Assembly (NCBI GenBank): GCA_025174535.1
Contig: JALBUN010000010.1
Coordinates: forward strand, 434,001 to 498,000
Origin: Cantharellus purpuraceus
Taxonomy: Eukaryota; Basidiomycota; Agaricomycetes; Cantharellales; Hydnaceae
Length of the DNA stretch: 64,000 bases
Direction: 5' to 3'
The notes below the pieces were generated by a model, which had not been told where the DNA came from, did no database searches, and saw nothing but the letters and a program-made list of their open reading frames with translations. The position numbers and the translations under genes are program-made. Below are positions 1 through 64,000 of the stretch, piece by piece. Positions within the stretch are counted from its first letter, which is position 1. Each line of letters begins with the position of its first letter.

Positions 1-1240
1 GCAGCCGGCTCTCCCCTTTTGGACCAGGCATTTGGCCTGAATTCAAGCTCAGATGTCTCTGATCAATAAATATTCTGTAACTTAACAACCACAGCCTCTC
101 AGGGCACTATTTTCCGTGCAGATCATCACCTGAGATGTGGCTATCCATGGCTGTCCAAACCAGTGCAGAAAACAGGGTGGACACCCTTCTTTTTGCCTGA
201 TCAGTGCCTAGTTCAGGGATCAGATCAGCTGATGGGTGATCAAATCAGGTGATTGCCTTGGAATATTCTACCCCTTTCCATAACATTCTAGCTGTTTCCC
301 TCTATTATTAGATAGAACTTTCTAGAACCATTATTCAGCTCCTGATCAGTGTTAGTGCTGTGATCAGATCCTGTGATTGGCTTGGAATATTCTACCCCTT
401 TCTTCCACCTTCCACAACCTTCCAGTAGTTTCCATCTATTAATAGGTAGAATATTCCAGAAGCATTAGTCAGCCCCTGTAAATACAATATATAAGGAGGC
501 CATTCTGCCTCTGAAAGAATAACATATCATCATATTCTACCCATCTTCTGCACACCAGTGTGACTAGAGTGACATACAGTGTCATCCTCTATCTCAGTAA
601 CTGTTGATTACCAGTTCAAGGATCTTTTACAGTTGTGTAACTGTACTTGATTGCACTCAAAGTAGTGATATTCCTGCTTTGGGCATGAGTGTAGTATCTG
701 CCTCACATGACTACGAATCTACAGGGTGAGATTGTCTGTCAATAGTCCTGCCATTAGTGCTCTTGTTTAAGTTACTAGTGTGTACTGCCTTTGCAGAGCA
801 TTAGAAGCTTGAACTCGTGTGAAGCAGTTGCTAGACTACTTCACACATCGCTGTTACCCGCTTCTGAGTGCCACTGGTTGGACAGTTGGATTCATCCACC
901 TACTTCCTTTAGCCTCTAAGTGCATTCCCATCTTTTTGGAATGTCTGGACCCCTAAGCGTCCGTGAACTCTAGACTCTGGAAGTCTTATTCATTTCTTGC
1001 TGCTAAGAAACGTATTACCTTTCTGCGTATAGTCTGCATTGACCAATACAAAGGATTGTAACCAAAGTACAAACATTAAATCGTTTCTGGAGTTGTGCTG
1101 CAGCAGGGTTTGATATTCTTCTCAGCTGTTCATTCACGGAATTGTGGTGATTTAGAGTTTGCCCTAACACCATAATTTTGCAGGTTCCAAAACATGAGTC
1201 CCTGCTCATGTCACAACACTTGGTGAACCACTGTCTGATG
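1..1240. repeat. Dispersed repeat copy, family A (LTR-like, degenerate)
   Basis: The segment is repeated in inverted orientation at about 27970-28355 and continues at 38352-38750, on the far side of a gypsy insertion, so the two pieces together rebuild this copy. A TATA-like TATATAAG lies at 488-495 and is followed by a region resembling an R/U5 leader, which suggests a retrotransposon LTR or leader read on the plus strand. The only ORF of note (minus, 1015-1209) matches no retroelement protein I recognise and is probably not coding. No other gene is seen. Confidence 0.6.
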
Positions 1241-1443
1241 CTCAGCTGCCTCTACCACTCCCAAGTGTGCATAGATGCATCCCACATAGATCTGTTCAAA
1301 ACCCCATCATACCACACATCTTAAGGCCCCATGTCCTGGCTTCTGATCATTTCCTTTACTGGTTCACACCCTATGCTCTAGACCAACTCAATGACCTTGA
1401 ATGACTGTTTCCACCTGATATTATCATAAAGAATCATATCATA
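1241..1443. other. Unassigned sequence between repeat and recombinase relic
   Basis: No gene or structure recognised. It may be the 5' part of the tyrosine recombinase element, since the coding-like frame begins just downstream. Confidence 0.3.
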
Positions 1444-2438
1444 ATGATTCTGTGTGTGGCCCCTGGAACCCTCTCTAATTATGCTGCAGGCCTAATACAT
1501 TTTACCAAATTCTGCAATGATTTTTCTGTTCTTGAGTGTGACCATATGCCTGCATCTGAAAACCTCTTATCTCTGTTCATATCAACATCCAGTGCAGGAG
1601 TCATAGGACACAGCACTATTCAAACATGGGTGGAGGGTCTAGAGCTCTGGCATTGTGTAAATGGTGCACCTTGGCATGGTGGAAAGGCATTACACAGGAC
1701 AATTGAAGGTGCAGTCCAAGTGGCACCTGCTTCCTCACACCACCCACTATGGCAGCCTGTCACCTACCATCATTTACATGCCCTATGCTCATCTCTTGAC
1801 CTGACCAATGCTTTTGACATAGCCATCTTTGCCATAGCTTGCATGTCATTCTGGGGGTGCTGTCATTTGGGTAAAACTTTGGTCTGTTTGACACTTTTGA
1901 TCATGCTTACTCAAGAGCAGGTGAGCTTCTGGTCAACAATGAGTTTGTACCAGGCAAACACATGTCACACAAGTGCAATATCTCACATGGCACAACATTG
2001 AGTGGTATTGCTTATTCATCATTCCTCTTGCCATGTACCAAAACCAAACCCAGAGGAGACGTTGTTAGTATCATGCATTCTTCATGTCCCTGTAGCCCCA
2101 CCACTGCTCTTCACCATCATCTCAATTCAAACACTGCTATTCCTGATGACACCCCACTCTTCACTTTTGAAACTGCCAGTGGTGGATGGTCACCTCTGCA
2201 CTGTTCATGGTTTATGACTAGGTGCAACTCCATATGGAGATCTATGAACTTCAAGGAGATGCAGGGACATGGTTTCTGGATAGGGGGAATGACCCTGTGG
2301 ATTGTTATGGTACAAGGACAATAGTCATTGCTGGTGTTTCTGGTGTATTGGAGAAAGTGTGAAGAAATCTTGCCCCTCTTTATCAGTTTTTCATTTGTGA
2401 GCTTCTATCATTATGACTATGTCCAACTTTCAAAATAG
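1444..2438 (+). pseudogene. Fungal tyrosine recombinase-like (DNA breaking-rejoining enzyme) relic
   Basis: Two overlapping frames together give the layout of the basidiomycete tyrosine recombinase-like family: an N-terminal SAM-like helical half (1444 to about 1880), then the catalytic half (about 1890-2438). The frame changes near 1870-1895. Landmarks are KTKPRGD near 2040-2055, an HxxR-region motif reading HGFWIGG near 2270, and a candidate nucleophile Tyr in VYWRKCEEIL near 2345-2375. Catalytic positions look broken: the first Arg context reads CCHLGK where CRLGE is usual, and the HxxR Arg is Trp. An in-frame TAG at about 2322 sits where the family has a Trp. This is an inactive relic of a Crypton-like or domesticated recombinase family. 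The family call rests on remembered motifs. Confidence 0.7.
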
Positions 2439-2517
2439 AATCATGCATTCCAGCTGATGGGGAGCCAGTCAGGGCCCATCTGTCCATTTGCTGTGCAAAC
2501 TAATTCACAGGTGATAT

Positions 2518-2936
2518 GGGCCCCCCCCAATATTCAGACTTCATGTGCAAGGAATCCAGAATAGTTATTATCTGGAAATCCCTCAACCCCACTGTTCACC
2601 ATTCTCAACCTCAGAACTTAGATAGCTAGCAATTGAGCATAACTTGAGGTATGAGATGACTAAGCTCAAGAACAGCTGCGTAAGATGAGTCAGAGAAAGA
2701 TTGGATAATCATTCTCTTCTCTCTCTCTGACAGTCATCTTGGGAGCCTGAGTCACAATCCTGTCTCATGCATGGCCCACCCACCTCTCCCTGATATTAAA
2801 CCCACATCCTGGTCTTTTAAGTCATATAGGCCCCCCCCAATATTCAGACCTCATGCATGAGGAATCTGGAATAGTTATTCTCTGGAAATCCCTCAACCCC
2901 ACTGTTCACTGTTTCTCAACCTCAGAACTTAGGTAG
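2518..2936. repeat. Direct repeat pair of about 110 bp around a 200 bp spacer
   Basis: A block at about 2518-2630 starting with a C-run (CCCCCCCC) recurs at about 2829-2936 in the same orientation with roughly 90% identity by eye. The spacer holds two TGAGTCA motifs (about 2683 and 2745) and a CTCTCT tract. The second copy abuts exactly the point where the downstream RT/RNase H homology stops (about 2936). Possible origins are a truncated LTR or a local duplication at an insertion point. Confidence 0.65.
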
Positions 2937-3385
2937 CCTTTATCATGGACATCATAGTTGAGCTCCACCAGAGTGAAAGTCTGGGAGTGGAAAGCTATCA
3001 GATGGGCCTCATTGTCTGTTGGAGAAACAGTTGAAAGAATGGCCACAAGTGCATAATCAGAGGTGTCAGTTTCAATGATGATTGGAGATCCAGGGTTCCA
3101 TTGCAATAAGACCAGAGTTGTAATGAAAGCTCTCTTTAATATTTCAAAGGATGTCTGACAGGAGTTTGAGAACTCCCATGGAGTTCCTTCATGAGTTAGA
3201 CACATTAGTGGAACTGTAAGATCAGAGTAGTTGAATATAAAATGCCTATAAAAGTTGGCAAATCCTAAGAAGGATTGCATGTCCTTGACTTTGTGAGGTT
3301 CTGGCCATGCTAGGTAATTTTCAGCAAACCTGGCATATGCCAAACCAATAATTATTGGTAAACAAATACACTCTATTGTGGACAA
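2936..3385 (-). pseudogene. Ty3/gypsy RT-RNase H fragment
   Basis: The minus-strand frame encodes the RT thumb/RNase H junction of a Ty3/gypsy polyprotein. It contains SFLGFANFYRHFI, then an RNase H start with ETDTSDYAL and LNYDVHDK. It is a close relative of the same region in the full element at 31480-31850, where the corresponding text reads FLGFANFYRRFI and LNYDVHDKELL. Homology ends abruptly after the DK motif at the direct repeat. It is truncated at both ends, with no gag, protease or integrase alongside, so it is a dead fragment. Confidence 0.85.
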
Positions 3386-4383
3386 CAGTGCACAGGATCG
3401 CAGAAGTAATGCAAATTTCGCACTTCCAGAAACATTCTCATGTACAAAACCAAGGTTAAAGCTTCCGTAATTATAAGTAAAACAGTAAATAGAGTCCGTG
3501 TATCACATAAGTACGCCAGAACATCGAAAGAAAGAATACCGTTATATAATCTGATGGCTGTACAGCACATATCCTGTTGCCAGCAGTATTTTCACGGTGC
3601 CTGCGTTGTTCCTACCAAAGGGTTCGACCAGTGGGTATGAAGTAGGAATCTGCAAATGGCACAAATAGAAGCATACTGAGCTTGGTCAGAGAAGATAGAC
3701 GGTACACGTTTACGTCTTCCCTTGTGCGGCTTTTGCAGATCCACTCCACTTGACTGCACCTCGTCCATGGAGATGTTCATGAAGTAGAGAACCGTAAATA
3801 GGATATAATGGGGTCTCTAAACGATGTCGACAAACCCTAGAGAAGAGACATGCAGTCGCAGCATCGTGGCGGCATGTCGACTTTGGGTAGTCCTCGTGAA
3901 CATGTGGGACAAGAACACACCTGTGTCTTTAAATCCGTGGTATACGCCATTTGACGTGCAACACCCTTCACTTCAACAACTTGCAAAGACTCACCATACT
4001 TATCAATAAGAGAAGTAAAGGCATAATCAATGCACTCGCGTTGCATAAAATACGGAGAAGACTCAGCGAAGTACTAGGTGCCCAGCCTGCCCCAAAGGAC
4101 AAGCACAAGATGCGATAATGCACTACTCTACCCGGGTAAAAAGTAAGAAACTACGTCGGATTCGACTTGCGCGTGAAACACATGCAGGCAATATCATTTG
4201 TATTTCGACAAGTTATACGGATGGTGTACTCACGACGGCGAATAAGGCTTGTGCCTAACCCGGTCAACGCAGGGATCGAGTCGATCACAGGAATCTCGTA
4301 CATACGTACTCAGTGGAACGTGACAGGCTTCGCACGCACCTCCAAACTATATCGCATAAACAGCATCATCTCTGGCGCTTATT
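3386..4383. other. Intergenic region, no gene recognised
   Basis: Several short ORFs of 60-90 codons lie on both strands (for example minus 3592-3780 and 3837-4046), but none shows a recognisable domain or a convincing exon chain. Composition resembles the unique part of the window rather than the repeats. The right part should contain the 3' UTR of the RBM25-like gene. Confidence 0.4.
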
Positions 4384-6654
4384 TTATCCCACCAATAACC
4401 TCCCACTGTCCAACCCCTCGCCATAGGCCATACTTTCGAATGTGATCTGACGCCACAGAGCGATCGCGAATTCTTCTGCTTCTTCGACGAGGACCTGGGG
4501 TGACAGGGGCGTGAGCGGAAATGATGCCTATTGAAGACACTCAACGGAGCTTGCTCACCGGTTCCAGCCCTTCGACGAGCTTCTGAGGGCCCTTTTTATC
4601 TTTCAAATGTTCCACAACGAACATGACCAAGTCATCGTCCTCAAGCTCACCCAGGTACTCCGTCATCTTACGTTTGATGACAGGCTCAAGCTTGCGGTCC
4701 ACCAGTTGCTGTCAAGGTGACATGAGCCATATTCTCTTCAAAATGATGTGTTGCCAATGACGCACCTCATTGACAGCATCCCACCGGACCTTGACTTTCC
4801 ATAGTGTCTCCTTATCAGTAGGCACCGACTCCTTGATCTTCTCAAGTCTCTGCCGTGCCTTCTCACCACTTTCAGTAGCACTGAAATCCAACTTGATGAG
4901 AGAAGCCTTGCGCTTGCGAACCCCTTCCTCTTCTTCCTCTTGGCCAAATACAGGTACCGGAGCGGCACCTTCCGTAGTAGCAGGCGCTTTGGCGCTTGGC
5001 GCTGGTGCCAAACTAACTTGCAACTTGACTGGCGCACCATCATCAAGAAGCAGGCCCGCTTTGCGCTGTTCCTCGGCGAGTGAACGCATCTCTTCCATTT
5101 GTCGTGCGAGGAATGCTTCTGACTCATGACGAAGATGCTCCGCTTCTGTCGCTTCAAGGTCACGTGATGCACGGTCTGCAGCCTCCTCTTGCGCCAAGTG
5201 TCGTCGACGGGCAGTTCGCCATCGTGACCTAAAAGCAAGGGGTTTTTCAGGGATTGCAATCTAGGGAGGCTAGATGAGTGTCCTTACCGATCAGTATAGA
5301 ACAGCTCGTCACTCTCGTCATCATCCCACACATCGAGACGGGAATGCATTTCCACCTTGTCCCGTTCTTCAGCTTCTTTTTGTAGCCGTTCCCGTTGAAG
5401 TGCACGCTCAAGGTTACTTATGCGTTGGCGTTCACGCGGTTCATACCGTCGTTCCCGCTGGCAATAAAGATATCAATGACAAAGAACAAGCCAAGTACAG
5501 ACAACGCACATCTCGGAACGATTCATTTTCATCACGAGCCCTGGCATCCTTCCGATCCTGCTCTCGTTGTTCATCCGTTTTTCCGGTTTCACCAGTCATC
5601 TCACTCTGAGGGACGAAACCGACAGGTTTGCTGTAGCCTTGAGCGCCCGGACCATGTCCCCCTTGTTGCCACGGTGATGTTTGTTGCTGCCCTTGCCCGC
5701 GACCCCAAGCTCGTTCTTTCGGTCCACTGGGTGCATTAACAGGACCCTTAGGTGGAGTACCAGTTGCCACGCCACGTCCGGCACCAAAGGCAGTCGTATT
5801 GCCAAAGGCCATACCGCGCTCACGCTCATCCTTTAATTTCTCCCGCTCTCGTTTGGCGGCCCGTTCTCGGAAAAGAGCAATTTCGGAAATGACGAGCCCA
5901 CGTTGAGCCTCAGGAAGCTCCGCTTCTTGGAGATCGTGGAGGTGGGGTGGAATGATATAGCGCTCCTTCTCGCCATTTCCATCACCAGCATCCGCGGATA
6001 CCTTGAGCGTGTTGACGACACTATCAATTTTTGCCTTGGCTTCTTGAGTTTTTGTATTATCGCCCTAAGGAACAGACATCAGCCTTATCCAGAGTAAGAC
6101 GAGACTAGGAGCTTACATCCGTCGGAACTCGTTGAGCTTGGTATGCATTAATAAAAGCCGTGGTTTTCTCATCTGCCTTGACCTAACAACACGTTGGCCA
6201 GTACTTTATAGTAGAATAGACATATTACTCACCAACAATTTCTTGTTAGCACACCCATCTTCTAGCGCAGGTAGTTCGACCCCATTCAGAAGTTGAAGTG
6301 CTCTCAAGGCACCTTCCGGATCCTGAAACTCAGCAAAACCAAAGCCCTGTGGCTTGTTGGCCGGTGTGATTAACCGCTTGAACGAGTTCAATGGACCGCA
6401 AGCCTGGCAGATAGCAGTGAATAACTGTTCATATCATTCTTGCATAAAGAACATACCCCAAGCATTTCATTCAGATGCTGATCTGTGATTCCTCCCGATA
6501 TAGAGCCTACAAAGAGCGTTGTGGTTCTCGAAGGCTGGGCATTGACGAACTGGGGATGCATATGCTGTTGCTGTGCGAGAGCCGCGATTGAGGGGCCTTG
6601 ACCATAGGGCGTCGGGCGCATGCCCAACCCCATGCGATTCGGGATCGGTTGCAT
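4384..6654 (-). CDS. RBM25-like splicing factor (RRM + PWI)
   Basis: The eight-exon model has exons 6457-6654, 6233-6403, 6117-6182, 5510-6064, 5288-5457, 4766-5228, 4559-4708 and 4384-4494. All introns are GT...AG and phases close, giving 627 residues. The N-terminus is Met/Gln/Pro-rich. An RRM follows (about residues 50-125) with RNP2-like TTLFVGSI and RNP1-like KPQGFGFAEF. The middle is a long Arg/Glu/Lys-rich, charged segment, and the C-terminus is a PWI domain (about 535-627) containing QLVDRKLEPVIKRKM and EEFAIALWR. This order is typical of RBM25, a U1 snRNP-associated regulator of 5' splice-site choice that acts in the nucleus. The ATG at 6654 opens the frame directly before the RRM linker. 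An upstream non-coding or short coding exon near 6700-6800 cannot be excluded. Confidence 0.9.
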
Positions 6655-7573
6655 AAAAAATTCTTGGAATAGACTGAGTACGAGCAAATCTCAGGTGTAC
6701 CGTATCGTGCGAGCGCCCTAGCTGAAGAAGAGGAACGACCCAGCAGATAGAAATCTGACTGCAGTGGCGGTTTGACGGAAGATGTGATAGCCGTCACACT
6801 TCGAGGTCACGCTGTACTCTTTGCTTTCCGCCAAAACTGAGAGGCTTAAGAGCTGGATACACGCTCACTCGACGGAATCCCAACAGCTGTTTAGTACAAC
6901 AATACACGCAGTCTGCCTTGGAACCCATCGCACAACTTAATTATTGAATCTTCGTACTAGCCTGAGTCCCTTTCAGAATATGCTCAGCGCAGGCTTTCAT
7001 TTGTACTGTCTGGCTGGGTGCCTCGACCAAGCCTTTCCCACCATCGATATACCTCTGTTTGGACGATTATTCATTGAGGTGAGAAAGTCTAGTTCATCGT
7101 TCCTTTAGAATCTCTGAAATTGTGAAGGATGGCTACGATGATTAGCTACCATGTATCACTCACTGCATAGAAAATTGTGAGCGCTATGTTTAGCACCCTA
7201 GAAGTTCATGTGAGTCAGTTGTGCATACCTTGAGTAAAGCTCCATCATCAGCTCCATCATCCTGGCCTGACTGAACTGGGCGCCTTGGAATTGAGGTGTA
7301 TAAGTATTTGTGCAGGCCCAAAAGCATAGATGACTTGGTGTAAAGATTGATCGTCTTAAGTACACGCGGTGGCCTCCCACATGACAGTAGTTTGCTGGCT
7401 TCGGTGGCACCTCAATTTGTTATATGGGCTGCCAGGCCGGTGATGCCGTCCGTGACTGGCGCAAGTTGACAGATGGCGCAGCTCCAATGATGGGCAGGCC
7501 ACTAGCGGTATGAATTATAAAGTTTGGAGAAGTTTTATGCAGCACCCCCAGTGACCTTCGGATCCAAGTTATC
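6655..7573. other. Divergent intergenic region between RBM25-like and FAD oxidase genes
   Basis: This should hold the promoters of both divergent neighbours and the 5' UTR of the RBM25-like gene. No additional gene recognised. A 70-codon minus ORF (7198-7410) has no recognisable features. Confidence 0.4.
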
Positions 7574-9761
7574 ATGGTTTCTCTCAGGATTGCGCACACT
7601 CTCGCCGCCTACCTCTGGCTTGTTTTTGGCATAGATGTCATTTCTAATCCATCCAGTAGTTGCCGCACTCAGCCAGGGGACCCTTCCTTCCCGTCGGCTC
7701 ACCAGCTTGCTCAATTCAACTCCTCGATCGATGGCCGCTTGATGCTTGTTGTCCCTTCTGGGAAATTCTGTCAAAGTCTTCAAGGAGGGTGTTCTGATGC
7801 TCAATGGAACGATCCAACGTTCAGAGAGGCTATTCCAGGTTCTATGCTTCAAGTGAGTACGCTGCACTCTACTTGTCCAAATAGTCTTTATGTGACCTTC
7901 ATCGGCTTGCAGACAAATTGGGAGCAGGTAATCATGGCCTGTGATTCAGTGGCACCACTTTTCATCAGAGACTACAGGATTTCTCGTCCAACCCCCCTTC
8001 ACTCTGCTTCCGCAACACTAGTTGCGGCCAGGGTTCTGTCCCTGTTCTTGGTATCAATGCCACATCAGTCGCTCACATTCAGGTACAAAATTGAACCTTT
8101 TGCCTGCCTTTACATTGACCAACTTTCTTCCAAGACTGGCGTGCGCTTTGCTCAAGTTCACAATCTGAAAGTTGCTGTCAAGGCGTCTGGTCATGACTAT
8201 CTAGGTCGCTCCACTGCGAAGAACTCTCTTCTCTTCTGGACCCGTAATTTCAAGAATATCACCTTCCATGATTCTTTCGAAGTAGGGGGTCATGACAGGG
8301 GAAGTGCTGTCACTGTTGGAAGTGGTGTAGGGTTCCACACGCTTTATGAAGCTGCCAAGGCTCAAGGCAAAATGGTCGTTGGTGGTACAGGTGCATCCAT
8401 CGCTGCGGCTGGAGGATACCTCCAGGGAGCAGGACATGCTCTGATATCTCCTCTACATGGCCTCGGATCTGACAATGCCTTAGGTATTTCCAGAAAGGCT
8501 TGCCATATTCCGGATTCTGCGGCTGATCTGTGTTTCAGAGTTTCAAATCGTCATTGCAAATGGCAGCCTTGTCACTGCATCAGAAGCATCAAATCCAGAG
8601 CGTAAGCGTTGAGTTGTCAGCGTCCATCTCACAGCATACAGACCTATCTACTTCATAGTTTTCTGGGCCCTACGGGGTGGAGGAGCCGGAAGTTGGGGTG
8701 TCATCATCAGTGCAACGATCCGCACGTTCCCTACTTTCGACGCCGTATCTCATGAAGTCTTGATTTCTCTAAACTCTTCGACAGCTGCAGTACAGTTGGC
8801 GGTCTTGCACGCTTCACATATCTTTGACTGGGATCACCTTCAGGCTGGCCACTACTTCTACCTTACGGGACCACCTGCGCTGCCGTCGTTCACGTGGGCT
8901 CTGACGACTCTCTTCCCAAATACCTCTGTGGCCATCGCAAATGCATCTTTGACACCCTTCTTGAACGAGGCCGCAGCCTTGGCGACTTCTATCACTACCA
9001 CAGTCGCATTAACATCCGTCAACGATGCGGTCGGTACATCTGATGCTGCGGGCATGGACGTTATTTTGGGATCAAGACTAATCCCTGCAGACGTGTATCG
9101 CGGTAATTTGTCCGCTATAGGAGAAACATATCAAAAGTTATTAGATGCGAACGTATCAGCGTAAGAGTTTGTCTTAGCTCCTTTTTCCAGTTTCTCTGGC
9201 TTATTTTCATTACACCCACCACTGACCTTGACGTTGGCAGTATTCTAGGCCATATGGTAGCTGGAGGTAAGCCAACAGCTATTTGTGCGCGCGCCAAAGT
9301 GTCACACAATCCGTCGTTTCACTTTTTTTCAGGCCAAGTTTCCAAAAATGCTGATATCCAATCTGCTGTGATTCCCCAATGGCGCACTGCAAAGGCACAT
9401 GTCAGTTGGCTGTTCCTTTGTTTCCTGCTCATCAATGGCGCTCATTCCATGAATAATTTAGATTATTATCGGAGAAATATGGATCGATTCGACGCCTACT
9501 GATACGGTCAACGCGATCCATGATGAATTCACACAGAATATAGTCCCCATTCTTGATGCCCTTGCCGGTGGCCCGGGAAGCGGCTCGTACTCGAATGAGG
9601 CAGATGTTCGCGAGCCTGATTTTCAAACAACATTCTTTGGACCGAACTACTCGCGCCTAAGCGCTATCAAGGAGGTGTACGATCCAAATGCACTGTTCAT
9701 TGTTGGTGCAGGCGTGGGGTCCGAAAAGTGGGATGAAGACGGGCTCTGCAGGCTTGCTTAG
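7574..9761 (+). CDS. Secreted FAD-linked oxidase, berberine bridge enzyme family
   Basis: The nine-exon model has exons 7574-7852, 7913-7927, 7969-8082, 8135-8483, 8539-8601, 8659-9160, 9241-9266, 9333-9400 and 9462-9761. Phases close and it encodes 571 residues. It includes a 15 nt micro-exon reading TNWEQ, the family motif that leads into the FAD domain. The N-terminus is a hydrophobic signal-like segment. The FAD-binding PCMH domain shows SGHDYLGRS, whose His is the usual covalent FAD-histidyl site, then VVGGTGASIAAAGGYLQG and ALRGGGAGSWG. The C-terminal BBE domain has EVYDPNALFIV and GVGSEKWDEDG. Members oxidise sugars, alcohols or alkaloid-type substrates outside the cell; the substrate cannot be told. 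Divergent from RBM25 and next to the Zn2Cys6 regulator. Confidence 0.93.
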
Positions 9762-10593
9762 AGGACTCTAGAGATTATTTTCTGCCCTCAATTCCATAAT
9801 GCAGACTTTATCTTCACCTTTAGTCGGCGCAACTGTCTGTCCGCAGCATTCTGTATCAACACAGTTCTCGTTTATACAAGGGCGATATGAATTCTGAGAA
9901 AATGTCTCGAAAGTAGCGATTGAGGCATCAAGTATCTGAATGTAAGACAGTTTTGAAGCCCTATCATCGTTAAAAGTTATGTGCTAGCAAACCCGTCACA
10001 ACAGTTCGCAGCAAGTAGGACGCCGAAGTCATATAGGTAAGACTCGGCATCCTAATCAAACTTTCAAACCTGACAGGCCAGTGAAATGGGCGCTTGAGCG
10101 AAAAGGAGGAAAATGGGAAGGAGGAAGGGAAGCATGAAAGGAAAGCATGACAAGGAGAATTCTCATAATTGGGACAAATGCCTACCCTAACGAACGTTAT
10201 GGATAGTTGGATCGTCTCTTCGTGGGATGTAAGGGAAATCGTGTGTTGGGTTGTGTAGAGCAGATAGGACGTTGTCAAATTGTCGCCGGCCATTGGCTAG
10301 ATGATCTGCCAGTTTGCCAGCTACCAGCCTGATTATTATCAGCATACATAACAGGGAGGTCCCAGGGCTGTCGACTTTCATGGCTCTGGCCGACTGATGG
10401 TTGAGGATCGCACTGGATCGGTTCCTGTGGGGTCCCTGTCATGCCTGTAAACGCTTGAACAGGGCCCCAACTGGACGAAGGAAAAGACTCTGTCGGATCC
10501 CATGATGATGAGTGTTTGGGATCCTCTTGATCCTCACAATACTGAGTAGGTGGCGCCGCCTATAATATCGTCAGAGGATAGAATGGAAAGGTG
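9762..10593. other. Convergent intergenic region
   Basis: This lies between the 3' ends of the FAD oxidase and the Zn2Cys6 regulator genes, so it should hold both 3' UTRs. Short minus ORFs at 9970-10293 and 10187-10381 show no domain and overlap each other. No other gene is seen. Confidence 0.45.
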
Positions 10594-13366
10594 CTAGAGT
10601 GACGCAACAGGTATGGCGTTCTGAAAAACCCTATCATTCCCATAAGGCCAGCTTGAAGTTGAAACACCTCCAAGGAAAGGATGCGCCTCTAAATGTGTCT
10701 TTGGTCTTGCGACATATTCCGTAATCGATTGTACAGCCTGGAAGTTGGGGATGGCTTCTGATTCATGAGGGAGGGGCTCAGGCTCGACCGGGGTGTCTAA
10801 GGTTGAAGGAGGTTCCGAACTTAGCGTGACCGCCATCTCAATGGCAGATGCAAGGAGTGCTCTATACTTCCCTATCACGCGATCGTATCAGGAGAGACAC
10901 CAGTACTGACTCACATGCCATATCGAGCCAGAATCCATCTGGTAACTGCGAGTTAAAGAAATCCAAGATCAGGAGTTGGGGAGAAAACAAACCGATCCTG
11001 GAAAGCCGTCAGATACTCAATGCATACATTGAGATATCTCTCTTCTTCGGAGAGCACGTCGGCTGAAGCTACATGCCTCTTGTTACTTTGTGCTACGAGG
11101 TCTATCGCCTCAATGATGTGGAAAAGACGCACCTAAAAATCCCGGGATGTGCCTCTGAATGCCAATCGTGATTATCATAATACCAGTTATCGTAGCAGCA
11201 CGTAGCAAGGCTGGAGCATCATCCATAAAAACGAAGTCGGCATTATGCTTGAACTGATGTAGATTGGCTTCCAGCACACAAGTGTTTGAGACGACCGCCT
11301 GTACACAAATGGAGAGTGCAATAACAGGATCTGAAATTTGATAAGATGGACAACCGCCAGCTGACTTGACCGAACCCTGGCTCGTCGCTGAGATCGTTGC
11401 GTTCTTGTCCCAGATAAAACCTTGGTATAAATGCATTTGAAGCTGGTGATACATGACTTGCACGCGGGTGGCGTGAAGCTGCCAAGGCGGCTCGCAATCC
11501 GAGTTCACTGCGACACGATATCAGCCAATTTATGAGACGCCTATATGGAATGTGTGATAGCCCCACGCACGATGCGGAGGGATGGACTCCTTCCACTCAT
11601 CTAATGCTTTGCTAAGCTCAGTAAGTATCACAATATCCCGTTCGGCTGCCCCCGTCCCCGGAAGGATGGACTTGTTCACTGCATACTACCATGATTGACG
11701 CAATAACGGAATATGAGGGTAAGGGAACGAGCCTAGATGTAAGTTGGATTGTCGAGACTGACCAATGCTCTGATGACCCAATCGTATATCAGGGAAAGCC
11801 TTGCATACACGTTGAAGGCAGTGATGATAGATGGTTGATTGTCTGGCTGCCCGAGTGGAGTAGAGTTGTTATTTTCATCGGGGGAGGACCAGAATTCGTC
11901 ATCGATCTCCAGTGGAAGACCGACATCAATGCTGATCATATTTCAGTGAAGTTCGAAATGAAACGTGCAAAATACTGACTCTTCATCGCGCGAGTAAGAG
12001 GGCCGCCCACACTCCGCCCCAGCGAGACGATCTGATACGACAAGACACCTATTGAACAAAATTTCCATCAGGAAAAATAGCTCACTCATTGACATGCCTG
12101 ATCCACCAGATGCGAAGCCAGGCAAAAGAGAAAGGCGTAAGTAGAATTGGACATACCAAAAGGCTCGCTTCCAGAGCTCGCTCTCCAGGCTGTTCAATGT
12201 ATAGGTCTGTTTGCGGTGCAGACTAACCGCTTGAGCCTTGCGGATTGCGGCACCAATCATGACCCACCCGGCACATGGTTCAGATAGGCCGACCAAGAAC
12301 TGATGGGTCAGCTGTATAGCCACCGCCGATCAGTGATGGAATGGCAGACTCAGAGCTGTCCGCTTACATGGACCGTCTGTAGCTCGCACAAGGAAAGTTG
12401 GTTTGTGGTGAACACCTGGCAACGTTGCATGCGATCAAAGTACTTCCAGCCGGCACTATATAGAGGAGCGGCTTTGAATATAGGCTCTTCAGCAAAACCC
12501 TGCTCAAGGTCATCTGTCCACGGATGGGGCCAATCCCATGGATGCATCGAAGTCGTGTCTGACGTCGCACTGGGAAGGTCTGGGGTTGATCGTACCTTCG
12601 CAAGAACACGTCCGTCATGACAGTATCTGCTCGCGACAGCACAAGCGGCTAGTACAACGCTTGCGAATCCGAGATCCCTCCGATGACGCTCTTTCAGCAA
12701 GTCGGCTTCAAATGTAGGACGATGAAGAAGGGGCCAAACGACATTGACTCGGGAAAAGTAAATGTTTACTAAACATTGAAAAAGATCAATTGGGGGAAAT
12801 GGGGGCCACATTTCAACCTTCAAGCCAAAAGGCTTTGATCCTAGGGCTGAGTCATTATATCCCAACGATAAACTCGGACGTAAGGGCCCTGGAGAACGAG
12901 TATCACTCATCCAGTGCGGTATATATGGACCTACTTCTGTCACAAAGTCTGTTAATGGAAAAAGCTGTGACGCGTCAAGACCCTTTATCAAAAAAAGGGC
13001 TCATGCCACAGACCTTTTCAAGCAACCATTGCAGCTTCAATTGGCGTCGTTCGAGGCTTTCAATGTACCTGCCGGTAACAAGTAATAAGTACGACATGTA
13101 AAGAATCAATATAGAGAGGCAGCAACTGACTCTTTGGGGACACATTTCTGTCTCTCAATATTACCAAACGTACAATCTACACCAAAGACTGTACAACTGG
13201 TACACACTTCCAATCCTCTGCCACCCGTTCTCACACGGGGTGACCCATCGCATTTAGTCTTTCTCTTGCGACAGAAGTCACATGCATATCGTCGATTTCG
13301 TCTGCGAGGATCTCGAGACAATGAGGCGGTATTCTCGGCCGGGCTAGCATGCCTTGAACCCCACAT
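10594..13366 (-). CDS. Zn2Cys6 transcription factor with fungal-specific TF domain
   Basis: The resolved exons are 13131-13366, 13014-13068, 12368-12964, 12157-12311, 11980-12048, 11763-11931, 11571-11685, and one starting at 11507. All have GT...AG borders and agreeing phases. Exon 1 encodes the zinc binuclear cluster (about residues 27-58: CDFCRKRKTKCDG ... CTSC ... C) and its basic flank. A dimerisation linker YIESLERRQLKLQWLLEK follows. The middle homology region (fungal-specific TF domain) runs from NIYFSRVNVVWPLLHRPTF through the GRPS..RDED motif. The last third (about 10594-11150) is clearly coding, with long open frames ending at 10594, but two or three donor/acceptor choices compete there and I leave that part unresolved. 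It is a nuclear DNA-binding regulator, about 800 residues. Flanking oxidases are plausible but unproven targets. Confidence 0.85.
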
Positions 13367-14869
13367 GGTGTATCACCTGCGCCCCGCAGGCAGAGACAAC
13401 CCAACGAAGTGTTTGAGCACTGAAATTGACTTGTACACTGAGGCAGGAAGGCTTAGTATGGTCTTTGGTCAAGAAGTGAGGCAGCGGACTAGATAGCGTC
13501 TAGCCGGGGCTCCACACAGGTCGGTATTTGTGCAAACCCCATACATACAAATAACGTCAAGATTCCCCATTTACGTAGTAGGTGCAGCTCTTCTGCTGTT
13601 AAATAATTGTTGTGTCAAGGTCTACATAAACTCGACGGATCAGTTGTGGCCACTTCCGGTCTCATGACAGTCGAAGCGATAAGACGAGAATATCCTCTTT
13701 GATTTGATGATCAACGGACTTTGCTTAGCGCTATTTTTATTGTACGCTCATTCACCGATCTGTTTCTCGAGAATATCGGTTGTTTTTGTTCTCAACCTCG
13801 AAGTGATGCCAGCGACTACTGCTCAAACTGACAATAGCCTTCCGATTAGTGAACAAATGCAAAGATCTTATAAGCGAATGGGAAGAAACGAAGCTTGCGG
13901 CAGTCCAGGGTCATTATTCAATCCGCAAATGGTTATTGTTGACACGGCGCCTGTGCTGAAATTCTTGACGGATGAACTGGGTGCTCTCGCCGCCGACTCT
14001 GCCATACACTGGGTTAAACAGACAAGATGGTGCAACAGACGACCATACGACGTCTCGAAAGAATTGGTGGCGAAGTGCATGCCGATTCTTGGCCCATTCC
14101 CCGTCGGTGATGAAATCTTGGTTTCGATCTTCAAACAAACAAGCTTCAAGTTAGTCACTTTGCTTGGTATTTTGGCCTAGTTCAAACGGACTTCGATACC
14201 ACGTATCCAATGACTATCACCTAAGGACGTTTGAGAAGACATTGTCGACTTCATCTGATCACTCAAGATTATTCCCTCGCAATCATATATTGCTCGCTTC
14301 ACCAGGTAATGTCTGGCCGATGGCTTAACATAGACACATGGGTGGTTTATCAGCATGCGCATGAGAATAGTAAACTTACATTCAGGTTATGCAGAGAGCA
14401 GTTTGTCGAGGTGTGGCCGTGGAAGATGTGAGGGTTGAAGAAGAGACATGTCAAGCGATCGATGGCTCTCTTCCAACCACATGTTGCGATCACATTTTAC
14501 GCTGTACCAGAATCACCTGTGAGTGGCCAAACACAGTGATTGCTGATTACCCAGAATACGAACCTTGAGGGATAGGCGGCTTATGATGCAGGTATGACAT
14601 TCGAGCAAGGCTTGCGCAACAAACCCATTTTAAACCTCCTTGACGAGACAATTCGTTGCCATGATGAAGGTTCAGAAAGTCTCTTCATAGAGTGTACTGT
14701 GATCGAATGTGGGGCCAATGCGTGTACTGTGCTTGATAGTGAGAGGAAAGGGGCTACGACAGGAATTGCAGAAAATTCAATATCCGAGTCATCTAGCTTA
14801 TGTATTATATCAAGAAGTCCTGGCGTTTACGTTAACTCGAAGCCGAGGCGGTGATTGAAGTTTGATTTT
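13367..14869. other. Intergenic region with unassigned ORFs
   Basis: A plus-strand ORF (13704-14180, 158 codons) begins with a hydrophobic stretch but has no recognised domain, and its minus-strand shadow is almost as long. I see no convincing splice chain linking it to other exons. The left part should contain the promoter of the Zn2Cys6 gene. A decayed gene is possible. Confidence 0.35.
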
Positions 14870-15094
14870 CTATGCGCAGAGACCGTTGACCTTGCGTTCT
14901 TGTGCCTCTTCTGGAGTCTCTTCGAGCAGGAGGCTCAGCTGCCGGAGAGCTTGGGTAATGCTGGATGTCTTATCGAGCGGGATATTTCGGAGTGGAAGAA
15001 GCGTGGTGTCGACCCATAAATGGGCAGCGCCTTCAGGCCTTATCTTCACTTCCTGATCAGCAAGTCGTCTTCTAGTTGCTGCCATCTTCTGCAT
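14870..15094 (-). CDS. Small hypothetical protein (70-74 residues)
   Basis: A single open frame ends in TAG at 14870 and starts at ATG 15094, or more likely 15085. It begins MAATRRRLADQEVKIRP and is followed by a mixed hydrophobic/acidic helix-rich sequence. Residue use looks coding (Leu/Glu-rich, with an amphipathic C-terminal half), but I do not recognise the family. Its start lies 2-11 bp from the start codon of the amine oxidase gene on the other strand, so the two transcripts must overlap in their 5' leaders, or one start is wrong. Confidence 0.45.
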   Translation of the reverse strand: MQKMAATRRRLADQEVKIRPEGAAHLWVDTTLLPLRNIPLDKTSSITQALRQLSLLLEETPEEAQERKVNGLCA

Positions 15095-15096
15095 AA

Positions 15097-17068
15097 ATGT
15101 CTGGCTGGAAGTATGTTGCTGTACTCTGCATCCTATTCTGGTCCTCTACTGTGGCAGCGAGCAATGTTATCAAGACTCGAGTCGCGGTTTTAGGAGGTGG
15201 GATGGCAGGTGTCATTGCTGCAAGGACACTTCACCAACAAGGAGTCCAGGATTTTGTGATTGTGGAAGCTAGGAATGAGCTAGGTTGGCTGTTTCATTTG
15301 GAGACTGGTCCCCTCCCGTATTGAACTGATGTGGCTCGTACGTATCTTAGGTGGACGCATGCAGAATGTGGCTTTAGGAAATGGAGCAAAGGTAGAGCTC
15401 GGGCCCAATTGGATCCAAGGATTGGGAGAAGGGGCGAACCAGAATCCTATTTTCACGTTGGCAATTAAAGATAACCTGAAGAATGTCTTCTCTGACGCCA
15501 GTAATCTAACAACATTCAATCATAATGGTCCCGTCGATATGGGCAATGAACTCAATGCTTTCAGCAATGCCTGGACCTCATACCTTGCCATAGCCGGTGT
15601 GTTCGAAGCTCACACTCTCTATCACCTTATCGATCGTCTTATCACAGGAGAGCGGGTATCCCAGCAAGTAAGGCTGCTCAGGTTCAATATTATAGGACCC
15701 TAGGTTATTGAACAACGCACCTACAGCAAGTTGATCTCACAGCTAGAGCCGGCCTGAGCATCGCTGGTTTCAAGCCGCGTACTTATCTTGAAGATGCGGC
15801 CGAATATTACACGTTCGACTTGTAAGTCTTATCCATGCTCGTGGACTCTCAGGTTGACCGGTCAATTTAGCGAGTTTGCCCAACCGCCCGAGGCTTCTTC
15901 CTTCCTCGCGTCTGCCATCAATAACAACTTCACTTTTAACGGTAAGTCCAGTCTCAAAACATGCCAACTTTCAATATCTAAGACATATGCCAGGTTTTTC
16001 GAATGCGAACAATCTCGTAATTGATCAGCGAGGATTCAAGACGCTTGTGCTGACAGAGGCAGCGTCGTTCCTGAACAACAGTGATCCAAGGCTGTTGTTG
16101 AATCACACGGTGACCAATATTAAATATTCATCAACCGGTATCACGATTGAAACGAGCCAAGGGGTGATTGAAGCCGACTATGCTATCTGCACGTTCTCGT
16201 GAGTTCCATATGCTTTTAATGCTAGACCGCTATAACCCCGCTCGGATAGTGTGGGCGTCCTCCAGAACAATGACGTGAAATTCACCCCTGTGCTGCCTTC
16301 GTGGAAACAGGAAGCTATCGACGGGATGAACATGGTGCGCCGCCCCGCATCTTCTACCTCATACACCTGCAGACGCCCAGTCCCTTCTCCTAGGCTACCT
16401 ATACCAAGATTTTCCTCCGGTTCAATACCACCTTCTGGGCTCAGACACAATACCAGCTCTACGCAGACCCGAGTAAACGAGGCTTTTACCCCGCGTGGCA
16501 GTCGCTCGACCTCCCCGGGTTCCTGCCAGGGTCGCACATTCTTTTCTCCACCGTTACCGACCGTGAATCGGTACGTATCGAGCGGCAGAGCGATGCGCAG
16601 ACCCAGGCAGAGATGATGTCTGTCCTTCGTGCCCTGTATGGGCCAGATATACCAGATCCGGAGCAGATCCTCTTCAAACGCTGGCACAGCGATCCCTTAT
16701 TCAGGGGGTCGTATTCTAATTGGGGAACGTCATACCCGCCGGCGCTGTTCGATGATCTGAGGGCACCACTCGATGCGAGGTTATGGTTTGCAGGCGAGGC
16801 GACGAGTTTCGAATTCTATGGCTTCTTACAGGTGTGAACCTTGACTATCTCACAAACATCGAGTCGATCAGCTGCTTCATTACAGGGAGCTTACTTTGAA
16901 GGTATGCATGTTGCGAACGATATCGTACAGTGTCTGCACGGCAACTGCACGGCGACTGCTTCAAACCGTGACATCGTCAAAGCATGTGGGCAGACCTTTT
17001 TAGATGAGGACCGTGCCCTGGGCTCGTCGTTACCTATACCCGGTGTTGAACTTGGGGGTAAAGCATAG
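15097..17068 (+). CDS. Secreted flavin amine oxidase, polyamine oxidase-like
   Basis: The nine-exon model has exons 15097-15283, 15351-15596, 15648-15667, 15727-15821, 15871-15941, 15994-16198, 16250-16334, 16394-16831 and 16886-17068. Phases close, giving 509 residues and including a 20 nt micro-exon. The N-terminus is a signal-like hydrophobic segment (residues 1-22). The Rossmann FAD motif VLGGGMAGVIAARTL and VEARNELGGR follow, then ELGPNWIQG. The C-terminal FAD contact region reads LWFAGEATSFEFYGFLQGAY. Enzymes of this type oxidise polyamines to aldehydes and H2O2, and a signal peptide implies secretion or the vacuolar route. Head-to-head with the small ORF on the left and convergent with NOT2 on the right. 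Substrate specificity cannot be read from the sequence. Confidence 0.92.
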
Positions 17069-17516
17069 GATACACTTGTGCCTTTTCATGATTTAAGACC
17101 ATCCTTTGTATCTAGTGCAAAACCACCCATTGTCGACCTCATGTTGGCGCTTGTTGTTAACCGACCAAGGCAGGTGAGTTGGGTTTCATGATACCGGAGA
17201 TCGTTGAGTTTCAGGACGTGCCCGATTGATGGGGGGTGGGGCCCCGTGTCAAGATTGCCTCGACCAGGTGCTGCATCTCATCTGTTTATTCCATTTATGC
17301 CAATAGTAGAATATACTGATCAAGTAATAAAACCTCGGAAGTTGAAGTATCGGCTCAAGGTATGTATAGGTCAAACTCGTGAGCGTTAAGTAAACAGCGA
17401 GTGATGTAGTGATACACAAAAGACTAGGGAAAAGCACTTGGGAGTGGGGGGAGCGTGGGGACGAATGACTAGGGTGAAGACTGAATTGCTGAAGCGAGAA
17501 ATTGCAAGTACTTCCA
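17069..17516. other. Convergent intergenic region (3' UTRs)
   Basis: This lies between the stop codons of the amine oxidase (plus) and NOT2 (minus). It contains short AT-rich stretches suited to polyadenylation. No gene seen. Confidence 0.5.
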
Positions 17517-19681
17517 CTATGCCATGCCCGCAACGATACCCATGCCTTGATATCCTCCTCCTTGTGCCTGCGCTTGTGCTTGTACTTGTTGCCGCAACTG
17601 AGCAACATTAATACCCTGCATGCCCATCTGCGAGCCAACCGCGACGCTCATTCCCGAAGGCTGGGTTTGAGGATGTGACTGGAGTCCAGGGCCCTGCACA
17701 AACGCGGGCATCGACTTCTCCTCCAGATCAGCGTACAACACAGTAAGCTCCTTGCGCTCCTTTGTCCACGACTCGGGGTCCCAGAACGTGTATGTTCCTG
17801 CCTCGCCCCCGGGGACTTTCTGCGAAGGCGACGTGCCTGTCTCCTTGGTGAGCCAGTGCCGCAACTCTTTATGCCATCGCCAATTCCGATTCCACCTGCA
17901 ATGCCGCATGAGCATTCATGGTACGCAGAAAATGCTGTACATAAGAATCTCACAATTCTTGCGCTGCGACCTCTTGAAGCGCATCCCGTGGGGAGGAATA
18001 AAACATGAAGAAGAGCGTCTCGTCGCTAAATGCGGCCGCTTTTGTGGGGCCTGGTGGTGGTGGCTGGACATTATAGCATGCCGGGAGATGGAACTCGGGC
18101 TCTACGCTCGCAGCCGCAGTTGAATCTGACCATGGAGTAATAAAATTAGAGTATAGATTCCTAGACAGCGTACCCATCAGCATTTGACCCCCTCAGACGC
18201 ACACCCATCGACGCACCCAGCCTGACCGACATTCAGCCCCAAATTCGCGAGGTCAGCGCCAATGCTCAGAAGTGCCATATCCGGATCCGTACTCTTGATG
18301 AGTGCAAGTAAGCCTAAAAGACCCCATCGGTCAGCAGGAGACATGAGCAGTTGCTGCGCGGGCGTCTGTGGGTGAGCCATGGTATTTGACACGCTCGAGG
18401 GTTGCTGAGACGGGTGGGGATGGTGTGTATCTGAAGTCGGCGCAGAAAACTGCTGCTGCTGATGTGCATATGTCGAGGGAGGTGGTACTCCTGGTGGTGC
18501 GTTCAGATGCTGCGCTTGCTGCTGGGTCGTCTGCTGCTGTGATTGTAGTAGGTGCTGCTGCGATGCTGCGCCGTTGGTGAGGTTAGGAGGGAATGCAGGC
18601 GCCGTTTGTGTATTCGCAGAGTTCCAATTCTGGTTGAGTTTGGCGAAATTCTGCATAGGAAGAGATGAGCGAACATAACCAGACGTACGGCTTGACGTAC
18701 CCTCTTCTCCGACTCGAAGCCCGTGTGCAGGCCCCGTGGTTGTTGTGCCAGCATACTCTGTTGTGGTGCGGGCAAGCCGCCAGCTGACATGGATCCGAGG
18801 AGATTTTGCCGATGCTGCTGAGCAGCCGCTTGTGACTGGTCGTTTTGTTGAAAGCCATTGATACCAGGTGGATGTTGCTGCGCGACAGCTGTTGCCTCTT
18901 GCGTCTGTGGGGTCCCCTGCTGCTGAGTCTGACCGCCTAATGCAGGAAAATCATCTGGCCCGAAATCTCGCGACGTCGGTCCATTCCCTGTGCCCTGCAC
19001 GCCAGACGCATTCCCCGCAGAAGTGGGTGGTACGCCGGTGCCTGCCTGGGTGGCATAACTTGAGTGGAGGTTAGCGTTTGAGGTCGCAGTCGCGTTTGCG
19101 GTGCTGCCAGGAGTGTTCCCCGATCCGAGCGCTGGGAAGTCATTTGGATCTAGACTGACTTCGCCATTGTTCTGCGTTGCGGACGCAAGTCCGGGTGTAC
19201 TCTGCTGTGCTAGGTGGGGGGGCACTGCATTTGTGGCAGCGTTTGACAGCTGGGACTGGGGATGCGGCGGCTGAGGCGGCTGAGGCTGCAAAGAGGATGT
19301 CTGTGGGGGATGCTGGTGTTGTTGGGTAGATTGTTGGGTTGCTGCCTGCTGCTGCTGTTGCTGTTGCTGTTGCTGCATGTTTCCAGCAAAGTTGAAAGCG
19401 TTGGCAGCGTTGGCACCAACGGATCTCTGCTGGATAAAGCCCGGCGATGGTTGAGGGACGAGGCTTTGAGCACGATGGTTTTGCATGGTTGGGTACCCTT
19501 GCATAACGCCTCGTGGTGGCAAGCCGTACGCCTGCTGGTAAGGACCTCGAAAGCCGCCTATGTTTGGGGTTGGACCCAAATTCGGTGGTCGTTGAGGCTG
19601 TTGCCCTGGAGGAAAGCTGATGGTTAGCTGGGGATCTGGCCAATAAAAAAGAGGAAATCTTTCATTACCTGGTCGGTTCAT
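17517..19681 (-). CDS. NOT2: CCR4-NOT complex subunit NOT2 (CNOT2-like)
   Basis: The five-exon model has exons 19669-19681 (13 nt, MNRP plus one base), 18701-19605, 18217-18650, 17954-18160 and 17517-17895. Phases close, giving 645 residues. The N-terminal half is low-complexity and Gln-rich, with a run of about eleven Gln near 19345-19380 and two DFPALG motifs, as in fungal NOT2. The middle contains ADRWGLLGLLALIK. The C-terminal NOT box has NLYSNFITPWSD, EFHLPACY, ELWNRNWRWHKELRHWL and EAGTYTFWDPESW. NOT2 joins NOT1 and NOT3/5 in the deadenylase and transcription complex in nucleus and cytoplasm. An in-frame upstream ATG at 19729 would add 16 residues; I prefer 19681 because family members begin MNRPG. 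Confidence 0.93.
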
Positions 19682-21685
19682 TGTTATATAGAGGTTAGAA
19701 GCAGTGAGCTCGCTGTCGCAGTCGCACACGGTCGCGGGGGTTGCCTTGGAAGCGGAGATTGAATTCGTCTTAGTCGTCGCGGGTCACCCTGACCCTATTG
19801 ACTGGGTGTAAACTCGCTAACTTTGCTGAAAGCGTAGAAACTCAAAGTAGACTAGTGACAACATGGATAAACTGTGGGGATAATTGCAGTGGGTCGCCCA
19901 CTCACTGCGTCACCAGATTATTCAGTCGATTGCACTACAGCAATTCTTATTCTACTGGTACTGCTGAAGTACTTTTATAGTAGTGCTTCGTACACGTCTA
20001 AACAAGAAGTCGCATCGATCTCCCAGAGTGTTTCTGTCACTTACTTCGCCAGCGCTTCAAGACATTAGACGGATTTGATCCTTTCCATATTCGGCATAAC
20101 TGGACAGACACGGCGGGTTCTCGTTCTTACACACAGATAGGTTGAAAAGAGCTTGCTCTTAATATTTCGGGGTCTTATCGTTGAACGTGGGCGCCCTTGG
20201 ATCTCGCTTGGGAAACCAAAAGCTGCCATGAAAGATGTACACTTTAGAGATAGGAGGATCCCTTCTGCAGTGGCTCCTGATGTCACCGTATCCTATGATC
20301 GCGTCTAGAAGTTATGGCAGGGTCGTCTGCTCGGGCACTGTCCTATGGTTGGATTTGGGTCCCAAACAGTACTACCGTGGACCCCTCCTCTGGGCCCCGC
20401 TCCTGCTTCCTCGAAGGTTCCGCACATCACGGACGAGACGGCTTGAAGACCCGGATATCATGCTTTGTTCTTGACAAAGCAAAAAGAGCTTGCTTGGCTT
20501 GCTTCTTCGGCGCATTTTTGGTCAGATAAGGTGGTGGCGTGTCGCCGGTCATTGAATGGAGATATTCCCTTCCCGGGTGCTTGACGGCGGCTACATTCTA
20601 TGATGCCTTTGTGCGCCAATATCTCTATCGCCTTCGTTGGTTTGCAATCCTGCACGTTGAACCAACATGAGCGCCATCAGTGCTCAGTTTGAGAATTTTT
20701 TATTTGCCAGCTGACTGTGCATCAAGCAGCACATGGTCATTAATTTATCTACAAGCTTGCGACTCCCTGGCCCTAGTCTTGCAGATGCACAGCGCAGTTT
20801 GCGATCTTGACTTATGGATCCCTTTTTGAAATTCAAGACTAATCGTTAACCCGATCATTTCATGACGGATGGACATTCTAGGCATGTGCAAGAAGCGCAG
20901 ACAACATACTGCTCCACTCGCATGCCTTACTGGGTTCAAGTCAAGAGTGTTGTCACAGCAATCACTTGCGTCTTGCAGCAATGGGGAATGACTTGCTCAA
21001 GTTCAGAGAATGCACTATCGGCGAATGGTTACTACGGTGTCTTCGATTTCATTAATGTCCGCCGACTCGGGGATATGTAGATGTCGAGTCAGTGGTAGAC
21101 AGACTGTTCTTTGCTCTTATCTCGTAGAAGAATGTCATCATAACTCGTAGATTTCCCACTCGACGCTTGCAAGTAAGGACTTCCCATCATTCCCAATATG
21201 GCAAGTCATCCCATATCAAGTCATCCCTTCCTTATACGTACATATGTATGTCACTATTTTTAACACGCGACTGGTCCGTGCACGACCACGGATGAGTATA
21301 AAGCCAATGTATTTACAGTCGTATTTCTTCATACTTACCTTGATGGCGCAGGTGCTTTCATGTGTTGCACCCACGGGCTATGGGAGATGACCATAGCACG
21401 GCGACGCATTGTCCCCAGCCAGCTCTTGTAGCTTGTATGTGGCTTATGCTACATGCACCGTCTCAATCTTTTCCTGTCCTGGTTCGCTCCTCGGAGTGGC
21501 CGGGCTTCTTTTTTTTTGGATCTTTTCCGCTCCTAACCCTAACCCTACTCATACACATTAAAACATTAACTTTTACTGTACTTACGCTAGTAGATCACTT
21601 GGGGCACGAATTTCAACGTGACATTCAGAATTGGTGAGGTAATACAAGCCATGCAGACGGCGAGCGTGAGACAATGACGATTCGA
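19682..21685. other. Intergenic region, no gene recognised
   Basis: About 2 kb between the NOT2 promoter and the 3' end of the first SDR gene. Small ORFs on both strands (for example 20235-20474 plus, 20745-20981 minus) have no domain and overlap one another. A telomere-like CCTAACCCTAACCCTA occurs at 21532-21547. Nothing else seen. Confidence 0.45.
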
Positions 21686-22841
21686 TCAGTATGTAGCAGG
21701 AAACGCCCCGAGTCTACCTCCATCAGTTATGGAGACATTTCCAGTTACGAATGCCCCAGCACGTGTAGCGAGGTATAATATGAGTCCCCCCTTGAACGTC
21801 AAGAAATGGGGATGATTGCTCTCCAATGCTACAACAGACTTACCATGTCCTGTGTCGACCCCAGGCGTCTCATGGGAACAGCTTCACGAGGCAGCTCGTC
21901 CGTTGACTTGATATTATGTGCCAATGACATTTCTTTCATCCCAATTCAGTAATCATCATCTCCAATTATAGACTTGGGAGTGTTTACCAGAGGGATATAT
22001 CCCTGGGCAAATGATATTGGACCGAATGTTAAAATCGATAAGAATATTGGCAAGGATCTTCCCAAGGTGGATCGCTGCTGCCTTGCTAACGGTATACGCG
22101 ATCCCGGGGGGGCGGGGTTCCCTTCTAAAACCAGCAACAGAGGCAACCGTGATGACTTGGCTCGACACGCCAGGGATCCCTCCGTGTTTGTTGCCCTTGT
22201 CAAGTAATTCTAGGAAAGCTACGGTGGTGTAATAGACTGCCGTGTTGTTGATGTCCATTGTTTGCTGGAATGCTTCGGGTGGGCTATCCCATAGGCATTT
22301 CTGCAAGTCCTGGATATTATCCGTTGAGCTGGGGTATGTGACAGTTGGACCGTAGATCCCCGCATTGTTCACGAGTAGGTTTATATAGCCCGTTTGAGAT
22401 TCGATCGCTGACACCAGGGAAAGCAAAGATTCACGGGAGGTAACGTCGCCTTGGAGAGGGATAATTCTGCCATGTTTCTGGATACTATACTTGGTGAAAT
22501 TTCGAACATGAATGGAATGCGCTCACGGCGTTTTCTCTTGCCGCCTTCTCTAGAACCTCTTTCCTAAGGGACAAGAGGCTCAATATGATACACCGTCCCA
22601 GATCATCACCAAGGGGTATTGGAATGCACAAACCGTCTTCCAACGATATATACTGTCGCCCCGTTGTGCTCTAACGTCGCTGCTATCATTAATCCTATCC
22701 CAGTGCCGCCACCCGTAACAACAGCGACCAACCCTGCACGTACGGTAACAGTACTCGGCCAAAGTTCTTTCATTGCTACAAAGCGCACCCACCCTCTGCA
22801 GAAAATATCTCCAACGAAGGAACATCACTGGGATCCGACAT
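21686..22841 (-). CDS. Short-chain dehydrogenase/reductase, tandem copy 1
   Basis: The six-exon model has exons 22793-22841, 22634-22733, 22527-22563, 21988-22477, 21844-21932 and 21686-21790. Phases close and the frame is intact, 289 residues. The Rossmann cofactor motif is VVTGGGTGIG, followed by NLLVNNAGIYGP, a catalytic Ser region (VASVAGF) and YTVSK as the Tyr-x-x-x-Lys pair. The C-terminus ends with GAFVTGNVSITDGGRLG, typical of classical SDRs that use NAD(P)(H) to reduce ketones or oxidise alcohols, probably in the cytosol. Exons 2, 3, 4 and 6 have exactly the lengths of those in copy 2 (100, 37, 490 and 105 nt), so the pair arose by tandem duplication. A solo-LTR-like element begins about 5 bp upstream of the start codon. 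Confidence 0.9.
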
Positions 22842-22845
22842 GATT

Positions 22846-23086
22846 TGTTGAAACCTGTACTGGTTAATCTCAGTAAATACGACTGATATTGTCACCTGTG
22901 CAAGTTAATCTGTACGACATGATAGTACATAAGTGATCCATTAGTATATGAACAAAGTATGATTCCTTACCTCAGTCGGTATGTAGTAAATACGACTGAG
23001 GAGAAAGGAATGACTGGCGGCCATCAATTCTTAAGTAAGTCCGTGTCAACTAAATATAGTTGACGAATACGTTCCACATTCCAACA
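22846..23086. repeat. Probable solo LTR upstream of SDR copy 1
   Basis: The ends read TGTTGAAAC and CATTCCAACA, the inverted TG...CA form of a copia LTR, flanked by TGATT (22841-22845) and TGACT (23087-23091), a 4/5 match suiting an old target duplication. Inside are a 32 bp hairpin (22970-23001, arms CCTCAGTCG/CGACTGAGG) and a second hairpin (23045-23064, arms GTCAACT/AGTTGAC). The 32 bp hairpin also occurs in the copia 3' LTR at 25944-25975. It probably supplies part of the promoter or leader of the SDR gene. Confidence 0.6.
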
Positions 23087-24070
23087 TGACTGTCCTAAGA
23101 TCCAAGCACCAATCCGGGGGGAGAGAGAGAGCGTGTGTGTGTTCAATTAAGGTGATCGAAGCGCTTGTGCACTTATGGTATACCGTTGCTGATACAGAGG
23201 ACTATGTCATAGCTGGGACCTCTATCTACGGGGCTAGTACGGAATGTAGAATAGGTGTCGTGTCTACAGTGATAAAAACATGTGTTAAATCAAAGCTATG
23301 CATCCAACTTGATGGCTGGTGATGCGGTTCTAAACCTAGCGCACTGTAGGGTTGGCCACACCCTGGGTTATCTTTCCTCTTGCCGCGTAGGGATCCCGCA
23401 CCTGATTCTCCAGGCGCAGTCGAAACACTCCGTAACACCGATGAAGGGAGCTCATGCGATTAATATTTAGATCGTGGTGAAAGTGTAGATCTTAAAGGAG
23501 AGGGATAGTAGGGGGGTTAAAGGGCTGATATGGGGTGCCCGGCTGGGTCGTGTTGGTTTTCTGTTCAAATCGACTGGAGTGCATGCATGGCCGGGGGGGC
23601 TCGAAGCGAGGGCCAATCCAGGGAGTCGCAATAACGTGATCATCGACTGATCCGCCGACATTTGCCGACATTGTGGTGACATACCAAGCTGGGAATATTA
23701 TACTCGGATTAGCCAGACAAAATGAACGCGTATGTGCGGCATGTAGACGCATTAGGGCTAAAAACCACTGTGCCTCTCGAGCCTAAATAAGGCACGACAC
23801 CGACTCTCTAGCTCTCCTGAGTACGGCTTGAAGTCACATGTGCTCGGTTATAACTCCCCTGGTTGTCTATAGAGTCTCTCTAATTATATGTTGTGGAAAC
23901 ACGCAGGAGAGACACGAAGGGAGCGACAATACCGACGTGATGGTGGTTAAATTACAAACGCACGAGGTATTTACATGACCAAGTAATTGTATAGTACCTC
24001 GGCGGTATCCAGCAACACGCGCCGCTCACATATTCCAACACTATCGGTCATACTTGAATACAAACTCGGG
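23087..24070. other. Intergenic region between the two SDR genes
   Basis: No gene recognised. It should contain promoter sequence for SDR copy 1 (minus) and the 3' UTR of copy 2. Small ORFs (23086-23322 plus, 23467-23752 minus) overlap on opposite strands and look non-coding. Confidence 0.45.
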
Positions 24071-25229
24071 TTAGTATGTCGCTGGATACAAACCCAACCT
24101 CCCCCCATCGGTTACAGACACGTTTCCGCTAACATAGGCCCCCGCTCTACTCGCAAGATAGAGGATAAGACCACCCTATCATACGAGTATATTCAATGTC
24201 AATGTATCCGTTGATGCAAAGAACGTACCATGTCTTCCGCAGTTCCGGCTCGCTTTGCGGGGACTAATGTTGCGGGGAACGGGTTCTCCATAACACTTTT
24301 CCCCATGCCAAACGAATCAGCCATTTCTATTCATTGGTATGAAGGATTAGACTTTGTCCTGCAGGAGAATAAATGGATAAAATCAATGAAACGGACCAGA
24401 AGGGTAAATCCCTGGCGCGATGAGATTGCAACGAATGTCCCAGTCTTTCAGGATGTTTGCGAGGAGCTTCCCGAGATGAACAGTTGCTGCCTTGCTAGCG
24501 TTGTACGCGATACCTGTTGTCGTCGCATCTCTCCTGAAACCTGCAATTGAAGACACGGTTACCACCTGGCTGGTCACTCCGGGAATACCGCCGTGCTTGT
24601 TGCCTTTGTCGAGCAAGTCGAGAAAGGCGACGGTGGTATAGTAAACGGCTGTCACGTTCAATTTGAATGTGTCCTGGAACTCTTCGGGGCTTGATTCCCA
24701 AAGAATATCCTGCAATTCCTTGAGGTCTGTAACAGCGTTGGGTGTCTTGACCCTGGGTCCGTATATACCAGAGTTGTTGACGAGGAGGTTGATGTATCCC
24801 GTCCGAGAGCTGATCGTCGAGACAATGGAAAGAAGGTCGTCGCGAGAGGTTACGTCGCCTTGGACTGGGATGATGTTGCCGAATTTCTAGAGAGGAATTA
24901 GTCACACGTTTTGGGTTACACGATGCTGCATAACTAACAGCATGTTCTTTTGCGGCTTTCTCCAGAACTTCCTTGCTATGCAATAAGATGGTTGCTATCG
25001 TCTGGGTTCCAAGACATCTGAATGAAACCCACCGACGGCCAATAATATAGACTGTGGCTCCATTGTGTTCCAGTGCGGTAGCCATCATCAAGCCTATACC
25101 AGTCCCTCCTCCAGTCACCACAGCAACCAACCCTGCCAGAGTCGAGACGATCAGTAAAATCGAAGCGGTATAATGATAAAACATACCTTTGGTGGAAAAC
25201 AAGTTGGATAGTTCGAATTTGGACGTCAT
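24071..25229 (-). CDS. Short-chain dehydrogenase/reductase, tandem copy 2
   Basis: The six-exon model has exons 25187-25229, 25033-25132, 24939-24975, 24397-24886, 24229-24326 and 24071-24175, with closing phases and 290 residues. The cofactor motif is VVTGGGTGIG, followed by NLLVNNSGIYGP, a catalytic Ser region VSSIAGF and YNASK (Tyr/Lys pair). The C-terminus has GAYVSGNVSVTDGGRLG. It is collinear with copy 1, differing mainly in exon 1 and by 9 nt in exon 5. Both copies lack premature stops, so both may be functional with diverged substrate preference. A tandem 124 bp repeat and a copia remnant lie just upstream and may affect its promoter. Confidence 0.92.
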
Positions 25230-25458
25230 TCTTATATCTGGGTCAATAAAAAACCAAGCTGAGAAGACCGTACCAATGTACAGTATTTATAGTAGTTTTG
25301 GGTTGAGCTGAGGTAGGCATTAGCTGACAAAGGACTACGGTGCGAGAATAAACCGACCCGGACTCGTCGCCGAAGTAGCGTAGACTTGTATACTTGACCT
25401 TTGGTCTTATATACTTTTGCGGAAACTAAATGTATACCATGGAAATCATTGGATTGCG

Positions 25459-25700
25459 GACCTAGGGGTTTAAAGCATGCAAAACGGACGTCCCTCGCTT
25501 CTTGCGCATGCTGACGTGCGCATCTTTCTCTAATAGGACTGATTGATTTCCTGTGTAGCACATTGAATTTTTGTTACCGGGGGACCTAGGGGTTTATAAA
25601 GTATGCAAAACAGACGTGCCTCGCTTCTTGCGCATGCTGACGTGCACGTCTTTCTCTAATAGGACTGATCAATTTCCTGCGTTAGCACAATGAATTTCAG
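25459..25700. repeat. Two-copy tandem repeat of about 124 bp
   Basis: The core CCTAGGGGTTT at 25461 recurs at 25585. Matching text then follows for about 115 bp in both units, including CGCTTCTTGCGCATGCTGACG and CTCTAATAGGACTGAT. Copies differ by a few transitions and short indels. It sits in the presumed promoter of SDR copy 2. Confidence 0.8.
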
Positions 25701-25731
25701 TCAGCGGAAAGTCGTGGCTTATAATCATAAT

Positions 25732-26169
25732 TGTTGGAATCAATCATAGCGATTGACACCCACGTGCACACGGTCACGTGATCAGAGTACGAAGGATAAG
25801 CGTTGTTTCGGCGGAGTTTTCAGTTGTCCATCAAACAATTGAGGTGAGAAATCATTCGCATTAGATGACCCTACTTGACTCTTACTTACTATCATATGTA
25901 GCGACTTGGCACAGGTAATACATATTGTAATCTGAATAATAAAGCTCAGACCGTATATTGTGGATACGGCTGAGGGTTAGGAAAAACACCACAGACGTAT
26001 TATATTCGTCTGGAATGCAGTTTTAACGTCAAACTGGTGTATCTCCCAGTCTAGAGATGCAGCTATGCCAAGGACTGCGCGGAAATAGACAACGGGTTTC
26101 CGACGGACACCCGACCCCGTGGTGTGTCATTAACATGGACACACTCAACATATGCTCTATATTCCAACA
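25732..26169 (-). repeat. Ty1/copia LTR (3' LTR of the copia remnant)
   Basis: The ends are TGTTGGAAT at 25732-25740 and ATTCCAACA at 26161-26169, a 9 bp terminal inverted pair with TG...CA borders; length 438 bp. On the minus strand it follows a G-rich polypurine tract (complement of 26170-26176) directly downstream of the copia RNase H C-terminus. It carries the 32 bp hairpin at 25944-25975 and a second hairpin at about 25992-26012 (CAGACG/CGTCTG). Confidence 0.75.
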
Positions 26170-26176
26170 CCCCCTC

Positions 26177-27236
26177 ACTGGTGTCGTTGGGCGGCTCAGT
26201 GAATAAGATCCAATAAGACGACTTTGTAGCCCTAGGGCCCGCGTGGATTTTTCATGTTTGAAACCATCTAGTGCTTTCGTCATAACGTCGGCAGGCATGT
26301 CGGAAGTGGGAATGTATTGGAAAAGACGTCCTTGTCTTCGACACGTTCACGGGTGTAGTGGTATTGAATATCGATCTGCTTTGAGCGGGCATGGAATGTA
26401 GGATATTTCGAAAATGAAATAGAACCCATGTTGTCACTTAATATAATGGTCGTATCCTGCTTGTGACCAAGAATATCGAGTAAACGTTGTAACCATATGG
26501 CTTCTTTCGTTGCATGGCAGCTTGCTACATATTCTGCTTCGCAACTGGATGTGGTGACAATAGATTGTCGTTTTGAACTCCAAGAGATCGCTCCGCACCC
26601 TAATGTAAATATATAACCTGAGGTGGATCAGCGAGTGTCTATGCAGCCAGCATAATCTGAATCAGTAGAACCATGGAGGGTGATTTCCTCTTTTCCACCT
26701 AGGGTAAGGACATGATCCTGAGTGCACTTCAAATATCGAAGAACCCTCTGCAAAGCCATCCAGTGAGCTTGTCCTGGATTTGAATTGAATTGACTGAGTT
26801 TATTCACGGTGAAAGTGATGTCTGGTCTGGTTGCAAGACATCAATGACCCAATGCCTGCAATGTACAGTATCTTCGACATGTGTGCTCATCCAGAATCCG
26901 ATGTGGGTGACATTGATTTTGATAGGACAACATTTGGGTTGAGAGGGTGGTAACACTGTAACTGTCTTCCATCCTGAATTGTTTTAGAATTGTGTCAATG
27001 AAAGTTCCCTGCAAGAGAGATATGGTGCACACACTATGGTCCCTAGTGACAGTCATGCCAAGGAACCACTGAATCTCTCCCATGTCCACAATGTCAATAA
27101 TCTTGCATAGGTCCTTGAGTGTTGCATTTATTGTCTGTTGATTACTTGCAGTGACTGCCATGTCATCAACATGGATAGTAATCATGGTGTTGCCTGATGC
27201 ACTGTGTTTTACAAAGACACTGTGGTTGATGCTCAC
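26177..27236 (-). pseudogene. Ty1/copia pol remnant: RT C-terminus and RNase H
   Basis: Read on the minus strand, the order is an RT segment beginning HSVFVKHSASGNTMITIHVDDM (copia VDDM active-site region, here HVDDM) and GEIQWFLGMTV, then an RNase H region with GSTDSDYAG, SSCEAEYVAS and, at the C-terminus, ADVMTKALDGFKHEK. These are conserved copia landmarks. Frame shifts and stops separate the pieces (for example around 26830 and 26630), so it is dead. The N-terminal half of RT is missing at 27236, where another repeat begins. A copia protease/integrase fragment on the same strand lies at 39330-40735, which could be the other half of a single split element. Confidence 0.82.
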
Positions 27237-27950
27237 CCAGTGTTAAGTGCTGAAACCACTGGAGGTTCAAAATGTAACTGGAGTTGGTGCTAGAGGGGTG
27301 AAGGAAGACTTTACTGTTCCAGTTAAACTGGAGACAGGGCAGTGCAATAACTATTGAGTGTTACATCCTGCAACACCAAGTCTGATCTCCAGGCTCTATC
27401 TCCACCTCCATCAACTTCATCTCCATCAACCCTGCTATTGTTCTCTCTATAAGTAGTTTCTTGTTATGGGTTACAACAAACCATTATCTTTTATATTGCT
27501 TAGTATTAGCCTGGACTTTGGTCCAAACTCCAAACTCCTTTCCATGTTATACTCCATATCCATCTTATTGTTCTCTCACTTTAGTTTTTTCATTTAATTC
27601 TTCACATACTTATATGGGCTATTCTCTGTATGTTACAGCAGTTTGTACATTGACTAAGTTTGACCTCTATCTTCTTGGTTACTAGCTTCTTGACAAGTAT
27701 CTCCTTGACAAGTTGAACTCCAGATCCTTGAACCAACTATGTACTCTGAATTCTGAAATATTGGACTGACAATCTGAGGGGGCACAACACATAAGTTGAA
27801 GCCAAGTCCACTCAATCCAACTCAATAGTTATTGCTCTGTTCTGTCTCTGGTTGGACTGGAACAGTAAAGTCTTCTCTTTTTTCATCATTAGCATTTGAA
27901 TATCCAAACTTTGGTTATTCCATTGAACCCCATGTAACAGCACTTAACAG
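27237..27950. repeat. Inverted-repeat element or two opposed LTR ends
   Basis: The outer ends read TGTTAAGTGCTG near 27240 and CAGCACTTAACA near 27940. A second matching inverted pair lies inside at about 27302-27360 and 27816-27876 (for example AAGACTTTACTGTTCCAG and its complement). The arms diverge elsewhere. No coding potential is seen in the central 450 bp. It could be a MITE-like foldback element or two copia LTR ends in opposite orientation. Confidence 0.55.
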
Positions 27951-28355
27951 TATATATGAACTTACACTCTTGATTGTCATGCCACCCTTGTTTTGGAACC
28001 TGCAAAATTATGGTGTTAGGGAAAACTCTAAATCACCACAATTCCGTGAATGAACAGCTGAGAAGAATATCAAATCCTACTGCAGCACAACTCCAGAAAT
28101 GATTTAATGTTTGTACATTGGTTACAATCCATTGTAATGGTCAATGCAGATGATATGCAGGAAGGTAATATGTTTCTTAGCAGTAGGGAATGAATAAGAC
28201 TTCCAGAGTCTAGAGTTCACAGATGCTTAGGGGTCCAGATATTCCAAAAAGAGGGGAATGCACTTAGAGGCTAAAGGAAGTAGGTGGATGAATCCAACTG
28301 TCCAACCAGTGACACTCTGAAGTGGGTAACAGCAATGTGTGAAGTAGTCTAGCAA
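27951..28355. repeat. Dispersed repeat family A, left half (interrupted by gypsy)
   Basis: Matches the reverse complement of roughly 830-1210 and stops at 28355, exactly where the gypsy 5' LTR begins. The interrupted sequence resumes at 38352. Confidence 0.8.
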
Positions 28356-28869
28356 TGTTATGACTATATTCATTAACGCCCAGATCCCTGTCTGATCCCC
28401 TCAGATCCCCGTGCACATGAAATCTATACTCCATTTGGAAACCACTACATCTCCATTTTCCTGTCTGAATGTCACCGCTGATTCCGCCCATCCATCTCCA
28501 GTTCTGATTGATGCATCAGCATCACCATAGGAACCCAGACATCCATCCCCATCAGACTTGGACATACTCATGTAAGGCCATCAGCCTCAGAGACCCATCA
28601 CCGGAGTAATTATTATTAGATTTCGAATATGTATTTAAGTTGCCGACTGGGGACTCCATTCCCCAGTTCGAATATTGAATCATGCCTAGCTCCTAAGTCC
28701 GATCCTAACTCTGTAAGTCATACTCTGTCTCCAAAATCTCAGACACCGGTATTAGTGAGGGTGCAGCACATAAGCTGAAGCCAAGTCCGTTCTGACCCCC
28801 ATGACGTACTCTGACTCTGACCCAACCTCCAACCCAATCTCCAACCCCAATCGGACCTAGTGCGTAACA
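28356..28869 (+). repeat. 5' LTR of the gypsy element
   Basis: 514 bp, starting TGTTATGACTATATTC and ending GTGCGTAACA. It aligns end to end with 37837-38351. A TATA-like TATTTAAG lies near 28632. About 30 differences from the 3' LTR are visible by eye, mainly CG to TG/CA transitions. Confidence 0.95.
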
Positions 28870-28899
28870 GTATATTCAAACTGCCATACTCACTCCTAC

Positions 28900-30017
28900 C
28901 AATGCCACGATCCGCTGCCAATTCTGAATGCGCATGAATCATCGAGGGACTCACCCCCAGCATCAACACCATCCCCGAGGTCGTCGAAGAACCGACTGAC
29001 CACATAGAGGCTGTCAATGAAGAAGATGACACCCCGCCCTCTCCAAATCTGGTGCAAGCCATCTCCCTGCTCGCTAGCAGCATCCGTAACCCACAAGCCC
29101 CTAAGTCCCGGACCAAGGTCTGAGAACCCGACCCATTCGATGGCTCCAATCCATGCAAACTCCAGCCGTTCTTGGTGCAATGCCAGTTGAATTTCTGCGA
29201 TCGCCCCAACGCATTCACATCCAATCGGGCAAAGGTTACCTTCGCCATGTCCTATCTCAAGGGCACCGCACTGGACTACGAGCCAGCACTCATGGACGAC
29301 TCCGATGACCCGATATGGTCAGAGGACTACTCTGACTTCATCTCCAAACTTCAGACCAATTTCGGTCCGTACAACCCTGAGGCTGATGCCGAGAATGAAC
29401 TCAATTGACTTCAGATGAAGGAAAATCACAAAATCACAAAATACATTGTGAGTTTCCAGCAGCTAGCTCCGAAAGTCCAATGGGGCAACGCTGCACTCCG
29501 ACGCCAATTTTACGTCGGACTCCCATCCCGCATCAAGGATGAGATATCACGCGTCGGTAAGCTGGATACTTTGGCTACCCTCCACAAGCTCGCCCAATCC
29601 ATCGACGCCTGTTATTGGGAACGTCAATCTGAGGTCTCCCGCAAAAATTCGGCCAACAACAAATTGGACAAATCATCAGACAAGACCCCAAAGTCCAACA
29701 AAGGGTCTGATAAGCGGGCCACCGCCAATTCAGGCCAGAAATCAAACACTGGTAACGCTGCCGCTTCTGGTTCTGGTCAGAACAACTCCGGCACCAGCAA
29801 TAACTCCGGAGCTCACAAGAGTACTCCGGACCTCTCCACCAAGCTGGGAAAGGATGGAAAACTTACCCAGCAGGAACGCCAGCGCCGCATGGACAACAAC
29901 CTCTGTCTGTTCTGCGGAAAGCCTGGTCACCAAGCCAAGGATTGCAACAAGGCAACCTTGTCTGCAGCAAAGGCAAAGGGCCGTGCCGCCAACGCCACGA
30001 TGGACCAAAAAAAATAG
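28900..30017 (+). pseudogene. gypsy gag (nucleocapsid) with in-frame stops
   Basis: The frame starts near 28902 (MPRSAANSE) and contains DPFDGSNPCKLQPFLVQC, a Gag capsid core (LKGTALDYEP, ISKLQTNFGPYNPEADAENEL, FYVGLPSRIKDE). It ends in a CCHC zinc knuckle CLFCGKPGHQAKDC near 29910-29950. In-frame TGA codons at 28935, 29121 and 29406 each stand where an Arg (CGA) fits. The frame stops at TAG 30015-30017 right after an A8 run, and protease continues in the -1 frame. Assembles the virus-like particle in active relatives. Confidence 0.88.
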
Positions 30018-32057
30018 TAAGCAGTCCTATAGCCTCCGTACGGGCTGAGGGCTACATTGGTACTCCCCATACGACAAACGAGGTCTGCCTGAACGCATCC
30101 GCTCTTTCCCACTCTGACTCCCTTACCCTCCTCATCCACTCCGACTCCATTCCCGATACCGCTATTCAAGCATTAATTGACTCTGGTTCTACTCATTGTT
30201 TCCTCAATTCCTCTTTTTTCGATTTACATAAACTCCATACATATACCATAACTCCGATACCACTCCGATTATTTCGCGGCACTACTAATGCTGTTATTTC
30301 ATGAGCTATAGATTTGTCTATCCGTTTTTCTGTTGGAGAAATCCAGACCCTTACATTCTATGTTACTCCGCTTGACTCCAGCTGTTCTGTGGTTCTCGGA
30401 CATAACTGGCTCACCCGCTACAATCTGTTGATTGACTGGGCATTGGGCCATATCACATTCTGTTCTCCAGTACAGGCTGTGTCATCCCCAACGTCACCAG
30501 CAACTTTAGGTGTGAAATTATCTTCCACCTCCACTGACTCCGCTCCGATAGATACTCCGTCTACCCCTCCGTTCATATCGATGGTGAATGCTATGGTCTT
30601 TGCCAGACTAAGCAAACTGGATGGTTCTCACACATTCCAGGTTCACCTCTCCGATCCGATATTCCTCGCTGCTCGTTCCACCCGATCCACTCCACCGGAC
30701 CTCTCTATGGTTCCCAAGGAGTATCATGAGTTCGCCAACATGTTCAGCAAGGCTAAAGCCGACTCCCTAGTGGAACACCGACCATACAATCTCAAGATCA
30801 AACTGGATGACAACTCCACCCCTCCGCTTGGCCCTATCTACTCACTATCACAAAAAGAACTATTGGCCCTCCAAACATTCATAGATGAGAACTTGACCAC
30901 AGGCTTCATCCGCCCATCCCTATCTCCTCATGGAGCTCCAGTCCTATTTGTCTGCAAAAAAGACGGATCACTCCGTCTATGCGTCAACTTCCATGGACTC
31001 AACAAAATCACCAAGAAAGACCGATACCCGATACCCCGCACTGCGGACCTACTCGAGAGTCCTTGAAAGGCTAAGATCTACTCCAAAATAGATCTCCGAC
31101 ATGCCTACCATCTAGTCTGTATCCGAGAGGGCAACGAATGGAAAACGACCTTCCGCACACGATATGGATCTTTTGAGTGGTGCGTCATGCCCTTCGGTCT
31201 AACCAATGCTCTGGCCACCTTCCAGAGGTTCATGAATGATACCTTCGCCGACCTTCTCGATGTGACTGTCCTCGTTTACTTAGATGACATTCTGGTATAT
31301 TCAGACAACAAAGAAGAACATCAGACACATGTCCGAGAGGTACTCCGACATCTCCGAAAGCATGGCCTCTTCGCCCGCACTGACAAATGCGAATTTCACT
31401 CCGACTCAGTTGAATACCTAGGCTATATCCTCCCCCCGGCAGGGTTAACAATGTCCGATGACAAAATCAGAGCCATACAGGAATGGCCAGAACCCTGGAA
31501 AGTCAAGGACATACAGTCCTTCCTCGGGTTCGCCAACTTCTACCGCCGCTTTATTCACGGCTACTCCGATATCACTGTTCCACTCACCCAACTCACTAGG
31601 AAGGGTATCCAATGGAATTTCACTGACGAATGTAGACAGAGTTTTGAGACCTTGAAAAAGGCCTTTACTTCCGCTCCGATACTGACTCATTGGGTTCCAG
31701 ACATTCCCATCCTATTAGAGACCAACGCCTCCAACTATGCACTTGCCGCAATCCTGTCCATCATCTCCCTGGACGACGGACAAGTCCACCCGATCACTTT
31801 TCACTCACGTACATTCACCCCCCCCAAACTGAACTATGACGTCCATGACAAAGAGCTCCTTGCCATATATGAAGCCTTCCAGATATGGAGACACTACCTT
31901 GAGGGTCCCTCCAATCCGGTAGATGTCATAACTGACCACAAGAACTTGGAATACTTCTCCACAATGAAACTGCTCACCTGGAGACAGGTCCGATGGTCCG
32001 AGTACCTATCTCAGTTCAACCTCATTATCCGTTTCCGTCCTGGTCGACTCGGAGCAA
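30018..32057 (+). pseudogene. gypsy pol, first part: protease, RT, RNase H
   Basis: A single frame (-1 relative to gag) holds an aspartic protease with ALIDSGSTHCFL near 30160-30205, then RT with [38 protein letters not shown], the catalytic YLDDILVYS near 31277-31303 and SFLGFANFYRRFIH. RNase H follows with PILLETNASNYALAA, FHSRTFTP and ITDHKNLEYF; the first catalytic position reads ETNAS where ETDAS is usual. TGA stops at 30302 and 31064 replace expected Arg codons. The frame runs to RPGRLGAKPNAL, where family members continue TRRWDVYPKEG, and is then interrupted by foreign DNA. Confidence 0.92.
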
Positions 32058-32275
32058 AGCCCAACGCGTTGATGAGCCAGGACGCATTGAGGACGTATAT
32101 CGAACAACTCTGACAGTCCAACTCCACCAGTGTCTTTTCATACCAACTTTTAAATAGCGCCGCAACTCCCTCTCCACCTCAGTCTCTAATTCTAGCCATC
32201 GATCGTCACTCGTGTTTCATTGCCATCAATCATTATCAGCCTTCTATTCACACTGATCCTTTCATCATCATTCAC

Positions 32276-32460
32276 ATGGCTTCCCATTCTATTCCCCTCT
32301 CCAACATCGCTTCTAATAATACGTCACACTGGTCTCTGGACACAGAGGACTATCAAAAATACACCGAGCTCCACGGGCATGTTAAGCCACCTCCACGTGT
32401 CAAAATACTTCCAAAACTCTTTCAATGTCCAAGATCCCCACCATGTCTCTCTTATGCCAT
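32276..32460 (+). pseudogene. Unrecognised ORF fragment in the 2 kb insertion, split by a TIR element
   Basis: The frame from ATG 32276 encodes MASHSIPLSNIASNNTSHW and about 60 residues in all before the TIR element begins at 32461. A compatible open frame appears after the element (about 33020-33250, Arg-rich, containing EREVEFQSPSPTYSPTS and LEWDTIWRWITK). It was probably one ORF interrupted by the insertion. I do not recognise the protein. Confidence 0.4.
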
Positions 32461-33018
32461 TGACGCTTGTTCGGAATCATGTCAGTATACAATATTCTGA
32501 TGTATAGGAGATATACATCAGGATTTCAATGATACATAAAGCCAGGGAGTTACAATTTGGATATCTTAAAAGATTTCAGATGTGTGAAATTTTCATAAAT
32601 ATAAACATATATTCTATATTTTAATAAACTTTAAAAGATAAGATATTTGGTTGAGATGAACATAATTATTTACATGGATATAATAGGAATGTATGTATTA
32701 ATATAATTGGTATTATATAGGGTATTTAGATATACAAATACCAGGTGGGGATTAAAGATAGTTCAAATTATGTTACAAGTATTGTATAAGAAAGAATCAA
32801 TGATATTTGAATGTTCTCTCAAGAGAGTTGCCACCACTAAATGGGGAAAAAAAGAATTATTTTTGAGAATTATGACAATATGTTTTAATCTAGTATATTG
32901 TGTAAAATTTGAGAATCATGTTGAAATATGAAAATAAGTTTGAATTGAAGTGTATTGTGTAAAATTTGAGGAAAATAGGTTGTATATATGTATTTGTTGT
33001 ATTTCTGAACAAGCGTCA
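32461..33018. mobile_element. AT-rich TIR (MITE-like) element nested in the 2 kb insertion
   Basis: Ends TGACGCTTGTTC (32461-32472) and GAACAAGCGTCA (33007-33018) are perfect 12 bp inverted repeats that continue imperfectly inward. The ~530 bp interior is markedly AT-rich compared with its surroundings and has no transposase-sized ORF. Flanking bases (CCAT / TTGG) give no clear target duplication. Non-autonomous DNA element; superfamily undecided. Confidence 0.7.
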
Positions 33019-34065
33019 TTGGTGATCCCATATTCTTTCACAATTCCATTGAACCATATACATTCCTCGACATTTCACCTCTATATTGTAACACAGATAG
33101 AAGAGTTGAACGTGAGGTAGAATTTCAGTCACCATCGCCAACCTATTCTCCCACTTCAATCCGACTCAGGTTACATCGTGTCAGGCAAAGGGACCAAATA
33201 CTCTTGGAATGGGATACCATATGGAGATGGATCACTAAGACAATAAGGAGTATTTGTTGTGGATGCTGACTGAAGTCCTCATGTGACTCAGGGTCAATTT
33301 ACCTTCAGAGCCGTAGGGAAGATGATATTGGTGGACGTTTCTATTGTTCTTTTGTATGACTCACCCCTGTTTCATCTTTTAATTCATTCATACACGACTT
33401 ACTCATCCTTGTTCTATTTTTGGTTCTTTTATTACTCATCACCCCCTATTCTTACAAAGATCACCCCTATCTGTCATTTCATTTCTCCATGATTTCTCCA
33501 TCAGTAGTTCAACTTCACACGCTTCATCAGCTGGCTTGATCAGCATTTCTTGCATCATATCACATCATTTGCTTCTCATATTGTGTCGTTGTGCCCTGGG
33601 GATTTGTATATAAAAGGGCGCTAGTTTTCGCCTTTGGAATCAATCAACAAGTTTTCAGCCAACACTCTAAAGTCAAAGTCCACGCTCTAAGTCTATGCTC
33701 TACACTCTACATCACAATCCATCATCTCTACACTGAGGTAAAACACCTTGGTTCAATGATCAGATTTCCCTCCACCACCGAGAGGTTGCTTCTCCTGAAA
33801 CCAGCTTTCGCGTACCTTCCAACCGGGCTCCACATTGTCATCCAGTCACAGAGCATGATCAGCCATTGGGACTGACCTTTAGCTCCCATCCCCATCCAAC
33901 CACAGAGCACTATCCCACTTCCCTGTTACTAAGTGCTACCTCTACCCCTCAACCTGATTGATCTTTGGAGTGCTGAACAACTGCGTTACACACCGTCTGT
34001 TTGCTAGGACTGTTGCGTGCAGGCTTATAGGATCTATTCCATAAGCGAACCGACAGCGTTAACTA

Positions 34066-35788
34066 GATGATGGGATGTCTACCCTAAAGAGGGAAATAGC
34101 GACTATGCCACTGTAAACCCCCACAACTTTCGTCCTGTGTTTACTAACGAGCAGCTGGCATCGTCCCTACGAGCATCCACCCTCATGACTCCCACCCTCT
34201 GAGCTGTCACCATTATGGACATTGACCAACTCCGCTCTGACATCCGCTCATCACTCCGATCTGATCCTATTGCAGTTAAACACTTGGACAACCCTTCCGA
34301 TCCAAAATGGTCACTTGACCCCGAAGGACACCTCCAACACAACAACCAGATATACATCCCTGACGCCAACGGCCTCTGACTCCGAGTTTTTAGTATTATC
34401 ATGATCACCCGATCTCTGGCCACTTCGGGCAAAATCACACACAAGGATTAATCCGACGAGACTACGTATGGCCAAAAATGTGGGAATACATTCAACACTA
34501 CTGTAACTCCTGCACCACATGTATGCACTCAAAATCGCAAAGGCACAAACCCTACGGAACGCTCAAACAACTTCTGATCCCGGAGCAACCATGGAACTCC
34601 ATCTCCATGGATTTCATAGAGAAGCTCCCCCCATCGCTCGGATATGACACCATACTCGTGATTGTCCACGCTCAGATATGACACCATACTCGTGATTGTC
34701 CACGCTCAGATATGACACCATACTCGTGATTGTCCACGCTCAGATATGACACCATACTCGTGATTGTCAACAGGTTCACCAAACAGTCACTATTCATTCC
34801 GACGCATGACACCATCACCTCCGCCTCACTAGCTAAATTGTTCGTTCTCCATGTATTCTCTAAACACGGAGTCCCATCGCATGTCACGTCCGATCGGGGT
34901 TCGGAGTTCGTATCCTCCTTCTTCTGCACATTAGGAAAGGCTCTTGACATGAAGCTCCATTTCACCTCCGGATACCACCCTGAAGGAGACGGACAAACGG
35001 AATGAATGAATCAGTCACTGGAACAATATCTCCGAATCTATTGTAACTATCAACAAGACAACTGGGCTGATCTACTTCCGATCGCAGAGTTTGCCTACAA
35101 CAATGCTCCAAATGCGACTACTGGCATCTCTCCGTTCTTTGCTAATAAAGGCTACCATCTGAACATCTCCGTCCACCCCGAGAAAGAACTTGCTTCCACC
35201 AAAGCCCGCCATTTTGTAACCGACCTCGATCAACTACACCAACATCTCTGAGAGACCATCTCTGATGCTCAGAAACAATATCAAGTCTCCGCAGACCAAC
35301 GCCGCATTCCAGCTCTGGACCTGCAAATCAGAGACAAAGTATTTGTTAAGGCCAAACATTTCCAGACCACCCGTCCATCGAAGAAACTCTCCAAGAAATA
35401 CTTAGGTCCTTATGAGGTCATTGCTCACGCGGGCAGCAGGTCTTTCACCCTCCGCCTCCCGGACCACTTCCGAGCAGTTCATCCGGTCTTCCATATATCA
35501 ATGCTTGAACCCGCTACTACGAACGAGATCTCCAGTCACATGCAACCTCCACCTCCCCCGATCATCATCAAAGGAGACAATGAATATGAGATCTCAGAGA
35601 TCCTGGACTCAAAGATCGACCATCAATACAAGTGCAAGCTCCAGTACTTAGTCAAATGGGCTGGATACAAAGGCACCGATGAAGAGTCTTCATGGATCTC
35701 CGCATCCGAACTTGATCATGCATCCGAATCCGTCTCCGATTTTCACTCCACTTATCCAGACAAACCTGGCCCTCTTATGAATCTTTAA
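34066..35788 (+). pseudogene. gypsy pol, second part: integrase and chromodomain
   Basis: It opens with the HHCC zinc-binding area (HISGHFGQNHT-like text at about 34400-34440, frame-shifted near 34390, then CNSCTTC at about 34500-34520). The rve catalytic core follows: the first catalytic Asp in SISMDFIEKLP, then VTSDRGSEFVSSFF and YHPEGDGQTE. GPY/F-type text LGPYEVI is next, and finally a chromodomain (EISEILDSK...LQYLVKWAGYKGTDEESSW). TGA stops at about 34197, 34376, 35003 and 35249 replace Arg codons. A 34 bp unit is repeated four times at 34641-34776 within the core; three extra units total 102 bp, which restores the frame but introduces stops. Confidence 0.9.
34641..34776 (+). repeat. 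34 bp tandem repeat, four copies, in integrase
   Basis: Units start at 34641, 34675, 34709 and 34743 (GATATGACACCATACTCGTG...), nearly identical over 34 bp, with the last unit leading into the normal coding sequence. In the parent frame this codes YDTILVIV. Confidence 0.93.
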
Positions 35789-35864
35789 GTTCAATTACTA
35801 ATGCTAATTCTATTATTTCGCATCACCACTTTATTACAAGTCAAGGGAAATTACCAGCCTGCTC

Positions 35865-35891
35865 AAAAAAAAAAAAAAAAAAAAAAAAAAA
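35865..35891 (+). repeat. A27 homopolymer between pol and antisense gene
   Basis: Twenty-seven consecutive A residues lie about 77 bp after the pol stop and 60 bp past the antisense gene's stop, in the convergent gap between the two coding regions. Confidence 0.95.
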
Positions 35892-35950
35892 CTCCAAAGG
35901 AGCCTCATTCTTTCTCTGTTCTGAAATTTATAATCATTTTCATCTTTATT

Positions 35951-37695
35951 TTATACATTGTGTTTCCTTTTCCCCTTTTCCTTATCTACCTCAGGCTCTG
36001 TCTCCGACGCCATCTCTGACCCCTCATCACTCTCTACATCCGACACCCAATCCTTCTCATCTCCCATGTCCAAATCCTCATCCAATGGGGCCATGAACTT
36101 CTGCAACCGACGTAACTTGGCTGTCCGACAACCCTCCAGAACCTCCTTCCGTTTCATCATCCTCACCAAGTCTACTAACAACCCCTCTGTCCACCAAAGG
36201 TGCTCCAACTGCAGGTTAACCAGCCTGATAAGCTGGCCTACGGTGCTATTGGGTGCAGAGACACGCCCCGTACCTGCACCAGTCGTTGCCCCTTCCAATC
36301 CGATGCCGCTACCCCCGGCTGCTACAGCACCCATCTCAGTCCACCTCTTCTTGGTCAGACGACCCTCCGATTCCTTCTCTGCCCCTCCTTGTACCACTAG
36401 TCGGGGCTTGACGCTCCAACTCTGGGGATCGAACTTTCCATCGATCCTACACCCTCCTTTCCGACCCCGACAACGATCGCAGGACCGAAGGCGGCAAGTT
36501 GGGCTGGTAGGCCACACGCACTCCACACCCGCATCACAACATAAGTCACAAGTTACGCCGGGTCCACCAAATGGCTCCATTGCAGCCAGAGCCTTGGGTG
36601 GTCCGCCCCTCCTCGCTGCGGCCTCCAAGCGTTCCCTCTCCTCCTCCTTGTCCTGTTGTTCTGCGGTCGCCTTCTTCATCTCGCGCTTGCGAAGCTGGAT
36701 CGCCAACCTCGCGACACGCAGCTCCTTCTTACGGGTCACCAACACGCAACTCTCCACCTTGCACCATATGACCCTCTGGTCTGCCTCCCGCTTCTCCGTA
36801 TCAGCACTCGGGTAGGCCTTCAGTGAAAAGATCGCGATGTCGAGGTTCTTCTTGGTAGTAGTGGCATAGAGCTCTGCTCTTTTGCAAGCCTCGACCGCAG
36901 CTACCCAAGCCATCTCCTCGTAAGAATTCGAAGTAGGATCCGGCTCCGCATCCATCCCAACATCCACGCCCGCCTCGGGCTCTGTATTTGCGTCGAGCTC
37001 CATATTGGCATCGGGATCTGCTTCCACCTCCGCCCTCTCCATCTCCACCGCATCATCTTCCTCAGCTGCCCCCGACTCAAATAAGGGCTGTGCCCACAGA
37101 TGTAACAGCGAGTCCTCCGCAGTGACAGTCCTTGAACAAGTCACCTCTGTCCGTGTAACGGAGATGATGGCAACTTCCAGGGTCCCTGGCCGTATGGGCA
37201 CACTCGGCTTCCTGGGTGGCTGGTTTTCCCTGCCCCAGTCACCTCCTCCTCTACCTCCATGGCCGCCTCTAACTCATGCGCCTGCTCCTCCACTTCCCTC
37301 AGTCTCGTGGCCTCCATCGCTGCCACAAGTTCCTTCACCTTGCGGGCCCTCTCTGCCTTCGCTTCCTCCTCTTTCCTTCTCCATTCCATTTTTGCCGCTT
37401 CTTTCCATTGTTCCTCCTCCTCCTTCCGCCTCCATTCCACCTCCTCCTCCTCCTTCCGCCTCCATTCCGCCTCCTCCTCCTCCTTCCGTTTCTGTTCCGC
37501 CTCCTCCTCCTCCTTCCGTCTCCGTTCCGCCTCCTCCTCCTCCTTCCGTTTCCGTTCCGCCTCCTCCTCCTCCTTCTGTCTCCATTCTGCTTCCTCCTCC
37601 TCTTTCCATTTCCGCTCCTCTTCCTCTTCCTTCCGTCGGGCCAAGAGCAACTGCTCCAGCTCGGCCACACTCATGCTTGCCAAAGGGTTTGACAT
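35951..37695 (-). CDS. Antisense gene in the gypsy element: coiled-coil, Cys-cluster protein
   Basis: It lies between pol and the 3' LTR on the strand opposite to gag/pol. The two-exon model is 37243-37695 and 35951-37144 with a 98 nt GT...AG intron (37145-37242), 548 residues, no internal stop. The start MSNPLASMSVAELEQLLLAR is followed by about seven imperfect 10-residue KEEEEAERRR-type repeats (strongly charged, coiled-coil-like). An acidic middle comes next, then a Cys-rich block at about residues 345-395 with CDLCCDAGVECVWPTSPTC and SCDRCRGRKGGC, resembling a fungal zinc-cluster motif. The tail is acidic and ends in a KGKRKH basic patch. Similar proteins occur scattered in agaricomycete annotations, as I recall. 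Its intact frame beside a ruined gag/pol is striking. Function unknown; a nucleic-acid-binding accessory or regulator is an inference. Confidence 0.75.
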
Positions 37696-37836
37696 CGTTG
37701 AGGATAAGACCTCAATCATGCCCCTCCTTTTATATGTCTCCAGACCCCCAGTATAACTCCGACCACGCCCAATCGTCTCACGTATTCAATCCACGGACAT
37801 GAGGCCTCAGGGGCTCGGCCTTAAATGGAGAGATAC

Positions 37837-38351
37837 TGTTATGACTATATTCATTAACGCCCAGATCCCTGTCCGATCCCCTCAGATTCCCGTGCACATG
37901 AAATCTATACTCCATTTGGAAACTGCTACATCTCCATTTTCCTGTCTGATTGTCACCACCGATTCCGCCCATCTGTCTCCGGTTCCGATTGATGCATCAG
38001 CATCACCATAGGAACCCGGACATCCATCCCCATCGGACTCGGACATACTCATGTAAGGCCATCGGCCTCGGAGACCCATCACCGGAGTAATTATTATTAG
38101 ATTTCGAATATGTATTTAAGTTGCCAACTGGGGACTCCATTCCCCAGTTCAAATCACGCCTAGCTCCTAAGTCTGATCCTAACTCTGTAAGTCGTACTCT
38201 CCGAAATCTCGGACACCGGTATTAGTGAGGGCGCAGCACATAAGCTGAAGCCAAGTCCGTTCTGACCCCCACGACGTACTCCGACTCCGACCCAACCTCC
38301 AACCCAACCTCCAACCCAATCTCCAACCCCAATTGGACCTAGTGCATAACA
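37837..38351 (+). repeat. 3' LTR of the gypsy element
   Basis: 515 bp, TGTTATGAC...GTGCATAACA, followed by the target duplication AGCAA. The purine-rich AAATGGAGAGA directly upstream (37824-37834) is a plausible polypurine tract. It keeps more CpG sites than the 5' LTR. Confidence 0.95.
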
Positions 38352-38740
38352 AGCAACTGCTTCACATGAGTTCAAGATCCTAATGCTCTGCAAAGGCAGT
38401 ACACACTAGTAACTTAAACAAAGAGCACTAATGGCAGGACTATCAACAGACAATCTCACCCTGTAGATTCATAGTCATGCAAGGTAGATACTACACTCAT
38501 GCCCAAAGCAGGACAATCACTACTTCGAGTGCAATCAAATACAGTTCACAACTGTAAGTGACCCTTGAACTGGACAATCAACAGTTACTGAGATATAGAG
38601 GATGACACTGTATGTCACTCTAGTCACACTGATGTGCAAATGATGGGGTAGAAAAATGGTTATTTATTCAGAGGCAAAATGGCCTCCTTATATACTGTAT
38701 CTACAGGAGCTGACTAATCCTTCTACCTATTAATAGTTAT
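38352..38740. repeat. Dispersed repeat family A, right half
   Basis: Continues exactly where 28355 stops: GTAGTCTAGCAA | CTGCTTCACA in the copy at about 830-850 (reverse strand) is split here by the gypsy element. It includes the TATA-like part of the repeat. Confidence 0.8.
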
Positions 38741-39017
38741 GAGTCATGGCAGGAGTTATAGCATGAGTCATGACAGGAGTCATAGCCTGAGTCATGGTAA
38801 GAGTCATAGCATGAGTCACCATTACTCAAATAACTCAGGCAATACTCCATTTCCTGGGCTGATCAGCACAACTATGGGTAGGCATGGCTTCTATTGAACT
38901 CTCTACCAAAAATGGAGTCAGGAGGAGCTGTGGTTGCCAAGATATTGAGGATTTACTGGCAGTGGTGACCAGATTGGGTTGGAGATTGAAATGAGTCATG
39001 TGATTGAAAATGAGTCA
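38740..39017 (+). promoter_or_regulatory. Cluster of TGAGTCA (AP-1/Gcn4-type) sites, four in a 24 bp array
   Basis: TGAGTCA occurs at 38740, 38764, 38788 and 38812, spaced exactly 24 bp, within an imperfect tandem repeat of the type (ATGAGTCATG-CAGGAGTCATAG). Two more occur at 38992 and 39011. TGAGTCA is the established optimum of bZIP factors such as Gcn4/AP-1. Location in repeat/LTR-like DNA suggests a retroelement enhancer; binding is an inference. Confidence 0.6.
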
Positions 39018-39329
39018 GTAGATCAGGTGGCTCTGCTGACTTTGAAGCTGCTGACATCTGCAAAGTTTTGTGGGTCCATGTGGGTCCAAAACTTTGCCCA
39101 GCAGGACAATAAATTTGTGAACCCATTTCTGCATGGAAAATTCCCAAAAAAAATATGAAAAAATAGAGAATATTTGAATGACACTAAATCAAGAGAAAGC
39201 AGCATGTATATGCTGATATTTTAAGGCCATAAAGTGAAAATATACAATTTCAGGACCATAAACAAGAGCTTTTCAGAGAAAACCAGTTCCCATACACTCA
39301 ACTCTGACCTTCCATCAGACCTAGTGCAT
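39018..39329. repeat. Repeat-derived sequence, LTR-like end at 39309-39332
   Basis: The segment ends with GACCTAGTGCATAACA (about 39317-39332), the same 16 bp as the end of the gypsy 3' LTR, so an old, diverged LTR probably ends here. Its start was not located. No gene seen. Confidence 0.5.
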
Positions 39330-40735
39330 AACATCAGCATGGGAGGCTTGCAGCTGATGGTAGTTTGGCAGGCATCACATTTTCAGATAAGTCAATTGGG
39401 GTGTTGTCTACCAATCCAGGGTGTTTACTTGAATCACCATCTGATGGCTGCAACCCTTCCAATGTGTCAGGGGAATTTGAGAGGTGATGCATGAGAGTAG
39501 GGGGGCTGTTCTTCTTCATCAAGGCTACTTTGTGTATCCATACCAACTTCTACACCCAGTTGATAGGAATGTGATTATGTATCTTGAGACTCAATGAAGG
39601 ACACATGTCTTGTAACAATGATGTGTCCTGTTGATGGGTAGTAACAGCAATAGGCCTTTGAATGATCAGAGTATCCTACCAGAATCCCTTCAATAGAGCA
39701 GGTGTATATTTTCAGGTGGTGCACAGATTTTGCAAGGATAAATGCCCTGCAACCAATTTCTCATACATGAGAAACATCATGTTTAGAGCCATAATCTTTG
39801 TATGGTGTCAAGCTTTTGAGTTTGTGAGTGGGTGTATAGTCCTTGATATATGCAACAGTTTTGATACATTCTCCCCAGAGCTTCAGTGGGAACTTATTTT
39901 CAGACATAATGGCACATGCTTGATTGAAAAGGGTGTGATGTAGCCTTTCTGCCTTCCCATGTTGAGCTGAGGAGTGCAGAGCCATCATTTGGTGCCTGAT
40001 GCCATTGTGTTCAAGTACCTTTCAAACCCCTTTGATGTGTACTCCTCCCTGTTGTCTGTCCAAAATATATTGACCATAGATTTTGTTTCATGTTCTATGA
40101 GTGCTTTCTACCCCTTGAAATACTCAAAAGCCTCTCTCTTTTGTTTGAGAATGTATACCCAATTTTTTTGAGAAAAATCATCTAGAAAGTTGAGCATGTA
40201 CAGTCCACCATATGGGGTGCACATGTCTTCTGGACCAGTTATGTCTGAGAACACCTTTTCAAGTAGTGTCTTTGCCCTCCCTTCCTCCTGCCCTTTTGGG
40301 ACTGAAGTTCTTGTCTGTTTGCCAAGAATACAATGGTCACAAATTTGTGGAAGGTTGGAGAGGTTGGTGGGCACACCTGTAACAAAGTGATTCTCAGCCA
40401 TACATCTGATCAAATCATAGCTTATGTGGCCAAGTCATTGGTGCCAGGTTTCAAGGGTTGGGGCAGCACATGCAAGGAGTAGCTGCTCATTCACAACATT
40501 CTCATCTAGGTGGTACAATCCCATGCTGGACCTGGTACCTTGTGCAACAGTTTCTTGTCCTTATAGAATAGAGCAGCAGTTTGAGGTAAAAACAGCATTT
40601 AAGCCCATGTCACCAAGTCTACCAATGGAGATAAGTTGTAGCTTCACTTTCAGTATGTATAACACATCCTGGAGGAGCAGGTGTCACCCTTTCCCACATC
40701 ATACATACATCTGTAAGAGAAAAATAGATAACAGG
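39330..40735 (-). pseudogene. Ty1/copia fragment: GAG-pre-integrase and integrase
   Basis: The minus-strand pieces in order are LQLISIGRLGDMGLNAVF-like text (about 40560-40640), WHQ-LGH and a GAG-pre-integrase zinc finger (PQICDHCILGKQTR), the start of the rve core (VFSDITGPEDM, YMLNFLDDFS), then HSSAQHGKAERLHHTLFNQA and PLKLWGECIKTVAYIKD, which are standard copia integrase motifs. Frames shift at least twice (near 40105 and 39990). The linker region continues to about 39334 and RT is absent here. Dead. Confidence 0.85.
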
Positions 40736-40845
40736 GTTCTGACAGACACCTGATCCCACAGCATGTCATTAACATGGACATACTCAACATATGCTCTATA
40801 TTCCATGCAGTTGTCCATAAACAACTGAGCCTGACTTAGTACAAA

Positions 40846-41562
40846 TCTCATTACAGCAATTTGCATTATGTAAGGCCAGTGCTTGTTTGAAGAGTGCAAA
40901 GCCTCAAATTTGCAAATGCAATATCTCACTCATTTCCCAACTGAATGACATGAAATTAAGTAAATGTAGTCTATGATGTATGATCTAGTGTTTAATGTGA
41001 AAAAATTGGTAGAAATGTGCCTTGATAAAACTTGCATTTTTCTGCTTACATATACTTCTGAACACTTTTGTGCAAGATTTGAGGCATCAGTGTAAATTTT
41101 GAGTTGTTCCATATGCTCTTATACCTGTCATTTAGTGATTTTCTGTTACCCTTGGGGTGACAAACAAGGCACAAGCTTTACAGGGTTTCTCATGGTCAGT
41201 TGTCTATGCTTGTCAAAGCCTCTGGCCCTTCTGTGAAGACTTTAGTCTTTATTGAACTGCATAATGCACTAAATTACATGTATAAGAGCTTATTCAACAA
41301 CTCAGAATTTACACTGATGCCTCAAATCTCACACAAAAGTGTTCAGAAGTATATGCATAAGCAGAAAAATGTGAATTTTATCAAGGCATGTTTCTGTAAT
41401 TTTTTCAAAATAAAATACTAGATCATACATCAGGGAATAAATGTACTTAATTTAGTGTCATTTGGTTGGGAGATGAGTGAGATATTGCATTCATAAGTGT
41501 GAGGCTTTGCGCTCTTCAAACAAGCACTAGCCTTGTGTAATGCAAACCGCTGTGATAATAAG
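40846..41562. mobile_element. Foldback element with long inverted arms (~275 bp each)
   Basis: 40846-41120 is complementary to 41278-41562 at roughly 85% identity by eye, around a 157 bp unpaired centre. Arm landmarks include GTGCTTGTTTGAAGAG near 40879 and its complement near 41515, and CTTCTGAACACTTTTGTG near 41050 against its complement near 41330. Ends read ATTACAGCAATTTGCATTA and complement of ATCACAGCGGTTTGCATTA. No transposase is encoded, so it is a non-autonomous foldback or MITE. It ends about 170 bp before the tetraspanin start codon and may overlap its promoter. Confidence 0.8.
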
Positions 41563-41730
41563 AATTATCTAATACATATGACCATCATAGTCACTTTGAA
41601 AGTCACAGTGGTTTGTTTGACAAGAAAGCTTGCAATCCTTGGGGACGAAGAGACTTACTTTCATCAGAGCGGACCTTGCGCACGTTTTGCTTTCGTGTGG
41701 AGTTTTCAGAGTCTGCCCTTGCGGTCTATT

Positions 41731-43872
41731 ATGGAAACTAGAACTCCTTCTGGATCTTCAGCTGTCCCTTATCGACACAGTGAAATTCGTCGTCGCTCAG
41801 GGGGGCATTCTCCTCGATTCGAAGAGGGCTGCAATTCCAGTTCTCGTGCAACCTATTCGCCTTCGTTCCGTCTGCACCTTCATCTGAAGCCTGTTCCCGA
41901 TCTCCCTGAAGATGACCCACATCGTCCAACAGGCTCAGACGACCCGGACGTCAGCGTTGATCTTGCTTCTAGAGAAGCTAGTCTTTCAGCTGTAGTTGAG
42001 GATGCTACTAGTATATCCGCCTGTCCGACAGAAAGCGGCGTCCGGCATTCAGAAGTCACTCGACCTTTTGGCCTGTATGATCATCCCCTTCCTCCCCTCC
42101 CGCATTCTCCTGATGCTGTGGGTCTTGAAGACAACGCTGTTGGCCAGGAGTCGTCTTTTGCTTTAATTCCACTAACCCCAAGACCAGGTGGACCGTCCCG
42201 ATTGGACTCTCGTGGCTCTCAGACGTCTAAAGCTTCTCAGAAATCTGTCTTTTCCAAATTTCCGCGTCTTCCTACCCCAGACCTCTCTGCTTCCAAGCCA
42301 CTTCATAAGTCTATCCTTGCTCCAATAAGTTTTCTTCGCTCCCGCGCACCCAGCATACCGTCCAATCTATCCTTTTCCTCTCCCCTTTCTCGTGTTAGAA
42401 CGTCTGCAACTGAAAACACTGCGACAGCTACAGACTCAGGACGCTTTTTTCGCTCTTCCACACTCGCTGAGGCTGTCACCAGACACACAAGCCGTACAGA
42501 ATTGTTCAAAAGTGAACTTACTAGCCAGGGATCTGATACCCTTTATGGGGGCAATTCTTATTCCTCCTTCGTGGCGAAGGCACCGCTTCGCTTCACTCGC
42601 AAGTTTCCCTCGCCGCTCTCTGTAGGGCTTCGAGAATCACCGTCAGATACGAATGTATTCGAGAGACTAATAGCTTCGGACAATGGAGACGGGTTGGGAG
42701 TTGAGAGGATTGGGAGGTGGACGGGTTATAAGTGGTGTTTACTCCTCTCTGTCCTAACAGTGAGTATGAACCAAACGACATGGAACAAGCCTGTCCACTT
42801 ACAATTATCGTCTAGGTTTTCGGGTATGCAGTGGCTGGTTTGGTCTGTTCTATATTGGTCTGGTTTGGAAGTGAGCTTTTCAAATGAGGCACTCACCAGA
42901 TTGCATCTACCACTTTCCTTGTTTAGCACTTAATCAAGCGGATGTGATGTGGGTGGCGGACAACGACATTCTGATCTGTTCGTGAATTGAGCAGACCTTG
43001 AGAGTTTGTGTCTAATCTCCTTTTACTCCTCTCAGATATCACCCTAGCGTCAACATTGTTACAGCTGACAAGTCTTGTCGGCTTGACTGGCACGTTGTTG
43101 AACTCGCGGGCTATCCTTGCCTTCTATGCATTGCTACTCTGGCCGTCTTTCGTCTCCGTTCTCGTTGTCGGCTACGCCTCGTATAAGCGAGAGGCATTCT
43201 CCCTTGACCGGAAACTCAATTTGGCATGGAGCCAGTGGTATAATGACCTGGGAAGGTTGGTGATTCAGGAGTCAGTAAGTATCCTATTTACAGTTAATGC
43301 ATATAGTCCGTTTCTCATCGCAGGGCTCTCGAGATAGCTTCATTGCTGCGGCTATTATAATTCTTTACGTAGGCCTCGCTGAATCATCCTTGGCCATATC
43401 AGCTCAGCACCTCTGATGTTGCACATTCTTTAGACGAAGCAACGTTTTCCAAGAATTGCTATCCCCGCACGCCACTTCCAGGCTGCAAAGGCAAACTCTT
43501 TCAGTTTGAACAAGCTAACCTACGAATGTGCTGGCAACTGGCATTTTCACTGGTGCCTCTTCACGTCTTAAACATTATCACCTCCCTGCTGTGCTCGAAC
43601 CACGTCGATCGGTAAGTTATCATCACTGGTTAAGGCTTGCGTGGGGTGTTAAGCAAAGTTCTAGTCGTTTTGGAAAGGGCCTTACACCACGAGCGTATCG
43701 CTTGACCATGGCTGATGTCCATGCCAACGCAGACGCGATCCTCGCCCACTTTTCAGATACAAGACTGCCCTTCGAACCTTCCCGCACCTATTTGCATACT
43801 ACCGATCACGATCACGAGGATGGCTCCCAGTTCCTAAAGGTGAGTTGCACCACGACACTCGGGAAAGGATAG
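41731..43872 (+). CDS. Tetraspanin, Tsp2-like, with long Ser-rich N-terminus
   Basis: The seven-exon model has exons 41731-42759, 42816-42870, 42939-42977, 43036-43274, 43338-43368, 43434-43611 and 43659-43872, all GT...AG with closing phases, 594 residues. The first ~330 residues are Ser/Pro-rich and probably cytoplasmic. TM1 follows (CLLLSVLTVFGYAVAGLVCS), then TM2/TM3 (STLLQLTSLVGLTGTLLNS, ILAFYALLLWPSFVSVLVV). The large loop has the hallmark CCG (HCCGYYNS) and paired Cys (NCYPRTPLPGCKG). TM4 contains LVPLHVLNIITSLLC, and the tail has FGKGLTPRAYRL. Basidiomycete Tsp2 proteins act at the plasma membrane in morphogenesis. The frame is open upstream of 41731 to 41533, but that stretch borders the foldback element, so the Met at 41731 is preferred. 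The last 11 codons assume no further intron. Confidence 0.88.
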
Positions 43873-44023
43873 CGGGTATAGTAGGAGGTAACTCGCTGCA
43901 AGAATAATTAACTATTGCGGTGGGGTACTGAATACACTACGTGGCGGTATGTTAGTCTAAAGATACGGCTGGCAATACATGTGTTGTGAATAGAGTGAGC
44001 CGCGAAGGGTGTTGAGCGGCGTG

Positions 44024-45291
44024 TCAGTCGTCGTCGATGTCTAGTCGTGATTGATCCTGCATAATGAAGGGCTCTGGAAGGGCGGTCGCTGCATCAACCA
44101 CGAAGAAGTCTTGCATTGTTAATGGCCGTAGTGTATACCCCTCAAAGGAGGTGTGATGAGCTTGATAGGCAGACATTGAAAGACTGAGTTTTACCTCTGA
44201 ACCACCCTTCTCCAGAGCCATTTGGTTATCGACATTCTCGCGCATATACTCTCTCACGGGAACCATGGCCGCGTTCCTGCAAATTTCCTTCAAGTCCGAG
44301 CCAGAGTAGTTTGCTGTACGTAGAGCGAGTTCGTCCAATGAGAACTGGGGTATTAGTGCAGTGCCTCTCAGTGTCTTGGTGACCGATTGGTCAGAGTGAG
44401 ATGCAGACATAGTGGGTGGAGAGAAGACGTACGATCTCAAGGATTTTCCGCCGTTGCGAGACGTCCGGTAGTGGGACTGCAAAACGTTTGGGCATGCGCC
44501 GTAATATTGCAGCGTCGATGTCATTCGGGCGGTTGGTGGCGCCGAGCACCATTATGCGATCTGACCCAGACAACAGCCCATCCCACAAGCTTAAAAGCGT
44601 TCAGACAATTGCAAGTATGAATGAAGAATACTGTGCACATACGTCATGAACTCGGCCTTTATCATTGCCGTAGCTTCGTGGTCATTTCTACCCCGTTCTC
44701 TTAAAAACGAATCAATCTCGTCGATAAAGATAATACTAGGCTGCATTTTTCTAGCGAGTCCGAACAGACCGGCGACGAGCTTGTTGGACTCTCCATACCA
44801 CTTTGTGGTGAGCACGGATACGGCAATGTTGATAAAGGTCGCTCCGGACTCTTTTGCGAGCGCTTTAGCAAGCATGGTCTTTCCGCAACCAGGTGGGCCG
44901 TAAAGAAGTACGCCTTTAGGGGCGGAAAGGAGGGACGACGAGCCAGTGAAGAGGGACGGATACACCAGAGGGAAAATTATGGATTCACGGAGGGAAGAGA
45001 TGATGGGGTCAAGGCCGCCGATATCTATCCCCAGTCACTCACAGAAGAAAAGGTAGTATGTTGTGACTCACCAGAAAATTTGACGTCAATATCGTCTGGA
45101 TGGATGACTTCAGCTGCAATGATCTCTATGCCCACCTCCCCTTAAGTAGTGAATGGTGTTTAGTAAGACTATCACACACGTTCGTATTCGGTGAGCTGCA
45201 TGTCTTTCCGTCCCAGGCGTTTCAAGACCTCGACGCTTTTAGTTTTCGCCTTCCTCTTCTCACTGTCGGTCCCAAAGGCTTCTAAGGCCCA
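44024..45291 (-). CDS. MSP1: Msp1/ATAD1-type AAA ATPase (N-terminal exon not located)
   Basis: Exons 45180-45291, 45072-45140, 44643-45024, 44433-44589, 44195-44374 and 44024-44140 join with GT...AG borders and consistent phases. Sequence order: a basic linker ([14 protein letters not shown]), [32 protein letters not shown], Walker [18 protein letters not shown], Walker [13 protein letters not shown], sensor 1 [10 protein letters not shown], Arg finger area ILRRMPKRF and the C-terminal [21 protein letters not shown]. Msp1 sits in the mitochondrial outer membrane (and peroxisomes) and extracts mislocalised tail-anchored proteins. The expected first exon with the membrane anchor was not found in 45292-46300, so the model is 5'-incomplete or the gene has lost its anchor. 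Convergent with the tetraspanin gene. Confidence 0.9.
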
Positions 45292-46299
45292 CTGATGTAT
45301 ACATCAGGGCAGTTCCACATCGTGAAAAGCAGCTAAGACCCACTGATACCGAATAAAATAACGCTGCCTGGCACACGTGTCATTAATGCTACGAGAATGT
45401 CACATGCAAACAGCACGCACTTGGCTGGCGAGGAAGAGAGCAACTGAGGGAGAATATTGAGTCATCTAAAACAGCATGGCATATGAGTAGATTTCTAACC
45501 ATCCAGCATAAATCTTTTTGAGTTTGACGAAGACATGGATTGTTGCTCGTCCCCACGTGTGGCGAGGGCGCTTGTGGTCTAGAGCTAAAGCTACGTGAGA
45601 GCAGTCCGGTGACCAAATAATCCCAAATAAACTTGGCACAAAGCTAGACTGTACATGCGCCTCTGTTCCCTCCGTCAGGTCAGGCATACCTAGCTACAGT
45701 CGAACAATCCGGAGATGCATACATTCATTAAATCTGGAACTCAGGCCTTTGTGGCCATATCAATGTCATCATCAATGCCATGACATTTTCTTTTGCGCTA
45801 TGCAAAGGTCTCTCACTTCCAAACGTTAGTCAAGCACAGAATCTTGCTAAGATAGGACACTTATACCCTGGATGGTGTCGCATAGGTAGGTCGAGGCAAA
45901 ACCTGCCCGAAATCTGCGAATATGAAAAATACGAGTGCACCACGCATGATTCTGCTTGCGACGCGGTCCACTTGTACTTTGCACTGAGTGAAGGCACAGG
46001 GAATGGGCTGGCATGCACAACTGGAACGATGACGAGGCTATAATGAAACTAGAAGAGTGGATGACTCCTAGGCACCATCCAAATTTGAATCCTTTTGTAC
46101 CTCATCTCGCGCTTTCAGCTTCAGCTCTTTAGACATCATCATTCCTGCCCTTAAAAGAGACTCCATGAAACTTCCAAACCACATGCTGGTACGTTTGATG
46201 GCCATGTTGGTGTCTTGGTTTCGCTGTTTTCCTTGGGTCGCTCATACGTAGGAGACTGACAGACTCGAACCAGTGCTATGAGAGCCATGCATACTCACG
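45292..46299. other. Region upstream of the Msp1-like gene, no gene assigned
   Basis: This should contain the missing first exon or promoter of the Msp1-like gene. A near-duplicate of its first acceptor junction (CATCAGTGGGCCTTAGAAGC, about 45277-45296) appears at about 45326-45345 as TATCAGTGGGTCTTAGCTGC. Small ORFs (45466-45687 minus, 45780-46043 plus) are unrecognised. Confidence 0.4.
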
Positions 46300-46647
46300 T
46301 CAGTGGTTTGGACATTTGGCCCTGTTGATGGCGCTGAAAACCTCTAACGACACCTCTTTCTGGGTATTAATCAACGTTGATGCAGATCTGTTGTCTTCCG
46401 TCTTTGGGAAAGTTGACAAATATGCCTGTGCAGCCTTCCCCTTTTCCTTCCGGTTCTTCCAGCCGGCAAGAATGCCTCGATTTATGGGGGATTTCTTTGG
46501 CGATAGCGGTGGTTCATTGGTGTAGCGGGAAGAGCTAGAGGAGGAGAGCGCTGGTTCACTGGTCGACGATACAGCATCAGGGATACAAGTAGGCAGGGTG
46601 GAGGATGGGGCAGCCAATGACGGAAGTAGAGGAGCAGCCAGTGTCAT
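46300..46647 (-). CDS. Hypothetical Ser/Pro-rich ORF
   Basis: One open frame of 115 codons starting MTLAAPLLPSLAAPSSTLP, rich in Ser and Pro, with a basic stretch GWKNRKEKGKAAQAY. Codon and residue use look coding, but no domain is recognised. It may be an internal exon of a larger gene, since the opposite and other frames upstream (to about 47008) are also open. Confidence 0.3.
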   Translation of the reverse strand: MTLAAPLLPSLAAPSSTLPTCIPDAVSSTSEPALSSSSSSRYTNEPPLSPKKSPINRGILAGWKNRKEKGKAAQAYLSTFPKTEDNRSASTLINTQKEVSLEVFSAINRAKCPNH

Positions 46648-47739
46648 GTCTGGAAATGGGCAAGCAGGCGACGGGAGACTTGACGGGAGAATGTGTGTGA
46701 GGGGGGCAATGAAGCCTTTGGCTTTGAGTCTTCAGATCAGCGTACGGCTTCCACAACTTAGGCAGCTTAATTTGTAGCGGGAGGCAAATCTGGCATGAAT
46801 TTTCTCCGTGATTCAAGTTGTTTTCCCCTGCATTATATGGGACCGACTGTACAACACGTATTGTGCGATAAGCAATGAAAGTAAGAGGGGTCGGGTTCCG
46901 GACTGATGCTGTCCTCAGAGCTTTGGCCATGCATCCTACACATAGTGCATCACGATGGCTGATGATTTTGGGTAAGATCACGAATTCCCCAAGGCCCCCC
47001 ACACGCATTGGATTTGGCCACTCATTCTGCTAGCCTGGATATGTTTACGGAGCCCCTTTACCGTGGAGAATAGAGAATCTTCTGGTTGAGGGATAGTGGA
47101 AAGTCTTCCGTCTGTTATCAAATATGCCATGGAGCATTGGTAGCGATGAAACAGTTCAGGGCAGAAACACAAACACATCGATCAATTAAGCTGGGAACCG
47201 GTCTGCCACTCAAGCTCGACGGAGAAAAGCGTGTAGAAATCTGTACAGTGTAATCTCAATCGATATGTGATATACACGACTGAAGAAAAGAGGAATGACT
47301 GGCGGCCATCCTTAAGTATGTCCGCCAGTGTAGAGGATGGACAATAGATTACCGAAAGGTGTGGACTAAATATAACTAATGGTGGGCTATGAAGCCCGCA
47401 TTATCCCACTATGGTTAACGTACTGTAACATGTGGACGTATCCCATATTTCAACACAATGTGTAGCTCCGGTGGATCTATTGAAAGGCGTATATTCATCA
47501 GTGAGAAGACAGCCTTTCTACTTTATACAAGACCCAGGTATGGCTGAGAATCTGAGTGAGAACAGCCATAATAAGAGTGTACTGTGAAATTTCCTTGGGA
47601 TGCCGCTGCTGTCCAGTCGGCGCAACGTCTCATACTTTCCCGTAGAATTTATTGGCTATCCCAAACCTCTAGCTCTTGACCCCAACGTATGAATAGTGCT
47701 GGGGCCGAACGACATATCAACGAAACGTCTTCATATTCA
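46648..47739. other. Intergenic DNA with a probable solo LTR (47232-47455)
   Basis: The 224 bp block at 47232-47455 has TGTAGAAAT / ATTTCAACA ends and shares AGGAATGACTGGCGGCCAT with the solo LTR at 22846-23086. It also has a hairpin (47299-47328, CTGGCGG/CCGCCAG). Matching flanking duplications were not found. The rest shows no gene. Confidence 0.45.
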
Positions 47740-48269
47740 TCACGGGACATGTCTGTGACGCCGTGCTTCAAGAGCCGCGATCTCTTTATCGATTTCTCTG
47801 ATCATTTCTTGCCGTACCACATTGCATGCCATGATAGCATTAGCCTCCTCTGAACTGGGTATCCACATTGTGGCAAGGATCGAAATATCCTCATTCATCA
47901 CTGTTTCAGACATGTCCCTCTGTAAAACAAAGTAAGGTGAGTGTCAACAGTTCTTGTTTGCGCAGAAAGGGCTGAGACTGACCGTACGTTTATCGCCTTG
48001 CGATTTGTCCATTTCCAAGATGAAGCTTTCGACGCGCCTTGCAGCTCGGCTACGTGGTTGGAAGGTCGGCAAGATTGAAACTTGCCCCAAATGGGTGGGC
48101 TCTGAATTTGGCAAACACCTCTAGGTGCCCACTGGATGTTCCCAGTGGGTGCTGTCTGTGACTGTGGGTCGTTAATTGCTATCTGGTAGTCTATAGTTTT
48201 CCCAGAGTAGTCCGCATCCAACTCGGCCGCCCCACAAGCGGTGATTACATGGCTACTAACCCGCCACAA
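47740..48269 (-). CDS. Hypothetical protein, 5'-incomplete, two exons
   Basis: Exons 47988-48269 and 47740-47919 join in phase across a 68 nt GT...AG intron (153 codons). No in-frame ATG opens the first exon, so the true start lies upstream or the gene is decayed. The second exon encodes DMSETVMNEDISILATMW and an amphipathic RQEMIREIDKEIAALEARR helix, similar in style to the N-terminal coiled coil of agaricomycete F-box proteins, but no F-box follows before the stop. Confidence 0.35.
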
Positions 48270-48945
48270 TGGTCACCGCCTACTGACAGTCGCCTTCATT
48301 ATGTCTGTGCACTCTGCAGCAATGACCATCAGTGATCATAGGTACTAGCATACCATATCCCACCGCAACAGTGACCAGGACAGTTGGTGCACAACAAACC
48401 ATTGCCGCTTCAGGACTGCAAGCGTATAGACATTGTGATATGCTGCTTGTTGCTGTGGACTTCTGTCTTAGGCTCAAGTTGATACACCAATTGCACTTTT
48501 ACCTGTGCTCAATGTGAGCTCTGTGCACTTGCACTCTCTTGGCTCTTCAATCCTCAGATGATACATGTGTGAGATTCGTGTCTCATACATATGACTGTCT
48601 ACACACAACCCGATGGCTACCCCGACTGATTCATGGCTGTACGGAGCATCCCCCTCGCTCCAGCATGCTACAGGATGCTCCAGCACGCTACGCAATCTAC
48701 CTGAAGTAGCCACTGCTGGCTATCTAGATTCACATTTGCGTTCTCGACTGGGGATATGTTTCCTCGCCCACTCCACGCTCTCTACTCTCAGGTTTAAAAG
48801 TGGGTCCAAGGAATGGAGACTCCATGCAGACGAGTCCACCGCCTTCTGCTCAAGCCAGGCTTGTGTGGGTGGGTATAGTGATAACGAGGCAAGAGATAGA
48901 TATGTGTGATAAGGATCCGGAAAATTGCTTCAGCGGGTCTCGGGT
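48270..48945. other. Intergenic region, no gene recognised
   Basis: Only short overlapping ORFs on both strands, none with a recognisable motif. A local echo CAGCATGCTACAGGATGCTC / CAGCACGCTACGCAATC near 48661-48700 is a small imperfect duplication. Confidence 0.4.
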
Positions 48946-49661
48946 CTAATCGTCCTCGGCCATGGATATTAGGGAGGTCAATAGCTCACCCGAAGTTTCA
49001 CCAGATTCCTTGGCGATGCCCCCATACTTGTATTGACAGGCAGAGAGAAATGTTGTACTCGCATCGTTGTCAACCAAGTGGTCGCCGGCCAAGAGCTGTT
49101 GGTACGAATTCATGGACACATGCAAAATGCCACGTAAAGAAATACTTAATAGGGGCACGCAAAACCAACCCCGAAACCATACCTTGATCGATGCACCACT
49201 TCAGAAGCAGTAGCATGCGTCAGGTTCCTTTTCCGTACGGCCCTGAAAACCGCCCTTCTGCTTTTGTACAAGCCAACGCAGAATACTTCTTACTTCGGCA
49301 GGAGTTAAACCTAGGTGCGAAGGAGGCGGGAATGTTTTCCGAAAGGAGATGGAAAGCAGGCGGAGAGAGGCCAAAGCGCAATAAGTTGTACCACCTGGAT
49401 ACATATATGGTGTCAGCCCGGTATAGAGCAGAACCCCCGGGTTTTTCACCTTGTGCCTCTCTGCCTGAGATTCACCGTGTCCTCCTTCGTATGCCTATCC
49501 CACAAGGTCAAGAAGGCTCGGAGGTCGAAAAAGGGAAACCACACTCTGCAACGCATGACAAATGCGACTGCCTTATCGACGTCAATAGCTGACCAGTCAT
49601 CGAGCATTGAACAGATGGCAAAGCTACAGAATGTCAGGCGTAGATCACGTTCGGACGACAC
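48946..49661 (-). pseudogene. Relic of geranylgeranyltransferase type I beta subunit
   Basis: Minus-strand pieces match the prenyltransferase beta alpha-alpha barrel in order: DLRLTFCSFAICSMLDDW and AVAFVMRCR (about 49540-49655); GGTTYCALASLRLL then LTPAEVRSILRWLVQKQ and KGGFQGRTEKEPDACYCF (about 49201-49405); and after an intron-like gap LLAGDHLVDNDASTTF and ACQYKYGGIAKE (about 48970-49095). The Cys and Tyr of DACYCF are zinc-site/active-site signature residues. The next codon is TGA (49201-49203) where a Trp is expected, the YEGGYGQ segment before GGTTYC is missing, and the C-terminal HTYLSL region is missing. The gene is therefore decayed. GGTase I attaches geranylgeranyl to CaaL proteins such as Rho1/Cdc42 and is normally essential, so an intact copy should exist elsewhere. 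Confidence 0.72.
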
Positions 49662-50294
49662 AGTGCCTATTGGTAAAGGTGAAGAGCTGACGGCGCGATT
49701 AATGGGCTACAGTATCAGTATTCATATCCAAACTGACCTGCCGTCTGTGTGCTGGGTCAATCTCAAAAATGATGCAAGACCCGGTCTGTCTAGCCGAGAA
49801 AAAAAGTTGTCTCTTAATATGGTTAACGACAGCAAGGCGGTGTAGGTCATAACTAAGTGAGGAGGGTTATATCTTTCAGATAAATGGTCGGTCTGAGAGG
49901 TGGTGAATTTTTAATAGAAAATAGTCCTCCATGGCCGCTCACTTCTGAGTCCAGGAAGGATCCAGGCTTGAAACCAAAGCCATATTGTCCTTATATGAAT
50001 AATGGATCATTTCACTGATTCTCTAGAATGCACATGAACATGAACTCACGGAGAGATTGATGAACAGAACGGGGCGTCCCTTGGGATCCACTACGGTCCA
50101 CAAATGTGACTACGGATCTTCGTTGACCGAGTCGCTGATAGGGGCGTATTACTGAACGTATATAAGTTTTGCTTGTGTAGTTTAGTACCTCAGTCACTCG
50201 TTTAACACGAGATTGAGGTAGGATTTCTTCTACTTTATATTTAACAAGTAGCTGACACAGTATGTAGTTTATACTAGGTTTGTCAGAATAACAG
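49662..50294. other. Flank of the giant palindrome with LTR-like hairpins
   Basis: At 50189-50219 there is a palindromic motif (CCTCAGTCACTCG / CGAGATTGAGG around TTTAACA) related to the 32 bp LTR hairpins at 22970 and 25944. The motif CAGTCACTCGTTTAACACGAG recurs at 50293-50313, straddling the outer boundary of the left palindrome arm. No gene seen. Confidence 0.5.
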
Positions 50295-50319
50295 TCACTC
50301 GTTTAACACGAGACTGAGT

Positions 50320-51103
50320 TTATACGCTGCGTTAACCTTCTATAGAGATTCCATATCCAATCACGCCAGTCCGTCCTGTCTGTATCACTTACTTTATCTT
50401 CATCCATCACACCTAGAAGATCCAAGCCGGAGAGACAATAGTAAGCAATACCCAGCCTGGACCTATCTATACTAAAGTCTTCTCGGCTGCTGTGAAATAA
50501 CAGAAAGTCTCCTACCGAGATGTCTCAAGATCCAACTTTGAAGCGGGAAGTCCAGTTATGCATCGTTTCAAATGTGCAACATGGGATGCTTTTGCAAGGA
50601 CCGAGGCTGCAGAAGGGTTCGGTCACATGATATTGCTGGTTCGGTCATCGGCACGCTCATGCAGAGTTAATCGCTCATCCTTCCTCTGGTGTTGAATGCT
50701 CGTGGTTAAAAGCCTGCCATAGAATTGATACTACCGCTTCTAACATGGTGAATCAACCCCTTTCTTCAAATCTGTTTCCCGGGAACCATCCTGCTACCTT
50801 GTTATTCCCTCATTTGACATCTCAGTATCCCGAGAAGCCTCGCCCTCGCCTTTGCCCCCTCCTTCTATAAAGTTCCCCACACATTCGCCTGATCCGTCGC
50901 TCTTTAATCATATCCCTCATCCACTTTCTCGGTCTACTCGGTCGCGAATCACCTCTTGTGTCCAAAGCATCTGTGGAAGCACCTAAAAATTATGTTGACT
51001 GTGATGGTGAGAAGGATCAGCTTAGGGAATGCTTAAAGGTGGTCAGAACTTGAGATAAAGGTCTCTTGTAGATGGGCTAAGACCATCGAGTGCGGTTGCG
51101 GGT
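50320..51103 (+). other. Left-arm region upstream of the WD40-type half gene
   Basis: No gene recognised. It probably contains the promoter of the WD40-type gene, ending in the ATG at 51104. Mirrored at 59648-60431. Confidence 0.4.
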
Positions 51104-52808
51104 ATGGGTATTCGCAGCGAGGTCGAGGGCAACGGCGGGAGCCAGCGGAAAGGCTACCGCTCCACTCCTCCCACACCTCGAACGCCTCGTGAGTCGCTAT
51201 CTTCCTCTCCATCCTCTTCTATCTCTTCCCTCTCGTCCCCAAACCTTGCGCCTTCCACATCGCCTGGCCAGTCATTTCACGTTGAATGGCTCCTCCTCTC
51301 ACCCTCAAGTTCCACGTGCTGCCACCCCGGCTTGGTTGGGGAGAATCGTGTGGTTTCTCTGCACCATCTTTCATGCGGCATTCTTATTTCCCTACAAGAA
51401 TCTGGACTGGCGAACGCGTGTGGCGATTATCCAACTAGAAAATCTCAACCTCTACTACTCGCGATGGTGTGCTACAAAAGGTTGCAGAATGAGTCATGGA
51501 GGGTACGCCTGGAGCTATGGGATTACTGAAAATGATGAGAGTAGCTGTTTCTTTATAGGTATGACTTATTTGCGACAATGATCTGAGCCCTCTCCCCGAA
51601 GTTGTTCTATGTCACTCCACCAGCGTCGAGACTTGTGACCCATGACCTGCACATAGTCCCCCCAGCGTATGTGGTAGCCGCTCCAGAGTCTCTACAACCG
51701 TCTGCAGAGGCTCTTTCCTCTTTTTCCGTGACGCCAGTCGCAGCACCCCTATCACTTCCCAAGAGTGCCTGAGAGGTATACTATGGAGTCATAGAGATTC
51801 CGTTGTAAGAAACCCGAACGTTCTTCTTGTGATGTAAGCTGAGGTAGATCACACAAGGTTTTCGAAACATCGACTTCATGAAAGCTAAAATGCTCGGGGA
51901 AGCCTCTCACTTTGGCTTGACTACTGTCGAGACGGTGGGACGTGATGTTTTCGCGCTGGCAGATGCGGTAAGCTCTTACTATGAATTATATGTGGCTGAT
52001 GTTCATGGTGGCGTATTTCAATTCGTTCAGCGTCAAATTGATATGTTTCGCCTCTCTCGTGCACAACAATCACATGTGTCCTCGTGAGTGACATCGATAG
52101 CTCGTATCAGTTACGTCGCTTACTTATAAACACGATAGTCCGCTCGATCAGAGACTTGAACATGTGTCATCGACCGTGTTCACCAAACCGTGCTCCGTTT
52201 CAAGTGCGATTTCCTCATCCCTGATCTCAAGTTCCAGAGTCAAGCCTGACTCAATTGAATTGGAACGTCACTGCTTGACATATACACCTGTAATGCCACT
52301 CACCTCAAAAGTCAAGCATGGGGACAAGGAGCGCGAAAGAAAGGCAGAAATTCAAAACGGCTTGGTCATAATTCTCGAAAAAACGTCCTACCAAGGAAGA
52401 GGGGACTGCACGTCGACCGACATCATTGCTTCCTGTAGAGATTGAGTGGGTCGTTCTTGGATTTAGTGAGTATCTAGTTATCTAGAGGTTGATGACAGAT
52501 GTGTTGAGATTTGTGCAGGTGATGGCACCCTGGGACGATCATCATTGTCGAATCTTCTGATGGGAGGATGGCATAATCACGACGAACAAAGGACAGGTGT
52601 AAACGGCATCATCACGAGCCTTCACTCTGTCACGAATAAGCATAATGGTAAGAAATTAGTCATAGGAGGGGTGGATGACGGGGGGAATCGCTGCGTGGGA
52701 TCTCAGGTTGGTTCATGGAACTGTTGTTTTAGCAAGTGGCCTGATTAATCTTGCAGCACCTTGAAATTGCGTGCCCGTGGACGATATTCACGGAGCCTTT
52801 ATTAAAGG
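51104..52808 (+). pseudogene. 5' half of a WD40-type gene (left arm copy)
   Basis: It opens MGIRSEVEGNGGSQRKGYRS and continues with Ser/Pro-rich text. Further segments with coding character are KVKHGDKERERKAEIQN-like (about 52310-52350) and a beta-propeller-like stretch LLMGGWHNHDEQRTGVNGI and KLVIGGVDDGG (about 52556-52685). After the latter a one-base excess in a G-run (about 52679-52684) breaks the frame before what would read IAAWDL. The last matching piece is WTIFTEPLLKVIP (to about 52815), where the homology stops. The 3' half lies outside the palindrome on the minus strand at 60937-62705. WD40 assignment rests on the GG-DDG...WDL pattern. Confidence 0.55.
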
Positions 52809-52817
52809 TCATCCCGT

Positions 52818-53285
52818 GCCGTCGAGCACACGTAGGCCACTTCGTCCCCAAGTTCCTCTCTACTGCTAATTTTCTCCTCTCACATCAAAGCATCTGTCAA
52901 CTAGTCCTTGGACCAACTATTGCAACTATACACACGAACCACAACCGAAACGAGGCCGCGCTACCCATTTTCCTGTCCACATTCTCACCATCTTTGCCAT
53001 TTTTCTTTTTGTCTGCATACCTTTTAAAAGGGGGTGGAATTTTCTCTAGTCTGTACCCGACTCCTGCGGTGGACAGCATCCAAACATCTGAAGCATCGTA
53101 TTATAGAGGCTGGATGGAGTATTATGGAAGATGCTATAATATTTGACCATGTTGAAAGATTTGTCAAGGATTAGAAGAGCCAAATAACAACGTATCCCAC
53201 ACGATCTCGAAATGTTTGAACGATATCCAATTGTCATTGTGAGTCCTGGTGATTTAAGCGGGTTCAAGACCACAACGACTGAATT
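52818..53285 (+). repeat. Direct repeat copy 1 inside the left arm
   Basis: Shares GCCGTCGAGCACACGTAGGC and about 420 bp of following text with 54169-54616 in the same orientation. This copy has an extra ~40 bp pyrimidine-rich stretch (about 52982-53020). It begins exactly where WD40-type coding homology stops. Mirrored at 57466-57933. Confidence 0.85.
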
Positions 53286-54168
53286 CCTTGGACAAGTTCG
53301 ACCGCTGGAAGATGTCAGGTCTTGAGTCACAATGGTGTAGAGTGAGCACACTACTCACTCATTCTGACACCCGTTCCAGCGAGCTGCACCATTCGCCCCA
53401 TGCCCGACGTGGGCGGGTGTTGAAGGGGGTCACCAGAGTCCTCCCCCCCTTGTTGAGGGGGTGTGGCCCTTTGGGTACAAATGTTCCAGAAAAAGATGAC
53501 TACAGGGCTCGCGACTGCAACGACTGTTGAAGGCTGTTAGAACGGCATAATCCCATCGTGGAAGAGAGAGCAGCTCACCGCTGAATACCATACCCACTAC
53601 GTGATACCAGTGGATAGGCGTCGTTGGGGGGTATGCAACACTATCGTTCAACGGTGCCATTGCAATGTGGAGGAGATGATAGAGGAGAAGAGTTGAAGAA
53701 CTTCCCTCTCTTTATACCACTCAGGTGGCCCAAATGTGGCCAAAGTGGATGTGGCATGAAACATCCTAGTGGAAAAAATGATATTCGTTAGGAAAAAAAT
53801 ACCCTTAACCGAGCCTACGTCAGAGGGTGTTAGCACAGGTCAGAGCTAGACGCCATCGGAGTTCCAACCTATAGCTTCAATCAACATCCCTTGTTCGCTC
53901 TCCCCCTCGCGATGACCAGCATCAACCTCTCATCCTTCACTCGATAGTCAAGACTAGACGTTGTATGTTGGTGCTGGTTTTACCTGGTGCTATGGAACGG
54001 GCTGGGGTCGGTATTCTTCCGAATCTCAGCGATCTCTGATTTAGAACTCTTAACCGAGCCTTGGGCGCACTGACCTGGAAATTTTTTCAGGGGATTCTTT
54101 GTCTCAGATTTATGACCATGCGTTGTGGACACGCCTTACTGCATCCGAGTTCCACCGCGGAATGACCG
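53286..54168. other. Left-arm region between the direct repeats
   Basis: A minus-strand open stretch (53430-53836) starts MLTPSDVGSVKG and its next frame starts MAPLNDSVAYPP. No domain recognised. The C/G-run palindrome CCCCCCCTTGTTGAGGGGG at about 53446-53465 can form a hairpin. Mirrored in the right arm. Confidence 0.35.
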
Positions 54169-54616
54169 GCCGTCGAGCACACGTAGGCCACTTTGTCCCC
54201 AAGTTCCTCTCTACTGCTAATTATCTCCTCTCACTTCAAAGCATCTGCCAACTAGTCCTTGGACCAACTGTTGCAACTTTACATACGAACCACAAGCAAA
54301 ACAAGGCCGCGCTACCCATTTTCCTGTCCACAGTCTGCATACCTTTCAATAGGGGGTGGAATCTTCCCTAGCCTGTACCCGACTCCTGCGGTGGACAGCA
54401 TCCCAACATATAAAGCGAGGCTGGATCGATTAGAGATCTATGTGTTATGGACGATACTGCAATATTTGACCATGTTGAAGGCTTCGTCGAGGATTAGAAG
54501 GGCCAAATAACAACATATTTCACACGATCTCAAAATGTTAGAACGATATCCAACTCTGTCATCCCGAACGTGAGTCCCTGTGATTTAAGCCAGTTCAATG
54601 CCACAACGTCTGAATT
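54169..54616 (+). repeat. Direct repeat copy 2 inside the left arm
   Basis: About 90% identical by eye to 52818-53285 and lacking its ~40 bp pyrimidine stretch. Mirrored at 56135-56582. Confidence 0.85.
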
Positions 54617-55311
54617 TCGCGTCCAGGGGCTCCCTACCGGTCGTTGGATGAGAGTCTATATGTTAAAGACCATTCGAAAGCCTTGATGCACGCGCATGAT
54701 TCACAGACAGCCAACTCTCTGATGTCTGGAAGATAAAACGCTGCATGCTGACGTCGCGGTTAATACAGGGCTCAATTGGTGATGCCCTGTTTATCGCACA
54801 GAACTCCTGTAGTCTACGACCACGACCACGACCGCTGGCAATGTTGCTTGCCAATACAGAATGTGTTAGTGATCCTCAGATCGCCCCGTGATGTGCACCG
54901 CCTTGAGTGGAAACAGAGTGTATGGCACGTCCGCCAACGACAACTCACTTCCGACAACTTACTACCTTGAACCTTCATATCACACTGTTGAGCTTTGTTT
55001 TTTTTTTTTTTTTTTTTTTTTCGTCGGCCGCAATCCATCAAATCCACCATTCCAGATGTGTGCCGTCCACTGGAAAGGCAGATACTTTCCAAGGGAGTTC
55101 ATGGGTTTACTCTAGAGCAGACAATAAGATAAAACGAACCATTTCTATTGGCTTAGAAGGGGATAACCCCGCCATCAAACTTTAGTCCAAATTTGAACCG
55201 GAGTCCTTTGTAATGTGAACTCCGATGGGCGTCTCCTCAGTTAAGAGCAGCGCTATGTGAATTATTCCACATACTCTTGCTGCAGACAATAGCCCACAAT
55301 AGCTGAGACAT
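54617..55311. other. Inner part of left arm, with T24 run
   Basis: No gene recognised. A homopolymer of 24 T (54998-55021) interrupts otherwise mixed sequence; its mirror has 19 A. The arm ends at 55311 next to the spacer. Confidence 0.5.
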
Positions 55312-55444
55312 AGACACTAAGGAAGAAAGGCTGTCGATCAGGCCCACAGTGAAAGGCTGTCAATCAGGCCCACAGTGTGATGCCTTTCCTCAGGGACAAC
55401 CTAGGTTCTATACTACCGCAGCTGTGGAAGAGATAGACAGGTTC
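55312..55444. other. 133 bp spacer at the palindrome centre
   Basis: This is the only sequence not mirrored. It contains a 27 bp tandem duplication with core GGCTGTC(G/A)ATCAGGCCCACAG (copies at about 55329 and 55356) and unrelated sequence to 55444. Confidence 0.9.
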
Positions 55445-58400
55445 ATGTCTCAGCTATTGTGGGCTATTGTCTGCAGCAAGAGTATGTGGAATAATTCACA
55501 TAGCGCTGCTCTTAACTGAGGAGACGCCCATCGGAGTTCACATTACAAAGGACTCCGGTTCAAATTTGGACTAAAGTTTGATGGCGGGGTTATCCCCTTC
55601 TAAGCCAATAGAAATGGTTCGTTTTATCTTATTGTCTGCTCTAGAGTAAACCCATGAACTCCCTTGGAAAGTATCTGCCTTTCCAGTGGACGGCACACAT
55701 CTGGAATGGTGGATTTGATGGATTGCGGCCGACGAAAAAAAAAAAAAAAAAAACAAAGCTCAACAGTGTGATATGAAGGTTCAAGGTAGTAAGTTGTCGG
55801 AAGTGAGTTGTCGTTGGCGGACGTGCCATACACTCTGTTTCCACTCAAGGCGGTGCACATCACGGGGCGATCTGAGGATCACTAACACATTCTGTATTGG
55901 CAAGCAACATTGCCAGCGGTCGTGGTCGTGGTCGTAGACTACAGGAGTTCTGTGCGATAAACAGGGCATCACCAATTGAGCCCTGTATTAACCGCGACGT
56001 CAGCATGCAGCGTTTTATCTTCCAGACATCAGAGAGTTGGCTGTCTGTGAATCATGCGCGTGCATCAAGGCTTTCGAATGGTCTTTAACATATAGACTCT
56101 CATCCAACGACCGGTAGGGAGCCCCTGGACGCGAAATTCAGACGTTGTGGCATTGAACTGGCTTAAATCACAGGGACTCACGTTCGGGATGACAGAGTTG
56201 GATATCGTTCTAACATTTTGAGATCGTGTGAAATATGTTGTTATTTGGCCCTTCTAATCCTCGACGAAGCCTTCAACATGGTCAAATATTGCAGTATCGT
56301 CCATAACACATAGATCTCTAATCGATCCAGCCTCGCTTTATATGTTGGGATGCTGTCCACCGCAGGAGTCGGGTACAGGCTAGGGAAGATTCCACCCCCT
56401 ATTGAAAGGTATGCAGACTGTGGACAGGAAAATGGGTAGCGCGGCCTTGTTTTGCTTGTGGTTCGTATGTAAAGTTGCAACAGTTGGTCCAAGGACTAGT
56501 TGGCAGATGCTTTGAAGTGAGAGGAGATAATTAGCAGTAGAGAGGAACTTGGGGACAAAGTGGCCTACGTGTGCTCGACGGCCGGTCATTCCGCGGTGGA
56601 ACTCGGATGCAGTAAGGCGTGTCCACAACGCATGGTCATAAATCTGAGACAAAGAATCCCCTGAAAAAATTTCCAGGTCAGTGCGCCCAAGGCTCGGTTA
56701 AGAGTTCTAAATCAGAGATCGCTGAGATTCGGAAGAATACCGACCCCAGCCCGTTCCATAGCACCAGGTAAAACCAGCACCAACATACAACGTCTAGTCT
56801 TGACTATCGAGTGAAGGATGAGAGGTTGATGCTGGTCATCGCGAGGGGGAGAGCGAACAAGGGATGTTGATTGAAGCTATAGGTTGGAACTCCGATGGCG
56901 TCTAGCTCTGACCTGTGCTAACACCCTCTGACGTAGGCTCGGTTAAGGGTATTTTTTTCCTAACGAATATCATTTTTTCCACTAGGATGTTTCATGCCAC
57001 ATCCACTTTGGCCACATTTGGGCCACCTGAGTGGTATAAAGAGAGGGAAGTTCTTCAACTCTTCTCCTCTATCATCTCCTCCACATTGCAATGGCACCGT
57101 TGAACGATAGTGTTGCATACCCCCCAACGACGCCTATCCACTGGTATCACGTAGTGGGTATGGTATTCAGCGGTGAGCTGCTCTCTCTTCCACGATGGGA
57201 TTATGCCGTTCTAACAGCCTTCAACAGTCGTTGCAGTCGCGAGCCCTGTAGTCATCTTTTTCTGGAACATTTGTACCCAAAGGGCCACACCCCCTCAACA
57301 AGGGGGGGAGGACTCTGGTGACCCCCTTCAACACCCGCCCACGTCGGGCATGGGGCGAATGGTGCAGCTCGCTGGAACGGGTGTCAGAATGAGTGAGTAG
57401 TGTGCTCACTCTACACCATTGTGACTCAAGACCTGACATCTTCCAGCGGTCGAACTTGTCCAAGGAATTCAGTCGTTGTGGTCTTGAACCCGCTTAAATC
57501 ACCAGGACTCACAATGACAATTGGATATCGTTCAAACATTTCGAGATCGTGTGGGATACGTTGTTATTTGGCTCTTCTAATCCTTGACAAATCTTTCAAC
57601 ATGGTCAAATATTATAGCATCTTCCATAATACTCCATCCAGCCTCTATAATACGATGCTTCAGATGTTTGGATGCTGTCCACCGCAGGAGTCGGGTACAG
57701 ACTAGAGAAAATTCCACCCCCTTTTAAAAGGTATGCAGACAAAAAGAAAAATGGCAAAGATGGTGAGAATGTGGACAGGAAAATGGGTAGCGCGGCCTCG
57801 TTTCGGTTGTGGTTCGTGTGTATAGTTGCAATAGTTGGTCCAAGGACTAGTTGACAGATGCTTTGATGTGAGAGGAGAAAATTAGCAGTAGAGAGGAACT
57901 TGGGGACGAAGTGGCCTACGTGTGCTCGACGGCACGGGATGACCTTTAATAAAGGCTCCGTGAATATCGTCCACGGGCACGCAATTTCAAGGTGCTGCAA
58001 GATTAATCAGGCCACTTGCTAAAACAACAGTTCCATGAACCAACCTGAGATCCCACGCAGCGATTCCCCCCGTCATCCACCCCTCCTATGACTAATTTCT
58101 TACCATTATGCTTATTCGTGACAGAGTGAAGGCTCGTGATGATGCCGTTTACACCTGTCCTTTGTTCGTCGTGATTATGCCATCCTCCCATCAGAAGATT
58201 CGACAATGATGATCGTCCCAGGGTGCCATCACCTGCACAAATCTCAACACATCTGTCATCAACCTCTAGATAACTAGATACTCACTAAATCCAAGAACGA
58301 CCCACTCAATCTCTACAGGAAGCAATGATGTCGGTCGACGTGCAGTCCCCTCTTCCTTGGTAGGACGTTTTTTCGAGAATTATGACCAAGCCGTTTTGAA

Positions 58401-60456
58401 TTTCTGCCTTTCTTTCGCGCTCCTTGTCCCCATGCTTGACTTTTGAGGTGAGTGGCATTACAGGTGTATATGTCAAGCAGTGACGTTCCAATTCAATTGA
58501 GTCAGGCTTGACTCTGGAACTTGAGATCAGGGATGAGGAAATCGCACTTGAAACGGAGCACGGTTTGGTGAACACGGTCGATGACACATGTTCAAGTCTC
58601 TGATCGAGCGGACTATCGTGTTTATAAGTAAGCGACGTAACTGATACGAGCTATCGATGTCACTCACGAGGACACATGTGATTGTTGTGCACGAGAGAGG
58701 CGAAACATATCAATTTGACGCTGAACGAATTGAAATACGCCACCATGAACATCAGCCACATATAATTCATAGTAAGAGCTTACCGCATCTGCCAGCGCGA
58801 AAACATCACGTCCCACCGTCTCGACAGTAGTCAAGCCAAAGTGAGAGGCTTCCCCGAGCATTTTAGCTTTCATGAAGTCGATGTTTCGAAAACCTTGTGT
58901 GATCTACCTCAGCTTACATCACAAGAAGAACGTTCGGGTTTCTTACAACGGAATCTCTATGACTCCATAGTATACCTCTCAGGCACTCTTGGGAAGTGAT
59001 AGGGGTGCTGCGACTGGCGTCACGGAAAAAGAGGAAAGAGCCTCTGCAGACGGTTGTAGAGACTCTGGAGCGGCTACCACATACGCTGGGGGGACTATGT
59101 GCAGGTCATGGGTCACAAGTCTCGACGCTGGTGGAGTGACATAGAACAACTTCGGGGAGAGGGCTCAGATCATTGTCGCAAATAAGTCATACCTATAAAG
59201 AAACAGCTACTCTCATCATTTTCAGTAATCCCATAGCTCCAGGCGTACCCTCCATGACTCATTCTGCAACCTTTTGTAGCACACCATCGCGAGTAGTAGA
59301 GGTTGAGATTTTCTAGTTGGATAATCGCCACACGCGTTCGCCAGTCCAGATTCTTGTAGGGAAATAAGAATGCCGCATGAAAGATGGTGCAGAGAAACCA
59401 CACGATTCTCCCCAACCAAGCCGGGGTGGCAGCACGTGGAACTTGAGGGTGAGAGGAGGAGCCATTCAACGTGAAATGACTGGCCAGGCGATGTGGAAGG
59501 CGCAAGGTTTGGGGACGAGAGGGAAGAGATAGAAGAGGATGGAGAGGAAGATAGCGACTCACGAGGCGTTCGAGGTGTGGGAGGAGTGGAGCGGTAGCCT
59601 TTCCGCTGGCTCCCGCCGTTGCCCTCGACCTCGCTGCGAATACCCATACCCGCAACCGCACTCGATGGTCTTAGCCCATCTACAAGAGACCTTTATCTCA
59701 AGTTCTGACCACCTTTAAGCATTCCCTAAGCTGATCCTTCTCACCATCACAGTCAACATAATTTTTAGGTGCTTCCACAGATGCTTTGGACACAAGAGGT
59801 GATTCGCGACCGAGTAGACCGAGAAAGTGGATGAGGGATATGATTAAAGAGCGACGGATCAGGCGAATGTGTGGGGAACTTTATAGAAGGAGGGGGCAAA
59901 GGCGAGGGCGAGGCTTCTCGGGATACTGAGATGTCAAATGAGGGAATAACAAGGTAGCAGGATGGTTCCCGGGAAACAGATTTGAAGAAAGGGGTTGATT
60001 CACCATGTTAGAAGCGGTAGTATCAATTCTATGGCAGGCTTTTAACCACGAGCATTCAACACCAGAGGAAGGATGAGCGATTAACTCTGCATGAGCGTGC
60101 CGATGACCGAACCAGCAATATCATGTGACCGAACCCTTCTGCAGCCTCGGTCCTTGCAAAAGCATCCCATGTTGCACATTTGAAACGATGCATAACTGGA
60201 CTTCCCGCTTCAAAGTTGGATCTTGAGACATCTCGGTAGGAGACTTTCTGTTATTTCACAGCAGCCGAGAAGACTTTAGTATAGATAGGTCCAGGCTGGG
60301 TATTGCTTACTATTGTCTCTCCGGCTTGGATCTTCTAGGTGTGATGGATGAAGATAAAGTAAGTGATACAGACAGGACGGACTGGCGTGATTGGATATGG
60401 AATCTCTATAGAAGGTTAACGCAGCGTATAAACTCAGTCTCGTGTTAAACGAGTGA
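55445..60456 (-). repeat. Giant inverted repeat, right arm (5,012 bp)
   Basis: Reverse complement of 50295-55311, with 5 bp fewer in the homopolymer run. The sequence immediately beyond (60457 onward, GCTCACTCTACACCATTGTG) is a further copy of sequence found inside this arm at about 57404-57440. Confidence 0.95.
57943..59647 (-). pseudogene. 5' half of the WD40-type gene (right arm copy)
   Basis: Mirror image of 51104-52808 with identical translations, including the same one-base frame break in the G-run. Because both copies share that defect, the break predates the duplication that formed the palindrome, or the arms have been homogenised. Confidence 0.55.
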
Positions 60457-60936
60457 GCTCACTCTACACCATTGTGACTCAAGACCTGACTTCCTACAGC
60501 GCTCAACTATGTCGCCCCACAAATTAACTACCCACTAAACGTCTAGGGTCATCAAATCACATTTCTCGAGGGCATCTGCAGTAGATTCGCCAGAAGTTCA
60601 AGGTTGCTCTGGTCAGAATATCATAGAGAACCTCGTGTTCGGACATGTTTCGAATGCCGTATTGTTGCATCGTTGCATTTCAGACCAGCCTCCTCCACAT
60701 TAGGTCAGGCTTTTGTGGATCTCCAACGTAGCAAACTTGCCGATGTTGGTCTGGAAAAGTCATGCTCAGATTATAGTGCACGAGAAGAACTAGAAAATCG
60801 GCCCGTTCCATTTAGGTCAGGCTTTTGTGGATCTCATCAACATAGCAAGCTTGCCGACGTTGTTTTGGAAAAGTCATGCTCAGATTGTCAGATTGTAGTG
60901 TGCGAGAAGAACTAGAAAGTAATGCGATCAGAATCA
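60457..60936. repeat. Junction fragment and a ~113 bp tandem repeat
   Basis: 60457-60492 repeats arm-internal sequence (about 57404-57440). Then two tandem copies follow (about 60700-60800 and 60814-60918), sharing AGGTCAGGCTTTTGTGGATC, AGCAA(A/G)CTTGCCGA and GAAAAGTCATGCTCAGATT. In the plus frame they would encode SKLADVGLEKSCSD and SKLADVVLEKSCSD. Probably a local duplication of decayed coding or repeat DNA. Confidence 0.65.
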
Positions 60937-62705
60937 TCATGCCGGCACAAGATTCCGCATCAACGCCCGCAAATCCCCAGATCTATGTATTGAAAAAAAA
61001 TGCGTTATCTCGAACTCTAAGCCTCGCAGTATGGTCATATGGCCACTCAAATCGAACCCACTCGAGAGTCCAAGGTCGTCATGAATAATGGTGTATTGCT
61101 GGACGCAATTTGCAAGTCCGCCGTCCTCGCTTGAGCACCGATGTTCCGCTCCTTCTCTGCGCGATAAGCTGAATAGCGATCGCAAGACTTCCATAGCATC
61201 AGCATGATGTTGCCATATCTCGAATCCGCGAGAACAGAGTTTGATCACCAACACGCGATGAGGACAATTCTCGTCAGGAAGATAGAGTGTTATCGATTTA
61301 GCGATATCTGTCAAGGTGCTACATTTTCGTGTGTCAGAAGAATGAATGCAGAGAATAGGGATGGAAGATACCTGGGTGAAAGAACTGCGTATCACTCCGT
61401 AGCCACTGCCCGCAATCAGCAAGGCCAATGCTAAGCAGGATGACTGTTTTTCTGCATCGGGCTGGAGACAAGGCACTATTGATCACAACAATGAGTCACT
61501 TCTTAAAAATCATGTCTAACGAAGCGCTCACACTCACGTTGCCAATGCTTGACCAAACTAATGGTGTCTTCACCTGACAGTCGACACCGAGACGAAGACC
61601 GGCCGGATTAAACAATCGATCAACTTCGCTCAGGCAGCACCGAGTGTGATACATATAAGATGTATAGAACAATATCGTGCTAAAAGTGACAAACAGGGCG
61701 CTTGCCATGATTCCCCGACTACATCCGGTACTGTCGCGATGTAGAACGTGGCCACCTGGTTGGCATATTGCTCACACTCTTCTACACAGTGAGAAGCGAA
61801 TGATGACAAGATTGATCGTACCATCAAAGACTAAAAGCCCTCTGAGCACTGCGACAAGCGCCAATAATCGCGAAGCTGTATGCTCTGAAGAAATTTCAAA
61901 AACTGATCGAGGATGTCGTCGATGGTGTCGTCAAGTCCAAAGCTCATCAATGCTCCGCCAAAGCTTTCAAGAGTTTCAAGCGGCGAGGCATCAGTTGGCA
62001 GGCAATGGCATGTCCGATTTAGTGGCACCCGTCGATCGGGAGCTAGTGTTTTCGGGATGACGTGGATCTCGGAATTGTTGCGAAAAGGGGATGGGGTGTA
62101 TCAGGTCACGCAGAGTGCGGAGATCAAGAAGTAGAGTTGATGCTATGGTATGAAGTTAGTCGACGTAGATTATTGATAGCAAAATAAAATACACCTGCCT
62201 CGTAGATTTTTGTAGCGATGCCAGAGGTGTTCCACGAAAACTGGTTTTTCTGTATCCAACCTCTCTATGTGGCATCTTTTATCGAAACTAGAAAATGAAG
62301 TAGCGAACTTGCGCCTCAAACCATGAAGCCTGGGTGAGTAATTCATCTGCAGCCTTGAATTCCTGAGTCTTTCCATCCCACAGCTTCGCTTTACCGTTGG
62401 CATAGACCAACAGCAAATTGTCTTCACCCAGACATATGCGAGTTAGACGTGCTGCCGAGCCCGGAATGAGATATAAGCTGTCCAGACACACATTGAAGCT
62501 TACTGTAATATAGAAACAATGAATAAAATTCAACTCAAAATTCAAGGTCATCGATGGCAATGACGGCAATTGAGCCATCGTCTGAAACACATAGGATACA
62601 ATCTCTGAGTCTACCAACGCCTTCTTGATCCAACGGGATGACCGTTAATAAAGGCTCCGTGAATATCGTCCATTGGGCATGCAATTTCCAGGTGCTGCAA
62701 AATTG
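60937..62705 (-). pseudogene. 3' half of the WD40-type gene (degenerate)
   Basis: Minus-strand coding-like pieces in order: WTIFTEPLLTVIPLDQEGVG and CILCVSDDGSIAVIAIDDLE (about 62545-62680); YLIPGSAARLTRICLGEDNL and VYANGKAKLWDGKTQEF (about 62355-62480); DELLTQASWFEA (about 62300-62345); ETLESFGGALMSFGLDD and ILDQFLKFLQS (about 61870-61990); SLALLIAGSGYGVIRSSF (about 61390-61440); SITLYLPDENCPHRVLVIKL and FEIWQHHADAMEVLRSLFSL (about 61170-61300). LYVYANGKAKLWD is a WD-type strand. Stops and shifts separate several pieces (for example TGA after DDLEF), so the gene is probably dead. Its first ~70 bp (62635-62705) overlap in homology with the end of the 5' half in the palindrome arms. Confidence 0.6.
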
Positions 62706-63228
62706 ATCAACGACTGACCTGCTATCGGATGGACATGCTTTAACGTCCTCCGATTTGTCGGGGGACTCAGACTCATCATGCGATGATTCCCTGCGTGCGT
62801 AGTTTCAGGGCTCTGCTGGTCGATGCTGGCAAGGATGCTTGCTGAGCACGGTAAGCCAGAGGTATCTGACAAGAGCAGACATCATGACGGGTGAGTTCGT
62901 CAGGGCTGCATAAGACCATTATGGCAAGCGATTAAACACCTCGCAAGGCATGACAAAGAGCACAGCTCGTAGGAAATTTCTAAGAGGTTGTCGCTGAGCA
63001 AGAGAGTCATCCTGTGGACCAAGGTATGGCATGGATTTTATCGAAGTAGTGCTCGAAGTAGTGGTCGAAGAGAGTTGAGGGGCAGATATGTATGACACCT
63101 CAGAGCTCTCAATTTGGATTGGATTTCTGCCTGCAATGTCGGCCCTAGCACTGTAACTCGGAACCTGGTTCCAATAGGATTACTGCCATGAACAGCAATA
63201 AGCACGACCATGGAATGATGGGCTTCTT
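62706..63228. other. Unassigned sequence beyond the WD40 relic
   Basis: Open frames on the minus strand (62645-62872 and around 63000-63200) give short stretches with no recognised domain. Confidence 0.3.
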
Positions 63229-63555
63229 TTAAATCTCACGTATCATCTGAATGACATACGTCACACAAAGATATGTACTACCTGTTCCGTCAGGGTTTCT
63301 ACGTCGCCGCCCCACCTTGCCCTCCTTCAATGTGACGAGGGTGCTTGCAGGGTTCTGGTCCCCCCCTTGCTGATGCGCCATGGCCGCTGTTGTGTTCGTG
63401 GGTGCGTCCGGGGTACGCCTCCAGTTGCGCAGCAGAAGATGTTTTTGCCAGTCCGACCGGATATAGACATCGCCCAGCGCGGACCATGCCGGAGATGGAG
63501 CTTCCCATGGCGATAAGGGGCCGAAGGCATTCGCGAAGGAACAGCAGCTGATCAC
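63229..63555 (-). CDS. Hypothetical ORF, possible exon
   Basis: A 108-codon open frame on the minus strand, containing GDVYIRSDWQKHLLLRNW and a basic EGKVGRRRRNPDGTG segment. Two other frames are also open over the same GC-rich stretch, so coding status is uncertain. No family recognised. Confidence 0.25.
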   Translation of the reverse strand: MISCCSFANAFGPLSPWEAPSPAWSALGDVYIRSDWQKHLLLRNWRRTPDAPTNTTAAMAHQQGGDQNPASTLVTLKEGKVGRRRRNPDGTGSTYLCVTYVIQMIREI

Positions 63556-64000
63556 GGGCGACAGAGAGGGCCTGTCTTAAGTAGGGGTGGGGGGGTAACC
63601 GTGCTCGTGAACCCCAGTCAGAATCGACGTCTCAAAACGGACGCCATTGACAACGCTTGATTTAGATCTAGATTAGATCGGATGTCCTTGGATCTGCTCG
63701 TGCTTGCTCGAGATCGAGAGGCACATGTGTAAATACTTTTCCCTGCAACTATTTTGAGCCTAATCTAGTTTGGGAAAGGACATACCTTCAGCTATGAACT
63801 GTGTGTTAATTATGTGAGTTGATGTGCTTGTTCCAGCACTTACATGATAATATATTGCGTCCTGGTAAGCTGTAGCTCCAGGATGAGCATATTTTTGCTA
63901 AGTCCACTGTAGTCCTGTGAACAGAGTTCAACAAATTGGATTTGATATAAGAACTTAAAGGTTCATAAGAGGACCAGGTTTATCTGGATAAGTGGAGTGG
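63556..64000. other. Right edge of the window, no gene recognised
   Basis: AT-rich after about 63640. No ORF of note and no repeat match to the rest of the window was noticed. Confidence 0.4.

Follow-up and report, generated by a model that had tools for sequence, protein, structure and literature searches.

A 10-kb palindrome in a basidiomycete genome: structure, related loci and a proposed fold-back origin

Structure of the palindrome

The window, which is the whole stretch of 64,000 nucleotides analysed, contains a palindrome of two arms separated by a short spacer. Its features and those of its surroundings are the following ("none" denotes no assigned strand).

48993-50473, minus: GGTase-I-beta-like gene copy (Pfam PF00432), interrupted by a dispersed repeat; type taken from its C14 counterpart
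50057-50346, none: dispersed non-coding repeat of about 290 bp; the left palindrome edge falls within it; missing from the C14 site
50295-55311, plus: left arm, native (source) copy; outer part collinear with C24 (to 53295) and C14 (to 52817)
52742-52817, none: inverted copy of 62633-62709 (91%); hinge where C14 has the right flank inverted
52818-53285, none: direct repeat of 54169-54616 inside each arm (80%)
53291-53352, none: inverted copy of 60452-60513 (89%); relic of an earlier inverted repeat
54998-55021, plus: homopolymer, T24
55312-55444, plus: spacer of 133 bp; 26-bp tandem repeat at 55325-55377; orientation to the right flank inverted in C16
55445-60456, minus: right arm, inverted copy of the left arm; its outer end consists of a dispersed repeat and a prenyltransferase gene, both truncated
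60278-60412, plus: duplicated 5' exon of the GGTase-I-beta-like gene at the right arm end; exact mirror of 50339-50473
60452-60457, none: novel right junction, identical in C16; AGTG, common to both parents, lies one base from the joint
60457-64000, plus: right flank, common to C16 (to 67144), C24 (to 63783) and C14 (inverted, 60550-62718)

BLAST of the window against itself aligned 50295-55311 with 60456-55445 over 5017 columns with 0 mismatches and one gap. The only difference between the arms is the homopolymer, T24 at 54998-55021 and A19 at 55735-55753 in the right arm, and when it is collapsed both arms are the same string, which bears out the initial annotation of a near-perfect palindrome with this single difference in length. 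Chance cannot be the source of a 5-kb identical inverted repeat.

The open reading frames repeated in the arms look mechanical. Six-frame Pfam scans of 48.0-52.9, 52.5-55.5 and 60.0-64.0 kb gave a signal for prenyltransferase (PF00432) only, located in the left flank and at the outer end of each arm. Apart from the cut end of this gene the arms showed no protein family, and no protein function is proposed. The GGTase-I-beta-like copy is a probable pseudogene. Its 5' exon alone scored 20.1 bits and the duplicated exon 19.6 bits, both below the Pfam cut-off of 26.5 bits, and no further exon of this type was seen past 60412 in the scan of 60.0-64.0 kb. No Rfam family reached the gathering threshold in 44-64 kb and no tRNA gene was found in a scan of the whole window; the repeated edge sequence is therefore not a listed RNA, and this candidate was rejected. 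The edge sequence is the end of the dispersed repeat, which is also found on C3, C4, C9, C10 (two), C45 and C49. A foldback-like repeat family is present near the palindrome at 40850-41556.

Junctions and related loci

The comparison set was drawn from the same 40.15-Mb fungal assembly and comprised, besides the locus of the window (C10), three related loci on the contigs C16, C24 and C14. The left edge lies within an intact dispersed repeat and gene copy, both shared with C24, and the right arm ends in truncated versions of both; the left arm is therefore the source. At the centre, 55278-55408 resembles C23:881-1001 (75.6%, E 6.5e-21), and because this match crosses the 55311/55312 border the border is regarded as native, a status that depends on this single relative. 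In C24 the right flank adjoins a repeat of the 53291-53639 type and not the truncated dispersed repeat. The right flank of C10 is retained, missing only part of a repeat present in C24. Sequence comparison thus supports a left arm in its native context and a right arm that is an inverted copy with a new junction. One arm is native, the other has two new junctions, and between the copy and its source lies a short spacer that is not duplicated. The AGTG microhomology is not long enough to decide the matter.

A second, partly deleted palindrome is found on C16. It has in common with C10 the spacer (1 mismatch in 133), the right outer junction (65/65 bases identical) and 7 kb of right flank (10/3325 substitutions in 60457-63783), and the spacer is inverted between the two. 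The related stretches on C24 and C14 are without the large palindrome. The flanks and the centre had been described as unique, which does not hold: copies of the left flank occur on C24 and C14 and those of the right flank on C16, C24 and C14, and the spacer has its copy on C16 and the C23 relative. The C16 palindrome sits inside a repeat element that is split there and lacks 198 bp, so C16 is the recipient and its palindrome a secondary copy. One of its arms is cut at 50574, and 7 kb of flank was carried along. The insertion site has lost 198 bp of target and holds 186 bp of other sequence, with no clean duplication. The arms of the C16 copy have diverged (14 substitutions in 1760 aligned columns, kept distinct in the assembly) and the copy is decaying. 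The palindrome is older than the C10/C16 copying, after which the right flanks came to differ at the 10 sites given above; the suggestion that it is very young therefore fails as the only explanation of the identity of its arms.

At least four inverted structures of differing age are found at the locus: the 77-bp pair (91%), the 53291/60452 pair (84-89%), a 504-bp near-palindrome in C24 (97%) and the 10-kb palindrome. The C24 structure was dropped as a direct precursor, since its arms match C10 53291-53639 at only 84%, compared with 96-97% in the flanking parts.

The locus is probably a real basidiomycete chromosomal palindrome that arose as a fold-back inverted duplication and whose arms recombined afterwards. 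A break to the right of 55444 would have been followed by folding back of the left end, with the spacer as the loop, and the folded end would have primed synthesis of some 5 kb in inverted orientation, from 55311 outward to 50295. The new copy would have been joined to the right flank within the older inverted repeat, and the palindrome-bearing piece would later have been copied into the repeat element on C16. Homogenisation of the C10 arms may then have followed, through conversion between them or through template switching, and a crossover between the arms or a double template switch may have flipped the spacer in one lineage. Genome searches did not reveal a progenitor allele of the centre, and a short inverted repeat as the primer of the fold-back is thus postulated.

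An alternative that is possible, though not favoured, differs in the first step only. If the replication fork switched template twice during a single passage, first from the right flank to the repeat at 50295 and then back at the spacer, the same product would arise with no double-strand break. The short homology at the right joint is in line with this, as is the homogenisation of arms and inversion of spacers by template switching reported for short inverted repeats in yeast (PMC8604942), but a precise return at the spacer would be required after 5 kb. The sequences compared do not distinguish switching from fold-back.

Probable homogenisation of the arms

The arms were aligned block by block, and a change was counted as derived in C10 if it differed from the available C16 arm or arms and from C24, with C14 concordant where its sequence is present. 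Eight C10-derived substitutions (50477, 50634, 50904, 50905, 50933, 51331, 52294 and 53278) and two indels (50324 and 50463) were identified. All ten of these scorable changes are present on both arms, and the homopolymer, which is one T longer than T24 in the long arm of C16, is the only single-arm change. C16 retains both arms at 52294 and 53278 only, and one arm at most scored sites; C24 is the sole outgroup at 53278, and the segment 53640-55311 is without an outgroup. At the rate of the right flank on the C10 branch (3 of about 3312), about 9 differences between the arms would be expected and 0 were seen (P about 1e-4), so that the identity of the arms exceeds the expectation from age, assuming no assembly collapse.

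In 52680-53260, at five substitutions and one indel, one C16 arm has the C24 state while the other C16 arm and both C10 arms differ, and two versions of the arm therefore formerly existed. At one of these six sites, 52815, C14 sides with the other state. The old-type tract in C16 could instead have been gained from a C24-like copy, although the tract still has 9 differences from C24. Both C16 arms have an 88-bp deletion (52072-52159) and a change at 52771, with several other events on one arm only, and the two shared events support conversion in C16 too. Four of the eight C10 substitutions are C to T and one is T to C, and there is accordingly no sign of GC-biased conversion. With the older copy on C16 as the basis, the pattern suggests that the C10 arms have been recombining, each overwriting the other. 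Of the explanations offered in the initial annotation, identity kept by gene conversion fits best, in the form of homogenisation after the C10/C16 copying.

Erasure of arm differences by the assembler is an unlikely but serious competitor. The palindrome would then be real, and its perfect arm identity in C10 would result from collapse in assembly or polishing, the true arms differing by some tens of bases. The analysis was made from the assembly alone, and a single consensus written to both arms would give both the identity and the both-arm pattern without conversion. Arms of 5 kb may be longer than many reads, and reads under 10 kb would leave the orientation of the C10 spacer arbitrary. The T24 and A19 runs, however, show that the arms were not simply pasted, and the same assembly preserved the differences between the C16 arms.

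Mushroom cultures are often dikaryotic, and C10 and C16 might thus be alleles of two nuclei rather than paralogues. This is improbable, since, but for two matches of about 60 bp, a genic stretch of 3.4 kb in the window is single copy, and the C16 flanks consist of the split repeat element and of repeats without collinearity to the C10 flanks over the 74 kb and 30 kb compared. Still less probable is a contig joined to its own reverse complement, with no palindrome in C10, as the initial annotation had considered. Assemblers and sequencing are known to produce palindromic joins as artefacts, but here the two flanks differ in sequence, the inner and outer junctions match a polarised copy event, and C16 shares the centre and the right junction but has diverged, deleted arms; neither the same flank on both sides nor a palindrome unsupported elsewhere was found. 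A foldback-type transposon with 5-kb terminal inverted repeats was rejected as very improbable, despite two loci with the palindrome and the foldback-like family nearby, since C10 and C16 are the only carriers among the places found (lower bounds), and shared ends and target-site duplications are lacking, the C16 copy being cut on one arm, with its 7 kb of flank, at a site of target loss.

Significance and comparison with known systems

Large palindromes are usually known from their end state only. Here one genome holds a palindrome, a relocated, decaying copy in which the arms still differ, and two relatives without the palindrome. From this set of loci one can read in which direction the palindrome formed and where its new junctions lie, and compare fungal arms before and after homogenisation. 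Should reads bear out the structure, conversion between arms and inversion of the centre would become testable in a group with nuclei that can be isolated and crossed. The locus may tentatively be seen as a hotspot of inverted duplication with an active palindrome as its youngest product, its arms converting and its centre flipping in living cells, so that both orientations of the centre could occur among the nuclei of one mycelium. The kind of structure is already known, and it is the internal history that is unusually informative.

No multi-kilobase nuclear palindrome with arm conversion was found for a basidiomycete in the titles and abstract openings of the literature searched, which does not prove its absence from print; the term occurs once each in two papers on the Cryptococcus mating locus (PMC12510652, PMC11844451). 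Human germline fold-back inverted duplications with a disomic spacer likewise have one flank inverted around a short unduplicated spacer and the far end joined elsewhere, but those duplications are far larger, with sequenced spacers of 766-70,466 bp (PMC3907307), whereas the present one is interstitial, with 5-kb arms, a 133-bp spacer and a retained right side of the chromosome. Foldback inversions in S. cerevisiae arise from hairpins and give a fungal route from hairpin to inverted duplication, stabilised by secondary rearrangements (PMC7467729); they are laboratory-selected, in contrast to a natural locus with a later history. The palindromes of sex chromosomes in mammals (PMC8981503) and on the willow W (PMC7023750), which undergo arm-to-arm conversion, resemble the present one in their long near-identical arms and in lineage changes on both arms, but bear genes, whereas the arms here show no protein family beyond the cut gene end. 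Palindromic inverted duplications outside a sex-chromosome setting are described from the parthenogenetic Folsomia candida and, as cited there, Adineta vaga (PMC5490193), but these are palindromes of gene blocks, with a synonymous rate of 0.2 in the Folsomia example discussed. The flip/flop region of Saccharomyces chromosome XIV (PMC9731477) is similar in that homogenisation of fungal repeats is accompanied by inversion between them; there, however, a 24-kb region with 15 genes inverts, while the palindrome described here is nearly without a spacer.

Structure of the palindrome and related loci

The palindrome is found on C10, a contig of 2.31 Mb in an assembly of 40.15 Mb and 50 contigs; the window takes up C10 bases 434001-498000. 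Comparison of the window with itself gave an inverted pair, 50295-55311 and 60456-55445, of 5017 columns with no mismatches and one 5-base gap, which bears out the near-perfect palindrome described in the initial annotation. The sole gap is in a homopolymer, T24 (54998-55021) in one arm and A19 (55735-55753) in the other; with the homopolymer collapsed the arms are identical strings, so that the lone length difference reported earlier was also confirmed. The flanks and the spacer had been regarded as unique, but all have relatives on other contigs. The features are as follows.

50057-50346: dispersed repeat of about 290 bp, inside a putative exon of a prenyltransferase gene copy
50295-55311, forward strand: left arm
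55312-55444: spacer, 133 bp
55445-60456, reverse strand: right arm, inverted copy of the left arm
60278-60412: duplicated 5' exon at the right-arm end

The one gene-bearing stretch tested, 3.4 kb of the window, is single copy besides two matches of about 60 bp, and the assembly therefore looks haploid or collapsed rather than composed of two full haplotypes. In a protein search with one window ORF, basidiomycete proteins ranked highest; Ramaria, Gautieria and Hysterangium were best, with Clathrus and Sphaerobolus within the first 18 (best 120 of 169 matches above the threshold). The organism would accordingly be an agaricomycete close to these genera, probably of the Phallomycetidae. Elsewhere in the window, 40850-41556 forms an imperfect palindrome of 707 bp, 77.7% when aligned with its reverse complement, and has 61 genome match rows and many places matched on both strands, as would be expected of a foldback or long-TIR MITE family, and 34635-34768 is a tandem repeat (34-bp unit, 3.9 copies, 99% matches).

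Searching the genome with the arm and its flanks gave three loci, on contigs C16, C24 and C14, which were compared together with their flanks; no further large arm copies were reported in these searches, the counts being lower bounds. C16 has a second palindrome, with one shortened arm, the same spacer as C10 and a long arm that breaks off at 50574, and a 7-kb right-flank part (window 60165-67144 matching C16:59395-52375). C24 has the left flank and the arm up to 53295, about 96-97% identical to C10. A short dispersed repeat comes next, then a near-palindrome of 504 bp and the right flank 60452-63783 (97%). The near-palindrome (C24:144315-144818) is almost spacer-less, with arms 96.8% alike, in a locus without the large palindrome. 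C14 is 86-93% identical to C10 in the larger blocks and has the left flank, the arm up to 52817 and then, adjoining the arm, the right flank in inverted orientation (C14:209065-212058), possibly an older inversion. The hinge is a 77-bp inverted repeat, present in C10 at both ends (52742-52817 and 62633-62709, 91%). Outside C10 and C16, the only relatives found for the inner third of the arm (53640-55311) are repeats of its 54169-54616 part (80%) and 34 bp on contig C23.

Source arm, copied arm and the C16 segment

The left palindrome edge falls within the dispersed repeat, of which 50151-50325 was matched in full length at five of the seven other listed places and partially at two. The repeat is absent from the C14 site; the C24 arrangement is the same as in C10. 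Two hairpin copies lie within the repeat and a near duplication of 8 bp flanks it, and no terminal inverted repeat was seen by eye. The exons of the interrupted gene copy match Pfam PF00432, the 5' exon alone scoring 20.1 bits, under the cut-off of 26.5, and the best matches of one C14 exon among solved structures are GGTase type-I beta chains. At the outer end of the right arm both the repeat and the gene are truncated; of the gene the 5' exon alone is seen, again under the cut-off. With the left edge inside a whole repeat and gene copy and the right arm ending in cut pieces, 50294/50295 is the native border and 60456/60457 the new junction. At the centre, a C23 relative runs over 55311/55312 (75.6% over 131 columns, E 6.5e-21), for which reason we regard this border as native and place the inversion joint at 55444/55445. 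The partner joined to the right flank is a 53291-53639-type repeat in C24, but the truncated dispersed repeat in C10 and C16. The motif AGTG, common to both parents and one base off the right joint, is a microhomology that is suggestive only.

The C16 segment is surrounded by one element in two halves (C16:48664-52387 and from 66157), which are found together on contig C4. From its motif, the element presumably resembles a Ty3-type reverse transcriptase. On C16 it lacks 198 bp, and 186 bp of other sequence (C16:65971-66156) lie at one end, at the edge of the segment. The element being split on C16 and whole on C4, a piece equal to C10 50574 to about 67134-67144 was inserted into the C16 element, and C16 keeps the C10 locus as it stood at an earlier stage. 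Between C10 and C16, the right joint is identical at 65 of 65 bases and the spacer has 1 mismatch in 133 bp; on the right flank there are 10 differences among the 3325 sites of 60457-63783 and 41 among the 3360 of 63784-67144. One C16 arm has lost 50587-51704 and 53598-55285, and the other its outer end. A many-copy repeat (about 75-85%) lies at C16:72000-76000, with several copies per contig on C16, C17, C9 and C3.

Probable arm homogenisation and spacer orientation

Arm counts were obtained from blockwise alignments and polarised by the C16 arm or arms present at each site, with C24 and, where present, C14 as outgroups; the C10/C16 differences at 53507, 53585, 54372, 54410, 54836, 55288, 55362 and the homopolymer had no usable outgroup and were left out. 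All 10 changes derived in the C10 lineage (8 substitutions and 2 indels) are on both arms, and no substitutions separate the arms. At the C10 branch rate of the right flank (3 per about 3312 sites) about 9 differences were expected between arms evolving apart since the C16 copy and none was observed (P about 1e-4); the arms' own rate gives an expectation of 28. The assembler may have erased small differences between the C10 arms, and the claim of conversion depends on this not having happened; the palindrome itself is independent of it.

Between the two C16 arms there are 14 substitutions in 1760 aligned columns and, in addition, 5 gap runs. In 52680-53260, one C16 arm agrees with C24 and the other with both C10 arms at 5 substitutions and an indel of 1 base, which indicates that two arm versions probably existed at the time of copying and that C10 lost one afterwards; at 52815, C14 sides against this pattern. 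An 88-bp deletion and a change at 52771 are derived on both C16 arms, while 5 substitutions (52465, 52489, 52547, 52650, 52843; C14 shares the base at 52650) and 3 deletions (52429-52455, 52468, 52475-52488) are confined to a single arm. Between the C16 arms, too, conversion has acted, but it has lagged.

Anchored on the right flank, the C16 spacer is the reverse complement of the C10 spacer with 1 mismatch; aligned in the same orientation, the two have at least 79. The inversion is explained by a crossover between the arms or by a double template switch, which could have taken place in either lineage. The perfect C10 arms could also have let the assembler set the C10 spacer wrongly; the C16 arms differ enough to fix the orientation there. 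Since inner parts of the arms are exchanged as well in a crossover, no claim is made on which C10 arm overwrote the other.

Formation and known parallels

As far as sequence comparison goes, a source arm and a copied arm, new junctions, a secondary transfer, shared derived changes and a flipped spacer are supported. A break followed by fold-back priming, with the spacer as loop, would have formed the palindrome. Fold-back priming is described for human inverted duplications, with sequenced spacers of 766-70,466 bp (PMC3907307), and a fold-back route to inverted duplication for yeast hairpins (PMC7467729). A single passage with template switching could yield the same structure; such switching reportedly homogenises short inverted repeats in yeast and flips their spacers (PMC8604942).

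The presence of several stages together in one genome is unusual, while the kind of process is already known. Arm-to-arm conversion is known from sex-chromosome palindromes (PMC7023750, PMC8981503), and on Saccharomyces chromosome XIV a fungal inversion is linked to recurrent homogenisation (PMC9731477).
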